From: Thauera carbonicopians
Lineage (GTDB): Bacteria > Pseudomonadota > Gammaproteobacteria > Burkholderiales > Rhodocyclaceae
Length of the DNA stretch: 64,000 nt
Direction: 5' to 3'
Assembly (NCBI RefSeq): GCF_025699485.1
Contig: NZ_JANUXN010000001.1
Span: forward strand, 62,001 to 126,000
Shown piece by piece: positions 1 through 64,000 of this stretch; the first letter of the stretch is position 1; every line of letters begins with the position of its first letter. Under the pieces are notes generated by a model. That model searched no databases. It was not told where the DNA came from and was given only the letters and a program-made list of their open reading frames with translations. The position numbers and the translations under genes are program-made.

Positions 1-2
1 GA

Positions 3-863
3 ATGAAACCCCGGGCGAAAAACGCGCCGGCCTGCGTGGTGGCGGCAACGACGCCGCATCTCTACCTCCCCACGGCCGAACGTCCGGTGCGGGCGAAGAT
101 GAGCAAGCTGCGCGCCGATACGCTGGTGATGCCCCATCGCCATCCCTGGGCGCAAGTGGCCATCTCCGCCACCGGCGTGATCCGCCTGAGCACCGAACGC
201 GGCACCTACATCGTGCCGCCCTGGCGCGCGCTGTGGATTCCGCCCGGCGTGGAGCATGCGGTGACGGTGGTGGAGGACGCCGACATGCGCACGCTCTACT
301 TCCATCAGCCGGCCGGGCGCTTCGGTCCCGACGTGGCGCCTGGGGACGATGGCCCCTGGCGCGGCTGCCGGGTGCTGGAAATGTCCGAGCTGCTGCGCGC
401 CCTGGTGCGCGAGATGCCTTGCGTGCCCGACGATGCACCGCCGCTGCCGGCCGGACTGCGGCAGCGCGAGAAGCTGCTGAGTGCGCTGATCCTGGACGAA
501 CTGCGCAGCGCCAGTGCCGTGCCGCTGGGTGTGGACCTGCCCCGCGACAAGCGCCTGCGCCAACTGTGCGAGGCGGTGCTGGTCGATCCCACGCGCCATG
601 AGACCCTGGCCGACTGGGCGTCCGGCACCGGGGCCAGTCCGCGTACCGTCGCACGCCTGTTCCGCCACGAGTTGGGGCGGACGTTCACGCAATGGCGGCA
701 ACAGGTCGTCCTAGCCCGGGCCGTGGCCCTGGCCGCGGGCCGCATGCCGGTCAAGCAGATCGCCGCGGAGCTGGGCTACAACAGCCCGAGCGCTTTCAGC
801 GCCATGGTGCATCGTGCCGTGGGCATGCCGCCGGCACGTTTCCTCGGGCTGCAGGACGACTGA
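3..863 (+). CDS. AraC family transcriptional regulator with N-terminal cupin domain (possibly 5'-incomplete)
   Basis: The 286-residue product has an N-terminal cupin-like sensor region (about residues 40-110, with HRHPWAQV and the IPPGVEHAV turn) and a C-terminal AraC double helix-turn-helix (about residues 195-283), including the family-typical QIAAELGYNSPSAFSAMVHR segment. This architecture belongs to cytoplasmic DNA-binding regulators that sense a small molecule through the cupin. The ligand and target cannot be read from the sequence. The first ATG lies two bases from the window edge, so the true start may be further upstream. The convergent flavoprotein gene ends 17 bp downstream with no visible terminator between them. 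Confidence 0.85.
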   Translation: MKPRAKNAPACVVAATTPHLYLPTAERPVRAKMSKLRADTLVMPHRHPWAQVAISATGVIRLSTERGTYIVPPWRALWIPPGVEHAVTVVEDADMRTLYFHQPAGRFGPDVAPGDDGPWRGCRVLEMSELLRALVREMPCVPDDAPPLPAGLRQREKLLSALILDELRSASAVPLGVDLPRDKRLRQLCEAVLVDPTRHETLADWASGTGASPRTVARLFRHELGRTFTQWRQQVVLARAVALAAGRMPVKQIAAELGYNSPSAFSAMVHRAVGMPPARFLGLQDD

Positions 864-880
864 AGGAGGGCGGCAGCGGC

Positions 881-2119
881 TCAGGCTGCCAGCCCGCAGG
901 CCACGCCCGACGACCAGGCCCACTGGAAGTTGTAGCCGCCCAGATGGCCGGTGACGTCCATCACTTCGCCGATGAAATACAGGCCGGGACAGGCGCGTGC
1001 CTCCATCGTGCGCGAGGACAGGGCGTGGGTATCCACGCCGCCGAGCGTGACTTCGGCCTTGGCATAGCCCTGCGTGCCCGACGGCGCCAGCTTCCAGCCC
1101 GACAGCGTGGCGGCGATGGCGCGCAGCTCGGCATGGCGGAAGCCGTTCATCGGCTTCGTCCAGCCGTGCAGTTCGCACCAGGCATGGGCGAAGCGGCGCG
1201 GCAGGCGCTCGGCGAGCAGGTTGGCGAGCAGGGTGCGTTCGCCGGCGTGTTCGAGCAGCCAGTGCTCGGTATCGAGGTCCGGCAGCAGGTCGAGCGCGAC
1301 TGGTTCACGCTCGTCGTCGCCGTAGGCCTGGGCCTGCCAGTAGTTCGACACCTGCAGGATGGCCGGCCCGGACAGGCCGCGGTGCGTGATCAGCGCGGCT
1401 TCGCGGAACACCGGGCCGCGGCAGCGGGCTTCGACTTCGAGCGAGATGCCGGCCAGCGGCGCGAGCCGCGACAGGGTCTCGGGCGGCAGCGTCAGCGGTA
1501 CCAGCGCCGGCAGCGGCGCGATCACCGGCAGGCCGAACTGCTCGGCTAGCCTGTAGCCCAGCGGGCTGGCGCCGATCTTCGGGATCGACAGTCCGCCGCT
1601 GGCCACGACCAGGCTGTGGGCGGCGAAGCGGCCGATGCTGGTGTCCACCAGGTAGCGTTCGGCATCGATGTCGCCGCGGGCCACTTCCAGCACCTTGGCG
1701 GGCATTGCCCAATCGACGCCGCCGTCCTCGCATTCGCTGCGCAGCATGTCGATGATCTGCTGGGCGGAATCGTCGCAGAACAGTTGGCCCCAATCCCTTT
1801 CGTGGAAATCGATGCCGTGGCGCTGCACAAGACCGATAAAATCCGCCGCCGTGTAGCGCGACAGCGCGGAGCGCACGAAATGCGGATTGCGGCAGAGATA
1901 GTTTTCCGCGCCGACCCGGCGGTTGGTGAAGTTGCAGCGCCCACCGCCGGAAATGCGGATCTTCTCGGCCAGCTTTTCGGCGTGATCGACGAGCAGCACA
2001 CGGCGGCCGCGCTGGCCGGCGGTGGCCGCGCACATCATGCCGGCGGCACCGGCGCCGATGACGATCACGTCGTAGCTGCGGGCGGCCGGCCGCCGGCCGG
2101 AGGGGGCTGGGTGCGCCAC
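881..2119 (-). CDS. HI0933/YhiN-family NAD(P)/FAD-dependent oxidoreductase
   Basis: The product begins with a Rossmann dinucleotide-binding motif (YDVIVIGAGAAGMMCA) near residue 17 and ends with the family's second conserved block (GLYFIGEVMDVTGHLGGYN), as in HI0933/YhiN flavoproteins. The physiological substrate of the family is poorly defined. The open frame continues upstream to 2278, but that stretch has no family similarity and would overlap the next gene on the other strand. I therefore choose the GTG at 2119, giving 412 residues, close to the family's usual length. The ribosome binding site there is weak, so the exact start is uncertain. It is divergent from the DUF748 gene. Confidence 0.8.
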   Translation of the reverse strand: MAHPAPSGRRPAARSYDVIVIGAGAAGMMCAATAGQRGRRVLLVDHAEKLAEKIRISGGGRCNFTNRRVGAENYLCRNPHFVRSALSRYTAADFIGLVQRHGIDFHERDWGQLFCDDSAQQIIDMLRSECEDGGVDWAMPAKVLEVARGDIDAERYLVDTSIGRFAAHSLVVASGGLSIPKIGASPLGYRLAEQFGLPVIAPLPALVPLTLPPETLSRLAPLAGISLEVEARCRGPVFREAALITHRGLSGPAILQVSNYWQAQAYGDDEREPVALDLLPDLDTEHWLLEHAGERTLLANLLAERLPRRFAHAWCELHGWTKPMNGFRHAELRAIAATLSGWKLAPSGTQGYAKAEVTLGGVDTHALSSRTMEARACPGLYFIGEVMDVTGHLGGYNFQWAWSSGVACGLAA

Positions 2120-2237
2120 GTGGGTACCTGCGATGACGAAAGCGGCGCAGAATACGCGCTGCGCCACCGGGCGGCAAACCACGCCGGCCGGAGGGCGCGA
2201 CGAACAGAACGAGAATGTCAGCTTGCTGGAGTTTTTT

Positions 2238-5200
2238 ATGACTGATACCACCACCGGCCCGAACGCACCGCTCCGCAAACGGAGCCTGCTTCGCCCGGCG
2301 TTGTGGACCGCGGGAGTGGTGATCGTGATCGGCGCAATCGGCTTCTTTGCCGTGCCGCCGGTCGCCAGGCACTACGCCGTGAAAATCCTGGGCGAGACGC
2401 TGGGCCGGCCGGTGTCGATCGAAGGTGTCGCGCTCAATCCCTTCACCGCCACGGCCGAAGTGCGCGGGCTGAAGATTCTCTCCGCCGATGCCGGCAGCGA
2501 GGCGCTCGCCTTCGATGCGCTGCGGGTCAATGCCGAACCGGTCCAGTCGCTGATCCAGCGCGGCGTGGTGCTGCACGAAGTGGCGCTGCGCGGGCCGCGG
2601 CTGGAAATCGGCATCGACGAGGGCGGGCGCCATAGCTGGAGCGACGTCGCCGAGCGTATCGAAGCGATGCTCGCCGACAAGGAAGAGCCGGCCGACGACG
2701 AGTCCGGCGCGCTGTTCTCGATCGGCAACATCCGCATCAGCGACGGCCACGTCCGCGTGGACGACAAGCCGCGCGGACTGGTGCACGAAGTGGCGGACCT
2801 GGAAGTGGGCCTGCCCTTCATCTCGAACCTGCCGGTGAAGGTCGACGTCTTCGTCGAACCCAGCCTGTCGGCCACGCTCGACGGCAACCCGCTGCTGATG
2901 AAGGCGCGGCTCAAGCCGTTCGCGGATTCTCACGACACCATCCTCGACGTCGTGCTGGACAAGTTCGACCTCACGCCCTGGCTGGTCTATGCACCTTTCG
3001 ATCCCGCGTTCAGCCTGCCGTCCGCCCAGTTCAGCAGCAACATCGAACTGTCGTTCAGGCAGGCGCCCGAAGGCACGCCCGAACTTGCACTGAGCGGGCC
3101 GCTGAAGCTCGAAGCTTTCCAGCTGCTGGACAAGGACGGCACGACGGTCGCGAATATCCCCGAGTTCGAGCTCGAGTTCGCCGACGTGCAGCCGCTGATC
3201 AACCGCTGGCATTTCACCCGCCTGCGGCTGGCCCAGCCCGAGATCGACCTGGTAAGGCTGGAGGACGGCGGCATCAACCTGATGAAGCTGCTGCCGGCGA
3301 CGGCGGAGCAGGCGGCCGAGGCGAAGCCGAACGGCAACAAGCAGCAGAAGGGGAGGAAGGAGGAAGCGAAGGCGGCCGGAGAGCCCGCGGCGGATGCCGC
3401 ACCCAGGGCCGCTGCGGCCGAAAAGCCCGACTTCCTGCTCGCGCACGCGCGCATCCGCGATGGCGTCGTGCGCTTCGAGGACCGCAGCCTGAAGCAGCCC
3501 TTCAAGACGCGGATCGAGGCGATCAACCTCGACCTGCGCGATCTCGCCACCGATTCCGACATGCCGGCCGAGATCCGGCTCGACTACGTCAGCGATGCCG
3601 GCGAGAAGCTGGTGCATGAAGACCGCCTGCGCCTCGAACCCTTCGAGTTCGACGGCCTGCTGAACTTCGAGTCGATCCAGGCGCCGCGCTATGCGCCTTA
3701 CCTCGCCGAAGCCCTGCCCGGCGGCGAACTGCGCAGCGGCACGCTCAGCGGCGCGCTGCGCTACAAGCTCGCGCTGGACGACAAGGGCGAACCCCGCATC
3801 GACCTCAAGGCCGACACGCTGGCCGTGCGCGATTTCGCCCTGGCGCTGAAAGGCGCCAAGGACGCCGCGCTGAAAGTGCCCGAACTGGACGCCACGGAGG
3901 CGGTGCTCGACCTCGACGCGCAGAGCGTCAAGCTCGCCACGCTCGGCATCAAGGGCGCGAGCGTGTCGGCGGTGCGCCTCAAGAACGGCGACATCGACCT
4001 GCTCGGCATCACCGGCCCGGCGGCGAAATCCGGCAGCAAACCCGCAGCGCAAAAAGGCGCCAAGGCCAAGGGCGGCAAGCCGGCCGCCGAAGCGCCGTGG
4101 GTCGTCGCCGTCGACAAGTTCGCGCTGCAGGCCGCGTCGATACGGGTCGAGGACCGCACGGTGAACAAGCCGGTGGTGCTGGCGGTCGACAACATCGGCC
4201 TGGAAGTGGACGGCTTTTCGACCGCCAAGGATGCGCTCGGCCAGCTCAAGCTCGACTCGCGCATCAACCGCAACGGCCGGCTCGGCGTCACCGGCAGCCT
4301 CGGGCTGGAGCCGCTGAAGGCGGATCTCCGCATCGACGCGCGCAGCCTCGACCTGCTGCCGGTCCAGCCCTACGTGCTCGAGCAGACCAAGATCTCCATC
4401 TCCCGCGGCGCGCTCAACACCCAGGGGCGACTCAGGCTCGACACCGGCCGGCGGGGCGATCTGCGTGCCAACTTTCGCGGCGACCTCAGCGTCGGCAACT
4501 TCGCTTCGGTCGACCGGCTCAATGCCACCGACTTCGTGCGCTGGCGGACGCTGCGCATCGGTGGCATCAATGCCACTTCCGAGCCTTTCTCGCTGGCGGT
4601 GCAGCGCATTGCGCTCGACGACTTCCAGACCCGCCTGATCCTCGACGAACAGGGCCGCCTGAACCTGCGGGAAATCCAGGGCGAGCAGGCCGGCGGCGGC
4701 GAGACCGCGGCCGCGGCACAGCCGCCTCCGCAGCCTTCGGCGCTCGATCCCTTCATCGACCCGGCACTCACCAATACCGGCCCGCGCCAGCTCGAAGGCC
4801 AGCGCAGCGTCGAACTGCCGCCGGCGCCGGCCGAACCGCCGCCGCCGATCCGCATCGACCGCATCGAGATCAAGCGCGGCAACATCGCCTTCAGCGATCG
4901 CTTCATCCAGCCGCACTACGACGTCAACCTGACCGACATGGCGGGCGAACTGACCGGGCTGTCGACCGATCCCGACACGCTCGCCAAGCTGGATCTGAAG
5001 GGCAGGGTAGACAAGGCCGCGCCGGTCGAAGTCGCCGGCGAACTGAACCCCTTCCGCCACGACGCGCATCTCGACATCCTCGCCTCGGTCAAGGATTTCG
5101 AGCTGACCGGGCTGTCGAGCTACGCCGGCAAGTACGTCGGCTACGGCATCGCCAAGGGCAAGCTGTCGGCCGAACTGAACTACAAGATCGAGGAACGCAA

Positions 5201-6020
5201 GCTCACCGCCACCAACCAGATCTTCCTCGACCAGCTCACCTTCGGCGACAAGGTCGACAGCCCCGACGCGATGAACCTGCCGGTGCAGCTCGCGGTGTCG
5301 CTGCTGCAGAACAGCCGCGGCGAAATCGACCTGCACCTGCCGGTCAGCGGCACGCTGGACGACCCGGAGTTCAGCGTGTTCGGGCTGGTGGTGAAAGTGC
5401 TGGTCAACCTGATCGGCAAGGCCATCACCTCGCCGTTCGCACTGCTCGGTTCGGTGCTGGGCGGGGGCGAGGAACTGTCCTACCTGGAGCTGGCGCCGGG
5501 CGCGGTCGAGCCGGGCGAGGCGGAGCACGAAAAGCTGGGCACGCTGGCGACCGCCTTGCTCGACCGGCCTGCGCTACGGCTCGACATCACCGGCCGCGCG
5601 GATCCGGCAGTGGATACCGACGGCCTCAAGCAGGCGGCGCTGCAGCGCGCGGTCAAGGCGCAGAAGCTCAAGGCGCTGGTGGACAAGGGCCAGGCCGCAC
5701 CTTCGCTCGACGACATCGAAGTGGGCGCGGAGGAATATCCGGAGCTGCTGAAGAAGGCCTACCGCGAAGGCGACTTCGACAAGCCGAGGAATTTCATCGG
5801 CATGGCCAAGGACGTGCCGGTGCCCGAGATGGAAGCGCTGATCCTGGCCAACACCCCGGTCGGCGACAACGAACTGCGCGCCCTGGCGCAGCAGCGCGCG
5901 CAAGCGGTACGCGACTGGCTGGCGGGCGAGGGCGGCGTGCCCGGCGAGCGCATCTTCGTGCTCGAACCCAAGGTCGAGGCAGCCGGCGAGAACGGGCAGG
6001 TGCAGTTCTCGCTGCGCTGA
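2238..6020 (+). CDS. Large DUF748 (AsmA-like) envelope protein
   Basis: This 1260-residue protein has a short cytoplasmic N-terminus, one membrane helix at about residues 17-38, and a long periplasmic part made of repeated AsmA-like segments (for example VEDRTVNKPVVLAVDNIGLE and the related FEDRSLKQPFKTRIEAINLD). Proline/alanine/lysine-rich linkers occur near residues 360-395 and 595-620. The C-terminus (about 1080-1260) resembles the OmpA-like tail seen in many DUF748 proteins. AsmA-like proteins of this size are thought to bridge the envelope and affect lipid transport or outer-membrane integrity; a role here is inference. The ATG at 2238 is chosen because GGAG precedes it by 6 bases and the membrane helix follows directly. 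The frame is open further upstream to 2133. Confidence 0.85.
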   Translation: MTDTTTGPNAPLRKRSLLRPALWTAGVVIVIGAIGFFAVPPVARHYAVKILGETLGRPVSIEGVALNPFTATAEVRGLKILSADAGSEALAFDALRVNAEPVQSLIQRGVVLHEVALRGPRLEIGIDEGGRHSWSDVAERIEAMLADKEEPADDESGALFSIGNIRISDGHVRVDDKPRGLVHEVADLEVGLPFISNLPVKVDVFVEPSLSATLDGNPLLMKARLKPFADSHDTILDVVLDKFDLTPWLVYAPFDPAFSLPSAQFSSNIELSFRQAPEGTPELALSGPLKLEAFQLLDKDGTTVANIPEFELEFADVQPLINRWHFTRLRLAQPEIDLVRLEDGGINLMKLLPATAEQAAEAKPNGNKQQKGRKEEAKAAGEPAADAAPRAAAAEKPDFLLAHARIRDGVVRFEDRSLKQPFKTRIEAINLDLRDLATDSDMPAEIRLDYVSDAGEKLVHEDRLRLEPFEFDGLLNFESIQAPRYAPYLAEALPGGELRSGTLSGALRYKLALDDKGEPRIDLKADTLAVRDFALALKGAKDAALKVPELDATEAVLDLDAQSVKLATLGIKGASVSAVRLKNGDIDLLGITGPAAKSGSKPAAQKGAKAKGGKPAAEAPWVVAVDKFALQAASIRVEDRTVNKPVVLAVDNIGLEVDGFSTAKDALGQLKLDSRINRNGRLGVTGSLGLEPLKADLRIDARSLDLLPVQPYVLEQTKISISRGALNTQGRLRLDTGRRGDLRANFRGDLSVGNFASVDRLNATDFVRWRTLRIGGINATSEPFSLAVQRIALDDFQTRLILDEQGRLNLREIQGEQAGGGETAAAAQPPPQPSALDPFIDPALTNTGPRQLEGQRSVELPPAPAEPPPPIRIDRIEIKRGNIAFSDRFIQPHYDVNLTDMAGELTGLSTDPDTLAKLDLKGRVDKAAPVEVAGELNPFRHDAHLDILASVKDFELTGLSSYAGKYVGYGIAKGKLSAELNYKIEERKLTATNQIFLDQLTFGDKVDSPDAMNLPVQLAVSLLQNSRGEIDLHLPVSGTLDDPEFSVFGLVVKVLVNLIGKAITSPFALLGSVLGGGEELSYLELAPGAVEPGEAEHEKLGTLATALLDRPALRLDITGRADPAVDTDGLKQAALQRAVKAQKLKALVDKGQAAPSLDDIEVGAEEYPELLKKAYREGDFDKPRNFIGMAKDVPVPEMEALILANTPVGDNELRALAQQRAQAVRDWLAGEGGVPGERIFVLEPKVEAAGENGQVQFSLR

Positions 6021-6042
6021 GCTGCATCCGCCGGGCAGGCGT

Positions 6043-6558
6043 TCAGCGCGCGGGCGCGAGGTTCAGGTTGCCGACGCCGTTCTGGCCCTTGATCAGGAAC
6101 TTGCCCACCGCCTGGTCGCTGCGGCAGGGTCCGAGCCGGCGGCCGTCGATCTCGCTGCGGGCCGCCGCGGTGCCGCCTGCCCGGGTCGTGCTGAGTTCGC
6201 CCTGGAAATTGTACTGGAAGTCGCCGGAGAACTTGCCTTCGATCGTCGCCGTGCCGTCTTGCGTATCGCACTGCGCACGGTAGTGGAAGTACGGCCCTTC
6301 CTTCGACCATGTCTGCTCCCGGCAGTCGGCCCCGGCGTTCGCCGGTGTGGCCAGCACGTCGTCCCGGCCTTCCTTGGCGATGCAGATGTGGAAGCTCTCG
6401 GTCTTCGCCGCTTCGCCCGCCGGCCCATGGTTGATCAGCCACAGGCCATGCATCCGTTGCGGTGCGTCGATGACGCCTGGGGCGGGCGTCGGGTCGGCGT
6501 GAGCGGTTTGGAACGTGGCGGCGGCCAGCAGCAGCGGAACGAGGGTGCGCATGTTCAT
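6043..6558 (-). CDS. DUF3617 family periplasmic protein
   Basis: The 171-residue product starts with a cleavable signal peptide (MNMRTLVPLLLAAATFQTAHA) and has the DUF3617 layout: a 'gLWLIN' strand, a Cys pair around residues 58 and 79, and repeated short beta strands (FSGDFQYNFQGELS). DUF3617 proteins are small secreted proteins of unknown function, common in proteobacteria. The gene is convergent with the DUF748 gene (22 bp apart) and lies downstream of the suf operon on the same strand, separated by about 100 bp, so it is probably not part of that operon. Confidence 0.8.
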   Translation of the reverse strand: MNMRTLVPLLLAAATFQTAHADPTPAPGVIDAPQRMHGLWLINHGPAGEAAKTESFHICIAKEGRDDVLATPANAGADCREQTWSKEGPYFHYRAQCDTQDGTATIEGKFSGDFQYNFQGELSTTRAGGTAAARSEIDGRRLGPCRSDQAVGKFLIKGQNGVGNLNLAPAR

Positions 6559-6662
6559 TTCCAGCGATGGCTTGGGTGTGGGTATCGGATTGGCCGCAGA
6601 TTAACCGTGCGCCGTGGCGTGGAAATTGAGCAAGGACAATACCGGCTCGGTTTTCGCCAGGT

Positions 6663-7243
6663 TCAGAACAGTCCCATTTCCAGCCGCGCCGCTTCGCTCA
6701 TCATCTCCCGGCTCCACGGCGGGTCCCAGGCGAGTTCGACCGTCGCTTCCTTGACGCCGGGGATCTCGAGCAGCTTTTCGCGCGCCTCGTCGGCGATCAG
6801 CGTGCCCATGCCGCAGCCGGGCGCGGTCAGCGTCATGCGCACTTCCAGGCGGAAGCCGCCGTCGGGCAGCGGCTCGGCGGTGCAGCCATAGACCAGGCCG
6901 AGATTGACGATGTCGATCGGAATCTCGGGGTCGTAGCAGGTGCCCAGCACTTTCCAGGCGTTCTGCTCGACCGAGGCGGCGTCGGCTTCGCCTTCGGCGT
7001 GTGCGGGCATCGGCGGCGGCAGCTGGGGCTCCAGCCCCAGCGCATCGGCGTCGCGTTCGGCGATGCGGTACAGATTGCCGCCGCACATCACCGTGATCGA
7101 ACCGCCCAGGCGCTGCGTCACCAGCGCATAAGCGCCTTCGGGCAGTGTCTCGGGCTGGCCCCAGGGCACGCTGACGGCGTCGCAGTCGCGCGCCAGCACG
7201 CGGGATTCGGTTTCGGCATAGCGTTCACCCATGGTCGTCTCCG

Positions 7244-7247
<4 letters not shown>
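6663..7247 (-). CDS. sufT: SufT, MIP18/DUF59-type Fe-S assembly factor
   Basis: The 194-residue product has an N-terminal region typical of SufT (VTQRLGGSITVMCGGN near residue 45) and a C-terminal DUF59/MIP18 domain with the hallmark CYDPEIPIDIVNLGLVYG and LTAPGCGMG motifs (Cys at about residues 105 and 144). SufT-type proteins help mature Fe-S proteins in the cytosol. The start at 7247 forms an ATGA overlap with the sufU stop codon, indicating translational coupling; a second ATG lies five codons later. It is the last gene of the suf operon. Confidence 0.88.
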
Positions 7248-7696
<449 letters not shown>

Positions 7697-7706
7697 GGGG
7701 CGTCCT

Positions 7707-8948
7707 TCAGGTTCCGAACAGTTTCTGGGCCTTGCCGATGGCGGCGGCCAGGGCGTCGACATCGGCTTGTGTGTTGTACATCGCCAGCGAGGCGCGCGCG
7801 GTGCCGGGAATGCCGAAGCGGTTCATCAGCGGCATCGCGCAATGGTGGCCGGCGCGGATCGCGACGCCTTCGGCATCCAGGATGGTGCCGAGGTCGTGCG
7901 GGTGGATGCCGTCGACCAGGAAGGACAGGATGCCTGCCTTGTCCCTGGCCGTACCCACCAGCCGGATGCCGGGCAGCGTGCCGATCGTCGCCGTGGCGTA
8001 GTCGAGCAGGGCGTGCTCGTGCGCGGCGATGCGCGCCAGGCCGATGCCCTGCACGTAGTCGATCGCGGCGGCCAGGCCGATGGCGCCGGCAATGTTCGGC
8101 GTGCCGGCTTCGAAGCGCTGAGGGGCGTCGGCCCAGGTGCTGCGCTCGAAGGACACGGTGCGGATCATGTCGCCGCCGCCTTGCCAGGGCGGCATCGCCT
8201 GCAGGATGGGCTTGCGTGCGTAGAGCACGCCGATGCCGGTCGGGCCGTACAGCTTGTGGCCGGAGAAGGCGTAGAAATCGCAGCCGATGGCCTGCACATC
8301 CACCGCCTGGTGGGCCACGGCCTGGGCACCGTCGACCAGCACCAGCGCACCGGCGGCATGGGCACGCGCGGTGAGCTCGGCCACCGGGTTGATGCTGCCG
8401 AGCGCGTTCGACACGTGGGTGATGGCGACGAGCTGGGTGTCCGAGCCCAGCAGGGCGTCGAAGGCGTCGAGGTCGAGCTCGCCGGCATCGCTGACCGGTG
8501 CGACCTTGAGCATCGCGCCGGTCTGCTCGCACAGCAGCTGCCAGGGCACGATGTTGGAGTGGTGCTCCATCGCCGTGATCAGGATCTGGTCGCCGGCGCG
8601 CAGTTCGGCGCGGCCCCAGCTCTGTGCGACCAGGTTGATGGCCTCGGTGGTGCCGCGGGTGAACACGATCTCGTCGGCGCTCGCGGCATTGATGAAGCGC
8701 TGCACCGTGATCCGCGCGTCGTCGTACAGCTCGGTCGCATGCTGCGACAGCCAATGCACGCCGCGATGGATGTTGGCGTTGGATTCCAGATAGAAGCGCC
8801 GTTCGGCCTCGATCACGGCCAGCGGCTTCTGCGTCGTCGCGCCGTTGTCCAGATAGGCGAGCCGGCGGCCATGCACCTTGCGGGCGAGGATCGGGAAATC
8901 GGCGGCGACGTCGAGCTGCGCCGGGTGGATGTCGGCAGGGGAATTCAC
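7707..8948 (-). CDS. sufS: SufS cysteine desulfurase
   Basis: A PLP-dependent group II cysteine desulfurase of 413 residues. The PLP lysine is in FSGHKLYGPTG (Lys at about 232) and the catalytic cysteine in RAGHHCAMPL (Cys at about 370); the N-terminal YLDNGATTQKP block is also typical. It releases sulfur from cysteine for cluster assembly. The start is a GTG at 8948, whose bases overlap the sufD stop (GTGA), so it is probably translationally coupled to sufD. The frame stays open far upstream, but that region is the complement of sufD. Confidence 0.93.
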   Translation of the reverse strand: MNSPADIHPAQLDVAADFPILARKVHGRRLAYLDNGATTQKPLAVIEAERRFYLESNANIHRGVHWLSQHATELYDDARITVQRFINAASADEIVFTRGTTEAINLVAQSWGRAELRAGDQILITAMEHHSNIVPWQLLCEQTGAMLKVAPVSDAGELDLDAFDALLGSDTQLVAITHVSNALGSINPVAELTARAHAAGALVLVDGAQAVAHQAVDVQAIGCDFYAFSGHKLYGPTGIGVLYARKPILQAMPPWQGGGDMIRTVSFERSTWADAPQRFEAGTPNIAGAIGLAAAIDYVQGIGLARIAAHEHALLDYATATIGTLPGIRLVGTARDKAGILSFLVDGIHPHDLGTILDAEGVAIRAGHHCAMPLMNRFGIPGTARASLAMYNTQADVDALAAAIGKAQKLFGT

Positions 8949-10267
8949 AGCAGTTCCTCCAGCAGGGCGCCGCCCGGCAGGCGGCTCAGCAGGGCGGCGC
9001 GGGCGTGGCGGCGCAAGGCGTCCTGGGCGATGCGCTCGATCACTTCGGCGGCGAAGGCGTAGGTCAGCAACTGGCGCGCATGGGTTTCGTCCACGCCGCG
9101 GGTGCGCAGATAGAACAGCGCGCTGTCGTCGATCTGGCCCACGGTGGCGCCGTGCGCGCATTTGACGTCGTCGGCGTAGATCTCCAGCTCGGGGCGGGCG
9201 TCGGCTTCGGCCATCTTCGACAGCAGCAGGTTGTCGCAGCGCTGCACCGCGTCGGTGCGCTGTGCGTCCTGGGCGACGATGATGCGGCCGGCGAACACGC
9301 CGCGGGCGTTGCCGTCCACCAGGCCGCGATAGTGCTCGCGGCTGGTGCCGAGCGGCCGGGCATGGTCGATCAGCGTGTGGTGGTCGACATGGCGCCGGCC
9401 ATCGACGTGGTACAGGCCGTTGAACAGCGTCTCGCAGCCTTCGCCGTCGAAGCGGGTGCGGATGTCGTTGCGCGCCAGCCTGGCGCCGAAGGACAGCGAA
9501 TGCGTGGCGAAATGCGAACCGCGCGCCTGCTCGGCCTCGATGTTGGCGAGGTGGATGCTCTGTTCGTCCTGCTGCTGCAGCTTGACGTGGCTGATGCGCG
9601 CATCCTGCGCCGCCTGCACGCGGGTGACCACGGTGGCCAGCGTGTTGCCGCCGCCGAGGTGATGTTCGACGATGCTGGCCTCGGCATTGGCTTCGGCCAC
9701 GATCAGGTTGCGCAGGTGGCTGTCGGCCGCGCCGGTGGCGCCGATGAAGACCAGGTGCAGCGGCTGCTCCAGCGCCGTGCCGGGTGACAGATGGACGAAG
9801 GCACCGTCGCTGCACAGCGCCAGGTTGAGCGCGTACGGGCTGGCCACGGCGGCGTCATCCCCTGCGGCGCTGCCGAAGGCGGCTTCGACCGCCTCGGGCC
9901 GGCGGGCCAGGGCCTCGGACAGGGCGCTGACCGTGATGCCCGCCGGCAGCGGCGGCCTCACCGACAGCGCCGGCTCGAAATGCCCGTCGACGAACACCAG
10001 CCAGTGGCCGCCATCGTCGAAATCGGCGCGCAGCGCGGCCAGCGTGGTGGCGGGGTGCGGGGCGTCCTCCGGTGCGGCCAGCGGCTGCTGGTCGAGGAAG
10101 GCGAGCGAAGTGTGGCGCCAGGCTTCGAGCCGGCTCGTCGGCCAGCCGGCGGCGGCGAAGCTGTCGATCGCGTTGCGGCGGCGGCCGGTCAGCCAGGGCA
10201 GCGCGGCGCCCGGCAGCGTGGCGGCGCGTTCGCGCTGGCGTGCGACCCAGGTATCGATGGTATTCAT
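8945..10267 (-). CDS. sufD: SufD, Fe-S scaffold complex subunit
   Basis: This 440-residue SufB/SufD-family protein has the long right-handed beta-helix core (LHLVFIGATGAADSHLRNL onward) and the C-terminal block around KCAHGATVGQIDDSALFYLR, shared by SufD and SufB. SufD partners SufB and SufC in the SufBC2D scaffold and is important for iron acquisition. It starts 3 bp after the sufC stop region and overlaps the sufS GTG at its own stop. The N-terminus (MNTIDTWVARQRERAATLPG) is SufD-like rather than SufB-like. Confidence 0.92.
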   Translation of the reverse strand: MNTIDTWVARQRERAATLPGAALPWLTGRRRNAIDSFAAAGWPTSRLEAWRHTSLAFLDQQPLAAPEDAPHPATTLAALRADFDDGGHWLVFVDGHFEPALSVRPPLPAGITVSALSEALARRPEAVEAAFGSAAGDDAAVASPYALNLALCSDGAFVHLSPGTALEQPLHLVFIGATGAADSHLRNLIVAEANAEASIVEHHLGGGNTLATVVTRVQAAQDARISHVKLQQQDEQSIHLANIEAEQARGSHFATHSLSFGARLARNDIRTRFDGEGCETLFNGLYHVDGRRHVDHHTLIDHARPLGTSREHYRGLVDGNARGVFAGRIIVAQDAQRTDAVQRCDNLLLSKMAEADARPELEIYADDVKCAHGATVGQIDDSALFYLRTRGVDETHARQLLTYAFAAEVIERIAQDALRRHARAALLSRLPGGALLEELL

Positions 10268-10270
10268 GGC

Positions 10271-11050
10271 TCAGCCTCCTGCCGCGCCCGCGGCCTGCGC
10301 GGCGCCGGCACCGCTTTCGATCCAGCCGTAGCCGTGCTGTTCCAGCTCCAGCGCCAGCTCGCGTCCGCCGGAGCGCACGATGCGGCCTTTCGACAGCACG
10401 TGCACGCGGTCGGGCACGATGTAGTCGAGCAGGCGCTGGTAGTGGGTGATGACGATCATCGAGCGTTCGGGCGAGCGCAGGCGGTTGACGCCTTCGGCGA
10501 CCACTTTCAGCGCGTCGATGTCCAGGCCCGAGTCGGTTTCGTCCAGCACTGCCAGCTTCGGCTCCAGCAACGCCATCTGCAGCACTTCGTTGCGCTTCTT
10601 CTCGCCGCCGGAAAAGCCTTCGTTCACCGAGCGGTAGAGGAATTCCTCGCGCATGCCGACGGCCTTCATCTCGGCCTTGACCCTTGAGAGGAAGTCCATC
10701 GCATCGTATTCGGACAGGCCGCGATGGCGGCGCACGGCGTTGACCGCCGCCTTCAGGAAATAGGCGTTGGAGACGCCGGGAATCTCGACCGGGTACTGGA
10801 AGGCGAGGAACAGCCCGGCGCGGGCGCGCTCCTCGGCGGGCAGCGCGAGCAGGTCGGTGCCGTCCCAATCGACGCTGCCGGCGGTGACCTCGAAAGTGTC
10901 GCGCCCGGCCAGCACCTGGGCCAGCGTGCTCTTGCCCGAACCGTTGGGGCCCATGATGGCGTGCACCTCGCCGTCCTTCACTTCGAGGTCCAGGCCGTTC
11001 AGGATGGCCTTGCCGTCCACCGCGGCGTGCAGCTTGTCGATCTTCAGCAT
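10271..11050 (-). CDS. sufC: SufC ATPase of the Fe-S assembly complex
   Basis: This 259-residue ABC-type ATPase has Walker A (GPNGSGKST, about residues 36-44), the signature region with the SufC-specific variant NEGFSGGEKKRNEVLQ (about 140-156), and Walker B with the D-loop (LAVLDETDSGLDIDALK). SufC is a soluble ATPase that drives conformational change in SufB-SufD. It starts at the ATG at 11050, 20 bp after the sufB stop. About 20 alanine/glycine-rich residues form the C-terminal end. Confidence 0.95.
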   Translation of the reverse strand: MLKIDKLHAAVDGKAILNGLDLEVKDGEVHAIMGPNGSGKSTLAQVLAGRDTFEVTAGSVDWDGTDLLALPAEERARAGLFLAFQYPVEIPGVSNAYFLKAAVNAVRRHRGLSEYDAMDFLSRVKAEMKAVGMREEFLYRSVNEGFSGGEKKRNEVLQMALLEPKLAVLDETDSGLDIDALKVVAEGVNRLRSPERSMIVITHYQRLLDYIVPDRVHVLSKGRIVRSGGRELALELEQHGYGWIESGAGAAQAAGAAGG

Positions 11051-11070
11051 GTCATTTTTCCCTGTTTCAC

Positions 11071-12570
<1,500 letters not shown>

Positions 12571-12588
12571 CTCGGTTTCTCCTGTCGT

Positions 12589-13068
12589 TCAGCCCGGGTG
12601 GCGTACCAGGCGGCTGGGGCCGCGCATGCGCTGGGCGGCTGGGGAAGAGGTGTCGGCAAACCTGGGGGGTGGCGTCATCTCGGCGATGCTCACGCCCTGC
12701 AGGGCCTCGCGGACCACGGTGTTGATGCGCAGCCAGCCGTCGCGGATGCGACAGCCCGTTTCCAGCGTGCAGGTACCGCTGCCGGAACTGCATTCGGTCA
12801 GCCCGAAAGGCTGGTCCTCCAGCGCATCGACGATGTCGGCGATGCTGATCTGTTCGGGCGGCCGCGCCAGCAGGTAGCCGCCGTGCGTGCCGCGCTGGCT
12901 GACCACCAGCCCGTGCCGCCCCAGCGCCTTCAGGACCTTGCTGACGGTGGCCAGGCCGAGGCCGAGAGCGTCGGCCAGTTCGGTGGCGCTGACGACCTGC
13001 GTCGGCGTCACCGCCATGTGGGTCGCGATCAGGGTTCCGTAGTCGGTGAGTTTGCTGATCCGTAGCAT
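12589..13068 (-). CDS. Rrf2-family suf operon regulator (IscR/SufR-like)
   Basis: This 159-residue Rrf2 protein has an N-terminal winged helix (ISKLTDYGTLIATHM; ATELADALGLGLATVSKVLKAL) and three cysteines at residues 93, 100 and 106 in the loop where IscR binds a [2Fe-2S] cluster. The spacing (C-X6-C-X5-C) is close to but not identical with E. coli IscR. It probably senses Fe-S status and represses its own operon. It is the first gene of the suf operon and sits 47 bp below a palindromic operator-like site. Confidence 0.88.
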   Translation of the reverse strand: MLRISKLTDYGTLIATHMAVTPTQVVSATELADALGLGLATVSKVLKALGRHGLVVSQRGTHGGYLLARPPEQISIADIVDALEDQPFGLTECSSGSGTCTLETGCRIRDGWLRINTVVREALQGVSIAEMTPPPRFADTSSPAAQRMRGPSRLVRHPG

Positions 13069-13111
13069 GATGAAGGGCCTCCGGGGTGGCCTTGCTGTCT
13101 AGCGTGCCTAA

Positions 13112-13140
13112 ACTGTACTAAATTAGTACTGTATTTGCAA
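13112..13140 (-). promoter_or_regulatory. Suf operon promoter with IscR-like palindromic operator
   Basis: On the minus strand, TTGCAA (13140-13135) and TACAGT (13117-13112) are separated by 17 bp and make a plausible -35/-10 pair. The spacer and the edge of the -10 contain a perfect inverted repeat, GTACTAA-A-TTAGTAC (13115-13129). The ACTAAATTAGT core matches the central part of the type 1 IscR-binding pattern. This position would allow the Rrf2 regulator to block RNA polymerase. Promoter activity is inferred. Confidence 0.65.
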
Positions 13141-13256
13141 GACGGCACCACGGCCAGTGATGGCGGTCGAAGAATGCACGGGAACTGCCGCCGGAATGGC
13201 GCGTGGATGCGCCGCCGGGCCTATGATGCGAAAAGGAGCATGCAGGAGGAAGCGAT

Positions 13257-13445
13257 ATGGAGCTGGAAGTGGGTCGGGTCTATCCGGTGCGCCTGTGCAG
13301 CGGCGAAATCCGCGCCTGGCGCTTCGATGGCCGCGATGGCCGCGGCCTTGCCTGGTGGCATGACACCGAGACCGGCACGGGCTTCAACGAGTCGGGCGTG
13401 CTCTACGCCTGGGAGCTGCTGCCGGAGGGAGAGTGCGATGGCTGA
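13257..13445 (+). CDS. Small protein of unknown function (62 aa)
   Basis: A strong AGGAGG at 13244-13249 sits 7 bases before the ATG, which argues that this short frame is translated. The product is acidic and aromatic-rich (RAWRFDGRDGRGLAWWHDTE) with no membrane helix or signal peptide. I do not recognise the family. Its last codons overlap the start of the fatty-acid-hydroxylase gene by 8 bp, so the two are probably translationally coupled. Confidence 0.6.
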   Translation: MELEVGRVYPVRLCSGEIRAWRFDGRDGRGLAWWHDTETGTGFNESGVLYAWELLPEGECDG

Positions 13446-13989
13446 GCCGTGGTGGATTCGTGTCGCGCTGCCTTTTCCCGCCTCGCTGGTGCTGCCGGCG
13501 CTCGGTCTGGGCGTCGCCTGGCAGACGTGGCCGCAGGCGGCCGGCGCGGGGGCGTTGATGCTGGCGCTGCTTGCCGGGCTGGCTGCCTGGACGCTGGTCG
13601 AATACCTGCTGCATCGCTTCTTCATGCACGGCGTCGAGCCTTTCACCGCGTGGCACCTGCAGCATCACCGTGAGCCGCTGGCGCCGCTCCGGGTGCCGGT
13701 CGTATTCAGCCTGATGCTGGTGCTGGCCATGCTCGGCCTGCCGCTGATGGTGCTGGGACCGGACAGCCTGGCGGCACCGTTTTCGGCCGGCCTGCTGCTG
13801 GGCGACATCCTGCAGGAAAGCGTCCATCAACGGCTGCATGCACATGAAGTGTCCGGCCACTGGCTGCCGTACCTGCGCGAGCACCACGCCTGGCATCACT
13901 TCAGGGACGAAAGCCTGGCTTTCGGTACGCTGACGGATTTCTGGGACCGCTGCTTCGGAACCTGTCCGCCATCCGGGCGGGGACGCTGA
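13438..13989 (+). CDS. Fatty acid hydroxylase/sterol desaturase-family membrane protein
   Basis: The 183-residue protein has about four membrane helices and the histidine boxes of the di-iron hydroxylase superfamily: EYLLHRFFMH (about residue 56), WHLQHH (about 75), HQRLHAHE (about 127) and REHHAWHHF (about 145). Members hydroxylate or desaturate lipids at a membrane-bound di-iron site. The substrate cannot be told from sequence. The ATG at 13438 overlaps the preceding small ORF, and GGAGGGAGAG just upstream (13424-13433) can serve as ribosome binding site. The frame is open further upstream to 13135, but that part has no family similarity. Confidence 0.8.
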   Translation: MAEPWWIRVALPFPASLVLPALGLGVAWQTWPQAAGAGALMLALLAGLAAWTLVEYLLHRFFMHGVEPFTAWHLQHHREPLAPLRVPVVFSLMLVLAMLGLPLMVLGPDSLAAPFSAGLLLGDILQESVHQRLHAHEVSGHWLPYLREHHAWHHFRDESLAFGTLTDFWDRCFGTCPPSGRGR

Positions 13990-14012
13990 GGACGGAAGTT
14001 CGGAGGCCGGGT

Positions 14013-14393
14013 TCAGGATTGGTGCCTGCCCGTGCGAAGCACCTGCCAGGCGAGCACGACCCAGCCCAGGATCATCAGGCTGCCGCCGATCGGCGTCACC
14101 GCGCCCAGCCAGCGCGGCCCGCCCAGCGCCATCAGGTACAGCGTACCGGCGAAGACCACCGTCCCCGCCGTCAGCAATGCGGCAGGCAGCAGGCTGCGCG
14201 GCAGCCGGGCCGCCCCCAGCGCGAGCAGGCCGACCGCATGCCACATCTGGTACTGCACCGCCGTCTGCCACCAGCCCAGCGCGCTGGCATCGAGCAGGCT
14301 GCGCAGGCCGTGCGCACCGAAGGCGCCCAGCGCGACGCCGAGCGCGGCGAGCAGGGCGCCGGCAAGCAGGGGAAAGCGTTGGATGTCGTGCAT
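14013..14393 (-). CDS. DUF423 family membrane protein
   Basis: The 126-residue product has four predicted membrane helices and the DUF423 signatures: GVALGAFGAHGLR near residue 20, WWQTAVQYQMWHAVGLL near 42, and the C-terminal TPIGGSLMILGWV. DUF423 (YgdD type) proteins are small inner-membrane proteins of unknown function. The gene is convergent with the hydroxylase-family gene (23 bp apart) and separated from dtd by 83 bp. Confidence 0.88.
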   Translation of the reverse strand: MHDIQRFPLLAGALLAALGVALGAFGAHGLRSLLDASALGWWQTAVQYQMWHAVGLLALGAARLPRSLLPAALLTAGTVVFAGTLYLMALGGPRWLGAVTPIGGSLMILGWVVLAWQVLRTGRHQS

Positions 14394-14476
14394 GTGCGAG
14401 CTGACTTCCTCTGGATGAGATGGGGGAAAGAGCGAAGCACGGACGCCGGGTTTGATGCGGGCTTCCGTAGCACCGA

Positions 14477-14926
14477 TCAGGAGGCGGGCGGAATCCGCAG
14501 CGGAATCGTCACCGGCCCGTCGTTGACCAGCCGGACTTTCATGTCTGCGGCGAAGCGTCCGGTCTGCACCACCGGATGTGCGGCGCGCGCGCTGGCGACG
14601 AAGTGCTCGTACAGCGCCTCGCCGGTGCGCGGGTCGGCGGCCTTGCTGAAGCTCGGGCGGTTGCCGCCGCCGGTGTCCGCTGCCAGCGTGAACTGGCTGA
14701 CCACCAGCAGGCCGCCGGCGACGTCCTGCAGCGAGTGGTTCATCCTGCCGGCCTCGTCGGCGAAGATGCGCAGCTTCAGGATCCTGGCGAGCAGCTTGTC
14801 GGCTTCGGCCGGTGTGTCGCCGTGCTCGGCACAGACCAGCGCGAGCAGGCCGGGGCCGATTTCGCCGATGGTGTCGCCATCGACGACGACGCGCGCTTCG
14901 GAGACGCGCTGCAGGACTGCGAGCAT
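14477..14926 (-). CDS. dtd: D-aminoacyl-tRNA deacylase
   Basis: The 149-residue protein is close to the usual 145 residues of Dtd and has its two hallmark motifs: the SQFTLAADT region (about residue 78) and the NDGPVT segment near the C-terminus (about 139), which carries the Gly-cisPro dipeptide that selects D-amino acids. The enzyme removes D-amino acids mischarged onto tRNA in the cytosol. The start ATG at 14926 was chosen because it begins the canonical [14 protein letters not shown]-terminus. The frame continues upstream only as the shadow of metY. Confidence 0.95.
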
Positions 14927-14945
14927 TTTTTCGGGAGCCTTCAGG

Positions 14946-14994
14946 CCGGCGCCCCGAAGGGCGCCGGGCGTGGATGCGCCGCCGGGGGCGGCGC
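14946..14994. terminator. Two GC-rich stem-loops between metY and dtd
   Basis: Two perfect hairpins lie in the 74-bp gap. CCGGCGCCC/GGGCGCCGG (14946-14954 with 14959-14967, CGAA loop) has a 9-bp stem, and GCGCCGCC/GGCGGCGC (14976-14983 with 14987-14994) has an 8-bp stem. Neither is followed by a clear T-run in the minus-strand direction. They may attenuate readthrough from metY into dtd; the function is inferred. Confidence 0.45.
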
Positions 14995-15000
14995 TTTCGG

Positions 15001-16272
15001 TCAGACGGCGGTGAGCGCCTGTTCCAGGTCGTCGATCAGGTCGTCGATGTGCTCGATGCCAATCGACAGCCGCACCATGTCGGTCGTCACGCCGGCCTTG
15101 GCCAGTTCTTCCGGCGACAGCTGGCGGTGGGTGGTCGAGGCCGGGTGGCAGGCGAGCGACTTGGCGTCGCCGATGTTGACCAGGCGGGTGAACAGCTTCA
15201 GCGCGTCCTGGAAGCGGGTGCCGCCTTCGATGCCGCCCTTGACGCCGAAGGACAGGATGCCCGAGGCGCGGCCGCCCATGTACTTCTGCACCAGGGCGTG
15301 GTCGGGGTGGTCGGGCAGGCCGGCGTAGTTCACCCATTCCACCTTGGCGTGGCCCTTCAGGTACTGCGCCACCTTCACGGCGTTGTCGCAGATGCGGTCC
15401 ATGCGCAGCGCCAGGGTCTCGATGCCCTGCAGGATCAGGAAGGTGTTGAACGGCGACAGCGCCGCGCCGGTGTTGCGCAGCGGCACCGTGCGCGCCCGGC
15501 CGATGAAGGCCGCCGGGCCGAGCGCCTCGGTATAGACGACGCCGTGATAGGACACTTCCGGCTCGTTCAGGCGGCGGAAGCGCGCCTTGTGCTCGGCCCA
15601 CGGGAACTTGCCGGAATCGACGATCACGCCGCCGAGCGAGTTGCCGTGGCCGCCCAGGTACTTGGTCAGCGCGTGCACGACGATGTCGGCGCCGTGCTCG
15701 AAGGGGCGGCACAGGTAGGGCGAGGGCACGGTGTTGTCCACGATCAGCGGCACGCCGGCCTTGTGCGCGATCTCGGCCAGGCGGCCGATGTCGGTGATGT
15801 TGCCCAGCGGGTTGCCGACCGATTCGCAGTAGATCGCCTTGGTGCGCTCGTCGATCAGCCCGGCGAAGCTGTCGGGGTCGCCGGAGTCGGCGAAGCGCAC
15901 TTCGATGCCGAACTGGGGCAGGGTGTGGGCGAACAGGTTGTAGGTGCCGCCGTACAGCGCCGTCGCCGAGACGATGTTGTCGCCGGCCTCGGCGATGGTC
16001 TGGATCGCATAGGTGATCGCCGACATGCCGGAAGCCACCGCCAGCGCGCCGATGCCGCCTTCCAGCTCGGCCACGCGCTGCTCGAGCACCGCGTTGGTCG
16101 GGTTGGTGATGCGGGTGTAGATGTTGCCCGCGACCTTGAGGTCGAACAGGTCGGCGCCGTGCTGGGTGTCGTCGAAGGCGTAGGACGTGGTCTGGTAGAT
16201 CGGCACCGCGACGGCCTTGGTCGTGGGTTCCGGCGAATAGCCGCCATGCACGGCGATGGTTTCGAGCTTCAT
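15001..16272 (-). CDS. metY: O-acetylhomoserine sulfhydrylase (aminocarboxypropyltransferase)
   Basis: The 423-residue protein belongs to the Cys/Met metabolism PLP family. The start [20 protein letters not shown], the [20 protein letters not shown] block and the PLP lysine in [13 protein letters not shown] (Lys204) are typical of MetY-type enzymes, which are longer than cystathionine synthases. It makes homocysteine from O-acetylhomoserine and sulfide for methionine synthesis. GGGGAGA lies about 10 bases upstream of the ATG. Homoserine dehydrogenase, which feeds the same pathway, is elsewhere in the window (60.3 kb). Confidence 0.92.
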
Positions 16273-16347
16273 GCGACGGGTCTCCCCTGTGGGTGGATGT
16301 GTGGCGAGAGTATAGCGAGGGCGGCGTGGATGGCGGAGGCGGTCTGG

Positions 16348-17265
16348 CTAGGAGGCCGTCTGCTCCTGTTCCCAGCGCTGGAAATATTCTTCCATGTGCT
16401 TGACGCAGAGCTTGATCTTGGCCGATGAACTCAGGCGCTCCGGATAGACGGCCCAGATGTTGGCTTCCTGGGTGTATTCCGGCAGTACCGTCACCAGCGC
16501 GCCGGTTTGCAGATGGCTGCCCACGTCCCAGATCGAACGCAGCGTGATGCCGTGTCCGCGCAGCGCCCAGGCGACGGCGATCTCGCCGTTGTTGGTGACC
16601 AGCGAGCCGCGCACCTTGACGTTGTAGCTGTGGCCGCGCCGCGTCAGCTTCCACAAGCCGACCGGGTGGTCGCGCTCCTTGATGATCAGGCAGTTGTGCT
16701 GCGTCAGCGCGCGCAGGTCGGCCGGCGCGCCATGCTCTTCGACGTACGAGGGCGAGGCGCAGAGCACCCGGTGGTTGCGTGCCAGGCGCCTGGCGATGTA
16801 GTGCGGCGAGATGACGTCGCCGATCCGGATGTCGAGGTCGATCTTGTTCTGCGCGAGGTCGAGCAGGTGATCCAGCACGTCGAGCCGGACCTGGATTTCG
16901 GGGTACTTGCGCGAGAATTCGGCCAGGCTCTCGCCGACCACCCGGCGGCCAAAGCCGAAGCTGGTGGATACCCGCAGCACGCCGCGCGGTTCGTTGCGCT
17001 TGACGCCGAGTTCCTCGTGCAGCTCGATGACGCTGTCGAGAATCCTGCGCCCCAGCTCATACACCTGCTCGCCCTGTTCGGTCAGGGAGACATGGCGTGT
17101 CGAGCGGTGGAAAAGCTTGCATTCGAGCTGGGTTTCCAGGGTCTGGATGCGCTTGGTAATGTAGGCCGGCGAGGCGCCGAGACGCTGCGCCGCCTGTGAG
17201 AAATTCAGTGTCCGCACCACTTCGCAGAACACCTGCAGGTCTTCGATGGAGAATTTGTTGTTCAC
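16348..17265 (-). CDS. LysR-type transcriptional regulator
   Basis: The 305-residue product has the LysR N-terminal helix-turn-helix ([33 protein letters not shown], residues about 9-41, cited here in part) and a C-terminal substrate-binding domain. It starts with GTG at 17265. It is divergent from the amidase-TRAP-asparaginase-dehydrogenase genes and separated from them by 110 bp, the usual position of a LysR activator of a catabolic operon. A weak sigma70-like pair (TTGTTC 17298-17303, TACGAT 17321-17326, 17-bp spacing) faces the amidase, consistent with a promoter needing an activator. The inducer is unknown. Confidence 0.88.
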
Positions 17266-17375
17266 GATTCGTAAAAACTGATTTCAATTTCGGCTGCTTG
17301 TTCGGCCCCGCCCCGGATCGTACGATGAATTGAACTTATCGATCCATCAAACGATTCCAGGGAAGGGGAAAGAGC

Positions 17376-18770
17376 TTGAACGCAACCGATCTCTCGCTTG
17401 CCGAACTTGCCCACGGGCTGCGCAATCGCAAGTTCAGCGCGGTCGAAATCGTCGATTGCTGCCGCGCTGCGCATGAACGCAGCGAGCCGCTGCTGAATGC
17501 CTGGAAGAGCTGGAACGGCGACGCAGCACGTCTGCTCGCCCAGTCGGTGGACGGGCTGTTCGACAGCGGGATGGACTTCGGCCCGCTGATGGGCTTGCCG
17601 GTGTCGGTCAAGGATCTCTACGGCGTGCCGGGCATGCCGGTGTTCGCCGGCACCGACCAGGCGCTGCCCGCGGCCTGGGAGGCGGCCGGCCCGGTTGCGG
17701 GCACGGTGCTGCGCCAGTTCGGCATCGTGATGGGCAAGACGCATACCGTCGAATTCGCCTTCGGCGGGCTCGGCGTCAATGCGCACTGGGGAACACCGTT
17801 CAACCCCTGGAGTGCCGACGGGCCGCGGACGCCCGGCGGCTCCAGTTCGGGCGCCGGAGTGTCGCTGGCGCAGGGCAGTGCGCTCGTCGCGCTCGGCACC
17901 GACACCGCCGGATCGGTGCGGGTGCCGGCGTCGATGACCGGCCAGGTCGGACTCAAGACCACGCATGGCCGCTGGCCGCTGGCCGGCATCGTGCCGCTGT
18001 CGCCCTCGCTGGATACCGCCGGTCTGCTGACCCGCAGCGTGGAGGACATGGCTTTCGCCTTTGCCGCCATCGACACTCCGTGCGGCGAAAGCCGGCCCGG
18101 CTGCGCCATGCCCTTGCTGGCCGGCCTGCGTCTGGGCGTGGCCGACAATTTCTTCTGGGAGTCGCTCGACCCGGGCATCGGCGAAAGCGTTTCCGCCGCC
18201 ATCGACCAACTGGCGCGCGCCGGAGCGCACGTCGTCCGGCTGCGGGTGCCGCATTGCGACGAGGTGTACGACATCTTCCGCCAGGGCGGCCTGGCGGCGT
18301 CCGAGCTTGCCGCGTTCATGAACATGGAATTCCCGGAGCGGATCGCGCGCCTCGATCCGGTCGTGCGCGCCCGCGTCGCTGCGGCGGAGCAGGTGTCCTC
18401 GGTCGAGTACCTGCGCCGCAAACAGGTGCTGCTGGACAGCGCGCGGCAGGCGACGGCGGTGTTCGCCGACGTCGATGCGCTGCTGGCGCCCACCGTCGCC
18501 GTCACGCCGCCTTTGCTGGGCGACATCGCCGACGGCACCGCCTATGCCCGAGCCAACATGATGGCCTTGCGCAATACCGTGATCGGCAATCTGTTCGGCT
18601 GGTGCGCGCTGACCCTGCCGGTGGGCTTCGATGCCCGGCGGATGCCAGTGGGCCTGCAACTGATGGGTGCGCCGATGGCTGAAGCGCGCCTGATCGGCAT
18701 CGGCCTGGCGGTCGAGGCGCTGATCGGCCGCGGGCCGGACATTCTCGGCCGTGCGCCAGCCCTTGCCTGA
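17376..18770 (+). CDS. Amidase-signature family hydrolase
   Basis: The 464-residue enzyme carries the amidase-signature catalytic triad: Lys79 in PVSVKDLYG, the cis-Ser in GGSSSGAG (about residue 157) and the nucleophile Ser180 in DTAGSVRVPAS. Such enzymes hydrolyse carboxamides in the cytosol. The start is a TTG at 17376, preceded by GGAAGGGGAA; no ATG fits the family N-terminus. It is the first gene of the unit transcribed divergently from the LysR regulator and is followed by a TRAP transporter, so it probably acts on an imported amide. The substrate cannot be assigned from sequence. Confidence 0.87.
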   Translation: MNATDLSLAELAHGLRNRKFSAVEIVDCCRAAHERSEPLLNAWKSWNGDAARLLAQSVDGLFDSGMDFGPLMGLPVSVKDLYGVPGMPVFAGTDQALPAAWEAAGPVAGTVLRQFGIVMGKTHTVEFAFGGLGVNAHWGTPFNPWSADGPRTPGGSSSGAGVSLAQGSALVALGTDTAGSVRVPASMTGQVGLKTTHGRWPLAGIVPLSPSLDTAGLLTRSVEDMAFAFAAIDTPCGESRPGCAMPLLAGLRLGVADNFFWESLDPGIGESVSAAIDQLARAGAHVVRLRVPHCDEVYDIFRQGGLAASELAAFMNMEFPERIARLDPVVRARVAAAEQVSSVEYLRRKQVLLDSARQATAVFADVDALLAPTVAVTPPLLGDIADGTAYARANMMALRNTVIGNLFGWCALTLPVGFDARRMPVGLQLMGAPMAEARLIGIGLAVEALIGRGPDILGRAPALA

Positions 18771-18842
18771 GCGGCCCTGCCTAAGCGGCCCTGCCGCATT
18801 CCGTCGTTTTTTTGCTGTGTGTTCACCAAGGAGGAGACTCGT

Positions 18843-19844
18843 ATGTTTGCCAACAACAAGAGCTGGAAGAAGATCGTTGCCGCATCCGTCGTCGGCGCGC
18901 TGTTCGCAGGTGCGGCGAATGCCGCGGACTTCAATTTCACCTTTGCCCACGTGCTGGTCGAAAGCACACCGAACGCCAAGGCCGCGGTGAAGTTCAAGGA
19001 AGAGGTCGAGCGCAACTCGAACGGGCGGATCGCGATCAACATCCGTCCTGCGGCGCAACTGGGCGGTGACGTCGAGATCATCGAGCAGACCCAGATGGGG
19101 TTGGTGCACATCGCGATTCCGCCGACCGGCAACCTGGCCAACTTCGAGCCGAAGATGTATCTGTTCGACCTGCCTTTCCTGCTCCCAGACACCGCGTCGA
19201 TGAAGCGCGTGCTGGACGGCGAAGTCGGTCGCGAGCTGCTCGACACGCTCGACAAGAGCAATCTGTACGGGGTGAATTTCTGGGGCGCGGGCTTCCGCCA
19301 CATGACCAACAACGTCCGTCCGATCACCGGACCGGATGATCTCAAGAACATCAAGATGCGCACCCTGCAGGCGCCGGCGATCCTCGCCACCTACCGTGCC
19401 TTCGGCGCCAACCCGACCGCGATGGCCTTCACCGAGGTCTACAACGGCCTGCAGCAAGGCGTCGTCGAAGGCCAGGAGAACCCGCTCGCCAACATCTACT
19501 CGATGCGTTTCCACGAAGTACAGAAGTACATGACGCTGACCGGTCATGCCTACCACACCTATGTCGCGGTGATGAACAAGGCCGCCTGGAATTCGCTGCC
19601 GGACGATCTGAAGCAGGTCATGCGCGATGCCTTCGATGCGGGCCGCGACCATGGGCGCCAGCTTACCGACGACGACGAGGCGCGGATTGTCGCCGAGATC
19701 AAGGACAAGATCGAGATCCGCGAGTTGACCCCGGAAGGGCGCGCTGCCTTCATCGAGAAGTCGCAGCCGATCTACAAGCAGTTCGAAAACCGGGTGACGC
19801 CGGCCCTGCTGGAGAGGGCCGTCAAGGCCGCGGCCGGCAACTGA
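18843..19844 (+). CDS. TRAP transporter solute-binding protein, DctP family
   Basis: The 333-residue product has a signal peptide (about 27 residues, ending AGAANA) and the DctP fold: FNFTFAHVLVESTPNAKAA at the mature N-terminus and the ligand-binding arginine region KNIKMRTLQAP, which usually clamps a carboxylate. It captures substrate in the periplasm for the DctQM permease. AAGGAGGAG (18828-18836) sits 6 bases before the ATG. It is separated from the amidase by a short stretch with a 14-bp tandem duplication and a T-run. Confidence 0.92.
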   Translation: MFANNKSWKKIVAASVVGALFAGAANAADFNFTFAHVLVESTPNAKAAVKFKEEVERNSNGRIAINIRPAAQLGGDVEIIEQTQMGLVHIAIPPTGNLANFEPKMYLFDLPFLLPDTASMKRVLDGEVGRELLDTLDKSNLYGVNFWGAGFRHMTNNVRPITGPDDLKNIKMRTLQAPAILATYRAFGANPTAMAFTEVYNGLQQGVVEGQENPLANIYSMRFHEVQKYMTLTGHAYHTYVAVMNKAAWNSLPDDLKQVMRDAFDAGRDHGRQLTDDDEARIVAEIKDKIEIRELTPEGRAAFIEKSQPIYKQFENRVTPALLERAVKAAAGN

Positions 19845-19870
19845 TCCTGGAATCGTGAGAGGGGACGGCA

Positions 19871-20383
19871 ATGCTCGAAGCACTCAACAAATGCATCGAC
19901 TGGATCGAGAACGTGATGATGGTGGTCCTGATGCTGGTCGCCACCGTCGTCGCCATCGTTCAGGTCGCGGCGCGGTATGTCTTCAACAATTCCCTGTACT
20001 GGTCGGAGGAGCTCATCCTGTATTCGCTGATCACGATGAGTTTCCTTGCGGCCAGCATGGGAGTGAGATACGCCGCCCATATTTCCGTGGAGATGCTCTA
20101 CGCCTTTGCCGGACCCCGGCTCACGCGGGTGCTGAAGTACGTGGCGGTGGTGCTCGGCCTGTTGTTCGCCGTTTCGCTGATCCATTACGGCGGCCGGCTG
20201 TTCATCAACACGCTGAACATGGGCCAGTTGTCGCCGGCCATGCAGATTCCGGTGGCCTATGTCTATCTGTCGATCCCGATCGCCGGCGTGTTCATGGCCC
20301 TGCGCTATCTGCTGATCCTGCGGACGCTGTGGAGCGGGCGGGAATACCGGCCGCTGCTGGCTTCGATCAGCCCGACGACCTGA
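19871..20383 (+). CDS. TRAP transporter small permease, DctQ family
   Basis: The 170-residue protein has four predicted membrane helices and the DctQ-typical segment RYVFNNSLYWSEELILYSL (about residue 37) followed by GVRYAAHISVEML. It forms the small membrane subunit that docks with DctM. It starts 26 bp after dctP and ends 13 bp before dctM. Confidence 0.92.
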   Translation: MLEALNKCIDWIENVMMVVLMLVATVVAIVQVAARYVFNNSLYWSEELILYSLITMSFLAASMGVRYAAHISVEMLYAFAGPRLTRVLKYVAVVLGLLFAVSLIHYGGRLFINTLNMGQLSPAMQIPVAYVYLSIPIAGVFMALRYLLILRTLWSGREYRPLLASISPTT

Positions 20384-20396
20384 GGGGAGCCGAATC

Positions 20397-21671
20397 ATGA
20401 TTTCCGCCCTGATTCCGATTTTCTTCAGCTTGCTGCTGTTCGGCCTGCCGATCTTCGCCGCGCTGGCTTTTGCCGTCACCGCGGTACTGAACGTCTCCGG
20501 CGGCATCGATCCGCTGGTGGTGCCGATGCGGATGTTCTCGGGGATGAACAACTTCTCCCTGATGTCCATTCCTTTCTTCATCCTCGCGGCCGAACTGATG
20601 CGCATCGGCGGGCTGTCGGACCGCCTGATCGAGCTGGCAAAGGTGCTCATCGGCTGGCTGCCCGGCGGGCTGGCGGCGGCCACGGTGCTGGCCTGCCTGT
20701 TCTTCGGCTCGATCTCGGGTTCCAGCCCGGCGACGGTGATCGCCATCGGCACGATCATGTACCCGGCGATGGTCAAGGCGGGCTACGACAAGTACTTCGC
20801 CATCGGCCTCATCGCCACCGCCGGCACGCTCGGCCCGATCGTGCCGCCGAGCATCGCGCTGATCATCTACGGTTCGGTCACCGGCACTTCGGTGGGCAAG
20901 CTGTTCGCGGGCGGACTGCTGCCTGCGCTGCTGATCGGCAGCCTGCTGATCGGCTATACCACCTGGTATTCGATCCTGCGCAAGTATCCGCGCGACCCTT
21001 TCCCGACGCTGCGCCAGATCGGCCATGGCTTCGGGCGCGCGGCCTGGGGCCTGGGCCTGCCGGTGATCCTGCTCGGCGGCATCTACAGCGGCGTATTCAC
21101 GCCGACGGAGTCGGCAGCGAGCGCATGCCTGTACGGCTGGTTCGTCGGCGCGGTGATCTATCGCAACATCGGCCTGCGCAGCCTGCTCGAGATCCTGCGC
21201 AACACCGGCCTGCTGTCGGGTACGCTGCTGCTGATCACGGCCGGCGCATCGGCCTTCTCGTGGATCCTGGCCTCGACCGGCACGCCGACCCAGATCGCCA
21301 CCCAGGTGCTGTCGAGCACCGATTCGCCGCTGCTGATCATGCTGTTGTTCAACGTCATCATGCTGGTCGCCGGCTGCTTCCTCGACAGCGCCTCGGCGAT
21401 CATCATCCTGGCGCCGCTGATGCAGCCGATCGCCGCGCAGGTGGGTGTTGACGCGGTGCATTTCGGCATCATCACCCTGGTCAACCTTTCGGTCGGCATG
21501 CTGACGCCGCCGGTGGGCCTGAACCTGTTCGTCGCCATGGGCATCGCCAAGATGACGCTGTACGAGATCTTCCGCGCGGCGATGCCCACCATCGCCCTGA
21601 TGCTGATCGCGCTGCTGCTGGTGACCTACATCCCGACGATCAGCATGCTGTTGCCCAACACCCTGTATTGA
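20397..21671 (+). CDS. TRAP transporter large permease, DctM family
   Basis: The 424-residue protein is built of about eleven membrane helices with DctM hallmarks: MNNFSLMSIPFFILAAELM, the GSISGSSPATVIAIG motif and TAGTLGPIVPPSIALIIYG. It is the channel subunit that imports substrate using a sodium or proton gradient. The position between dctQ and the asparaginase, with a 4-base gap-free junction downstream, makes it part of the catabolic operon. Confidence 0.94.
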   Translation: MISALIPIFFSLLLFGLPIFAALAFAVTAVLNVSGGIDPLVVPMRMFSGMNNFSLMSIPFFILAAELMRIGGLSDRLIELAKVLIGWLPGGLAAATVLACLFFGSISGSSPATVIAIGTIMYPAMVKAGYDKYFAIGLIATAGTLGPIVPPSIALIIYGSVTGTSVGKLFAGGLLPALLIGSLLIGYTTWYSILRKYPRDPFPTLRQIGHGFGRAAWGLGLPVILLGGIYSGVFTPTESAASACLYGWFVGAVIYRNIGLRSLLEILRNTGLLSGTLLLITAGASAFSWILASTGTPTQIATQVLSSTDSPLLIMLLFNVIMLVAGCFLDSASAIIILAPLMQPIAAQVGVDAVHFGIITLVNLSVGMLTPPVGLNLFVAMGIAKMTLYEIFRAAMPTIALMLIALLLVTYIPTISMLLPNTLY

Positions 21672-21679
21672 GGACGTCG

Positions 21680-22672
21680 ATGAAAACCATCCACCTGCTA
21701 TCGACCGGCGGCACCATCGCCAGCGCGCCGGGCCAGGACGGGCGCAATATTTCCGGCGCACTGCCCGGCGAGGCGCTGGTGCAGGCGCTGGCCCTGGGCA
21801 GCGAGATCCGGCTCGAAGTGCATTCGGTGCTGCAGAAGCCGAGCAATGCGATCGACGCCAGCGACTGGGCCCTGATCGCCCGCGAGTGTACCGCGCTGAT
21901 GGCTTCGGGGAAGGCCGACGGCATCGTCGTCACCCACGGCACGGACACGCTGGAGGACACCGCTTACTATCTGGAATGCGTGCTCGATACGAACCGGGTG
22001 CCGGTGGTGGTGACGGGCGCCCAGCGCGTGCCGCATGCGCTGGGCAGCGATGCCTACATCAACCTCCGGCGCGCGATCGAGGCTGCGGCCGACGATGCCT
22101 GCCGCGGCCCGGGCGTGCTCGTTGCTTTCAACGAGTCACTCTACGGCGCAAGCTTCGTGCGCAAGGTGAGCAGCTTCCGGCTCGACGGCTTCGATGCGCC
22201 CGGCCTGGGCTGCCTGGGCTTCATCGACAACGGCCGCGTCGCGCTGCTGCAACATCCGGCGCGCCAGCCGCGCCTGAGCCACGAAGCGGCGCTGCCCAGG
22301 GTGGACGTCGTCCCGGCCTATGGCGGCGCGGCCGGCGCCATGCTGGCGGCCGTGATCGCCAGCGGCCCGGCAGGGCTGGTGCTCGATGGCGTGGGGCGCG
22401 GCCATGTGCCGCCGGAATGGATGCCGGTGCTGCGCGAAGCCATCGCCGGCGGGCTGGTGGTGCTCGTGTGCAGCAGCACGCTGCACGGCGCCACCCACCA
22501 GAGCTACCAGTTCGCGGGTTCGCTGCACGAGCTTGAACAGGCGGGCGCGCTCGCCGTGGCCCATCTTTCGGCACGCAAGGCCCGCATCCGGCTGGCGATC
22601 GCCCTGGCAGCGGGCATGCGTGGACCCGAGGCATTGCGACAAGCATTCACCTGGCAGCGCGAGCGCTGCTGA
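21680..22672 (+). CDS. Asparaginase/glutaminase-family amidohydrolase
   Basis: The 330-residue product has both active-site motifs of bacterial asparaginases: STGGTIAS (catalytic Thr12) and the VTHGTDT block (Thr88-Asp89). No signal peptide is present, so it should act in the cytosol. The ATG at 21680 is chosen because it begins the family N-terminus and AGGA precedes it; a TTG at 21668 overlaps the dctM stop. The family hydrolyses the side-chain amide of asparagine or related substrates. Sitting between a TRAP transporter and a malate/tartrate-type dehydrogenase, it may act on a related hydroxy-acid amide; this is inference. Confidence 0.85.
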   Translation: MKTIHLLSTGGTIASAPGQDGRNISGALPGEALVQALALGSEIRLEVHSVLQKPSNAIDASDWALIARECTALMASGKADGIVVTHGTDTLEDTAYYLECVLDTNRVPVVVTGAQRVPHALGSDAYINLRRAIEAAADDACRGPGVLVAFNESLYGASFVRKVSSFRLDGFDAPGLGCLGFIDNGRVALLQHPARQPRLSHEAALPRVDVVPAYGGAAGAMLAAVIASGPAGLVLDGVGRGHVPPEWMPVLREAIAGGLVVLVCSSTLHGATHQSYQFAGSLHELEQAGALAVAHLSARKARIRLAIALAAGMRGPEALRQAFTWQRERC

Positions 22673-22693
22673 ACCTCTCGACAAGGAAGAAAA

Positions 22694-23779
22694 ATGTCCG
22701 CACTCAAGATCGCCGTCATCCCGGGGGATGGAATCGGCAAGGAAGTCATGCCCGAAGCGATACGCGCGCTGGAGGTGCTGCAGCAGCGGCACGGCCTCGA
22801 ACTGGTGTTCGAGCATTTCGACTGGGCCTGCGCCGAGTACTACCAGCAGCATGGCGAGATGCTGCCGCCGGACTGGTTCGAGCGCCTGAAGGGCTTCGAT
22901 GCGATCCTGTTCGGTGCCGTCGGCTGGCCCGAGGTCGTGCCGGACCACATCTCGCTGTGGGGTTCGCTGCTGAAGTTCCGCCGCGAATTCGACCAGTACA
23001 TCAACCTCCGCCCGGTGCGGCTGATGCCCGGCGTGCCGTGCCCGCTGGCCGGAAAGAAGCCGGGCGACATCGACTTCCTGGTCGTGCGCGAGAACACCGA
23101 AGGCGAATACACCGACCTCGGCGGCCGCATCTACGGCGGTACCGAGCGCGAGATCGTCATCCAGGAATCGGTCTTCTCGCGCCACGGCGTCGACCGCGTG
23201 CTCGAATACGCATTCCAGCTCGCCGCCCGGCGCGAGCGCAAGCACCTGACATCGGCGACCAAGTCCAACGGCATCGCGATCAGCATGCCGTACTGGGACG
23301 AGCGCCTCGAAGCGGTTGCCGCCGGCCACCCCGGGGTGCGCTGGGACAAGTACCACATCGACATCCTGTCGGCGCGCTTCGTGCTGTCGCCGGAGCGCTT
23401 CGACGTCGTCGTCGCATCCAACCTGTTCGGCGACATCCTGTCGGACCTCGGTCCGGCCTGCACCGGCACCATCGGCATCGCGCCGTCGGCCAACCTCAAT
23501 CCCGAGCGCCGCTTCCCCTCGCTGTTCGAGCCGGTGCATGGCTCCGCGCCGGACATCTACGGCCGCAACATCGCCAACCCGGTGGGCATGATCTGGTCGG
23601 CGGCGCTGATGCTCGAATTCCTCGGCGAGCGCCAGCCCGCCTGCGCGGCAGCGGCGCAGGAACTGCTGCGTGCGATCGAGCAGGTGCTGGAGCACGGCCC
23701 GCGCACGCCGGACCTGGGCGGCGATGCAGATACGACCGTGATGGGCAAGGCGGTCGCGGATCTGCTCGGGCGAGCCTGA
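22694..23779 (+). CDS. Tartrate dehydrogenase/D-malate dehydrogenase-type decarboxylating dehydrogenase
   Basis: The 361-residue enzyme belongs to the isocitrate/isopropylmalate dehydrogenase family. Visible motifs are GDGIGKE (about residue 11), RENTEGEYTDLGGR (about 137), the metal-binding SNLFGDILSDLG (about 243) and EPVHGSAPDI (about 277). The DLGGR variant and overall length fit the tartrate/D-malate (TtuC/DmlA) branch rather than LeuB. These enzymes oxidise and decarboxylate 2-hydroxydicarboxylic acids with NAD and a divalent metal. It is the last gene of the LysR-linked catabolic unit. The exact substrate is not determined by sequence. Confidence 0.85.
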   Translation: MSALKIAVIPGDGIGKEVMPEAIRALEVLQQRHGLELVFEHFDWACAEYYQQHGEMLPPDWFERLKGFDAILFGAVGWPEVVPDHISLWGSLLKFRREFDQYINLRPVRLMPGVPCPLAGKKPGDIDFLVVRENTEGEYTDLGGRIYGGTEREIVIQESVFSRHGVDRVLEYAFQLAARRERKHLTSATKSNGIAISMPYWDERLEAVAAGHPGVRWDKYHIDILSARFVLSPERFDVVVASNLFGDILSDLGPACTGTIGIAPSANLNPERRFPSLFEPVHGSAPDIYGRNIANPVGMIWSAALMLEFLGERQPACAAAAQELLRAIEQVLEHGPRTPDLGGDADTTVMGKAVADLLGRA

Positions 23780-23821
23780 GCGCAAGGCCGGATGCGGCGG
23801 CAGCCCGTTTCCGGCCGTCCC

Positions 23822-23863
23822 TTGACCCGCATCATTTTCCCCCGCCGGGCGCTCGGCTCTAAT
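23822..23863 (+). promoter_or_regulatory. FNR/DNR-type box and -10 element of the nirJ promoter
   Basis: TTGAC-CCGC-ATCAT (23822-23835) matches 8 of 10 half-site positions of the FNR/DNR pattern TTGAT-N4-ATCAA. A -10 hexamer TCTAAT (23858-23863, five of six) lies so that the box is centred exactly at -41.5 of the predicted start (about 23870), the class II activator position. AGGAGA and the nirJ ATG follow directly. Confidence 0.68.
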
Positions 23864-23886
23864 GGGCTCCACACAGGAGAGCCCTC

Positions 23887-25086
23887 ATGTTCCGCATCGC
23901 CAACTTCATCCGCGAACTCGATCAACCCACGTCGGTCGGCCCGCGCCGCAATCCGCCCGGCCCGGTGGTCATCTGGAACCTGATCCGGCGCTGCAACCTG
24001 ACCTGTGAGCACTGTTACTCGATCTCGGCGGACAAGGACTTTCCCGGCGAGCTGAACACGGCCGAAGTGTTCAAGGTCATGGACGACCTGAAGGCCGCGC
24101 GGGTGCCGGTGCTGATCCTGTCGGGCGGCGAGCCGCTGCTGCGGCCGGACATCTTCGACATCGCCCGCCGCTCCAAGTCGATGGGCTTCTATACCGCGCT
24201 GTCGTCCAACGGCACGCTGATCGACGCCTCGAACATCGATGCGATCGACGACATCGGCTTCGACTACGTCGGCGTCAGCCTGGACGGCATCGGTGTCACG
24301 CACGACCATTTCCGCCGCAAGCAGGGCGCTTTCGAGGCCTCGATGGCCGGCATCCGGCTGTGCCTGGAGCGCGGCATCAAGGTCGGCGTGCGCTACACCA
24401 TGACCGAAGGCAATGCCCACGACTTGCGTGCGCTGCTGAAGCTGGTCGAGGACGAGGGCATCGACAAGTTCTATTTTTCCCACCTCAACTACGCCGGCCG
24501 CGGCAACAAGAACCGCGCCGGCGATGCCCGCCACCGCACCACGCGCGAGGCGATGGAGCTGCTGTTCGAGACCTGTCTGGAGCTGCACCGGCGCGGCATC
24601 GAGAAGGACTTCGTCACCGGCAACAACGATGCCGACGGACCATTCCTGCTGCAGTGGGTGCAGCGCCGCTTCCCCGAGCGTGCGGCGCACATCGAGGCCA
24701 AGCTGCGCCAGTGGGGCGGCAACGCCAGCGGCGTGAACGTGGCCAACATCGACAACCTCGGCATCGTGCATCCGGACACGATGTGGTGGCACGTGCCGCT
24801 GGGCGACGTGCGCAAGCGTGCCTTCGGCGAGATCTGGAACGATCTGGACAATCCGCTGCTGGCCGGGCTGAAGCAGCACCCGCGTGTGCTCGAAGGCCGC
24901 TGTGGCGGCTGTCGTTACCTGGACATCTGCAACGGCAGCTCGCGCGTGCGTGCCTCGCAGATCACCGGCAACCCGTGGGCGGAAGATCCGGGCTGTTATC
25001 TGGACGACGACGAGATCGGTTTCGCCGGCGGCGGCGAGCGCGTCGTCACCACACCCTGGACGCGTATCGCGAAGGTGCCGGCATGA
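23887..25086 (+). CDS. nirJ: NirJ, radical SAM enzyme of heme d1 biosynthesis
   Basis: The 399-residue protein has the radical SAM cluster motif CNLTCEHCY (Cys36, 40, 43) and the C-terminal SPASM-like cysteine block (EGRCGGCRYLDICNGSSR and the final DPGCYLDDDE) found in NirJ. The segments SHLNYAGRGNKNRAGDARH and GNNDADGPFLLQW are typical of NirJ. It acts on a heme precursor (didecarboxysiroheme) to form heme d1 for cytochrome cd1 nitrite reductase. It is preceded by a DNR-type promoter and overlaps the next open frame by an ATGA. The other heme d1 genes are not in this window. Confidence 0.93.
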   Translation: MFRIANFIRELDQPTSVGPRRNPPGPVVIWNLIRRCNLTCEHCYSISADKDFPGELNTAEVFKVMDDLKAARVPVLILSGGEPLLRPDIFDIARRSKSMGFYTALSSNGTLIDASNIDAIDDIGFDYVGVSLDGIGVTHDHFRRKQGAFEASMAGIRLCLERGIKVGVRYTMTEGNAHDLRALLKLVEDEGIDKFYFSHLNYAGRGNKNRAGDARHRTTREAMELLFETCLELHRRGIEKDFVTGNNDADGPFLLQWVQRRFPERAAHIEAKLRQWGGNASGVNVANIDNLGIVHPDTMWWHVPLGDVRKRAFGEIWNDLDNPLLAGLKQHPRVLEGRCGGCRYLDICNGSSRVRASQITGNPWAEDPGCYLDDDEIGFAGGGERVVTTPWTRIAKVPA

Positions 25087-25163
25087 GAAAGAATTCCTGC
25101 GCTCGCAGCAATGTTGCGGCGCTGTCCTTTGACGGAGTGTTTTCCTCCTGGGGTAGTCCGGCG

Positions 25164-26756
25164 ATGAAGACGTCGCTGGGCGCGATCCTGTTCGGTGCCG
25201 CGATGCTGGCGGCCGGCAGCGGCAATGCAGCCGACACGGCCCGTCCCGACGTTTCCGCGCTGTATGCCCAGCATTGCGCCGCCTGCCATGCTCCCGACCG
25301 CCTCGGCGGCATGGGGCCGGCGCTGTTGCCGGACAACCTGTCCCGCCTGCGCAAGCCCGAGGCGCTGAAGATCGTTGCCGAGGGGCGCACCGCGACGCAG
25401 ATGCTGGGCTTCGCCGGGCAGTTGGACAAGGACGAAATCGCCGCGCTGGTCGACTGGATCTACAGCCCGGTCGAGCCGCCGCCGCGATGGACCGACGAAG
25501 ACATTCGCGCGTCCTGGATCCGGCATGTCGATCCGGCTACGCTGTCCGACAAGCCCGTGTTCGATGCCGATCCAATGAACGTCTTCCTCGTCGTCGAGGG
25601 CGGCGATCACCACGTCAGCGTGCTCGACGGCGACAAGCTCGAGCCCATCCACCGCTTCCAGTCGCGCTTCGCGCTGCACGGCGGTCCCAAGTTCGCCGCC
25701 GACGGGCGCTACGTGTTCTTCGGCTCGCGCGACGGCTGGATCACCAAGTACGACCTGTGGAACCTGAAGGTGGTGGCGGAGGTGAGGGCGGGCATCAACA
25801 CCCGCAACGTCGCCGCGTCGCCGGACGGCCAGCACGTCGCAGTGGCAAACTACCTGCCAAATACCCTGGTGCTGCTCGACGGCGACCTGAACCTGGTCAA
25901 GACCATCGCCGCCACCGACCGCGACGGCAAGCACAGCTCGCGCGTGTCGGCGGTGTATGACGCCACGCCGCGCCAGTCCTTCATCGCCGCGCTGAAGGAT
26001 GTGCCGGAAGTGTGGGAGATCAGCTACACCAAGGCGGTGGAAGACATCCCCACCGGCTTCATCCACGACTACGCGCAGAAAGAGGGCAGCTTCATTCCCG
26101 GCTACCTGAACCCGCGCCGCACCATCCTGCAGGAAGTGCTGGACGACTTCTTCTTCACCCAGGACTACGCCGAGCTGATGGGTGCCTCGCGCGAAGGCGT
26201 CGGCCAGGTGGTCAACCTCGACATCCGCCGCAAGATCGCCGACCTGCCGCTGGACGGCATGCCGCACCTGGGTTCGGGCATCACCTGGGAGTGGACAGAC
26301 ACTCGGACCGGCGCCGACGGCAAGCCGCGCACGGTGATGGCGAGCACCAACCTGAAGGCGGGCGAAGTCACGGTGATCGACATGAAGAGCTGGGAGGTCA
26401 TCAAGCGCATCCCCACCCGTGGTCCCGGCTTCTTCCTGCGCAGCCACGCCAACAGCCGTTATGCTTTCGTCGATTCGATGATGAGCCCGCAGGCCAAGCA
26501 CATCCTGCAGGTCATCGACAAGCAGTTGCTGGAAGTGGTCAAGGAAATCACCGGCGAGCCGGGAAAGACCCTGGCCCACATCGAATTCACCCGCGACGGC
26601 CGCTACGCGCTGGCCAGCCTGTGGGAAGACGAGGGTGCGGTCATCGTCTATGACGCCCAGACCCTCGAGGAAGTGAAACGCCTGCCGATGAGAAAGCCGG
26701 TGGGCAAATACAATGTGTGGAACAAGATCACACGCGAAGAGGGCACCAGCCATTGA
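25164..26756 (+). CDS. nirN: NirN, c-type cytochrome with heme d1 beta-propeller domain
   Basis: The 530-residue product has a signal peptide (MKTSLGAILFGAAMLAAGSG), a class I cytochrome c domain with CAACH (heme ligands Cys38, Cys41, His42), and an eight-bladed d1-type beta-propeller (about residues 135-525). It fits NirN, the last enzyme of heme d1 maturation, rather than NirS (see rejected notes). It is expected in the periplasm. An ATG at 25083 overlaps the nirJ stop but would add 27 residues before the signal peptide; I prefer 25164. It is followed closely by nnrS. Confidence 0.85.
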   Translation: MKTSLGAILFGAAMLAAGSGNAADTARPDVSALYAQHCAACHAPDRLGGMGPALLPDNLSRLRKPEALKIVAEGRTATQMLGFAGQLDKDEIAALVDWIYSPVEPPPRWTDEDIRASWIRHVDPATLSDKPVFDADPMNVFLVVEGGDHHVSVLDGDKLEPIHRFQSRFALHGGPKFAADGRYVFFGSRDGWITKYDLWNLKVVAEVRAGINTRNVAASPDGQHVAVANYLPNTLVLLDGDLNLVKTIAATDRDGKHSSRVSAVYDATPRQSFIAALKDVPEVWEISYTKAVEDIPTGFIHDYAQKEGSFIPGYLNPRRTILQEVLDDFFFTQDYAELMGASREGVGQVVNLDIRRKIADLPLDGMPHLGSGITWEWTDTRTGADGKPRTVMASTNLKAGEVTVIDMKSWEVIKRIPTRGPGFFLRSHANSRYAFVDSMMSPQAKHILQVIDKQLLEVVKEITGEPGKTLAHIEFTRDGRYALASLWEDEGAVIVYDAQTLEEVKRLPMRKPVGKYNVWNKITREEGTSH

Positions 26757-26789
26757 GTGCCCCCGCAATCCCTGACGAAGAGTAAGACC

Positions 26790-27977
26790 ATGGCCCTGAT
26801 CCCCCTCGAAGAACCGACCACCAAACGCATCCCGCCCGACACCTTCTCGCTGTGGGCGCTGGGCTTCCGCCCCTTCTACCTGCTGGCCGCGGCCTTTGCC
26901 GCGATTGCCGTGCCGATATGGGTCGTGGTCTTTTCCGGTGCGCTGCAGACGCCGATTCCCGGCATGTGGTGGCATGCGCACGAGATGATCTTCGGCTTCG
27001 CCGCGGCGGTCATCATCGGTTTCCTGTTCACTGCCGCGCGCAACTGGACCGGGCTGGACACGCCGGCCGGCGGCCAGCTCGCGGCGCTGGTCGCCTTGTG
27101 GCTGGCCGGCCGGCTGGCGATGGCCTTCGGCAGCGGCGTATGGGTGGCGGTGATCGACCTCGCTTTCCTGCCGGTGGCCGCGGCGCTGCTGCTGCGCGTG
27201 CTGACGCGTGCCAAGAGCAAGCGCAACTACTTCGTCGGCGTGCTGCCGGGCCTGCTGTCGCTGGCCAACCTGGTGTTCCATCTCGCGGTGCTGGGCGTCA
27301 TCGGCGCCGATCCGCTGGCGGCGATGCATCTCGCGCTGGGCCTGATCGTGGTGCTGGAGACCGTCATCGGCGGACGCGTGATTCCGATGTTCACCTTCAA
27401 CGTGATCCGTGGCATCAAGCAGTGGCGCGACGTGCGCCTCGACTGGGCGGCGGCGGTCTCCACCGGTATCGCGCTGCTGCTGTGGGCGGCCGGAGCGGGC
27501 GCCTGGGCTGCCGTGCTGTCCTTCGTCGCCGCGGTGCTGCAACTGCTGCGTGTCGGTGGCTGGAATCCGTGGGCGACGCGCAAGGTGCCGCTGCTGTGGA
27601 TCCTGCACCTGTCCTACCTGTGGATTCCGATCGGCCTGGCCCTGATCGGCCTGGCCCAGCTCGGCCTGCTGCCGCGCACCGCCGGCATCCACGCGCTGGC
27701 GATCGGCGCCACCGGCGGACTGATCATCGGCATGATCACCCGCACCGCGCTCGGCCATACCGGCCGCATGCTGGTGGCCGGCCCGATCGAGACCGCCGCC
27801 TACGTGGTGGTGCAACTGGCGGCGCTGGCCCGGGTGCTGACCGTGGCCGCCGTCCCCGTTGCCGCCACCGGTGGTATCCACGCCGCCGCCACGCTGTGGG
27901 CGATCGGCTTCGCGCTCTACCTGTGGCGCTACACGCCCTTCCTGCTGAAGGCGAGGGTGGATGGCAAGGCGGGGTAG
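26790..27977 (+). CDS. nnrS: NnrS family membrane protein
   Basis: The 395-residue protein has about twelve membrane helices and NnrS signatures: FSLWALGFRPFYLLAAAFA at the N-terminus, MWWHAHEMIFGFAAAVIIGF (about residue 57), and GGRVIPMFTFNVIRG (about 196). NnrS is a heme- and copper-containing inner-membrane protein tied to nitric oxide tolerance. A short GAAGAG precedes the ATG. It is the last gene of the nirJ-nirN-nnrS unit and is followed by a strong terminator. Confidence 0.9.
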   Translation: MALIPLEEPTTKRIPPDTFSLWALGFRPFYLLAAAFAAIAVPIWVVVFSGALQTPIPGMWWHAHEMIFGFAAAVIIGFLFTAARNWTGLDTPAGGQLAALVALWLAGRLAMAFGSGVWVAVIDLAFLPVAAALLLRVLTRAKSKRNYFVGVLPGLLSLANLVFHLAVLGVIGADPLAAMHLALGLIVVLETVIGGRVIPMFTFNVIRGIKQWRDVRLDWAAAVSTGIALLLWAAGAGAWAAVLSFVAAVLQLLRVGGWNPWATRKVPLLWILHLSYLWIPIGLALIGLAQLGLLPRTAGIHALAIGATGGLIIGMITRTALGHTGRMLVAGPIETAAYVVVQLAALARVLTVAAVPVAATGGIHAAATLWAIGFALYLWRYTPFLLKARVDGKAG

Positions 27978-28020
27978 GGGGAGTGCCGCAGAGGCCAGTG
28001 ACGTAGTTCAGTCTTCGATA

Positions 28021-28057
28021 CAGCAAAAAACCAGCCGCATCGGCTGGTTTTTTGCTG
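28021..28057. terminator. Bidirectional rho-independent terminator between nnrS and the dnr-type gene
   Basis: A perfect 17-bp stem with a 3-base loop (CAGCAAAAAACCAGCCG / CGGCTGGTTTTTTGCTG, loop CAT) has an A-run on one side and a T-run on the other. It can therefore terminate the plus-strand nir unit and the minus-strand nor unit. A second, imperfect stem-loop lies immediately downstream (about 28061-28100). Confidence 0.9.
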
Positions 28058-28105
28058 TACGTCCCGGACCTTGCTTCCCTGCTGGAAGCAGGGCCGGGTT
28101 TTTCT

Positions 28106-28873
28106 TCAATCCAGGCTGCTGCGCAGCCGCTCGATGTCCGGGATGTGGATGGTGCGGCCTTCGACCTCGATCAAGCCGGAGCTGGTCAGTTCGTGCAGGA
28201 TGCGGGAGAAGTGTTCCTGCGTCAGGTTGAGCCGCGAGGCGATGGTGCCCTTGCTGGTGGGCAGGCGGATGGAGACGCGGCCGTTGTTGTTGCATTCGCC
28301 GCTCAGCTCCTCTTCGCGCAGCAGGTAGCCGATGATGCGCTCGCGGCCGGAGCGCAGCGAGTAGCTTTCGACGTCGCCCATCAGGCGGTGCAGACGCTGG
28401 GAGAGGCCGGCGATGATCTTGTGGCAGAAGTCCGGGTCGTTGCTCATCTCCTCGAACAGCACCTGCTTGCCGATGTGCAGCAGGGCGCTGTCGGTCAGCG
28501 CCTGCGCCATGACGACGTAGGGCTTGTCCATGAACATCACCGCTTCGCCGAAGCTCTGGCCCGGGCGCAGGATGTCGACCACTTTCTCGTTGCCTTCGGA
28601 CGAGGTGAAGGCGAGCTTAATCTGGCCGGACAGGATCAGGTGGAAGCCGGTGCAGGCATCGCCGCGATGGAACAGGATTTCGCCCTTGGTCGCCTTGACT
28701 TCGCGCACGCCGCGGGCAAAACGGGCGATTTCGCCGCAGCCCAGGCCCTGGAACAGCGAGGCATGGCGGAGCAGGCGGCACAGGCGTTCGACTTCGGGTG
28801 CCAGCGGAACGGCCCCGGCAGCCGGGTCGGCTTCGCGCATGGCTTCCTGGCATGGGGTGTCGAAATGGTTCAT
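28106..28873 (-). CDS. dnr: DNR-type Crp/Fnr regulator of nitric oxide respiration
   Basis: The 255-residue protein has a cNMP-binding/sensor domain (about residues 30-150) and a C-terminal Crp helix-turn-helix (TSKGTIASRLNLTQEHFSRIL, about 203-223, cited in part) with the E-xx-SR residues that contact TTGAT half-sites. Only scattered cysteines occur, so it lacks the Fe-S pattern of FNR. DNR-type proteins sense nitric oxide through heme. The ATG at 28873 is 8 bp after the norD stop, so it is the last gene of the norEFQ-orf-D unit. Boxes of its type are found before nirJ, norE and norC. Confidence 0.85.
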   Translation of the reverse strand: MNHFDTPCQEAMREADPAAGAVPLAPEVERLCRLLRHASLFQGLGCGEIARFARGVREVKATKGEILFHRGDACTGFHLILSGQIKLAFTSSEGNEKVVDILRPGQSFGEAVMFMDKPYVVMAQALTDSALLHIGKQVLFEEMSNDPDFCHKIIAGLSQRLHRLMGDVESYSLRSGRERIIGYLLREEELSGECNNNGRVSIRLPTSKGTIASRLNLTQEHFSRILHELTSSGLIEVEGRTIHIPDIERLRSSLD

Positions 28874-28881
28874 GGCGTCGA

Positions 28882-30819
28882 TCAACGGGTCAGTTGGGCG
28901 TAGAACATCGGCAGCCGGGCGGGCAACTCGTCGGGCTGGCGGATCACTGCATAGCCGCCGGGGCCGAACAGGTGCGGCAGGTAGCTGGCGCCTTCGCGGT
29001 CGATGGTGACGCAGAAGGGCACGATGCCGCGGCCGCGCGCCTCGATGACGGCGACGCGGGTGTCCTCGATGCCGTAGCGGCCGTCGTAGAGGTCGAGGTC
29101 GTTGGGTTTGCCGTCGGACAGGATCAGCAGCACGCGCCGGGCGGCGGCCTGCTTTTCGAGCACGCTGGTGGCGTGGCGGATCGCCGCGCCCAGGCGAGTG
29201 TAGTAGCCCGGCTTGATCGCCATGATGCGGCCGCGCGCGGCGTCGTCGAAACGCTGCGAGAAAGTCTTCAGGTGGTGGAAGCGGACGTTGCTGCGCTTGA
29301 CCGAGGAGAAGCCGCACAGCGCGAAGCGGTCGCCGGTGGCCGACAGCGCTTCACCGAACAGCAGCAGCGAATCGCGGATGACGTCGATGACGCGCGCTTC
29401 GGACGAGATCCAGGCGTCGGTGGACAGCGACAGATCGGCCAGCGCCAGGCAGGCGAGGTCGCGTTCGCGCTTTTCCAGCGACAGGTAGAGCTGGTCGGAT
29501 GGGTGCTGGCCGATGGCACGATCGGTGGCGGCGCGCACCACCGCGTCGAGATCGAGCTCGCTGCCGTCGATGCGGCCCTTGAGCCAGCGCCGGCCCGGCT
29601 GTAGCGCGGCGAACTGGCGATGCAGGTGGCGCGCGGTGCGATGAAGGTGGGGCGGCAGCGGCGTGGGCGCGGCACGTGGGTCATGTGGCGAGGCGGTGAA
29701 CTCCTGCAGGCGGACGTGGTCCTCGCGCAGCAGGCCCTTGCGGTAGTCCCATTCGGGCAGCGGAATGCCGTCGCCGAGAACGACGTCGTCCTCGGCGGCG
29801 GACGGCAGATCGAGGTCGAAGCGCACCTTGGAGGCGACACGCTCTTCGTCGCGCGACAGCGCGAGCTGTTCGAGGTTGGCGGCGGCGTCGGCGGCGTTGT
29901 CGTCGGGGTCGTCGTCGGTGCTGCGCTTGACCTTGAGGAATTCGGCCACCGACAGCAGGCTCTCGGCGCGGAAGATCATCAGCAGGCCGTGCTTTTCCTG
30001 CGGCTGGTCGACGCGCTCGACGCGGTGGGCCTGGCGTTCGGTTTCGCGCTCGTCGCGCTTGTTCTGCGCGTTGGCGCTGGCTTCGGCGCCGCGTCCGCCG
30101 CGGGCGGCGGCGGCCTCGCCGGGCATCAGGTCGCCCAGCCACAGCAGCACCGGCTGCTGCGGCATGCCCTTGGGCGGCAAGGGCGGCAGGACGGCGACGC
30201 TGCCGGGATGCTGCAGCGCCTGGCGAATCAGGTTCTCGCGTTCGGCTTCGGCCGGCGGCAGGCGGGCGGGCTCGATGCGCTGCTGGATGACTGCGGCCAC
30301 CAGGCGCTCGTAGCGCGGCTGCAGGCCGGGCCAGCGCAGCAGTGCGCGCAGCGTGGCGAGCTGGTTCAGGCGCAGTTCGAGCGTCGCCGCGTCGGCGCTG
30401 GCGCCTTCGGGCAGCGGTGCGAGCCGGGCCTGGGCCTCGGCCAGTGCGGCTTCGTCCTCGGCCCCGGCCGGCGCGCCGCTGGCAGCGGCGAGCGCGGCCA
30501 GCCACAGGTAGAGGTCACGGTTCAGGCTGCGCTCGGGCAGGGTGTCGAGCTCCATCGGCAGGCGCAGCGTGACGGCGTCCATGCGCGCACGGGCCGTGCG
30601 TTCGTCGCTGCCGGCGATGCGCGACAGCAGGCTGCGGCGCGCGCCATGGACGTCGGCGGTGGCGGCGGCGACACGCAGACCGGGGTCGCCGCCGAGGGCG
30701 CGGAAAAACACGCCGGTCATGCGTTCGATTTCCTTCAGCCTGACCACGGCCTGGGGAAAGTGGCCGCCCGCGGCGCGGGTGATGAAGCGGTGCCAGAGCT
30801 TGCCGACGGTTTCTTCCAT
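28882..30819 (-). CDS. norD: NorD, von Willebrand A-domain activator of nitric oxide reductase
   Basis: The 645-residue protein has an N-terminal region of unknown fold, an acidic and low-complexity middle (about 280-330), and a C-terminal VWA domain with a MIDAS motif (DLSLSTD, about residue 461). NorD works with the NorQ AAA+ ATPase to insert the non-heme iron into NorB and activate cNor. It starts 4 bp after the small membrane orf stop. Confidence 0.9.
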   Translation of the reverse strand: MEETVGKLWHRFITRAAGGHFPQAVVRLKEIERMTGVFFRALGGDPGLRVAAATADVHGARRSLLSRIAGSDERTARARMDAVTLRLPMELDTLPERSLNRDLYLWLAALAAASGAPAGAEDEAALAEAQARLAPLPEGASADAATLELRLNQLATLRALLRWPGLQPRYERLVAAVIQQRIEPARLPPAEAERENLIRQALQHPGSVAVLPPLPPKGMPQQPVLLWLGDLMPGEAAAARGGRGAEASANAQNKRDERETERQAHRVERVDQPQEKHGLLMIFRAESLLSVAEFLKVKRSTDDDPDDNAADAAANLEQLALSRDEERVASKVRFDLDLPSAAEDDVVLGDGIPLPEWDYRKGLLREDHVRLQEFTASPHDPRAAPTPLPPHLHRTARHLHRQFAALQPGRRWLKGRIDGSELDLDAVVRAATDRAIGQHPSDQLYLSLEKRERDLACLALADLSLSTDAWISSEARVIDVIRDSLLLFGEALSATGDRFALCGFSSVKRSNVRFHHLKTFSQRFDDAARGRIMAIKPGYYTRLGAAIRHATSVLEKQAAARRVLLILSDGKPNDLDLYDGRYGIEDTRVAVIEARGRGIVPFCVTIDREGASYLPHLFGPGGYAVIRQPDELPARLPMFYAQLTR

Positions 30820-30822
30820 GGT

Positions 30823-31239
30823 TCAGCGCTCCAGATCCTTTTCGCGCGGCCCGAAGATCGGATAGCGCCAGGGCCGGCCATTGACCGCACGCGACAGGCC
30901 GAGCACGCCGAGCAGGATCAGCCCGGAATGGACGAAGGTGAAGTAGAGCACACCGATCACCCACGACCACGGGTTGTCGAAGCCGCCGAGGACGAAGATG
31001 GCGACGCTCAGGCTCACCAGCAGGGTGCCGCCCCAGATGCAGGTCCAGCCGGTCTGGCGCAGGTGGTTGCGTACCAGCGGGTCGGGATGGTTCCGGTGCT
31101 TGATCCACAGGAACATCAGCGCCAGGAAGGCCAGGCCCGGCGCCAGCATCAGGTTGATCAGGAACAGTGCCTCCGCCGCGATGGCGAGGTGCGGGCCGGG
31201 GACGGCGTGGCGGAGCGGGTCGGGGCGTTCGGTCGACAT
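30823..31239 (-). CDS. Small membrane protein in the nor operon, unknown function
   Basis: The 138-residue product has three predicted membrane helices (about 18-45, 68-88 and 95-118) with a cytoplasmic loop carrying WIKHRNHPDPLVRNHLRQT. The pattern resembles Tic20/DUF4870-like small membrane proteins, but I am not sure of the family. Its position between norQ and norD, with gaps of only 11 and 3 bp, suggests a role in cNor assembly or membrane anchoring of the NorQD complex. That is inference. The ATG at 31239 is the only start that keeps all helices. Confidence 0.6.
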   Translation of the reverse strand: MSTERPDPLRHAVPGPHLAIAAEALFLINLMLAPGLAFLALMFLWIKHRNHPDPLVRNHLRQTGWTCIWGGTLLVSLSVAIFVLGGFDNPWSWVIGVLYFTFVHSGLILLGVLGLSRAVNGRPWRYPIFGPREKDLER

Positions 31240-31250
31240 GGCCGTTCGGG

Positions 31251-32063
31251 TCAGCGGCCGAAAGTGGCCGACACGACTTCCATCAGTGCCTCGGCGACTT
31301 CGCGGTCGTCGGTCAGGCTTTCGATGATGCCGACGCGGCAGGCGGCGACCGGGTCCATGCCGTCCTTGATCAGTAGTGCGGCATAGATCAGCAGCCGGGT
31401 GCTGGCGGCTTCCTCGAGGTCGCGGTCCTTCAGTGCGCGCAGCGCGCCGGCGATCGCCACCAGGCGGCGGGCGAGATCGGGCGGGCAGGCGGTCTCGCCG
31501 ATCAGGATCGCTTCTTCCTGCTCGGCGCGCGGGAAGTCGAAGCGCAGGCTGACGAAGCGCTGGCGGGTCGAGGGTTTCATGCCTTTCAGCAGGTTCTGGT
31601 AGCCGGGGTTGTAGGACACCACCAGCATGAAGCTGGGCGGCGCTTCGAGCAGTTCGCCGGTGCGGTCGATCGGCAGGATGCGGCGGTCGTCGGCCAGTGG
31701 GTGCAGCACCACCGTGGTGTCCTTGCGCGCCTCGACCACTTCGTCCAGGTAGCAGATGCCGCCTTCGCGCACCGCGCGGGTCAGCGGGCCGTCGCACCAT
31801 ACCGTCTTGCCGTCGCCGATCAGGTGGCGGCCGACGAGATCGGCGGCGGTGAGGTCGTCGTGGCAGGCCACGGTGTGCAGCGGCAGCCCCAGGCGGGCGG
31901 CCATGTGGGCGACGAAGCGGGTCTTGCCGCAGCCGGTGGGGCCCTTGATCAGCAGCGGCAGGCGGTTCTTCCAGGCGTGCTCGAACACTGCGACTTCGTC
32001 GCCGGCAGCTTGGTAGTAGGGGATGTCGAGCTGTTGCGTCTCGGCGCGGTTGTCCATGTTCAT
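31251..32063 (-). CDS. norQ: NorQ, AAA+ ATPase for nitric oxide reductase activation
   Basis: The 270-residue MoxR-type AAA+ ATPase has Walker A (GPTGCGKT, residues 41-48), Walker B (GGICYLDEVVEAR, about 102) and a sensor 1 region (SYNPGYQN). It partners NorD to load iron into NorB in the cytosol. The start ATG at 32063 overlaps the norF stop (ATGA). It is followed 11 bp later by the small membrane orf. Confidence 0.93.
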   Translation of the reverse strand: MNMDNRAETQQLDIPYYQAAGDEVAVFEHAWKNRLPLLIKGPTGCGKTRFVAHMAARLGLPLHTVACHDDLTAADLVGRHLIGDGKTVWCDGPLTRAVREGGICYLDEVVEARKDTTVVLHPLADDRRILPIDRTGELLEAPPSFMLVVSYNPGYQNLLKGMKPSTRQRFVSLRFDFPRAEQEEAILIGETACPPDLARRLVAIAGALRALKDRDLEEAASTRLLIYAALLIKDGMDPVAACRVGIIESLTDDREVAEALMEVVSATFGR

Positions 32064-32341
32064 TGCGGCATTCCTTTGATGTATGCGATGGCGATGACCA
32101 CCCAGACGAGGATCATCCAGCCCAGCGTCAGCATGCGCCACAGCGCCGGTGCATGTCTCAGGGCCATGAAGTCGAGGATGATGACCGCGCCCTTCCAGAA
32201 CGAGATCGCGGCCAGCGCGGCGATCGCGCCCTTGCCGGTGGCGCCCAGCGCGCCCATGCCCCAGGTCAGCAGCGTGGCGACGATCAGCGTCGCCCACAGC
32301 AGGGTGGCGCGTCGCGGCGTGCCATGTACGTCGGAGCTCAT
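32060..32341 (-). CDS. norF: NorF-like subunit IV-type membrane protein
   Basis: The 93-residue protein has two to three membrane helices with the pattern of NorF/cytochrome oxidase subunit IV-like proteins (SFWKGAVIILDFMALRHAP, about residue 48). NorE and NorF are accessory membrane proteins that increase cNor activity. An ATG at 32365 is possible, but GAGGAGGAG lies just before 32341 and supports the shorter start. It overlaps norQ by ATGA and follows norE by 10 bp. Confidence 0.82.
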   Translation of the reverse strand: MSSDVHGTPRRATLLWATLIVATLLTWGMGALGATGKGAIAALAAISFWKGAVIILDFMALRHAPALWRMLTLGWMILVWVVIAIAYIKGMPQ

Positions 32342-32351
32342 CTTCTCCTCC

Positions 32352-32954
32352 TCAGTGGATGACATAGACCAGCGGGAACAGGATCAGCCACACCAGATCG
32401 ACCATGTGCCAGTAGGCGGCGCCGGTCTCGATGCCGTTCATCTCGCCCGGCCGATAGCGGCCCTGGCGTGCGCCGTTCCACATCGCGACCAGGATCACCA
32501 TGCCGAGGATCACGTGCATGAAGTGGAAGAAGGTCAGCGACAGGTAGAACATGTGGAAGGGGCTGCTCGACAGGCTGATGTTGTGCTCGAAGGCCGCCGC
32601 GTATTCGAACATCTTGACCACCAGGAAACCGGCGCCGCAGGCGATCGCGGCCAGCAGCCAGCGCGCGCAGGGCTGCGACAGGCTGTGCTCGGCGGCCTGC
32701 ACCGCGCGCACGACGAAATAGCTGGCGGTGAGCAGCAGCACGGTGTTGAGCGCGCCGGCGTTGCGGTTCAGTGCCGCCTGTTCGGCGTCGAACAGTTCGA
32801 TGTTGTTGGCACGGGTGAAGGCGTAGGCGGCGAAGAACACGCCGAAGGCCAGCAGTTCGGCGAGGATGAAGAACCAGATCGCCAGGTCGCCCGCGAGCCG
32901 GGGGCCGGTGTCGTCCGGGGGTGTTGCAATGGCGGGTAAAGTGTCCTGTTCCAT
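32352..32954 (-). CDS. norE: NorE, cytochrome c oxidase subunit III-like protein
   Basis: The 200-residue membrane protein has five predicted helices and subunit III-like motifs: DLAIWFFILAELLAFGVFF (about residue 23) and FYLSLTFFHFMHVILGM (about 134). This is the NorE family found beside norCB in denitrifiers. It heads the norE-F-Q-orf-D-dnr unit. No Shine-Dalgarno sequence is visible before the ATG at 32954, and the predicted transcription start abuts it (see the promoter entry). Confidence 0.88.
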   Translation of the reverse strand: MEQDTLPAIATPPDDTGPRLAGDLAIWFFILAELLAFGVFFAAYAFTRANNIELFDAEQAALNRNAGALNTVLLLTASYFVVRAVQAAEHSLSQPCARWLLAAIACGAGFLVVKMFEYAAAFEHNISLSSSPFHMFYLSLTFFHFMHVILGMVILVAMWNGARQGRYRPGEMNGIETGAAYWHMVDLVWLILFPLVYVIH

Positions 32955-32961
32955 GCATCGA

Positions 32962-33003
32962 AGTCTAGGCAGCGGGGCATGGAATTAACTTGATCGTGGT
33001 TAA
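32962..33003 (-). promoter_or_regulatory. FNR/DNR-like box and -10 element before norE
   Basis: On the minus strand, TTAAC-CACG-ATCAA (33003-32990) has one perfect and one degenerate half-site. A -10-like TAGACT (32967-32962) places the box at -41.5 of a start predicted at about 32955, one base from the norE ATG. The box overlaps the epd stop codon. It is weaker than the nirJ and norC sites, but the geometry is the same. Confidence 0.45.
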
Positions 33004-34079
33004 CTGAGCTTTTCCGCACGGAATTCGGCCGCACTGCCCAGCCAATACCGCGTCACGTCCGCCATGCGGTTGGCAAAGCCCCATTCGTTGTCGAACCATA
33101 CCACCAGGTTGACGAGCCGCGGTCCGATCATGCGGGTCTGGCCGCCGTCGACGATCGCCGAATGCGGGTCGTGGTTGAAGTCGATCGAGGCGTGGGGGTC
33201 GTCCGACCATGCCAGCAGTCCGCGCCACGCGCCTTCGGCGGCGGCGCGCAGCAGATGGTTGATCTGCGTTGCGTCGGTATCGCCGGCGAGCTGCAGCACC
33301 ATGTCGATGGCCGAGACGTTGTGCGTCGGCACGCGAATGGCCTTGGCCTGCACCTTGCCGGCGAGCTCGGGCAGCAGGCGCTCGACGCCGCGCGCCAGGC
33401 CGGTCGACACCGGGATGATCGACTGCATCGCCGAGCGCGTGCGGCGCAGGTCGGCGTGGTGGTAGCCGTCGATCAGCGGCTGGTCGTTCATTGCCGAATG
33501 CAGCGTGGTCAGCAGCACGTTCTCGAGGCCGAGTTCGCGATGCAGCAGGGCCAGCACCGGCACTGCGGCATTGGTGGTGCATGACGCGTTCGATACCAGC
33601 CGGGCATCGGCGCGCAGGCTGTCGTCGTTGATGCCGTGCACGATGGTGGCGTCGACGTCCTCGGCGCTGTTGCCCGGCTGCGACAGCAGCAGGCGCGGGC
33701 AGCCCGCATGCAGGAAGCGTTCGAGCTCGGCGCGGCTGCCGTATTGCCCGGAGCATTCGACCACCAGGTCGATACCCCCGGCCGTCCAGTCGACCGCTTC
33801 GGGCGTGCTCGCATGCGAGACCGCGATGGCCTGGCCGTCGATCAGCAACCGGCCGTCGCGCGTCTCGACCCGGCCGGGAAAGCGGCCGTGGGTGGAATCG
33901 AAACGGGTCAGGTAGGCGATGCTCGCCAGGTCCGCCGGCTCGTTGATCGCCACCACCCGGAACTGCTGCGCCAGCCCGGCCTCGTGCAGCGCACGCAGGT
34001 AGCAGCGACCGATGCGGCCGTAGCCGTTGATGGCGATGCGTTGCGGGCGGGGCGGGGCGAGGGGCTGGGTGCGTGACAC
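33000..34079 (-). CDS. epd: Erythrose-4-phosphate dehydrogenase (GapA-like family)
   Basis: The 359-residue enzyme has the NAD-binding INGYGRIGRCYLRAL (about residue 17), the catalytic Cys167 in SNASCTTNA, and the Epd-type LTTLHSAMNDQPLIDGYH (the glycolytic enzyme has a different HAYTNDQ segment). FNHDPHSAIVDGGQTR near the C-terminus is also typical of Epd. It oxidises erythrose 4-phosphate for pyridoxal phosphate synthesis. The start is a GTG at 34079 with GGAAG upstream; the frame stays open to 34241 but overlaps the next gene's promoter. It lies directly upstream of norE on the same strand. Confidence 0.85.
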   Translation of the reverse strand: MSRTQPLAPPRPQRIAINGYGRIGRCYLRALHEAGLAQQFRVVAINEPADLASIAYLTRFDSTHGRFPGRVETRDGRLLIDGQAIAVSHASTPEAVDWTAGGIDLVVECSGQYGSRAELERFLHAGCPRLLLSQPGNSAEDVDATIVHGINDDSLRADARLVSNASCTTNAAVPVLALLHRELGLENVLLTTLHSAMNDQPLIDGYHHADLRRTRSAMQSIIPVSTGLARGVERLLPELAGKVQAKAIRVPTHNVSAIDMVLQLAGDTDATQINHLLRAAAEGAWRGLLAWSDDPHASIDFNHDPHSAIVDGGQTRMIGPRLVNLVVWFDNEWGFANRMADVTRYWLGSAAEFRAEKLS

Positions 34080-34215
34080 GGCGGCTTCCGGTGTTCGGGT
34101 CGGGAAAAACGGGATTCTAATGGGTGATGGCCCTGTGCCGGAATTCGTGCAGGGCAGGAGCAGGCTTGCTGCGGTTTCAAGACTATTTATTTGATTCTCG
34201 TTTTTATTAGTACAA

Positions 34216-34230
34216 TGAGAACCGTTTTCA
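34216..34230. promoter_or_regulatory. Fur box before the siderophore receptor gene
   Basis: TGAGAAC-C-GTTTTCA (34216-34230) is an inverted repeat with 7-base arms and a 1-base centre, closely matching the 7-1-7 Fur pattern TGAGAAT-N-ATTCTCA (12 of 14). It sits in an AT-rich stretch with a -10-like TACAAT (34211-34216), 34 bp before the ATG. Binding by Fur under iron sufficiency would block transcription. Confidence 0.7.
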
Positions 34231-34263
34231 TTAAAATTCATCGCCTGTTCTCATGAGGAAACC

Positions 34264-36483
34264 ATGAAGGCCCGCATCGCAAGTTTGAAGAGGAAAACCG
34301 TATGCCTGGCCATCCTGTCGGCCATGCCCGCACTGGCAGCCGCACAGGAAAGCCGGCAGGCGTCCGCAGACGACGGGCTGGCACCCACGGTGTTGAAGGC
34401 GGTTACCGTCGATGCCTACCGAACGGCGGAAACGACGTCGGGTGCAACCAAGACCGATACGCCGGTTGCCGAAACGGCACAGTCGGTATCGGTGATCGTG
34501 CGTGACGAACTCGACGCGCGCGGAGTGCAGAACCTCAACGACGCGATGCGCTACGTCGCCGGGGTCGCGCTCGAAAGCTCCGGCATCGACAATCGCGTCG
34601 ATGATTTCAGCATCCGCGGCTTCGATGCCGGCAGCTGGAGCAACAACGTGACCGTCGACGGCATGCGGGCGCCGCAGGGCAGCCAGTGGAACCGGACGAT
34701 GGTCGATAGCTGGAACCTGGAGCGCGTCGAAGTCCTCAAGGGGCCGTCGGCGGTGATGTATGGCCAGGTGGCACCGGGAGGCATGGTCAACCAGGTGAGC
34801 AAGATGCCGTCGGCCGACCGTGAGCGGCTCCTGCGGCTCGGCATCAACGGCCATGGCCAGTTCAACACTGCCTTCGATGTCGGCGGCGGCAGCGAGGACG
34901 ACCGCCATCTGTTCCGTCTGGTCGGGCTGTACCGCAAGGGCGATACCCAGATCAAGCACACGCCGGAAGAGCATTACTTCATCGCGCCGAGCTACAGCTT
35001 GCAGATCTCCGACGCGACGAAGCTGACGCTGCTGGGCCTGTACCAGCGCGACGACGGCGGTTCGACCTACCAGTTTCTGCCAATGGACGGAACGCTCGTC
35101 GCGACGCCGTTCGGGCGGATGAAGAACACCACCTTCATCGGCGAGCCGCACTGGAATACCTATGATCGTACGATCTGGACTGCCGGCTATGTCTTCGAGC
35201 ACGCATTCGACGACAACTGGAAGTTCAGCCAGAGTGCGCGCGTGACGGACGTGGAGTCCCTGTTCCGTACGGTGGTCACCAGCGGCGCATTGAATGCCGA
35301 TGGCCGCACCCAGAACCGCCGCGCAGTATGGGGTGAGGGCGATTCCAGGGGTTATACCGTGGATACGCGCCTGACCGGCAAATTTGCCACCGGCGCGGTT
35401 GCACACACCTTGCTCGCCGGGCTGGATTGGCAGAAGGCGGATTGGACCGGTGCGCGCGGCGCGATGATCAGCCCTCCGCCCATCGATATCTTCAACCCGG
35501 TGTACGGCGGCTTCAGGCCGACCACCACCAGTATCAACTACAGCGGCGGCAAGAACGAGCAGACCGGGGTCTATCTGCAGGATCAGATGGCCATCGACAA
35601 GTGGCGGCTGACCTTGGGTGGCCGCTACGACTGGACCGAGGATGACACCTACTCACAGTCCTATTCTGCCATTTCCGGTGTCTACGGCGCCCGCAGCCCG
35701 AGCAGGGTGAAGAACGAAGCCTTCACCCGCAATGCCGGAATCCTCTATGTTTCCGATCTGGGCCTGTCGCCTTATCTCAGCTATGCCGAGTCGTTCCAGC
35801 CGGCCGGCAGCAATACCAGCATGAGCTTCACCGACAAACCCTTCGATCCGGTGACGGGCAAGCAATGGGAATTCGGCATCAAGTACCAGCCGGCGAACCA
35901 TGATGGTCTCGTCACCGTGTCCATCTACGACCTGCGCCAGCAGGACATCCTGGTCAACGACCCCGATCCTGCCCATAACACATGCGGTTCGAACGGAACC
36001 AGCCAGTGCCAGGTCCAGGATGGCGAGAGCCGGGTGACGGGCGTGGAGGTCGAAGGCCGGATCACGCTGCAGAAGGGATTGAGCGTGATTGGCGCGGTGT
36101 CATGGATGGATTCGGAGATCACCCGCAGCACGGCGGGCCTGAAGGGCAAGGAGCTTGCACGCGTGCCGGAGAAAACCGTGTCGCTGTGGGCCGACTACAC
36201 TTTCCTCGGCGGAGACCTGGCTGGCCTGAGCCTGGCGGCCGGGGTGCGCTACAACGGCAGAAGCTACGGCGACAGTGCCAATCTCTACGAGATTCCGTCC
36301 TTCACGCTCTATGATGCGGCAATCCGCTACATCATCGGCCGCGACAGCAGCACGCCCGTCCAGCTTGCGCTCAATGTCGGCAATCTGACGGACAAGCGCT
36401 ACGTTTCCACCTGCGGCGGCGTTTCTTCATGCTTCTACGGGACCGGTCGCACCGTCAACGCGACCGCGACCTTCAGTTGGTGA
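34264..36483 (+). CDS. TonB-dependent siderophore receptor
   Basis: The 739-residue protein has a signal peptide (cleavage near AAAQ), an N-terminal plug with the TonB-box region and PVAETAQSVSVIVRDEL, and a long beta-barrel ending in aromatic TATFSW. The plug motif LNDAMRYVAGVALESSG and the VEVLKGPSAVMYGQVAPGG block are typical of ferrichrome/ferric-siderophore receptors. It imports ferric siderophore across the outer membrane with TonB energy. A Fur box precedes it; AGGAAA lies before the ATG. Which siderophore it binds cannot be told. Confidence 0.93.
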   Translation: MKARIASLKRKTVCLAILSAMPALAAAQESRQASADDGLAPTVLKAVTVDAYRTAETTSGATKTDTPVAETAQSVSVIVRDELDARGVQNLNDAMRYVAGVALESSGIDNRVDDFSIRGFDAGSWSNNVTVDGMRAPQGSQWNRTMVDSWNLERVEVLKGPSAVMYGQVAPGGMVNQVSKMPSADRERLLRLGINGHGQFNTAFDVGGGSEDDRHLFRLVGLYRKGDTQIKHTPEEHYFIAPSYSLQISDATKLTLLGLYQRDDGGSTYQFLPMDGTLVATPFGRMKNTTFIGEPHWNTYDRTIWTAGYVFEHAFDDNWKFSQSARVTDVESLFRTVVTSGALNADGRTQNRRAVWGEGDSRGYTVDTRLTGKFATGAVAHTLLAGLDWQKADWTGARGAMISPPPIDIFNPVYGGFRPTTTSINYSGGKNEQTGVYLQDQMAIDKWRLTLGGRYDWTEDDTYSQSYSAISGVYGARSPSRVKNEAFTRNAGILYVSDLGLSPYLSYAESFQPAGSNTSMSFTDKPFDPVTGKQWEFGIKYQPANHDGLVTVSIYDLRQQDILVNDPDPAHNTCGSNGTSQCQVQDGESRVTGVEVEGRITLQKGLSVIGAVSWMDSEITRSTAGLKGKELARVPEKTVSLWADYTFLGGDLAGLSLAAGVRYNGRSYGDSANLYEIPSFTLYDAAIRYIIGRDSSTPVQLALNVGNLTDKRYVSTCGGVSSCFYGTGRTVNATATFSW

Positions 36484-36496
36484 GTCCGTGGCGGCA

Positions 36497-36518
36497 GGTC
36501 CGCCCGCCGGGGCGGACC
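36497..36518. terminator. GC-rich stem-loop after the receptor gene
   Basis: GGTCCGCC / GGCGGACC (36497-36504 and 36511-36518, loop CGCCGG) forms an 8-bp perfect stem 13 bp after the receptor stop. There is no T-run, so it may attenuate rather than fully terminate transcription into the downstream membrane genes. Confidence 0.4.
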
Positions 36519-36609
36519 GCGTCATGGCATACCTTGTGGGCAGTGACGCAGGCGGGGGCGGCAGTGATGATTCCCGCTGCGGCCGTATCTTTCGAATGAG
36601 ATCAGTACG

Positions 36610-36888
36610 ATGAATGCGTGGATGGTCCTGCTTTCGGCGCTGTCCGGTGTGGCGGGTGCATGGCTGCTCTATCTGGCATCGCCGCAGCAATTGTGGCTGG
36701 CACGCCGACCCTCTCCCCGTGGCCTTGCCTGGCTCGGCAGCGGTTGCCTGCTGCTGTCCCTGGCGCTGCTGCTGTCGATGATGGGGGCGATGGCCGCGGT
36801 GGCGAGCTGGATGGTGCTGGCGATGCTGGTATGGACGGCGGCTCCGTTCGTCGCTGCATGGCGGGCACGGCAGCGGAGGTCGTCGTGA
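36610..36888 (+). CDS. DUF3325-like small membrane protein
   Basis: The 92-residue protein has three predicted helices and the pattern LYLASPQQLWLARRPSPRGL of DUF3325 proteins, which sit next to siderophore receptors and PepSY proteins. Function is unknown. It overlaps the next gene at its stop (GTGA). A purine-rich sequence lies just before the ATG. Confidence 0.7.
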   Translation: MNAWMVLLSALSGVAGAWLLYLASPQQLWLARRPSPRGLAWLGSGCLLLSLALLLSMMGAMAAVASWMVLAMLVWTAAPFVAAWRARQRRSS

Positions 36889-37202
36889 GCGGGAAGGCGG
36901 CGACGGGGAATGTGCGGCGGCTCGAGAGCCGCCACTGGTTCGGCAAGAGCTGTGCCGGCGTGCTGCTCGGTTTCGGCCTGGCGGTGGCGCTTTCCGGCCT
37001 GTTTGCCTGGCTCGGCCCGGGAGGCATCGAGGGCGGAGGCGGCAAGACGCAATTCAACATGTGGCTGATCGCGCCGATCTGGGCAGGTGTGCTGTCCTTC
37101 GTATTCCTGTTTCGCGACAGCCTGCGTGCATGGCTGTGGCTGGGCGCGGCAAATCTGGCTGCTTTCGGCCTGCTGGGCGCGCTGCGGCTGGGCATGGGTT
37201 GA
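36885..37202 (+). CDS. DUF3649-like small membrane protein
   Basis: The 105-residue protein has three membrane helices and the DUF3649 style (SRHWFGKSCAGVLLGFGLAV, then IWAGVLSFVFLFRDSLRAW). The GTG start at 36885 has GGAGG five bases upstream and overlaps the preceding stop. It ends 3 bp before the PepSY gene. DUF3649 genes accompany siderophore uptake loci in proteobacteria. Confidence 0.7.
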   Translation: MSGKAATGNVRRLESRHWFGKSCAGVLLGFGLAVALSGLFAWLGPGGIEGGGGKTQFNMWLIAPIWAGVLSFVFLFRDSLRAWLWLGAANLAAFGLLGALRLGMG

Positions 37203-37205
37203 GCA

Positions 37206-38828
37206 ATGAAAATCCGCAACGACGTCATCAAGGTATACAAGGACGTGCACATCTGGGTCGGCATCGTCAGCGGGCTGATGCTGTTCATCGCCTTCTACGC
37301 CGGCGCCATCACGATGTTCGAGAAGCCGCTCGAACGCTGGGCGACACCGCCGTCGGCGCTGGCGCCGCCGCCACCGATCGAGCGCGCGGACGAATTGCGG
37401 GAGGCCGTCCTCGCCAGGCATCCGCAGGCGGCGAAGTTCCATGCCGTCGTTGTCCAGCCGACTGCCGAAATGCCTGCAAGAGTGGTATGGCGCGAACCTG
37501 GCAAGACCCGTCGGGACTTTACCGAGTATGGAGCGAGCTTCGCTGCCGACGGCAGCCTGCAGGTCGAGAAGCTGGCCAGGGCGCAGGTGGCGCAACTGGT
37601 CGACACGCTCCATCAACTGGTCGGTTTGCCGTTTGCCGATGCGGTGGCGCGCCCGATCATGGGCGCGGTGGCATTGCTGTATGCCGTGGCGCTCGTCTCC
37701 GGGCTGATCATCGTGCTGCCGACGCTGGTCAAGGATTTCTTCGCCCTGCGCCTGGGCAAGAACATCAAGCGCATGTGGATGGACGTCCATAATGCGCTGG
37801 GTATCGTCAGCCTGCCCTTCCACCTCGTCATGGCGCTGACCAGCGTGGTGTTCGCCTTCCATACGCCTTTTTATGCGGTGCAGGAGAAAGTGGTGTATCC
37901 CCATGGCCTGCCCTGGGGGCAGCACGCGCCTGCGCCCTTGCCCGGCCCCCACGAATACCCGCTGCCGGCGGACGAACTGCTGCGCAGAGTCGAGGCGCAA
38001 CTGCCGGGCTTCGAGGTCTACAGCTTCATCTTCCGGGAGGACCATGGCCAACTGGAGGCGAGCGTCACCGGCCTGGACATCCGCTACGGCACCCGTGGGC
38101 GAACCTATGCGAGCACGCACCTGAATCCCTATACCGGCGAAGTGGACCCGCATGATCTGCCCGGGCACATGGAGCCATGGGACGCGACCGTCAATACCTT
38201 CTTCATGCTGCATTTCGGCAGCTACGGCGGCAATGCGATGCGCTGGCTCTACGTGGCGATGGGGCTGGCCGGTGCCATGCTGTTCTACACCGGAAACCTG
38301 CTGTGGATCGAATCACGCCGCAGGAAGCAGCGCGACGGCGTCGTTCCCGGGCAAAAGCGTTCGGCCCGGGTGCTGGGCTGCCTGACCGTCGGCGTGTCCC
38401 TTGGCTGCGTGATCGGTATTTCGGCGACGCTGGCTGCGACCAAATGGCTGCCAGGGCAGGTTGATGATCTCGCTGCATGGCATGAGGGCATCTATTACGC
38501 AGTTTTCCTCGCCGCCGTGGCCTGGGCTTTCGTACGGGGGGCTGCCCGCAGCGCCGACGAGCTGCTGCGGCTGGCGGCACTGGCGACTTTGCTGATTCCG
38601 CTCGGCAGCCTGGCGGGCATCTGGGGAGTCGGCGGTACCTGGAACCATCCCGGTACGGGCTTTGCCGTCGATGCCACCGCCCTGGCAGCCGTGCCGGTGT
38701 TCCTGCTGCTGGCACATCACACCCGCAAGCGGATGCGGGAAGGCCATGCCGATAGCGTCTGGTCCGCGAAGCAAGAAGCTGCCGTCGAGCCGGATGCTCC
38801 ACCTCGGGGGATGGCGGCCTCGAAGTGA
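37206..38828 (+). CDS. PepSY-domain inner-membrane protein, putative ferrisiderophore reductase
   Basis: The 540-residue protein has four main PepSY-TM helices plus additional C-terminal helices, with KDVHIWVGIVSGLMLFIAFY at the N-terminus, WMDVHNALGIVSLPFHLV (about residue 190) and the paired histidines expected to hold heme. Proteins of this family (for example FpvG and FoxB in Pseudomonas) reduce or process ferric siderophores at the inner membrane. Position next to the Fur-controlled receptor and the DUF3325/DUF3649 genes supports the same role here; the substrate is unproven. Confidence 0.82.
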   Translation: MKIRNDVIKVYKDVHIWVGIVSGLMLFIAFYAGAITMFEKPLERWATPPSALAPPPPIERADELREAVLARHPQAAKFHAVVVQPTAEMPARVVWREPGKTRRDFTEYGASFAADGSLQVEKLARAQVAQLVDTLHQLVGLPFADAVARPIMGAVALLYAVALVSGLIIVLPTLVKDFFALRLGKNIKRMWMDVHNALGIVSLPFHLVMALTSVVFAFHTPFYAVQEKVVYPHGLPWGQHAPAPLPGPHEYPLPADELLRRVEAQLPGFEVYSFIFREDHGQLEASVTGLDIRYGTRGRTYASTHLNPYTGEVDPHDLPGHMEPWDATVNTFFMLHFGSYGGNAMRWLYVAMGLAGAMLFYTGNLLWIESRRRKQRDGVVPGQKRSARVLGCLTVGVSLGCVIGISATLAATKWLPGQVDDLAAWHEGIYYAVFLAAVAWAFVRGAARSADELLRLAALATLLIPLGSLAGIWGVGGTWNHPGTGFAVDATALAAVPVFLLLAHHTRKRMREGHADSVWSAKQEAAVEPDAPPRGMAASK

Positions 38829-38993
38829 CGGCCTGAGGCAGACGGCCACTGCTGCGCTTCGCCGTCGCTCTGCGGCCTGCTCCGCGGGCTGGACGTGACA
38901 GGGGTTCCAGGCTGTAACCCCGGCCCCCCGGCGGGGCAGAGCAATGCGGCTGCCGGCGCCAGGTGGCCCGCACAGAGGCGGGCGGTCTGAGCC

Positions 38994-40046
38994 TCAGTCG
39001 CCGGTGGCCAGCGTGGCCATGTCGATCACGAAGCGGTAGCGCACGTCGGCTTTCTCCATGCGCTCGAACGCCTCGTTGATCTGCTCCATGCGGATCATCT
39101 CGCAGTCGGGCAGGATGTTCCTCTCGGCGCAGAAATCGAGCAGTTCCTGGGTTTCGCGGATGCCGCCGATCGGCGAGCCGGCGATGCGGCGGCGGCCGAA
39201 CAGCAGCGGCACCGTGCTCAGTTCGTCGAGCGGGCCGATCTGGCCGACCAGCACCAGCGTGCCGTCCACTTCCAGCAGCGGCAGATAGGGCTTGAGGCTG
39301 TGCTGGACCGGCACGGTGTCGATGATCAGGTCGAAGCTGCTGGAGGCCGCGCGCATCGCTGCGGTATCCGCCGACACCAGCAGGCGGTGCGCGCCCAATG
39401 CCAGCGCGTCGGCTTCCTTGTCCTTGCTGCGGCTCAGCACCGTGACGTCTGCGCCGAGCCCGACCGCCAGCTTGACCGCCATGTGGCCGAGGCCGCCCAG
39501 GCCGATCACGGCCACCCGGCTGCCGGGGCCGACCTGCCAGGTGCGCAGCGGCGACCAGGTGGTGATGCCGGCGCACAGCAAGGGCGCCGCCCGGGCCAGA
39601 TCCAGCCCTTCGGGCACGCGCAGGCAGAATTCCTCGCGCACCACCAGATGCTTGGAATAGCCGCCCTGCGTCGGCTCCCGGGTGATGCGGTCGTGTCCGC
39701 CATAGGTGCCGGTGCAACCTTTACGGCAGAGCTGTTCCTCGCCCCGTTGGCACAGGTCGCATTCCATGCAGCTGTCGACCAGGCAGCCGACGGCGACGTG
39801 GTCGCCGGCCTTGTAGCGGGTGACTTCGGCGCCGACCCGGGTGACGCGGCCGACGATCTCGTGCCCGGGCACGATCGGGTAATAGCTCTTGCCCCAGTCG
39901 TTGCGCGTGGTGTGCAGATCGGAATGGCACACGCCACAGTAGAGGATTTCCATTGCGACGTCGTTCGGCCGCAGCGCGCGGCGCTCGAACCTGTAAGGCG
40001 CCAGGGGAGTGTCCTTGCTGTAGGCGGCATAACCGTAGGTCTGCAT
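38994..40046 (-). CDS. Zinc-dependent NAD(P) alcohol dehydrogenase (YahK/cinnamyl type)
   Basis: The 350-residue medium-chain dehydrogenase has the catalytic zinc region CGVCHSDLHTTRNDWG (Cys37), PGHEIVGRV, the structural-zinc cysteines (CMECDLCQRGEEQLC) and the GLGGLGHMAVKLA Rossmann loop. This branch (YahK/CAD) reduces aldehydes with NADPH. The ATG at 40046 is the canonical start; the frame continues upstream only as unrelated sequence. It is convergent with the PepSY gene; a small stem-loop (38901-38921) lies between them. Confidence 0.88.
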   Translation of the reverse strand: MQTYGYAAYSKDTPLAPYRFERRALRPNDVAMEILYCGVCHSDLHTTRNDWGKSYYPIVPGHEIVGRVTRVGAEVTRYKAGDHVAVGCLVDSCMECDLCQRGEEQLCRKGCTGTYGGHDRITREPTQGGYSKHLVVREEFCLRVPEGLDLARAAPLLCAGITTWSPLRTWQVGPGSRVAVIGLGGLGHMAVKLAVGLGADVTVLSRSKDKEADALALGAHRLLVSADTAAMRAASSSFDLIIDTVPVQHSLKPYLPLLEVDGTLVLVGQIGPLDELSTVPLLFGRRRIAGSPIGGIRETQELLDFCAERNILPDCEMIRMEQINEAFERMEKADVRYRFVIDMATLATGD

Positions 40047-40154
40047 GTGCGGGCTCCAGTGATGGATTTGTCGGGAAGCAGGGATCGTACAGGCTGTGGC
40101 GCGACAGGCAAGTGACCTGCCGCTGGCGGAGCGCCGGACCACGGGCCGTGGACG

Positions 40155-40180
40155 AAAAAAGGGGCGGCCAAAGCCGCCCC
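40155..40180 (-). terminator. Rho-independent terminator of norCB
   Basis: On the minus strand, GGGGCGGC-TTTG-GCCGCCCC (40180-40161) is a perfect 8-bp stem followed by a TTTTTT run (40160-40155). It lies 52 bp after the norB stop and separates norCB from the alcohol dehydrogenase gene. Confidence 0.88.
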
Positions 40181-40232
40181 AACCCCTTCCCCTGGTCGCC
40201 CAGGAGTTACTGCGGAGAGACACCGGTCATCG

Positions 40233-41630
<1,398 letters not shown>

Positions 41631-41646
41631 TCAGCGGTTCTGTGGC

Positions 41647-42072
41647 TCAGCCTTCGATGTTCGGCGGCCAGTTGGCGGTGTTGATCTCGGAGGTGTATTT
41701 CAGGAACTCGACGAGTTCATCCAGCTCCTCGTCGGTCAGATTGAAATTGGGCATCTGACGACGGCCGGGCGCCATCGTCGGCATTGCCTGCATCCAGGCC
41801 TTGATGAACTCCGGACCACGGCGGACATAGACGTTGCCGAGTTCAGGCGCGAAATAGGCACCTTCGCCCAGCAGGGAGTGGCATCCGATACAGTTTCGTG
41901 TTTCCCAGATATGCTTGCCGGCGGCGACTGCCGGGGTGATGTTGTGAGAGTTGTCGCGCGATGGCAGCTCGCGCTCGGTGTCGAAGGTCAGCGCCAGGAA
42001 CAGGAGGAAGAAGAAAACCGTCCCCCCATAGAAGATGTTCCGCGCCATCGATTTTGTGAAAATGCCGCTCAT
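41647..42072 (-). CDS. norC: NorC, cytochrome c subunit of nitric oxide reductase
   Basis: The 141-residue protein has an N-terminal membrane anchor (about residues 12-30) and a periplasmic cytochrome c domain with CIGCH (Cys61, Cys64, His65) and axial Met107 (RRQMPNF). It carries electrons into NorB. It is first in the norCB unit, downstream of a well-aligned DNR-type promoter. Confidence 0.96.
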   Translation of the reverse strand: MSGIFTKSMARNIFYGGTVFFFLLFLALTFDTERELPSRDNSHNITPAVAAGKHIWETRNCIGCHSLLGEGAYFAPELGNVYVRRGPEFIKAWMQAMPTMAPGRRQMPNFNLTDEELDELVEFLKYTSEINTANWPPNIEG

Positions 42073-42166
42073 CGCGCACTCCTCATCATTGGTCTCGTTT
42101 TCAGGATTGGATTGGTGTCAGTGGTAAGGGGGATTACATTCCCACGGCTGAGCCGATGGTGAGCGC

Positions 42167-42208
42167 ATGGTAGGGAGCCCGCTGCTCCCCCACCATGATT
42201 TGAATCAA
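42167..42208 (-). promoter_or_regulatory. FNR/DNR-type box and -10 element of the norCB promoter
   Basis: On the minus strand, TTGAT-TCAA-ATCAT (42208-42195) matches 9 of 10 half-site positions. The -10 TACCAT (42172-42167, four of six) lies where the box is centred exactly at -41.5 of a start at about 42160. The predicted leader before norC is about 88 nt. Confidence 0.72.
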
Positions 42209-42258
42209 GATTGACCGGGCAGCCGAAATGCGCCCGCCGACCGGGCTGGAGAGCGTGG

Positions 42259-43035
42259 ATGGAAATGAACGGGATGGCATCCGCAGCGCATCGCGTCTGC
42301 ATGGCCATGCTCGCGCTGCCGGTCTTGCCGGCGATTGCGCTGCCCCACGGCGAGATCGTGGTGGATGTAGGCCATACCCTGGCGGCACCGGGGGCGACGA
42401 GCGCGCGTGGACGCAGCGAGTTCGAATTCAACCTCGACTTGGCACGCGAGGTGACGGCGGCGCTGCAGGCGCGGGGCTGGTCCGCGCGCCTGATCAACGA
42501 GGACGGCCTCATTCCCAGCCTGAAGGCCAGGCCGCAGGCGGCCGAGGGAGCTGCCTTCCTGCTGTCGATCCACCACGACTCGGTCAATGCCTTCGAACTG
42601 CAGCCCTGGCAGTGGCAGGGGCGGGCGCTGGACTACAACGACGATTTCGCCGGACATTCGCTGTTCGTCTCGCGCGACAACCCGGATACCGCGCGCAGCA
42701 TCCTGTGCGCCCGCATCATCGGCGCACGCCTGCAGCACATGGGCTTCGAGCCCACCCACAAGAACGGCCGCCGCCGCGCCTACGCGGACCCCGTGCACGC
42801 CGTGCATTATTACGATGGCCTGGCGGTGCTACGGCATGCGACGATGCCCGCAGTACTGTTCGAGGCCGGCGTGATCAAGAACCGCGACGAGGAACTGCTG
42901 CTGCGCGATTCCGCGCGCATCGCCCGCATGGCCGATGGCATCGCCACCGCGCTGGCGGCCTGCCTGGCTGCAGGCCAGCCGGCCGATGACGAAGAGACTG
43001 CGGATGGGCCGCCGCTGCAGCCGAGTGTCGAATAG
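42259..43035 (+). CDS. N-acetylmuramoyl-L-alanine amidase (Amidase_3 family)
   Basis: The 258-residue protein has a signal-like hydrophobic N-terminus and the zinc-amidase motifs: VVDVGHT (His39), SEFEFNL (Glu, about residue 54), SIHHDS (His105-106) and VLFEAGVIKNRDEE. It cleaves stem peptides from murein in the periplasm. GGAGAG lies before the ATG at 42259. It is divergent from norC. Confidence 0.88.
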   Translation: MEMNGMASAAHRVCMAMLALPVLPAIALPHGEIVVDVGHTLAAPGATSARGRSEFEFNLDLAREVTAALQARGWSARLINEDGLIPSLKARPQAAEGAAFLLSIHHDSVNAFELQPWQWQGRALDYNDDFAGHSLFVSRDNPDTARSILCARIIGARLQHMGFEPTHKNGRRRAYADPVHAVHYYDGLAVLRHATMPAVLFEAGVIKNRDEELLLRDSARIARMADGIATALAACLAAGQPADDEETADGPPLQPSVE

Positions 43036-43107
43036 GCAGGGCGGCTGGCAGCAAGGAATGTCGTGGCCAGGCTTTCTCGCCACGCAGGTTGAAACGAGGA
43101 GACAAGC

Positions 43108-43644
43108 ATGCACGAAGAAATCCTGCGATTCTGGTTCGAGGACATCCAGCCAGCCCAATGGTGGGAAGTCGATCCGGCCTTCGATGCCCTGCTGCGCGAA
43201 CGTTACGCGGCTGTGCTGCAAAGCGCTGCGCAGGGCGAATGCCATGCCTGGCGCGGCAGTGCCCGCGGCCGCCTGGCCGAGATCATCGTGCTCGACCAAT
43301 TCTCACGCAACATCCATCGCGGCACGCCGCGTGCCTTCGCGCAGGACGGCATGGCCCTGGTGCTGGCGCAGGAAGCGGTCGCGGGCGGTGCGCTGGACGC
43401 GCTCGGGCCTGCCGAACGTGCCTTTCTGCTGATGCCTTACATGCACAGCGAGTCGGAACTGATCCATGTCGAGGCCGAACCCTTGTTCAGGCGTTGGGCG
43501 TCGCAGGACAGTCATGATTATGAACTGCGCCACAAGGCCATCATCGACCGCTTCGGACGCTATCCGCATCGCAATGCCATCCTGGGGCGGCAGTCCAGCA
43601 CCGAGGAAATCGAGTTCCTGAAGCAGCCGGGCTCGAGCTTCTGA
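43108..43644 (+). CDS. DUF924 family protein
   Basis: The 178-residue protein has the DUF924 signatures: ILRFWFEDIQPAQWW at the N-terminus, EIIVLDQFSRNIHRGTPRAF (about residue 58) and LMPYMHSESELIHVE (about 107), with the C-terminal FGRYPHRNAILGR. The fold is TPR-like and the function unknown. GAGGAGACAA-like purines precede the ATG. It is convergent with pyrD. Confidence 0.88.
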   Translation: MHEEILRFWFEDIQPAQWWEVDPAFDALLRERYAAVLQSAAQGECHAWRGSARGRLAEIIVLDQFSRNIHRGTPRAFAQDGMALVLAQEAVAGGALDALGPAERAFLLMPYMHSESELIHVEAEPLFRRWASQDSHDYELRHKAIIDRFGRYPHRNAILGRQSSTEEIEFLKQPGSSF

Positions 43645-43664
43645 GCCGGCTGCAAAGGCCTGGT

Positions 43665-44690
43665 TCAGGCCGCGGGCGCTTTCCAGTTGCGCGTGGCATG
43701 CACGCATTCGCGCACCAGCGCCGGGCCGCGATAGACCAGGCCGCTATAGACCTGTACCAGGGCCGCGCCGGCTTCGAGCTTGGCGAGCGCGTTGCTGCCG
43801 TTGAGCACGCCGCCGGCGGCGATGATCGGCAGTTCGCCGGCAAGCGCCGCGGCGAGCTGGCGGACGACGGCGGTCGAGGCCTCGAACACCGGTGCGCCGG
43901 ACAGCCCGCCCTGCTGCTCGCCGTAGCGGATGCCCTGCACCTTGTCGCGGGCGATGGTGGTGTTGGTGGCGATGACGCCGTCGATGCGGTGGCGGCGCAG
44001 CGCGTCGGCGATGTTGATGACCTGGGCTTCGTCCAGGTCGGGGGCGATCTTCAGCGTCAGCGGTACGTAGCGGCCATGGGTGTCGGCCAGCCGGGTCTGG
44101 GCGGCCTTGAGTCGGCCGAGCAGGTCGTCGAGTTCGGACTCGCCCTGCAACTGGCGCAGGTTCTTGGTGTTGGGCGAGGAAATGTTGACGGTGACGTAGC
44201 TGGCCAGCGCATAGACCTTGTCGAGGCAGGCGAGGTAGTCGTCGGCGGCGTTCTCGATCGGGGTGTCGAAGTTCTTGCCGATGTTGATGCCGAGGATGCC
44301 GCGGAACCTGGCCGCCTTGACGTGGGCGATCAGCACGTCCACGCCGTGGTTGTTGAAGCCCATGCGGTTGATGACGCCTTGCACTTCGGGCAGGCGGAAC
44401 ATGCGCGGACGGGGGTTGCCGGGCTGCGGACGGGGCGTGATGGTACCGATCTCGATGAAGCCGAAGCCCATGCGGGCGAGGCCGTCGATGGCTTCGCCGT
44501 TCTTGTCGAGGCCGGCTGCAAGGCCGATGCGGTTCGGGAAGCGCAGACCCATGACTTCGACCGGCTCGGCCGGCTCGGGCTGGCCGGCGGGCAGTACGCG
44601 GCCGGCGAGGTTCAGGGCATGGATGGTGAATTCGTGGGCGGTCTCGGCGTCGAGCGAGAACAGCAGGGGGCGGGCGATGTCGTAGAGCAT
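43665..44690 (-). CDS. pyrD: Dihydroorotate dehydrogenase (quinone-dependent, class 2)
   Basis: The 341-residue flavoenzyme has the class 2 features: a short amphipathic N-terminus for membrane contact ([19 protein letters not shown]), [16 protein letters not shown] (about residue 57), and the catalytic Ser region [15 protein letters not shown] (about 168). It oxidises dihydroorotate in pyrimidine synthesis and passes electrons to quinone. It is separated from bpt by 27 bp. Confidence 0.95.
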
Positions 44691-44717
44691 CGGCGGATTG
44701 TAGCGATTCGCTGCGTG

Positions 44718-45536
44718 TCAGGCGATGGCGCCGGGCGTGCCGGGAGGTGTGTGCGACGAGGGGCCGGCATCCGCGTCGGGAGTCTGCGGCCGTGAAGGCG
44801 GGTTGCCGTGGCCGGCCACGGTCTCCATTGCCACCCACTGTCCGGCCTGCAGCGCCTGCAGCGGGTGGAAGCGTGCCTTGTAGGCCATCTTCGGGCTTTC
44901 GCCGATCCAGTAGCCGAGATAAACGTAGGGCAGGCCCATGCGGCGGCAGGCTTCGATCTGCCAGAGGATGCCGTAGGTGCCGAGCGAGCCCTTGGCCAGC
45001 TCCGGTTCGTAGAAGGTGTAGACGCTGGACAGGCCGTCTTCCAGGCGGTCGATGATGCTGACCATGCACAGGGTGTCGCCGTCGTGGAATTCCACCAGTC
45101 GCGTATCGACGTGGGTCTGCAGCAGGAAGTGGGTGTATTGCTCGCGGTTGTCGAGGTCCATGCCGCCGCCGGCGTGGCGGGTGGCCTGGTAGCGCTGGTA
45201 CAGGCGGTAGTGCTCCTCGACGAAGGCCAGCGGCCGTTCCACGGCCCGCAGCCCGGCGTGGCGCGTCCAGGCGCGCCGCTGGCTGCGGTCGGGGCGGAAG
45301 TCCTGCACCGGGATGCGCACCGGCACGCAGGCGTGGCAGGTGTCGCAATGCGGCCGGTAGGTGAACACGCCGCTGCGGCGAAAGCCGCGCCGCACCAGCT
45401 CGCCATACACCTGGGTATCGATCAGGTGGCCGGGGGTGGCGACCTGCGAACGTGCATTGCGGCCCGCCAGGTAGGAACAGGCGTAGGGCGCGGTGGCGTA
45501 GAACTGTATCAGGGCGTAGGGGTAGTCTTTCTGCAT
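44718..45536 (-). CDS. bpt: Bpt, leucyl-transferase of the N-end rule pathway (arginyltransferase-like)
   Basis: The 272-residue protein matches bacterial ATE-family Bpt: an N-terminal block with [20 protein letters not shown], the cysteine segment [12 protein letters not shown] (about residue 69), and [20 protein letters not shown] (about 210). It attaches leucine to N-terminal Asp or Glu to mark proteins for ClpAP. The last 25 residues are a proline-rich extension. The ATG at 45536 is the canonical start; it precedes aat's stop by 20 bp on the same strand. Confidence 0.92.
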
Positions 45537-45556
45537 CTTCGCTCCCGGCCGTGTAT

Positions 45557-46264
45557 CTAGCCCCAGTCGATGTAGCGCGCGGCGTCTGCCGGCCATCTGG
45601 CTGCCGCCGCGCCGGCCGATGCGTGCCGGGCGAGAATGTCGCCAAACTGCCGGCGCGGAATCTCGCTTGCGCCCATCGACAGCAGGTGCGTCGTCGTCAT
45701 CTGGCAGTCGATCATGACATAGCCTCGCATGTGCAGGAAGCGGGCCAGGTGGGCGAGCGCGACCTTCGAGGCGTTCGACTCGAGCGAGAACATCGACTCG
45801 CCGAAGAAGACCCGCCCCAGCGCCATGCCGTACAGGCCGCCCACCAGACGGCCGTTGCGCCAGGTTTCGACGCTGTGGGCGTGGCCGAGTTCATGCATGG
45901 CACAGTAGGCGGCGCGGATTTCCGGCGTGATCCAGGTGCCGAGGCCAGGTGTGCGCGCTGCGGCACAGGCGTCGATGACGGCGCTGAAGCGGGTGTCGAA
46001 GCGGACCTCGAAATGGCGCCGGCGCAGGATCTTGCGCAGGGAATGGCTGATGTGGATCCGTTCCGGGGCGAGCACCAGGCGCGGGTCGGGACTCCACCAC
46101 AGGATGGGTTCGCCGGGGTTGAACCAGGGGAAGATGCCTTTCCGGTAGGCGGCGAGCAGCCATTCCGGGTTCAGGCCGCCGCCGGCGGCGAGCAGGCCGT
46201 TCGGTTCGCGGAGCGCATGCTCGACCGGCGGAAATCCGGGCGGGCCGTCCAGCCAGGGAATCAT
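45557..46264 (-). CDS. aat: Leucyl/phenylalanyl-tRNA-protein transferase
   Basis: The 235-residue protein has the Aat signatures: [20 protein letters not shown] near residue 21, [20 protein letters not shown] (about 43), and [19 protein letters not shown] (about 143). It adds Leu or Phe to N-terminal Lys or Arg. It forms the N-end-rule pair with bpt just downstream. The stop of fbpC lies 7 bp upstream. Confidence 0.95.
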
Positions 46265-46271
46265 GCCGCGC

Positions 46272-47354
46272 TCAGGCCGTTGCGCCGGCCGCCGGCGAGT
46301 CCTGGAAGGTGATGACGTGGTCGGCGTCCAGGCGGATGCCGATATGCTCGCCGATCGCGTGGTTGTGGTGGCTCGGCACCAGCGACAGCACCCGGGCGCC
46401 GCTCGCCAGGCGCAGGGTGTAGAGGATGTCGGCGCCACGGAAGGCCTTGTGCAGGACTTCGGCCTTCAGCGGGCTGGCGTCGTCGTGGACCACGTCGTCC
46501 GGGCGCAGCAGCACGTCGACCGCCTCGTCGGCCCTGCACGCCTTGCGGTCGCCGCAGGACAGCGGGACATGGCTGTCGAGCACGCCGAGCTCGATGCGGA
46601 CGCGGCGTTCGTCCAGCATCTGTCCGTCGACGAACACGCCCTGGCCGATGAAGTCGGCGACGAAGCGGTTGGCCGGCTCGTGGTAGAGGTTGTAGGGCGT
46701 GTCCCACTGCTGGATGCGGCCTTCGTGCATGATGCCGATCTCGTCGGCCACGGCGAAGGCTTCGTGCTGGTCGTGTGTCACCAGGATGGCGGTGGTGCCG
46801 GTAGCCTTGATGATGTCGCGCACTTCGTGCGACAGGCGCTCGCGCAGCTCGACGTCGAGGTTCGAGAACGGTTCGTCGAGCAGCAGCAGGCTGGGGCGGG
46901 GTGCCAGCGCGCGGGCGAGCGCGACGCGCTGCTGCTGGCCGCCGGACATTTCGTGCGGATACTTGCGGCCCTGGTCGCTGAGACCGACCAGTTTCAGCAG
47001 TTCGGCGACGCGCGCCTTGCGCCCTTCGGCGTTCTCCTTGCGCAGGCCGAAGGCGATGTTGTCCGCCACCGTCAGGTGGGGAAACAGCGCGTAGTCCTGG
47101 AACACCATGCCGATGCGCCGCTGTTCGGGGGCGAGATGCTCGCCGGCGGTGCTGACCACCCGGCCATCGAGCCGGATCTCGCCCGCCGCCACGCGCTCGA
47201 AACCGGCGATGCAGCGAAGCACGGTGGTCTTGCCGCAGCCGGAAGGCCCCAGCAGGCAGCCGATACGGCCTTTTTCCAGGCTGAAGGACAGCTGCTGGAC
47301 GATCCGGTGAGAGCCGAAAGCGAGGTCGATGTCGGTGAGCTGGAGATGGGCCAT
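46272..47354 (-). CDS. fbpC: Iron(III) ABC transporter ATP-binding protein, FbpC type
   Basis: The 360-residue ATPase has Walker A (GPSGCGKT, residues 36-43), the Q-loop FQDYALFPH, the signature MSGGQQQR and Walker B LLLLDEPFSNLD, plus a C-terminal TOBE-like regulatory domain (about 250-355). It energises the FbpB permease. It is divergent from fbpB across a 131-bp region and ends close to aat. Confidence 0.9.
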   Translation of the reverse strand: MAHLQLTDIDLAFGSHRIVQQLSFSLEKGRIGCLLGPSGCGKTTVLRCIAGFERVAAGEIRLDGRVVSTAGEHLAPEQRRIGMVFQDYALFPHLTVADNIAFGLRKENAEGRKARVAELLKLVGLSDQGRKYPHEMSGGQQQRVALARALAPRPSLLLLDEPFSNLDVELRERLSHEVRDIIKATGTTAILVTHDQHEAFAVADEIGIMHEGRIQQWDTPYNLYHEPANRFVADFIGQGVFVDGQMLDERRVRIELGVLDSHVPLSCGDRKACRADEAVDVLLRPDDVVHDDASPLKAEVLHKAFRGADILYTLRLASGARVLSLVPSHHNHAIGEHIGIRLDADHVITFQDSPAAGATA

Positions 47355-47485
47355 GTCGGATCGTCGGGCTGTGGAGAGGGAGGATTATTGCATTGCAACG
47401 CGTAACAAATGCGATCAATTATAATTCTCCTCTTCTGCAAGGGGCCAGACGGCGGCAGCCGGAGCCCGACAACGACGGAACCAGA
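47355..47485. promoter_or_regulatory. Divergent fbpC/fbpB control region with imperfect palindrome
   Basis: The 131-bp gap must hold promoters for both fbpC and fbpB. The AT-rich centre contains TTGCAACGCGTAACAA (47393-47408), a 16-bp imperfect inverted repeat (12 of 16 positions symmetric). I do not see a good Fur box here, unlike at the receptor and DUF2325 genes. The palindrome may be a regulator site; its owner is unknown. Confidence 0.3.
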
Positions 47486-49153
47486 ATGAACAACAAGGGA
47501 GGGCAGGCCGCCACCGGCCTGCGCTGGTCATCTTTGACCGTGGCCGCGGTGATCATCGCGGCCTTGATCGCCGCGCCTGTGCTGTCGGTGTTCTCCAACG
47601 TCTTCAGCGGGGGGACCAGCGAGACCTGGACGCATCTCAGCGAAACGGTATTGGGCGAATTCGTCTTCAACACCGTGGTGATGTGCGTCGGCGTCGGCCT
47701 GGGCGTGGCGTCGATCGGCGTGACTACCGCCTGGCTGACGACGATGCTGGATTTCCCCGGGCGGCGTTTCTACGAATGGGCGCTGATCCTGCCGATGGCG
47801 GTGCCGGCCTACGTGATGGCCTACGTGTATACCGACTTCCTGCAGTTCGTCGGGCCGGTGCAGACCGGGCTGCGCGAACTGTTCGGCTGGCGCGCGGGCG
47901 ACTACTGGTTTCCGGACGTGCGCACGGTCGGCGGCGCAGTGACGATGTTCATGTTCGTGCTCTATCCCTACGCCTACATCCTGGTTCGTGCGGCCTTCCT
48001 CGAGCGCGCCGGCGGCATGCTGGAGGCGGGGCGTTCGCTGGGACTCGGGCCCTGGGCCTGCTTCCTGCGCGTGTCGCTGCCGCTGGCGCGGCCGGCGGTG
48101 GTGGCCGGCACCGCGCTGGCGCTGATGGAAACCCTGGCCGACTTCGGCACCGTGTCGTACTTCGGCGTGCAGACCTTCACCACCGGCATCTACCGCGCCT
48201 GGTTCTCGCTCGGCGACCGCGTCGCCGCGGCCCAGCTCGCCGCCGCGCTGCTGGCCTTCGTCGTCATCGTGCTGAGCCTGGAGTTCGCCAGCCGCGGGCG
48301 GGCGCGCTTCAACAACACCTCGCGCCAGCAGGGTGCGCCGGCACGCAAGCGGCTGTCGCCGGGCTGGGGGCTGCTGGCGAGCTTCGCCTGCTTCATGCCG
48401 CTGCTGCTGGGTTTCCTGCTGCCGGCCGGGCTGCTGCTGCAGATGGCTTTCGTCGAGGGCGACGCCCAGTTCGGCCCGCGCTTCCTGCAACTGGCGCGCA
48501 ACAGCTTCGTGCTGGCGGCGGTGACGGCAGTGCTGGCGGTGGTGCTGGCGGTGGTGCTGGCCTATGCGGCGCGGCTTGCCCGTTCGTCGCTGCCGGCGGC
48601 GCTGAACCGCATCGTCGGCCTCGGCTACGCGGTGCCGGGCTCGGTGATCGCGGTTGGCGTGCTGATTCCGGTGACGCGGCTCGACGCCTGGCTGGCGCAG
48701 GCCTGGCAGGCAGCGTTCGACGTCAATCCGGGCCTGATCCTGACCGGCGGCATTGCTGCGCTGGTCTATGCCTATCTCGCCCGCTTCCTGGCGGTGGCGC
48801 TGCATGCGGTCGAATCCAGCCTGGGCAAGATCACGCCGAGCATGGACGACGCGGCGCGCAGCCTGGGCTTCGGCAAGTGGGCGACGCTGCGCCGGGTCCA
48901 TGTGCCGATCCTGCGTGGCAGCCTGCTGTCGGCGGCGCTGCTGGTGTTCGTCGATGTGATGAAGGAGCTGCCGGCCACGCTGGTGATCCGGCCGTTCAAC
49001 TTCGACACCCTGGCGACGCAGGCGCATACGCTGGCAGCCGACGAGCGCCTGACCGAGGCATCGACCGCGGCGCTGACCATCGTCGCCGTCGGCCTGCTGC
49101 CGATGATCGTGCTGTCGCGTCAGATACTGAAGACCAGCAGGCGGAAGGATTGA
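47486..49153 (+). CDS. fbpB: Iron(III) ABC transporter permease, FbpB type (fused two-domain)
   Basis: The 555-residue protein carries two permease domains in one chain, each with about six helices and an EAA loop: EAGRSLGLGPW (about residue 196) and DDAARSLGFGKW (about 455). This fused form is usual for FbpB/SfuB-type iron permeases. The ATG at 47486 starts the family N-terminus; the frame is open upstream to 47393. It works with FbpA and FbpC at the inner membrane. Confidence 0.9.
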   Translation: MNNKGGQAATGLRWSSLTVAAVIIAALIAAPVLSVFSNVFSGGTSETWTHLSETVLGEFVFNTVVMCVGVGLGVASIGVTTAWLTTMLDFPGRRFYEWALILPMAVPAYVMAYVYTDFLQFVGPVQTGLRELFGWRAGDYWFPDVRTVGGAVTMFMFVLYPYAYILVRAAFLERAGGMLEAGRSLGLGPWACFLRVSLPLARPAVVAGTALALMETLADFGTVSYFGVQTFTTGIYRAWFSLGDRVAAAQLAAALLAFVVIVLSLEFASRGRARFNNTSRQQGAPARKRLSPGWGLLASFACFMPLLLGFLLPAGLLLQMAFVEGDAQFGPRFLQLARNSFVLAAVTAVLAVVLAVVLAYAARLARSSLPAALNRIVGLGYAVPGSVIAVGVLIPVTRLDAWLAQAWQAAFDVNPGLILTGGIAALVYAYLARFLAVALHAVESSLGKITPSMDDAARSLGFGKWATLRRVHVPILRGSLLSAALLVFVDVMKELPATLVIRPFNFDTLATQAHTLAADERLTEASTAALTIVAVGLLPMIVLSRQILKTSRRKD

Positions 49154-49461
49154 GCAGTCCGATCTTCATGCGGAGCCGTCCGCGCTGGTTGCAAAGACGA
49201 CAAAGACGGGCAGGAACGTGATGCCGTCGCCTTTCCCGGCCAGTTCGCATCGAGGATAATCGCACGGGCAAGCTGTTCTGCCGGCGCGGCGCTTTGCCGG
49301 CGCGGCGCGCCTGTCATTTTCCGACGATGCGAAAACATGCAGATAGCAACAAAGCCCATTCATGCCCCCGCTCCGCTCCGCACGGCCGCTGAAGCGCTCG
49401 AACTCGCGCCGATTCGCTCGATCCTGGCGCTCCAGGTGTTGTCTGCCATAGGGAGCCGCAC
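49154..49461. other. 308-bp gap between fbpB and the diguanylate cyclase gene
   Basis: No credible gene is seen on either strand. The stretch includes a 14-bp direct repeat TGCCGGCGCGGCGC at 49279-49292 and 49295-49308 and otherwise ordinary sequence. It presumably holds the promoter of the GGDEF gene, but I cannot point to a convincing -35/-10 pair. Confidence 0.4.
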
Positions 49462-50391
49462 ATGGCGCTGATGGACGAGCGTGCCCTGCTGATGGCGCTG
49501 GAGAGCGCTTCACTGGGGGTGTGGGACTGGGACATTCCGTCCGGCAGGATGAGCTTCAGCCGCTTGTGGGCATCCATGCTGGGGCGGCGGCCCGAGGAGC
49601 TTGTGCCGGACGTGTCGTCATGGGAGGTGCTCGTGCATCCGGACGACTGGAGCGGCATCCAGTCCGCGCTGGAACCTCATCTGCGGGGAGAAACCGAGTC
49701 CTACGCCGCTGAATACCGTCTCCGCCACGCCGACGGCCGCTGGGTGTGGGTGCAGGATTCCGGACGCGTGCTGGAGCGCGACGACAAAGGCAAGCCCCTG
49801 CGGGCCGTCGGCCTGCATCAGGACATCAGTTCGCGCAAGGCGATGGAGGAGAGCCTGCTGCTGCTGGCGACCAGCGATCCGCTGACCGGGCTGTGGAACC
49901 GGCGGAATTTCGCCGAGATGGTCAATGGCGAACTGGGCCGGGTACGCCGCCATGGCTCGCAGGCCTGCCTGTTGCTGCTCGACCTCGATCACTTCAAGCG
50001 CATCAACGATACGCACGGGCATGCGGCTGGCGATGAGGTGTTGCGGCACTTTTCCGCACTGGTTTCTCTCCATCTGCGCGAGGCCGACGTGTTCGCCCGT
50101 CTGGGCGGCGAGGAGTTCGGCGTCCTGCTGCCCTGTATCGAGGGCGATGCGGGCGCGCTGCGCGCGGCCAGGCGTCTGCGCGAACTGATCGCGTCGAACC
50201 CGGCCATCGTGGATGGCAAGCCCTTGTGCTTTTCCGTGAGCATTGGCATGGCCATGCTCGATCCGGAAGATGAAGGCTTCGACGAAATCTTCACGCGTGC
50301 CGATGAGGCGCTCTATGAGGCCAAGCGCACGGGCCGCAACCGTGCGGTGCTGGCAGGGCATGCACTTGACGGCGGGCAGGGCAGACGATGA
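49462..50391 (+). CDS. PAS-GGDEF diguanylate cyclase
   Basis: The 309-residue protein has an N-terminal PAS_3 sensor domain (about residues 10-125, ending GLHQDISSRKAMEE) and a C-terminal GGDEF domain with an intact active site GGEEF (215-219) and an inhibitory I-site RxxD (READ, 206-209) five residues before it. It should make cyclic di-GMP in the cytosol and be product-inhibited. It has no membrane helix. GGGAG precedes the ATG. It sits inside the iron-transport locus, between fbpB and fbpA. Confidence 0.9.
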   Translation: MALMDERALLMALESASLGVWDWDIPSGRMSFSRLWASMLGRRPEELVPDVSSWEVLVHPDDWSGIQSALEPHLRGETESYAAEYRLRHADGRWVWVQDSGRVLERDDKGKPLRAVGLHQDISSRKAMEESLLLLATSDPLTGLWNRRNFAEMVNGELGRVRRHGSQACLLLLDLDHFKRINDTHGHAAGDEVLRHFSALVSLHLREADVFARLGGEEFGVLLPCIEGDAGALRAARRLRELIASNPAIVDGKPLCFSVSIGMAMLDPEDEGFDEIFTRADEALYEAKRTGRNRAVLAGHALDGGQGRR

Positions 50392-50398
50392 ACAAGAA

Positions 50399-50433
50399 AC
50401 GGGCTTCGCGTCCCACAACGACGCGAAGCCCGT
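50399..50433. terminator. Stem-loop between the GGDEF gene and fbpA
   Basis: ACGGGCTTCGCGTC / GACGCGAAGCCCGT (50399-50412 and 50420-50433, loop CCACAAC) forms a perfect 14-bp stem 8 bp after the GGDEF stop and 51 bp after the fbpA stop on the other strand. There is no strong T-run, but the stability and convergent position fit a shared terminator. Confidence 0.65.
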
Positions 50434-50484
50434 CAGCCGGGAATGCCCCGAAGACGGACGGGGCTCGTCCGCCGGCTCCGGCTG

Positions 50485-51507
50485 TCAGCGGTAGCCGGCG
50501 CGGTCGTAGATCTTCTGCGCTTCGGCGACGGTGTCGGCCAGTTCACCGATCTGGATCGAATCCGCCTTGAATTCGCCCAGCTTGTCGAGCGCGGCGTTTT
50601 CGACCTTGACCGAAGGCACCACCGGCCATTCGTTGTTGCCGTTGGCGAAATAGGCCTGGGCTTCGTCGGAGGCCAGGTATTCGAGGAACTTGACCGCGGC
50701 TTCCTTGTTCGGCGCGCTCTTCAGCATGCCGGCGCCGGAAACGTTGACGTGGGTACCCCAGCTCTGCTGGTTCGGCCACACCGCCTTGACCTTGGCGACC
50801 ACTTCCTGATCCGCCGGGCGCGGCGAATTCATCAGGCGGGCAAGGTAGTAGCTGTTGGCGATGGTGACGCCGCATTCACCGGCCGCGACGGCCTTGATCT
50901 GGTCGGTGTCGCCGCCCTTGGGTGCGCGCGCGAAGTTGTCGACCACGCCGCTCGCCCACTTGGCGGTGGCTTCTTCGCCGTTGTGCTTGATCAGCGCGGC
51001 GCCCAGCGACAGGTTGTAGGGGTGGCTGCCCGAGCGGGTGCACACCTTGCCTTTCAGCGCCGGGTCGGCGAGCTGCTCGTAGGTCTGGGCCTGTTCGGCC
51101 TGAACCAGCTCGGGGTTGTAGACGATGATGCGCGCGCGCTGCGAGAACGAGAACCAACGCTCGGTGCGCAGATTGGCCGGAATCCGTTCTTCCAGCACCG
51201 TCGACTTCACCGGCGTGAAGATGCCCATCTTGTCGGCGTTGGCCAGGCGCGAGATGTCCACGGTGATGAAGATGTCCGCCGGGCTGTTGGCGCCTTCGTT
51301 GCGGATGCGTTCCAGCAGTTCGTCTTCCTTGGCTTCGATGCGGTTGACCTTGATGCCGGTCTGCTTGGTGAAGTTGCCGTACAGGGCTTCGTCGGTCTGG
51401 TAGTGGCGGGCGGAGTAGATGTTCAGTTCGGTGTCAGCCGCGTACGCGCTCGGCGCCGCAATGGCGAACGTGGAGAGCAGGGCGATGACGGTGGCTTTCT
51501 TCATCAT
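50485..51507 (-). CDS. fbpA: Iron(III) ABC transporter substrate-binding protein, FbpA type
   Basis: The 340-residue protein has a signal peptide (MMKKATVIALLSTFAIAAPS, cleavage near AYA) and the ferric-binding fold: LNIYSARHYQTDEALY at the mature N-terminus and the NSYYLARL segment with the paired tyrosines that bind iron (about residue 220). It captures ferric iron in the periplasm for FbpBC. It is transcribed apart from fbpBC, with its own promoter. Two consecutive ATGs (51507, 51504) could start it. Confidence 0.92.
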   Translation of the reverse strand: MMKKATVIALLSTFAIAAPSAYAADTELNIYSARHYQTDEALYGNFTKQTGIKVNRIEAKEDELLERIRNEGANSPADIFITVDISRLANADKMGIFTPVKSTVLEERIPANLRTERWFSFSQRARIIVYNPELVQAEQAQTYEQLADPALKGKVCTRSGSHPYNLSLGAALIKHNGEEATAKWASGVVDNFARAPKGGDTDQIKAVAAGECGVTIANSYYLARLMNSPRPADQEVVAKVKAVWPNQQSWGTHVNVSGAGMLKSAPNKEAAVKFLEYLASDEAQAYFANGNNEWPVVPSVKVENAALDKLGEFKADSIQIGELADTVAEAQKIYDRAGYR

Positions 51508-51541
51508 GTTGGAGGTCTTCCGTGGCTGTCGTTGAGTCCGG

Positions 51542-51571
51542 ATATTAAACGAGAAGAGTTCGCAGTTGCAA
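51542..51571 (-). promoter_or_regulatory. Candidate fbpA promoter
   Basis: On the minus strand, TTGCAA (51571-51566) and TAATAT (51547-51542) are 18 bp apart. TTGCAA is its own reverse complement, so the same bases could serve as a -35 element for the divergent DUF2325 gene. Inferred from sequence only. Confidence 0.45.
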
Positions 51572-51591
51572 AGGCGCTCATTTCATGTCTT

Positions 51592-51610
51592 AATAGTGAT
51601 AATCATTCGC
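51592..51610. promoter_or_regulatory. Fur box before the DUF2325 gene
   Basis: AATAGTGATAATCATTCGC matches 15 of 19 positions of the classic Fur box GATAATGATAATCATTATC, and 12 of 14 arm positions of the 7-1-7 form. It overlaps a -10-like TAATAG (51591-51596) and lies 17 bp before the DUF2325 ATG and 84 bp before fbpA. It could control both genes. Confidence 0.8.
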
Positions 51611-51627
51611 AACTATCGGATACGGAC

Positions 51628-51963
51628 ATGGACGCACTCCTCGTTGGCGCAGATCGGCTTGGCAACATTCCCGACATTCTGTCGAACTTCGGCATTCGCA
51701 TCGCCGGCCACGTCAGCGGCCGGGACACCACCCACCAGCGCCGCAGCAGCTCCCTGCCTGCGGGAATCGGCATGGTGATCCTGTTCACCGATTTCATCGG
51801 CCACAACGTCATGCAGCGCTTCCGCGAGGCGGCCAACCGCGAAGGCGTGATGTTCGTATGCTGCAGACGCTCGACCTGCGCGCTGCAGCAGGCGCTGGGC
51901 CAGCGCATGGCGGAGAAGTGTTCGACGTGTACCGTGGCAAAGAAGTGTCGGCAGAAGCACTGA
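51628..51963 (+). CDS. DUF2325 family protein, iron-regulated
   Basis: The 111-residue protein fits DUF2325: MDALLVGADRLGNIPDIL at the start, GMVILFTDFIGHNVMQRFRE in the middle, and cysteine-rich RSTCALQQAL...CSTCTVAKKC at the C-terminus (five or six cysteines after residue 77). The family is small, cytosolic and uncharacterised. A near-consensus Fur box at the promoter marks it as iron-controlled, and the cysteines suggest metal or redox binding. It is followed by a strong terminator hairpin. Confidence 0.82.
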   Translation: MDALLVGADRLGNIPDILSNFGIRIAGHVSGRDTTHQRRSSSLPAGIGMVILFTDFIGHNVMQRFREAANREGVMFVCCRRSTCALQQALGQRMAEKCSTCTVAKKCRQKH

Positions 51964-52015
51964 GAGCTGCCGCGGGAACGGCGCCGGGTCCGTAGCCGGT
52001 CGCCGCAGACGACGA

Positions 52016-52055
52016 AGGCGCTGGATTGCCGCTTGTTTGCGGCAATCCAGCGCCT
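52016..52055. terminator. Stem-loop terminator between DUF2325 and the NlpC/P60 gene
   Basis: AGGCGCTGGATTGCCGC / GCGGCAATCCAGCGCCT (52016-52032 and 52039-52055, loop TTGTTT) is a perfect 17-bp stem 52 bp after the DUF2325 stop and 51 bp after the NlpC/P60 stop. A T-rich stretch follows on the plus strand. It probably terminates both converging genes. Confidence 0.8.
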
Positions 52056-52106
52056 TTCACGTTCTTGATGGACAGCTAACGATGGATCGTCGACGCAGGT
52101 GACGGA

Positions 52107-52673
52107 TCAGCGGATGGCGGCGAAGCTGTCGGCGGTGGCGCTGCTGTCTTCGTCGATCAGGCGGCGGGCGCCGTTGAAGCGCTTGGACCAGTAGCTGCTC
52201 GAAAGCGCCTCGACGCGTACCTTGCCGCCGCTGGATGGCGCGTGCACGAACTTGCCGTCGCCCAGGTAGATGCCGACGTGGGAGAAGGCGCGGCGCATCG
52301 TGTTGAAGAAGACGAGGTCGCCCGGTTTCAGTTCCTGGCGGCCGATCTTGTCGCCCAGCCGGGACATCTCGGCGGCAGTGCGCGGCAGATCGAAGCCGAT
52401 GGCGTTGCGGAAGACGTTCAGCACCAGGCCGCTGCAGTCGAGGCCGGTTTCAGGCGAGGTGCCGCCGAAGCGGTAGCGTACGCCGAGATAGGTAAGCGCC
52501 TGATCGACGAGCTGTTCGGCAGCCGAAACGTAGTCGCTGCCCGCGTCGCCGTTGCCCGGGGATTCGCTGCTCGCCACGCTCATCGCCACCTGCTGCCTGG
52601 GTTCGTCCGCGTGCGTGGCCTGGATTCCCGAGAGGGCGAGCGTCAGCACGAGGAGGAGTGGGCGAATTTGCAT
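52107..52673 (-). CDS. NlpC/P60 family peptidoglycan endopeptidase
   Basis: The 188-residue protein has a signal peptide (MQIRPLLLVLTLALSGIQA) and a C-terminal NlpC/P60 domain with catalytic Cys80 (GLDCSGLV), His132 (SHVGIYLGDG) and His144 (FVHAP). It cleaves murein stem peptides in the periplasm. The ATG at 52673 is chosen because it starts the signal peptide; the frame also opens at 52757. No Shine-Dalgarno is visible, and the promoter appears to abut the start codon. Confidence 0.9.
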   Translation of the reverse strand: MQIRPLLLVLTLALSGIQATHADEPRQQVAMSVASSESPGNGDAGSDYVSAAEQLVDQALTYLGVRYRFGGTSPETGLDCSGLVLNVFRNAIGFDLPRTAAEMSRLGDKIGRQELKPGDLVFFNTMRRAFSHVGIYLGDGKFVHAPSSGGKVRVEALSSSYWSKRFNGARRLIDEDSSATADSFAAIR

Positions 52674-52680
52674 TCGGCGG

Positions 52681-52709
52681 AATATACGCAAATGTAACAG
52701 GCTTGTAAA
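52681..52709 (-). promoter_or_regulatory. Sigma70-type promoter abutting the NlpC/P60 start codon
   Basis: On the minus strand TTTACA (52709-52704) and TATATT (52686-52681) are 17 bp apart, each five of six to consensus. The predicted start is at about 52674, next to the ATG at 52673, which would give an almost leaderless transcript. Small inverted arms (GCTTGT/ACAAGC, 52701-52714) overlap the -35. Confidence 0.6.
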
Positions 52710-52775
52710 CAAGCGGCTGGCATGCGCGCCGGGCAGGGTTGCGGACAGCTCGTGCAATTGCCGGACAGTTCCTGT

Positions 52776-53423
52776 TTACAGCCGGTTGCGATACTGCCGC
52801 TGGCTGCGTTCGAGGTCTGCGAATGCGCGTGGCGTATGCATCCCCTGCTCGGCAGCCCGGGCCTGCGCGACGAGGAGCAGCTGGGCGATGGCCCAGGCGT
52901 CGCCCAGCGCGTGGTGGCGCTGGAAAGTCTCGATGCCGAAGCTCTCCATCCAGGCGGCGAGCTTCGCCGGGCGCTCGATGCGTTCGGGAAACAGCGCGGG
53001 CAGCAGGAAATAGAGATCGATCCACAAGTCGTCGGGTTCGATGCCCAGATGTTCGTCGAAGGCGTGTTCGAGCATGCTGCGGTTGAGCGCGGCGTTGAAC
53101 ACGACCAGCGGCGCCTTGCCGGCCACGCCGAGCAGTTCGGCGAGGGTGGAGGCGGGGTTGGGGGCCAGGTTGCCGTAGTAGCTGTCGCGCGGGGCGAGCA
53201 GGCCGCCATCCACGGCCAGTGCGGCGACGGCGATCAGCCGGTCCTTGTCGAGGTCCAGGCCGGTGGCCTCGGTGTTGAGCACCACGTAGCGGGTCTCGAA
53301 ATGCGCCGTGCCGGCGTCGGCCGGGGCCAGTTCGGTCCAGCGCTGCAGGGCCAGGGCGCCCTCGTCCGAGAGCGGCGCCTCGGTCTGCGACGGGGTGAGA
53401 AAGCGGCTCAGCCATTTGCTCAT
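52776..53423 (-). CDS. DnaQ-fold exonuclease-like protein with substituted catalytic residues
   Basis: The 215-residue protein has the DEDD exonuclease fold, but two metal ligands are changed: the ExoI motif reads LNTEATGLD (Asn50 where Asp is expected) and the ExoII region reads FNAALNRSML (Asn114 where Asp is expected). The ExoIII HHALGDA (Asp175) is intact. It is probably inactive or altered as a nuclease. The ATG at 53423 overlaps the stop of the cNMP/CBS/DUF294 gene (ATGA), so the two are translationally coupled. This pairing is common in proteobacteria, usually with an intact nuclease. Confidence 0.8.
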   Translation of the reverse strand: MSKWLSRFLTPSQTEAPLSDEGALALQRWTELAPADAGTAHFETRYVVLNTEATGLDLDKDRLIAVAALAVDGGLLAPRDSYYGNLAPNPASTLAELLGVAGKAPLVVFNAALNRSMLEHAFDEHLGIEPDDLWIDLYFLLPALFPERIERPAKLAAWMESFGIETFQRHHALGDAWAIAQLLLVAQARAAEQGMHTPRAFADLERSQRQYRNRL

Positions 53424-55318
53424 AGCTGGTAGTCGAGCTTGATCCGGATCTGCAGCTTGCGGGCCTGGCGGAAAGCTTCCTTCAGGATGCGGCGATCGAG
53501 TTCGTTGAGGGTGTCGGGATCGACCTGGTTGTCGTCCGGCGCGCCATGCTCGGTTTCGAGGTGCTGGGAGCGCAGGCGCAGCAGCTGGATGAAGTGGAAG
53601 CCGTCGATGATGGCCGACACTTCGTCGGCGGACACGCCCATCTTGCCGCTGGCCTGGCGCAGGCGCTGGGCGGTGCTGCTGGAATCGATGCCGATGCGCA
53701 GGGCGATGATGCGGGCGACATCGACGAACAGCCGCGCGCCCGATTTCTTCAGGTCGATGCGGCCGTTCTCCTCGACCACGAAGTCGCGCAGGCGGCCGAG
53801 CGGCGGCGTCACCGACAGCGCATTGGCCGCCATCATGCGCAGGAAGGCGGCGTTGCCGCGCACCGTCTTGTTGAGCCAACTGCGGAGCTGGTCGCCGAGG
53901 CGTTCGTTGCCGTACAGCACGCGGAAGTCGAAGAAGATCGAGGCGTTGAGCAGGGCTTCGGGGTCGGGTTCGCGGATCCAGGCGCCGAAGCGCGACTTCC
54001 ATTCGTCCAGCGTCAGGCACAGCTCGGGGTTGCTCGCCATGATGTTGCCCGTGCACAGCGGGAAGCCGCAGAGGGCGAGGCTGGCATTGACCTCCTTGGC
54101 GAAGGCGATCAGCCTGCTGCGGATCGATACCGGGTTTTCCCACTCGGCGCACTGCCAGATGATGCCGTTGTCCTGGTCGGTGGATAGCGTCTGTTCGTGC
54201 CGACCCTCGGAACCGAAAGCCATCCAGCCGAAGTTGATGCCGGTCAGGTCGTGGTTTTCGAGCGCGAGCTGGATGATGCGGCGCGTCAGCGCATCGTTGA
54301 GCGTCGAGATGAACTGGGTGAGCTGCTCCGCAGCGATGCCCTGGGCGATGAGGTTGAGGGCGAGCTGGCGGATGTCCTTGCTGGCGCGCTGCAGCGATTC
54401 GACGTCCGCAGCGTTGTCGATGCCCGCGCGAATCTGCCGCAGGCCGATGCGCTGCAGCGAGAACAGGTCGCGCTCGGAGACGACGCCCTTGAGCCGGCCT
54501 TCGGCGTCCACCACCAGGATGTGGCGCACGCCGTGCGTGGCCATCGCCAGCGCGGCATCGTAGGCCGAAGCGGTGGTGGCGAGCTGGTGGGGGTTGGCCG
54601 TCATCAGTTCGCCGACCGGGTTGCCGAGATCGAAGGTGGCGAGGATCACGCGCGGCAGCAGATCGCTCTGCGTCAGGATGCCGACGGGGTGGCGCTCCTG
54701 GTCGGTCATCACGGCGCAGCCGACGTGCTGTGCGTCCATCTGTTCGAGCACTTCGCGTGCCGGCGTGTCGGGAGAGAAGCAGACGGGCTCGCGCTTGACG
54801 AGCTGGCCCAGCGTGGTCGTCATCGTCTGCTGCTCGGCCGCGCGCTGGGCGAAGGCAGCCTGCAATTGCTCGCGCGACTGGTTCAGCAGGCTGGCGATGT
54901 ACTGCGTGCAGAACAGATGGAAGGCCGGGCTCATTTCCATCAACTGCAGGAAGTCGTCCGCATCGATCTGGAAGCAGAAGCTGTCCTCGACCGCCACATA
55001 GGCGTTGGTCGACGGACGCTGGGCGGAAATCGCGCCGATCGGGAAGCATTCGCCCGGGCCGAGCGGCAGGCTGGCGTATTCGCTCAGGGCGGAAGAGGCC
55101 ACCTGGCGCGCCTGGATCTTGCCGCGCTGGATGATGTGGAAATGGCGCGGCACGCCCATCTCGGGCGTCAGGATCTCACTGCCGCGTGGGTGGAAGGCAA
55201 GCGCGGCGCGCTCGGCGAGGAAGGCGAGGGCCTCGGCTTCCATGCGGTCGAAGGGCGAGAAGCGGCGCAGGAAGTCCGTGCTGGCTCCCACCAGCAGGTC
55301 GGCGGCGATGGCGGTCAT
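53420..55318 (-). CDS. cNMP-binding/CBS/DUF294 nucleotidyltransferase-like protein
   Basis: The 632-residue protein has, in order, a cyclic-nucleotide-binding-like domain (about residues 15-135), a CBS pair (about 165-285, with PVGILTQSDLLP and LKGVVSERDLFSL), a DUF294 nucleotidyltransferase-like domain with GSEGRHEQTLSTDQDNGI (about 375) and a DUF294 C-terminal domain (about 480-625). It is probably a cytosolic signalling protein that senses nucleotides. It is transcribed just before, and coupled with, the exonuclease-like gene. Confidence 0.88.
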   Translation of the reverse strand: MTAIAADLLVGASTDFLRRFSPFDRMEAEALAFLAERAALAFHPRGSEILTPEMGVPRHFHIIQRGKIQARQVASSALSEYASLPLGPGECFPIGAISAQRPSTNAYVAVEDSFCFQIDADDFLQLMEMSPAFHLFCTQYIASLLNQSREQLQAAFAQRAAEQQTMTTTLGQLVKREPVCFSPDTPAREVLEQMDAQHVGCAVMTDQERHPVGILTQSDLLPRVILATFDLGNPVGELMTANPHQLATTASAYDAALAMATHGVRHILVVDAEGRLKGVVSERDLFSLQRIGLRQIRAGIDNAADVESLQRASKDIRQLALNLIAQGIAAEQLTQFISTLNDALTRRIIQLALENHDLTGINFGWMAFGSEGRHEQTLSTDQDNGIIWQCAEWENPVSIRSRLIAFAKEVNASLALCGFPLCTGNIMASNPELCLTLDEWKSRFGAWIREPDPEALLNASIFFDFRVLYGNERLGDQLRSWLNKTVRGNAAFLRMMAANALSVTPPLGRLRDFVVEENGRIDLKKSGARLFVDVARIIALRIGIDSSSTAQRLRQASGKMGVSADEVSAIIDGFHFIQLLRLRSQHLETEHGAPDDNQVDPDTLNELDRRILKEAFRQARKLQIRIKLDYQL

Positions 55319-55452
55319 GACGGTTCTGTCGTCGGTCGGATGCGCCGATTATAGGGGGCCGCCGGAACAATGGCTTGTCCGCGCGCAAGCGGCCGCCCGT
55401 CGGCAGCGGTTTGCGCGCGGAGAGTGGGGACGAAAAGCGTGCCGGCGAAAAC

Positions 55453-56949
55453 TTACAGCACGTCGGCAGCGTAGTCGGCCAGGCGCGAGCGCTCGCCTCG
55501 CTGCAGCGTGATGTGGCCCGAATGCGCCCAGCCCTTGAAGCGATCGACGACGAAGGTCAGGCCCGACGAGCCTTCGGTCAGGTAGGGCGTGTCGATCTGG
55601 GCGATGTTGCCCATGCAGATCACCTTGGTGCCGGGGCCGGCGCGGGTGATCAGGGTCTTCATCTGCTTGGGCGTCAGGTTCTGCGCCTCGTCGATGATCA
55701 GGAACTTGTTCAGGAAGGTGCGCCCGCGCATGAAGTTCAGGCTCTTGATCTTGATCCGGCTGCGGATCAGGTCGCGCGTGGCGGCGCGGCCCCAGTCGCC
55801 GCCTTCGCCGGCGGTGCCGTTGAGCACGTCGAGGTTGTCCTCGAGCGCGCCCATCCACGGCGCCATCTTCTCTTCCTCGGTGCCGGGCAGGAAGCCGATG
55901 TCCTCGCCCACCGACACCGTCACGCGGGTCATGATGATCTCGGAGTAGCGCTTGCTTTCCAGCACCTGGGTCAGGCCGGCGGCCAGCGTCAGCAGGGTCT
56001 TGCCGGTGCCGGCCTGGCCGAGCAGGGTGACGAAGTCGATGTCCGGGTTCATCAGCAGGTTCAGCGCGAAGTTCTGCTCGCGGTTGCGCGCGGTGATGCC
56101 CCACACGTTGTTCTTCTGGTGGCCGTAGTCCAGCACGGTCTCGAGCAGTACCTTGCCGCCGTCGCGTTCCTTGACCCAGGCCTGCAGCGGATTGTCGCCA
56201 CTGGTCTCGTAGACGAACTCATTGACCAGCAGGTCGGGTGCCAGCGGGCCGCCCACGCGGTAATAGGTGTGGCCTTCTTCCTTCCACGATTCCATGCCGC
56301 GGCCGTGGGTCTCCCAGAAGTCGGCCGGTAGCTCGCGCGTGCCGGAGTACAGCAGGTCGGTGTCCTCGAGCACCTTGTCGTTGAAGTAATCCTGCGCCGC
56401 CAGCCCGAGCGCGCGGGCCTTGATGCGCATGTTGATGTCCTTCGACACCAGGATGACTTCACGCTCGGGATGGCGCTCGGCCAGGTAGGTGACGACGGCC
56501 AGGATCTGGTTGTCGCCGCGCGCAGTGGGCAACGCGGCGGGCAGCGCGGCATCGATCGCTTCGGTCTGCAGGAAGAGCCGGCCGGTGGCGAGCCCGTGCG
56601 ACGGCAGGTCGAGCGCGATGCCTTCGTCGATGCCGTCGGGAGACGTGTTGACGATCTCGTCCAGCATGCGGCTGGCCTGGCGGGTGTTGCGCGCGACTTC
56701 GGTCGTGCCCTTCTTGTTGTTGTCCAGCTCCTCCAGCGTCATGATCGGCACGTAGAGGTCGTGCTCCTCGAAGCGATACAGGCTGGTGGGGTCGTGCATC
56801 AGCACGTTGGTGTCCAGCACGAAGAGCTTGCAGTCGTGCTTGCAGGCGCTTTTCTTCACCGTCTTGCCGCGCTTGGCGGAAGCGGTCGCAGCGGTTTTGG
56901 GGATCTTGGCCTGCGCTTTCGGTGCCTTGTTCTTGGCGGTCGGGGGCAT
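55453..56949 (-). CDS. PIN-PhoH family ATPase (PhoH2/YlaK-like)
   Basis: The 498-residue protein has a basic alanine/lysine-rich N-terminus, a PIN ribonuclease-like domain (about residues 40-180, with LFVLDTNVLMHDP) and a C-terminal PhoH ATPase domain (about 255-495, with Walker A GQAGTGKT near residue 312 and Walker B FLIIDEAQNL). Such fusions combine RNA cleavage and helicase-like activity. It starts at the ATG at 56949; the frame continues upstream without similarity. It is separated from bcp by 62 bp. Confidence 0.9.
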   Translation of the reverse strand: MPPTAKNKAPKAQAKIPKTAATASAKRGKTVKKSACKHDCKLFVLDTNVLMHDPTSLYRFEEHDLYVPIMTLEELDNNKKGTTEVARNTRQASRMLDEIVNTSPDGIDEGIALDLPSHGLATGRLFLQTEAIDAALPAALPTARGDNQILAVVTYLAERHPEREVILVSKDINMRIKARALGLAAQDYFNDKVLEDTDLLYSGTRELPADFWETHGRGMESWKEEGHTYYRVGGPLAPDLLVNEFVYETSGDNPLQAWVKERDGGKVLLETVLDYGHQKNNVWGITARNREQNFALNLLMNPDIDFVTLLGQAGTGKTLLTLAAGLTQVLESKRYSEIIMTRVTVSVGEDIGFLPGTEEEKMAPWMGALEDNLDVLNGTAGEGGDWGRAATRDLIRSRIKIKSLNFMRGRTFLNKFLIIDEAQNLTPKQMKTLITRAGPGTKVICMGNIAQIDTPYLTEGSSGLTFVVDRFKGWAHSGHITLQRGERSRLADYAADVL

Positions 56950-57011
56950 GATCGGGGCTCGGAAGGTGAAGGAAAGGCGCGCGGGACGATCGCGCGCGTC
57001 GACGGTGGGGA

Positions 57012-57461
57012 TCAGAGCGACTGCACGACGGCAAGCACTTCCGCGGCGTGGCCGGGGACCTTGACGCCGCGCCATTCGCGGGCGATCCGGCCGTCGGCGT
57101 CGATCACGAAAGTGCTGCGCTCGATGCCGCGCACCTGCTTGCCGTACATGTTCTTCAGCTTCATCACGGCGAAGGCTTCGCAGGCCACTTCGTCCGGATC
57201 GGAGACGAGATCGAAGGGCAGCTCGAGCTTGGCCTTGAAGTTCTCGTGGCTCTTGATGCTGTCGCGGCTGATGCCGAACACCTCGCAGCCGGCGGCGGCG
57301 AATTCGCCGTGCAGGGCGCCGAAATCCTTGGTTTCGTTGGTGCAGCCGGGGGTGTTGTCCTTGGGATAGAAATAGATCACCAGCTTGCGGCCGCGCAGTT
57401 CGGACAGCGTGACCTTGCGGCCGCCGGTGGCGGGCAGGGTGAAATCGGGGGCAAGGCTCAT
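57012..57461 (-). CDS. bcp: Thioredoxin-dependent peroxiredoxin, Bcp family
   Basis: The 149-residue protein has the peroxidatic Cys40 in NTPGCTNETKDF; the second cysteine five residues later, found in many Bcp proteins, is replaced by Lys45. Other cysteines (about residues 60 and 94) may take its place. It reduces hydroperoxides in the cytosol. The ATG at 57461 begins the family N-terminus; the frame is open upstream. Confidence 0.9.
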   Translation of the reverse strand: MSLAPDFTLPATGGRKVTLSELRGRKLVIYFYPKDNTPGCTNETKDFGALHGEFAAAGCEVFGISRDSIKSHENFKAKLELPFDLVSDPDEVACEAFAVMKLKNMYGKQVRGIERSTFVIDADGRIAREWRGVKVPGHAAEVLAVVQSL

Positions 57462-57657
57462 GCAGTTCTCCGTATGTTCTTCGAGCGTCGGGAGCGGCGG
57501 AAAGCGGGGTATTCCGTGCATGGCTGCAGGCCGGAGCGGCCTCGCCATGCGCGCATACGTTTCAACGCAGGGTAGCGGAGCAAGGTTTCGCCCGCAATCG
57601 TCCGTCGGCAGCCGGTCGTCCGGCCATGCGGGCCGCTGGCCGAGTGCGATGCGATCC

Positions 57658-57697
57658 TTGTCCGTCTCGCGGTCAGTGTATATAGTCGATGTATATC
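57658..57697 (+). promoter_or_regulatory. vapBC promoter with repeated TATAT elements
   Basis: TTGTCC (57658-57663) and TATAGT (57681-57686) are 17 bp apart. The hexamer GTATAT occurs at 57678-57683 and again at 57691-57696, spanning the -10 and the predicted start, and GTATATCG forms part of an inverted element with CGAT. This overlap suits autorepression by the VapBC complex. A clear AAGGAGGAG precedes the vapB ATG. The rest of the 257-bp gap upstream (57462-57657) shows nothing definite. Confidence 0.55.
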
Positions 57698-57718
57698 GCA
57701 GGTGAAGGAGGAGCGATC

Positions 57719-57952
57719 ATGACCACCACGACCGTTTTTACCAACAACCGCACACAGGCCGTGCGCCTGCCTGCCGAAGCCCGCTTTCCGGCCGAGGTCA
57801 AGAAAGTGAGCGTGCGCGTGGTCGGCAACGAACGCATCATCGCGCCAGCCGAGTCGGCCTGGGACAGCTTCTTTCTCGGTAGCCATACGGTCAGCGACGA
57901 TTTCATCAGCGAGCGGGCGGATCAATCGCAGCCGGAGCGCGAAGGGCTATGA
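57719..57952 (+). CDS. vapB: VapB-type antitoxin (AbrB/SpoVT-like)
   Basis: The 77-residue protein has the VapB swapped-hairpin DNA-binding pattern ([20 protein letters not shown], residues 3-22) and a polar C-terminal tail that would bind the toxin. It should neutralise VapC and repress the operon. Its stop overlaps the vapC start (ATGA), and AAGGAGGAG sits 6 bases before the ATG. The frame is open upstream to 57689, but without the domain. Confidence 0.88.
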
Positions 57953-58368
57953 ATGCGCCCGCGCTGCTCAGCCATCTGCTCGACACCAACATTGCGATCT
58001 ACGTCATCAAACGCCGGCCTATCGCCGCGCTCGCCAGTTTCAACCGCCACCACGGCCGCATGGCCATTTCCAGCATCACGCTGGCCGAGCTGATGCATGG
58101 GGTGGAAAAAAGCAGCGATCCGGCACGCAATTTCCTCGCTGTGCAGGATTTCAGCAGCCGCCTTCAGGTTCTGGCCTATGACGAAGCTGCCGCGGCTCAC
58201 TACGGGCAGATCCGCGCCGCATTGGAGCGACAGGGCCAGCCCATCGGTGTCAATGACCTTCACATCGCCGGGCATGCCCGGAGCCGGGGGCTGACGCTGG
58301 TGAGCAATAACCTGCGTGAGTTCCAGCGTGTTCCCGGGCTTCGACTGGAAAACTGGATCGATCCGTAG
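57949..58368 (+). CDS. vapC: VapC-type PIN-domain ribonuclease toxin
   Basis: The 139-residue PIN protein has acidic catalytic residues Asp12 ([11 protein letters not shown]), Glu47 ([11 protein letters not shown]) and Asp103 ([11 protein letters not shown]), with the C-terminal [15 protein letters not shown]. It cleaves RNA, often a specific tRNA, when freed from VapB. It is coupled to vapB by ATGA and convergent with the Mth938-like gene 6 bp away. Confidence 0.93.
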
Positions 58369-58374
58369 GCCGTT

Positions 58375-58764
58375 TCAGTCCGCGGCCTCGAACAGCAGCG
58401 CGACCGCCACCGAGCGGCCTTCGCTGACCAGGATGTTGTAGGTGCGGCAGGCTGCCGGCAGGTCCATGAACTCGAAGCCGATGCGCGCCTCGATCAGCGG
58501 GCGGAGCAGGACGGGGGACGGAAAGCGCTGGCGCCGGCCGGTGCCGACGATGAGGATCTCGGGCCGCAGTTCGGCCACCGCCGCCAGGTCGTCGGCTGTC
58601 AACGCGGCCAGATCGCCGGTGGCGGCGGGCGCCCAGCCGGTGTGGATGCCGTCCGCGGTCACGATCAGGTTGCCGTCGTGGCGCACCTTGTTGACCATCA
58701 CGTGGTCGTCGCCGTAGCCGGTGACGACGTTGAACTTGTCGTTGCTGTCCTGATGGAGTTTCAT
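58375..58764 (-). CDS. Mth938-like (DUF498) domain protein
   Basis: The 129-residue protein has the Mth938 fold pattern: VTGYGDDHVMVNKVRHDGNLIV, LRPEILIVGTGRRQRFPSP (about residue 69) and the C-terminal GFEFMDLPAACRTYNILVSEGR. Bacterial members are uncharacterised; a mitochondrial relative assists complex I assembly. The ATG at 58764 is chosen because it begins the family N-terminus. It is divergent from the aminotransferase gene. Confidence 0.85.
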   Translation of the reverse strand: MKLHQDSNDKFNVVTGYGDDHVMVNKVRHDGNLIVTADGIHTGWAPAATGDLAALTADDLAAVAELRPEILIVGTGRRQRFPSPVLLRPLIEARIGFEFMDLPAACRTYNILVSEGRSVAVALLFEAAD

Positions 58765-58934
58765 CGTTCGTCGCTTGTCGTTGCCTCGATGAGGTATTCG
58801 ATGCGGCCGTCGGTGCGCGCCGGGAAATTGCCGCAGTGCGGCAGCGCGGCTAAGATAACAATCTTTTGCGGCAAGGGGTAAGCCCCGGGTTTCTTCCCAG
58901 CCGTTCCTTCCCTCCCAGCACGAAAAGGCCAGCC

Positions 58935-60239
58935 ATGAAAGCGGAGAAGACAGTCGAGCTCGCAATGCCCAACCCGGAACCGGCTGCCAGGGCCGAGGCG
59001 GGTGCGGCCGTCGCGCGTCCGATCCGCAAGTCGGCCAAGCTGAACAACGTGCTGTACGACGTGCGCGGACCCATCGTGGATGCGGCCAAGCAGATGGAGG
59101 ACGAGGGCCAGAAGATCATCAAGCTGAACATCGGCAACATGGCGCCGTTCGGCTTCGATGCGCCCGAGGAAATCCAGCAGGACATGATCCGCAACCTGCC
59201 GGATTCGGCGGGCTATTCGGACAGCAAGGGCATCTTCGCCGCGCGCAAGGCGGTGATGCACTACACTCAGCAGTTGCGCATCGAGGGCGTGACCCTCGAG
59301 GACATCTACCTGGGCAACGGTGCCAGCGAACTGATCGTGATGGCGACCAACGCGCTGCTCAACGATGGCGACGAACTGCTGGTGCCGACGCCGGACTACC
59401 CGCTGTGGACCGCCTCGGCCAGCCTCGCCGGCGGCACGCCGGTGCATTACCGCTGCGACGAGGACAAGGGCTGGCTGCCCGACCTCGACGACATGCGCGC
59501 GCGCATCACGCCTCGCACCCGCGGCATCGTCGTCATCAACCCCAACAATCCCACCGGCGTGATCTATCCCGACGACGTGCTGCAAGGCATCGTCCAGATC
59601 GCCCGCGAGTACGGCCTGGTGCTGATGGTCGACGAGGTCTACGACAAGGTGCTGTACGACGGCGTCGAGTTCACGTCGATGGCCAGCCTGTCGACCGACG
59701 TGCTGACGCTGACCTTCAATTCGCTGTCCAAGGCCTACCGCTCCTGCGGCTACCGCGCCGGCTGGATGGTGATTTCCGGGCCGAAGGACGACGCCAAGGA
59801 CTACATCGAAGGCCTGAACATGCTGGCCAACCTCAAGCTCGGCTCCAACGTGCCGGGCCAGTGGGCCATCCAGACCGCGCTGGGCGGCTACCAGAGCATC
59901 AACGACCTGGTCAAACCCGGCGGGCGGCTGTGCCGCCAGCGCGACATCGCCTACGAACTGATCACCGCGATCCCGGGCGTGAGCTGCGTCAAGCCGCAGG
60001 CGGCGCTGTACATGTTCCCGCGGCTCGATCCCAAGGTCTATCCGATCGAGGACGACCGCCAGTTCTTCATGGAAGTGCTGCGCGCCACCCGCGTGATGCT
60101 GGTGCAGGGCTCGGGCTTCAATTACCCGGACAACCAGCATTTCCGCATGGTCTTCCTGCCGCACGAGGACGACCTGCGCGAGGCCATCGGCCGCCTGGCG
60201 CGCTTCCTCGAGAACTACCGCAAGCGCCACGGCGCCTGA
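58935..60239 (+). CDS. alaA: Alanine-type pyridoxal phosphate aminotransferase, AlaA family
   Basis: The 434-residue class I aminotransferase has NPNNPTGVIYPDDVL (about residue 208), the PLP lysine Lys266 in SLSKAYRSCGYRAGW, and the family N-terminus KLNNVLYDVRGPIVDAAKQM. It most resembles AlaA-type enzymes that move amino groups between pyruvate and glutamate. The ATG at 58935 is chosen; the frame is open to 58866. It lies 79 bp upstream of hom on the same strand, a common betaproteobacterial order. Confidence 0.85.
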   Translation: MKAEKTVELAMPNPEPAARAEAGAAVARPIRKSAKLNNVLYDVRGPIVDAAKQMEDEGQKIIKLNIGNMAPFGFDAPEEIQQDMIRNLPDSAGYSDSKGIFAARKAVMHYTQQLRIEGVTLEDIYLGNGASELIVMATNALLNDGDELLVPTPDYPLWTASASLAGGTPVHYRCDEDKGWLPDLDDMRARITPRTRGIVVINPNNPTGVIYPDDVLQGIVQIAREYGLVLMVDEVYDKVLYDGVEFTSMASLSTDVLTLTFNSLSKAYRSCGYRAGWMVISGPKDDAKDYIEGLNMLANLKLGSNVPGQWAIQTALGGYQSINDLVKPGGRLCRQRDIAYELITAIPGVSCVKPQAALYMFPRLDPKVYPIEDDRQFFMEVLRATRVMLVQGSGFNYPDNQHFRMVFLPHEDDLREAIGRLARFLENYRKRHGA

Positions 60240-60318
60240 CAGCCGGCCGGCGCACCGCGCCGGCCATCCGGCAGACTCTTCCCCCCCGACACACTTCACA
60301 CACCACGGAACACACTGC

Positions 60319-61629
60319 ATGAAACCGATCAATGTTGGCCTGCTGGGCATCGGTACCGTAGGCGGCGGCACCTTCACCGTCCTGAAGCGCAACGCCGAGG
60401 AAATCTCCCGCCGCGCGGGCCGTCCGATCCGCATCACCGCGGTGGCCGACAAGAACCTGGAACTCGCCCGCAAGGTCACCGGCGGCGAAGCCAGGCTGAC
60501 CGACGACGCCTTCGAAGTCGTCGGTGATCCGGAAGTCGACATCGTCATCGAACTGATCGGCGGCTACGGCGTGGCCAGGGAACTGGTGCTGAAGGCGATC
60601 GAGAACGGCAAGCACGTCGTCACCGCCAACAAGGCGCTGCTCGCCGTGCATGGCAACGAGATCTTCGCCGCGGCGCAAGCGAGGGGCGTCATGGTGGCCT
60701 TCGAGGCCGCGGTGGCCGGCGGCATCCCGATCATCAAGGCGCTGCGCGAAGGCCTCACCGCCAACCGCATCGAATGGCTGGCCGGCATCATCAACGGCAC
60801 CACCAACTTTATCCTGTCCGAAATGCGCGACAAGGGCCTGCCTTTTGCCGAGGTACTGAAGGAAGCGCAGGCGCTGGGTTACGCCGAAGCCGATCCGACC
60901 TTCGACATCGAGGGCGTGGATGCCGCGCACAAGGCGACGATCATGAGCGCGATCGCCTTCGGCATCCCGATGCAGTTCGACAAGGCCTACGTCGAAGGCA
61001 TCACCAAACTGGATCCGGTCGACATCGCCTATGCCGAACAGCTCGGCTACCGCATCAAGCTGCTCGGCATCGCCCGCCGCCGCGAGCAGGGCGTCGAGCT
61101 GCGCGTGCATCCGACGCTGATCCCGGCCAAGCGCCTGATCGCCAACGTCGAAGGCGCGATGAACGCAGTGCTGGTGCAGGGCGATGCGGTCGGCGCCACG
61201 CTGTACTACGGCAAGGGAGCGGGCGCCGAGCCGACCGCCTCGGCCGTCATCGCCGACCTGGTCGACGTTACCCGCCTGCACACTTCCGACCCGGAGCACC
61301 GCGTGCCTCACCTGGCCTTCCAGCCCGACCAGGTGCGCGACGTGCCGGTGCTGCCGATCGAGGACGTCGTCACCTCGTACTACCTGCGCATGCGGGTCGA
61401 CGACAAGCCCGGCGTGCTGGCCGACATCACCCGCATCCTGGCCGACAGCGGCATCTCGATCGAGGCCCTACTGCAGCGGGAAGCCGCCGAAGGCGAATCG
61501 CAGACCGACATCATCATGCTCACGCACCGGACCGTCGAGCGCAACGCCAATGCCGCCATCGGCCGTATCGAGGCGCTGCCGGTGGTGCGCGGACAGGTCA
61601 CGCGGCTGAGGATGGAAGCGCTGCAGTAA
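60319..61629 (+). CDS. hom: Homoserine dehydrogenase
   Basis: The 436-residue enzyme has the NAD(P) motif LLGIGTVGGGTF (about residue 6), the catalytic domain (GLTANRIEWLAGIINGTTNF, about residue 149; GYAEADPTFDIEGVDAAHK, about 188) and a C-terminal ACT regulatory domain (about 350-430). It makes homoserine for threonine and methionine. Threonine synthase does not follow; instead a pair of hairpins ends the unit. Confidence 0.95.
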   Translation: MKPINVGLLGIGTVGGGTFTVLKRNAEEISRRAGRPIRITAVADKNLELARKVTGGEARLTDDAFEVVGDPEVDIVIELIGGYGVARELVLKAIENGKHVVTANKALLAVHGNEIFAAAQARGVMVAFEAAVAGGIPIIKALREGLTANRIEWLAGIINGTTNFILSEMRDKGLPFAEVLKEAQALGYAEADPTFDIEGVDAAHKATIMSAIAFGIPMQFDKAYVEGITKLDPVDIAYAEQLGYRIKLLGIARRREQGVELRVHPTLIPAKRLIANVEGAMNAVLVQGDAVGATLYYGKGAGAEPTASAVIADLVDVTRLHTSDPEHRVPHLAFQPDQVRDVPVLPIEDVVTSYYLRMRVDDKPGVLADITRILADSGISIEALLQREAAEGESQTDIIMLTHRTVERNANAAIGRIEALPVVRGQVTRLRMEALQ

Positions 61630-61630
61630 G

Positions 61631-61692
61631 TTTTCGTCCGGGACTGCATGGACGAAAAGGGAAAAGGCCGCGGCTCCCGCTGCGGCCTTTTT
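61631..61692 (+). terminator. Tandem hairpin terminator after hom
   Basis: Two hairpins follow the hom stop within 62 bp. TTTTCGTCC/GGACGAAAA (61631-61639 and 61650-61658) is first, then AAAGGCCGC/GCGGCCTTT (61663-61671 and 61682-61690) running into a T-run (61688-61692). The second is a typical rho-independent terminator. Confidence 0.82.
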
Positions 61693-61796
61693 GCTGCCCG
61701 GCAGCAGCGCTGCAGCACCGCACGCGCGGGACGTGCCCGGTCCCGGCGTGGATTTCCGCTATCCTTCGACGGGAACTCGACCATCCCGGAACCCAA

Positions 61797-62453
61797 GTGC
61801 GCTTCTTCGACTTCACTTCCTGGCCGGATCTGCTGCTGGCCGTCATCGGCCTGGCCCTGTTCACGCTGATCAGCATGGGCATCCGGCTGATCATGATGTT
61901 CTCGATCCAGCAGCGCCGGGAGCGGGTGAACAGGCAGATCAACGAACGCCTGAAGACGCTGATCGCCGCCTACAAGACGCTGGGCGGCTCCTTCACCGGC
62001 ACGCTCACCGTCGATCCCACCCACATGCGCGATCTTCGCCGCGAGGCCGACACCCCGGCCGGCGGCGAGGACGCCGCGCAGCAGGCCTCCAATTCGGAGC
62101 GCGCCCGGCGGATCCGCGACGCGGTGGAAGCGGCGCTGTCCGACATCATCCTGCTCGGCACCGAGGAACAGGTGCGCCTGGCCGCGGCGGCGAGCCGCCA
62201 GCTGGTCGCCGGCGAGCACGTCCATACCGACGAACTGGTCGTCTCGCTGCGCGACTTCATCCGCCAGGCGCTGGATCTGGCGCCGGTTCCGGCCGATGCG
62301 GAGATTCCGGCTCAGGGCCCCGCGCGGCCGTCGGGCCCGGGCAGCCGCGGCGGTGCCGGCGGTGGCCGCGGTGGCGGAGGCGGCATGGGGATGGGCGGCG
62401 GGGGCGGGGGTGTGGCCTTCGGCGTGTCCGAGCGCTCGACGCCGGATCTCTGA
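61797..62453 (+). CDS. Single-pass membrane protein with glycine-rich tail, unknown function
   Basis: The 218-residue product has one membrane helix (about residues 11-33), a soluble alpha-helical middle (about 40-160, with EAALSDIILLGTEEQVRLAA) and a glycine-rich C-terminal tail (about 180-208, including GMGMGGGGGGVAFG). The start is a GTG at 61797 with GGAA upstream; the ATG alternatives fall after the helix. I do not recognise the family. It precedes the PhnD-type sensor kinase on the same strand by 30 bp. Confidence 0.6.
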   Translation: MRFFDFTSWPDLLLAVIGLALFTLISMGIRLIMMFSIQQRRERVNRQINERLKTLIAAYKTLGGSFTGTLTVDPTHMRDLRREADTPAGGEDAAQQASNSERARRIRDAVEAALSDIILLGTEEQVRLAAAASRQLVAGEHVHTDELVVSLRDFIRQALDLAPVPADAEIPAQGPARPSGPGSRGGAGGGRGGGGGMGMGGGGGGVAFGVSERSTPDL

Positions 62454-62483
62454 TCGGTGCGACACGGGCGCGACACCGGCAGG

Positions 62484-64000
62484 ATGGGCCTGTTCGGGCG
62501 GCGCGTGTCAGCCGGACGTCGCGGGCTGGCCTTGCTGCACCGGGCCATGCGGTTCTGTCTACCGATCCTGTCCGCTTTCGGCCTGCTGTCCGGCCCGGCG
62601 CAGGCCGAGAACGGCAGCCGCCCTCAGGATGTGACCATCGGTGTGCTCGCCTACCAGGGTGAACTGGCGGCGGCGCTCGACTGGGCGCCACTGACCCGTT
62701 TCCTGAACGAGCGTATCCCCGGCTACCGCTTCGATCTCGAACATTTCGATGCCGATAGCCTGCACGAGGCGATCCGCCAGCAGCGCGTCGATCTGGTCGT
62801 CACCAATCCCGGCTACTACGTGGCGATGGAGAACGAATTCGGCCTCAGCCGGATCGCCACGCTGGATTCGCCGCAGGCGCTGTCGCCGGACAAGGGAACC
62901 GGCTCCGCGCTGATCGTGCGCAGCGAGCGTAGCGACCTGCAGACGCTCGGCGACCTGCGCGGCAAGCGCCTGGCGGCGATGGCGCCGGACGCTTTCGGCG
63001 GCTACCTGCTGGTAGTGCGGGAGATGCTGGCGCAGGGCATCGACGCGGAATCGCATCTGAAGGAGATCCATTTCCTCGGCGTGCCGATGATGCGCATCGT
63101 CGCAGCCGTACAGCGCGGCGAAGCCGATGCCGGCGTGGTGCGCAGCTGCTTCATCGAGCAGGCCGCGGCACGCGGCGTGCTGCGTCAGGAGGATTTCCGC
63201 GTGCTGGGTGACCGCCGCAGCGCAGATCCCGCGGTTGCGGCCTTTCCCTGCGGCTTGTCGACCGCGCTGTATCCCGACTGGCCGATCGCGGTGACGCGCG
63301 GTATCGGCCACGGCCTGTCAAAGCAGGTGGCGCAGGCGCTGCTGGCGATGCCGGCCGACACCGGCATGGCGTGGACGGTACCCGCCGATTACCAGTCGGT
63401 GCACGAGCTGTACCGCGAACTGCGCACTGGCCCTTATGCCCATCTGCGCGACGTCACGCTGGCAGGCCTGCTGCGCCGCTTCTGGCCCGCCTTGCTGGTA
63501 CTCGCCCTGGTGCTGACCGCCTGGGGTGTGCATACGGTGCGGGTCGAGCATCTGGTGCAGCGCCGCACCGCCGAGTTGCGCGCCTCGCTGCGCGCCCGCG
63601 AAGACGCCGAGGCGAGGGTGCGCAGCCACCAGGAGCAGATGGAGCACCTGTCCCGCCTGTCCATCCTCGGCGAGCTGTCGGGTAGCCTGGCGCACGAGAT
63701 CAACCAGCCGCTGACCACCATCGGCAACTACGCCCGCAGCCTGCTGCGCCGCCATGCCGACGGCCGCCTGAGCGACGCGGCGGTGGTCGAAGCCTGCGCC
63801 GAGATCGGCAGTGAAGCCGAGCGGGCCGGCGGCATCATGCGCCGCATCCGCGATTTCGCCCGCAAGCGCAGCGCGGTGCGCGAGCCGGTGGATATGCCGG
63901 CATTGGTCGACAGCACCCGCAAGCTGATCGAAGGCATGCTGCTGCACGCGCCGGCGATCATCTGCGAGAACGAGCTGCCGCCCGGCTGCGAAGTGCTGGC
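62484..64000 (+). CDS. PhnD-type periplasmic-sensor histidine kinase (3'-incomplete)
   Basis: The visible 505 residues comprise an N-terminal signal region, a PhnD/PBP-like substrate-binding domain (about residues 50-310, with GVLAYQGELAAALDWAPL), a membrane helix (about 330-350), a coiled coil and a HisKA domain with the phosphoacceptor in LSGSLAHEINQPLTTIGNYA (His about 400). The ATPase domain lies beyond the window, so the gene is cut off at 64000. The layout matches TtrS-like sensors. The start could instead be the ATG at 62547, which would begin the signal peptide directly. Confidence 0.85.
   Translation, partial: MGLFGRRVSAGRRGLALLHRAMRFCLPILSAFGLLSGPAQAENGSRPQDVTIGVLAYQGELAAALDWAPLTRFLNERIPGYRFDLEHFDADSLHEAIRQQRVDLVVTNPGYYVAMENEFGLSRIATLDSPQALSPDKGTGSALIVRSERSDLQTLGDLRGKRLAAMAPDAFGGYLLVVREMLAQGIDAESHLKEIHFLGVPMMRIVAAVQRGEADAGVVRSCFIEQAAARGVLRQEDFRVLGDRRSADPAVAAFPCGLSTALYPDWPIAVTRGIGHGLSKQVAQALLAMPADTGMAWTVPADYQSVHELYRELRTGPYAHLRDVTLAGLLRRFWPALLVLALVLTAWGVHTVRVEHLVQRRTAELRASLRAREDAEARVRSHQEQMEHLSRLSILGELSGSLAHEINQPLTTIGNYARSLLRRHADGRLSDAAVVEACAEIGSEAERAGGIMRRIRDFARKRSAVREPVDMPALVDSTRKLIEGMLLHAPAIICENELPPGCEVL

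Follow-up and report, generated by a model that had tools for sequence, protein, structure and literature searches.

A block of genes in Thauera carbonicopians that sets two predicted amide hydrolases beside a complete TRAP transporter and a dehydrogenase of the tartrate/D-malate type raises the question of which compound it takes up and degrades. A sequence-only reading of the 64,000-nucleotide stretch analysed here (the window) had suggested that an amide of malate or tartrate is imported, freed of its amide nitrogen and oxidised. Our results strengthen this idea but do not prove it: we put the probability that the operon is an uptake and degradation route for a hydroxy-acid amide at roughly 0.42, with an amide of malate or tartrate as the best guess for the substrate. 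The unit (Table 1) belongs among the TRAP-linked catabolic operons, and it is compact and rarely found among bacteria.

Table 1. Features of the unit and their positions in the window
Feature	Position	Strand	Basis
LysR regulator, DmlR/TtdR-like	16348..17265	-	49% identical to DmlR and 46% to TtdR, both of E. coli
Possible operator GATCGTACGATGAATT	17316..17331		Between LysR and amidase; role inferred
Amidase-signature hydrolase, Lys79/Ser156/Ser180	17376..18770	+	PF01425
DctP, TRAP solute-binding protein	18819..19844	+	TIGR00787 above cut-off
DctQ, TRAP small permease	19871..20383	+	PF04290
DctM, TRAP large permease	20397..21671	+	TIGR00786 above cut-off
Asparaginase-type hydrolase, Gln281 at the AnsB Glu283 place	21668..22672	+	PF00710/PF17763, residue comparison
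TtuC/DmlA-type tartrate/D-malate dehydrogenase	22694..23779	+	TIGR02089, DmlA identity, cassette group

The six genes at 17376-23779, the stretch that the sequence-only reading covered, are all intact and run in the order amidase-DctP-DctQ-DctM-asparaginase-TtuC, with the divergent LysR gene sitting just beyond it, upstream. Together these seven genes are a single unit. The LysR-amidase gap measures 110 bp, followed by gaps of 48 bp (amidase-DctP), 26 bp (DctP-DctQ), 13 bp (DctQ-DctM), -4 bp (DctM-asparaginase) and 21 bp (asparaginase-TtuC), and nirJ begins 107 bp after TtuC. The -4 bp value is counted from a TTG start at 21668; an ATG in the same frame, at 21680, is more probably the true start. 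We rejected the nir genes as members because their adjacency to TtuC is not kept in other copies: the TtuC-nirJ distance is about 1.9 kb in T. butanivorans, and the stretches of three other loci (L018, L021 and L023) gave no nirJ match. No foreign base composition was seen (65.7% G+C in the block, 66.8% in the window), and a promoter and terminator scan returned 0 and 1 sites against shuffled means of 0.8 and 3.7. The regulator matched both LysR domains (PF00126/PF03466) and is slightly closer to DmlR, scoring under the TtdR cut-off (NF007315, 348.2 bits against 398). The possible operator in front of the amidase is identical across the three Thauera copies but not in L018. Two positions in the window, 17317 and 35165, carry its core, ATCGTACGAT.

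The same seven-gene order was found in T. butanivorans (L017), another Thauera genome (G017, L023) and an Alcaligenaceae metagenome-assembled genome (L018), so the arrangement is more than a chance juxtaposition; the divergent LysR gene is kept in all four copies, which bears out the proposed LysR linkage. A fifth genome (G356, L021) carries DctP, DctQ, DctM, asparaginase and TtuC only, with no amidase orthologue in that genome (best match 211 bits), indicating that the two hydrolases are not needed in every copy. To compare these cassettes with ordinary TtuC loci, 20 stretches were fetched from relatives without the block; in the 19 left after excluding L130 (3 kb) from the neighbour check, some of them short, no cassette-type TRAP, asparaginase or amidase gene was found, and 8 of the 19 had a divergent LysR-TtuC pair. 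The asparaginase had no plasmid match at E 1e-60. No description of this gene set appeared among the open-access papers listed in literature searches.

A related arrangement occurs in 18 Halomonas-type loci, where a GntR regulator accompanies asparaginase-DctPQM-(carbamoylase)-(RidA)-amidase. These operons share orthologous TRAP, asparaginase and amidase genes with the unit in the window, with identities between the two versions of 62-64% for DctP, 46-51% for the asparaginase and mostly 52-58% for the amidase, but they differ in their regulator, in having no adjoining TtuC, and in a Glu rather than a Gln at the amino-binding place of the asparaginase. At one locus (L057) the nearby amidase is in three pieces, and an intact copy lies elsewhere in that genome (G837). 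The search for cassette genes also covered nine stretches around amidases of that family.

All three TRAP subunits scored above their family cut-offs (DctP, TIGR00787, 274.4 bits against 175.05; DctQ, PF04290, 102.9 against 28.3; DctM, TIGR00786, 408 against 268.45), confirming the complete transporter. For the TRAP protein structure 4P47, PMC11668362 gives Arg152, Arg173, Asn213 and an acidic residue at 76 as the carboxylate and hydroxyl contacts, and adds an aromatic residue at 196 to the set of the 4P47-like hydroxy-carboxylate group. These correspond to Arg160, Arg181, Asn221, Asp84 and Phe204 of our DctP at a constant offset of 8 (8 at the start and 7 at the end of the whole match), so that, judged by alignment, DctP carries the full residue set reported for hydroxy-carboxylate binding. 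Asp84, Arg160, Arg181 and Asn221 are invariant in 9 of 9 aligned sequences, and the site residues are the same in the cassette and Halomonas-type versions. The predicted DctP structure, built on an alignment of three sequences, was poor, with a mean pLDDT of 35.2.

The asparaginase-type hydrolase matched the family domains (PF00710/PF17763) and has no visible signal peptide, as expected for the cytosolic enzyme that had been proposed. It is less likely to be an L-asparaginase in the strict sense, scoring below both subfamily cut-offs (TIGR00519, 136.4 against 260.5; TIGR00520, 175.7 against 314.3) and lacking AnsB Glu283, a residue that touches the nitrogen atom of the ligand (PMC8460627). The catalytic residues T12, T89, D90 and K162 of AnsB are conserved in all 5 cassette and 18 Halomonas-type copies under 6 of 6 alignment settings, and S58 in 5 of 6. 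At the Glu283 column, however, the TtuC-linked copies have Gln (5/5) where the Halomonas-type copies, none with a TtuC beside it, have Glu (18/18), again in 6 of 6 settings; L052 (Halomonas sp. PA16-9), whose asparaginase reads as two ORFs, was excluded from this count. The partner of Glu283, Tyr25, falls in a gap in both groups in 6 of 6 settings. The column holds Tyr in E. coli AnsA, an L-asparaginase, and Gly in two paralogues, so a non-acidic residue alone does not exclude asparagine, and the Glu-to-Gln change is one event in one lineage, with a gap close to that alignment column. Because the asparaginase model is poor (mean pLDDT 58.7 from an alignment of three sequences), Glu283 was mapped from the sequence alignment alone. 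With the amino-holding residue absent, the substrate may be a hydroxy-acid amide instead of asparagine, a reading with which the Gln at the amino-contact place fits.

The dehydrogenase is of the tartrate/D-malate type, and activity on D-malate or tartrate is predicted from its sequence. It passed the TtuC model (TIGR02089, 553.7 bits against 470.4), scored 589 bits against 3flk and shares 70% identity with DmlA of E. coli, in keeping with the decarboxylating enzyme first suggested. A purely LeuB-type enzyme, named beforehand as the outcome that would count against this, was rejected on its score below the leuB cut-off (TIGR00169, 243.7 against 353.2). The host genome (G000) contains a second member of the family, under the TtuC cut-off, which we infer to be LeuB. 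In a tree built without L146 (3.9 kb), the five cassette TtuCs form one separate group (support 100/100, stem 0.38).

The amidase-signature assignment also held (PF01425, 254.3 bits against a cut-off of 27). Lys79, Ser156 and Ser180, matching the Lys-cisSer-Ser triad that is catalytic in this family, are invariant in 9 of 9 aligned sequences. Among 25 of 26 named NCBIfam amidase models no cut-off was passed, the best being PRK07056 (335 against 447).

Taken as a route, DctPQM would take up a small carboxylate of about four carbons with a 2-hydroxyl and one or two amide groups, such as D-2-hydroxysuccinamate (D-malamate) or a tartramate. The two hydrolases, of the amidase-signature and asparaginase-fold kinds, would then strip the amide nitrogen in the cytosol, and the TtuC-type enzyme would oxidise and decarboxylate the resulting D-malate (or L-/meso-tartrate), yielding pyruvate (or the tartrate-route product) and with it carbon, NADH and ammonia if the flux runs in this direction. 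TtuC/DmlA enzymes prefer the R configuration, which the substrate would therefore be expected to have. The DmlR-like protein would turn the operon on, probably through sensing the hydroxy acid. We hold more tentatively, as somewhat doubtful, the narrower proposal of an undescribed pathway for a 2-hydroxy-acid amide (R-2-hydroxysuccinamate, tartramate or a relative), in which the Glu-to-Gln asparaginase would be the hydroxy-acid amide hydrolase, inherited with its own TtuC branch and a dedicated TRAP importer. Against a hydroxy-acid amide stands the Halomonas-type combination of TRAP, asparaginase and amidase without TtuC, often with a carbamoylase.

That combination would also suit an imported acid with a ureido or N-substituted amide group, from which nitrogen would be removed stepwise by the amidase and asparaginase, plus carbamoylase and RidA in the Halomonas-type operons, with TtuC completing the skeleton in the betaproteobacterial version only. 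A carbamoylase-family gene is present in 13 of the 18 Halomonas-type loci (those of L060 and L064 pass TIGR01879) and RidA in 10, frequencies that keep a ureide or more complex amide in view, and the DctPs of both versions, 61-62% identical in this comparison, have the same site residues. In G356, moreover, a ureidoglycolate-lyase-family gene lies divergent to DctP (NF009932, 207.3 bits against 160). Yet the betaproteobacterial unit holds no carbamoylase or ureide gene, and the lyase gene occurs in only one of the five cassette loci, where it falls short of the stricter lyase models; we regard this route as rather unlikely.

Less probable still is a plain D-malate/tartrate operon whose TRAP system would import the free acid for TtuC while the hydrolases act on other amides, for example asparagine. 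TRAP systems frequently transport C4-dicarboxylates, and both the DmlR-like regulator and the DmlA-like enzyme would suit such an operon. The TRAP genes, however, keep the hydrolases as partners in Halomonas-type loci without an adjoining TtuC, DctP has the hydroxy-carboxylate residue set, and the asparaginase falls below both asparaginase cut-offs and is without Glu283.

It is very unlikely that the amidase is an enamine deaminase in a pathway for an unsaturated amino diacid. In its favour, a relative 66-67% identical to ours is part of the operon for 2-aminophenol meta-cleavage on the Comamonas plasmid pCNB, whose host reportedly has a 'novel deaminase' (Liu et al. 2007, going by its title) that we take to be this amidase; RidA-family genes also adjoin the amidase, both in Gemmobacter and in loci of the Halomonas type. 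The pCNB gene has an aromatic-pathway context with no TRAP or asparaginase gene annotated in the 31 kb covered. Against the deaminase reading, a 66.4% identical amidase on a Burkholderia anthina plasmid sits in a catechol meta-cleavage stretch. Enamines would presumably be transported poorly, and the asparaginase and TtuC would be left without a clear role. Pantothenate breakdown uses a pantothenase and a decarboxylating dimethylmalate dehydrogenase, for which the amidase and TtuC would have to stand. We dismiss it as highly improbable, since the unit has no pantoate or aldopantoate dehydrogenase, its TtuC is DmlA-like, the asparaginase would have no role and no such pathway appeared in titles or abstract openings among the matches listed, even though crystals of IseP-related TRAP proteins contained pantoate or erythronate, ligands that had mostly co-purified (PMC11668362).

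Should the hydroxy-acid amide reading be true, it would add a new enzyme activity and a nutrient class, the hydroxy-acid amides, to bacterial catabolism. Plants are able to form such amides from asparagine. It would also supply a natural example of an asparaginase that no longer recognises the amino group, which is of note since the specificity of these enzymes counts in medicine and food, and the operons pairing Gln with TtuC and those pairing Glu, often, with a carbamoylase would offer a ready-made comparison.

Among known systems, the human omega-amidase belongs to another protein family. Like the proposed route, it hydrolyses a C4 hydroxy-acid amide, converting 2-hydroxysuccinamate, a known metabolite, to malate, but in PMC5485471 it acts on the L-form, which would yield the L-malate that TtuC does not use, and it is described with neither importer nor TtuC. 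In ttu tartrate operons, TtuC is found with an MFS or TTT-type carrier. They have TtuC and LysR regulation in common with the unit in the window, which differs in its TRAP importer and two amide hydrolases and has no ttuD/ttuE-like gene. The E. coli dmlR-dmlA pair likewise combines a divergent LysR regulator with a TtuC/DmlA enzyme (49% and 70% identical to those of the window), whereas here five genes, for the amidase, the TRAP transporter and the asparaginase, lie in between and the TtuC falls in its separate group.

All genes that the sequence-only reading had named were recovered intact at its positions and in matching families. From the amidase through TtuC the operon has gaps of 48, 26, 13, -4 and 21 bp, and the next gene, 107 bp beyond TtuC, is nirJ (TIGR04051, 619 bits). 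A denitrification cluster begins here (window 23887-27977, nirJ first); the ORF after nirJ, which matches cytochrome c models and, weakly, beta-propeller ones, reads like NirN, and a further ORF in this interval may be NnrS-like, judged by eye. DctM-family matches occur at nine places in the source genome, eight of them strong, and TRAP uptake is therefore prominent in this organism.

Coordinates of the cassette genes in the window and of related plasmid amidases in their own loci
Feature	Position	Strand	Remark
LysR regulator	16348-17265	-	opposite strand to operon
Amidase	17376-18770	+	family searches agree
DctP	18819-19844	+	family searches agree
DctQ	19871-20383	+	family searches agree
DctM	20397-21671	+	family searches agree
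Asparaginase-type hydrolase	21668-22672 (likelier start 21680)	+	family searches agree
TtuC dehydrogenase	22694-23779	+	family searches agree
Plasmid amidase, L049	15001-16389		~66% identical to window's
Plasmid amidase, L050	10001-11389		~66% identical to window's
Plasmid amidase, L053	10001-11389		~66% identical to window's

The assignment of the last gene as a tartrate/D-malate-type dehydrogenase, rather than LeuB only, holds: TtuC passes TIGR02089 (553.7 bits, cut-off 470.4) and falls below the leuB model TIGR00169 (243.7, cut-off 353.2). It shares 70% identity with DmlA of E. coli, scores 589 bits with tartrate dehydrogenase 3flk, and is the only protein of its genome above the TtuC cut-off, another family member reaching 237.7. 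At E 1e-120, TtuC is present in 27 of 91 relatives. As a control we used 19 block-less TtuC loci of relatives (L141-L159), each within the stretch available; none of the stretches examined holds cassette-type TRAP, asparaginase or amidase genes. Amidase relatives are present in L153 (33% identity) and L156 (27%). As in dmlR-dmlA, a divergent LysR gene (44-53% identity) faces TtuC in eight of these 19 loci. When 24 proteins were placed in a tree (five from cassettes, 18 others and DmlA), the cassette TtuCs fell into a single group (support 100/100, stem 0.38), and the Alcaligenaceae copy was closer to the window's than were the TtuCs of other Thauera. The dehydrogenase and the cassette have evolved together. 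The cassette TtuCs have substitutions in common at residues 22, 29, 47, 72 and 305, positions that vary little or not at all among the other 19 aligned TtuC/DmlA proteins.

The order LysR / amidase-DctP-DctQ-DctM-asparaginase-TtuC is identical in T. butanivorans NBRC 103042 (L017; block proteins 89-99% identical, on which basis the window is assigned to Thauera), in another Thauera genome (G017, locus L023) and in an Alcaligenaceae MAG (L018), and the stretches of the latter two have no match to the window neighbours metZ and nirJ. G356, from another family of the same order, retains DctP-DctQ-DctM-asparaginase-TtuC with no LysR adjacent (L021), and the best amidase in its whole genome scores 211 bits, versus 837-851 in the three Thauera copies. 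The cassette is rare among the genomes sampled. Asparaginase matches at E 1e-40 occur in 7 of 101 relatives, three of which (the source genome, G017 and T. butanivorans) have at least 75% identity. With few top candidates scored per genome in the larger order and phylum samples, and the source genome counted in each, the asparaginase profile is found in 2/399 (order) and 2/398 (phylum) genomes, DctP in 2/300 of a larger sample and the amidase in 2/398 (phylum); the phylum-sample genomes with asparaginase are those with amidase, namely the source genome and G503. The window LysR protein has 49% identity with E. coli DmlR and 46% with E. coli TtdR. A 16-base intergenic stretch is identical across the three Thauera copies, and a palindrome, ATCGTACGAT, lies between LysR and the amidase, with a second copy at window 35165.

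PMC11668362 describes ten related TRAP structures (4P47 numbering): Arg152, Arg173 and Asn213 contact the carboxylate of the ligand, the acidic residue at 76 usually bonds a hydroxyl of the ligand, and position 196 is aromatic. Two of the structures are open forms and a few have other named ligands (sugar acids, orotate); the remaining ligands are pantoate or erythronate, mostly co-purified. Arg160, Arg181, Asn221, Asp84 and Phe204 of the window DctP correspond to these positions at a constant offset of 8, which agrees with its match range to 4P47, and the first four are invariant in all nine relatives. This residue set points to some hydroxy-carboxylate as the probable ligand.

The asparaginase-type hydrolase (ASPARAGINASE) has no visible signal peptide and scores below both asparaginase cut-offs. 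Thr12, Thr89, Asp90 and Lys162 of EcAII are retained in all six alignment settings and Ser58 in five; the Gln59 column holds Asn in TtuC-linked and Halomonas-type copies alike (5/6 settings), and Tyr25 aligns with a gap in all six. According to PMC8460627, Glu283 of EcAII, contributed by the partner subunit, touches the N atom of the ligand and has Tyr25 and Gln59 as further interaction partners; substitutions at this residue reduce activity 55-63 fold. In all six settings this column is Gln in the five TtuC-linked copies and Glu in the 18 Halomonas-type ones; because the five form one lineage, the Glu-to-Gln change counts as one event. Gln here is what a substrate with OH replacing NH3+ would allow. 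However, the Tyr of E. coli AnsA and the Gly of two of three paralogues compared speak against so simple a reading; in 8h4d, the PDB asparaginase nearest to the window's, the residue is Asp.

Among the 151 genomes of G503's family (Halomonadaceae, inferred via Halomonas sp. PA16-9, L052), 17 have the asparaginase, all within the 24 that have the amidase. In the 18 Halomonas-type loci read (L022, L054-L070), GntR always faces the asparaginase; the amidase is nearby in 17 (fragmented in one) and a full TRAP system is present in 16, being absent in L058 and with a partial DctM in L065. Further members are a carbamoylase-family gene (13/18), a RidA-family gene (10/18), a second amidase (4/18), and L-threonate dehydrogenase paired with 3-oxo-tetronate kinase and accompanied by a LacI regulator (3/18; families assigned on L022). 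None of the 18 stretches contains TtuC, and G503 carries a TtuC at a separate locus, adjoining a LysR-like ORF. Gemmobacter fulvus has RidA / amidase-DctPQM, with no asparaginase in the stretch examined. The common core combines a TRAP system with at least one of the two hydrolases, and TtuC is its betaproteobacterial ending. The GntR / asparaginase-DctPQM-(carbamoylase)-(RidA)-amidase operons are a second version of this core, apparently undescribed. The role proposed for the amidase is the most tentative of all: a protein 66-67% identical to it sits in the aminophenol operon of pCNB and may be the deaminase reported by Liu et al. (2007). Amidases ~66% identical to the window's close aromatic meta-cleavage operons on Comamonas, Burkholderia and Achromobacter plasmids.

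A ureide as the substrate of the pathway has support on two sides: the Halomonas-type operons, and the ureidoglycolate-lyase-family gene that adjoins the G356 unit (L021 12766-13359, divergent to DctP, NF009932 above cut-off). Most likely, the cassette would import the amide form of a C4 acid with an R-configured 2-hydroxyl group, as the sequence-only reading had broadly proposed for malate or tartrate; one or both hydrolases would then cleave the amide, and TtuC would oxidise and decarboxylate the hydroxy acid, with a DmlR-like protein as regulator. The foremost candidate substrates are D-2-hydroxysuccinamate and tartramates; L-2-hydroxysuccinamate is a documented metabolite (PMC5485471). Searches by gene and compound names gave no description of such an operon in the open-access literature, most subscription papers lying outside their scope. 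We regard it as a probably undescribed variant of TRAP-linked catabolic operons.
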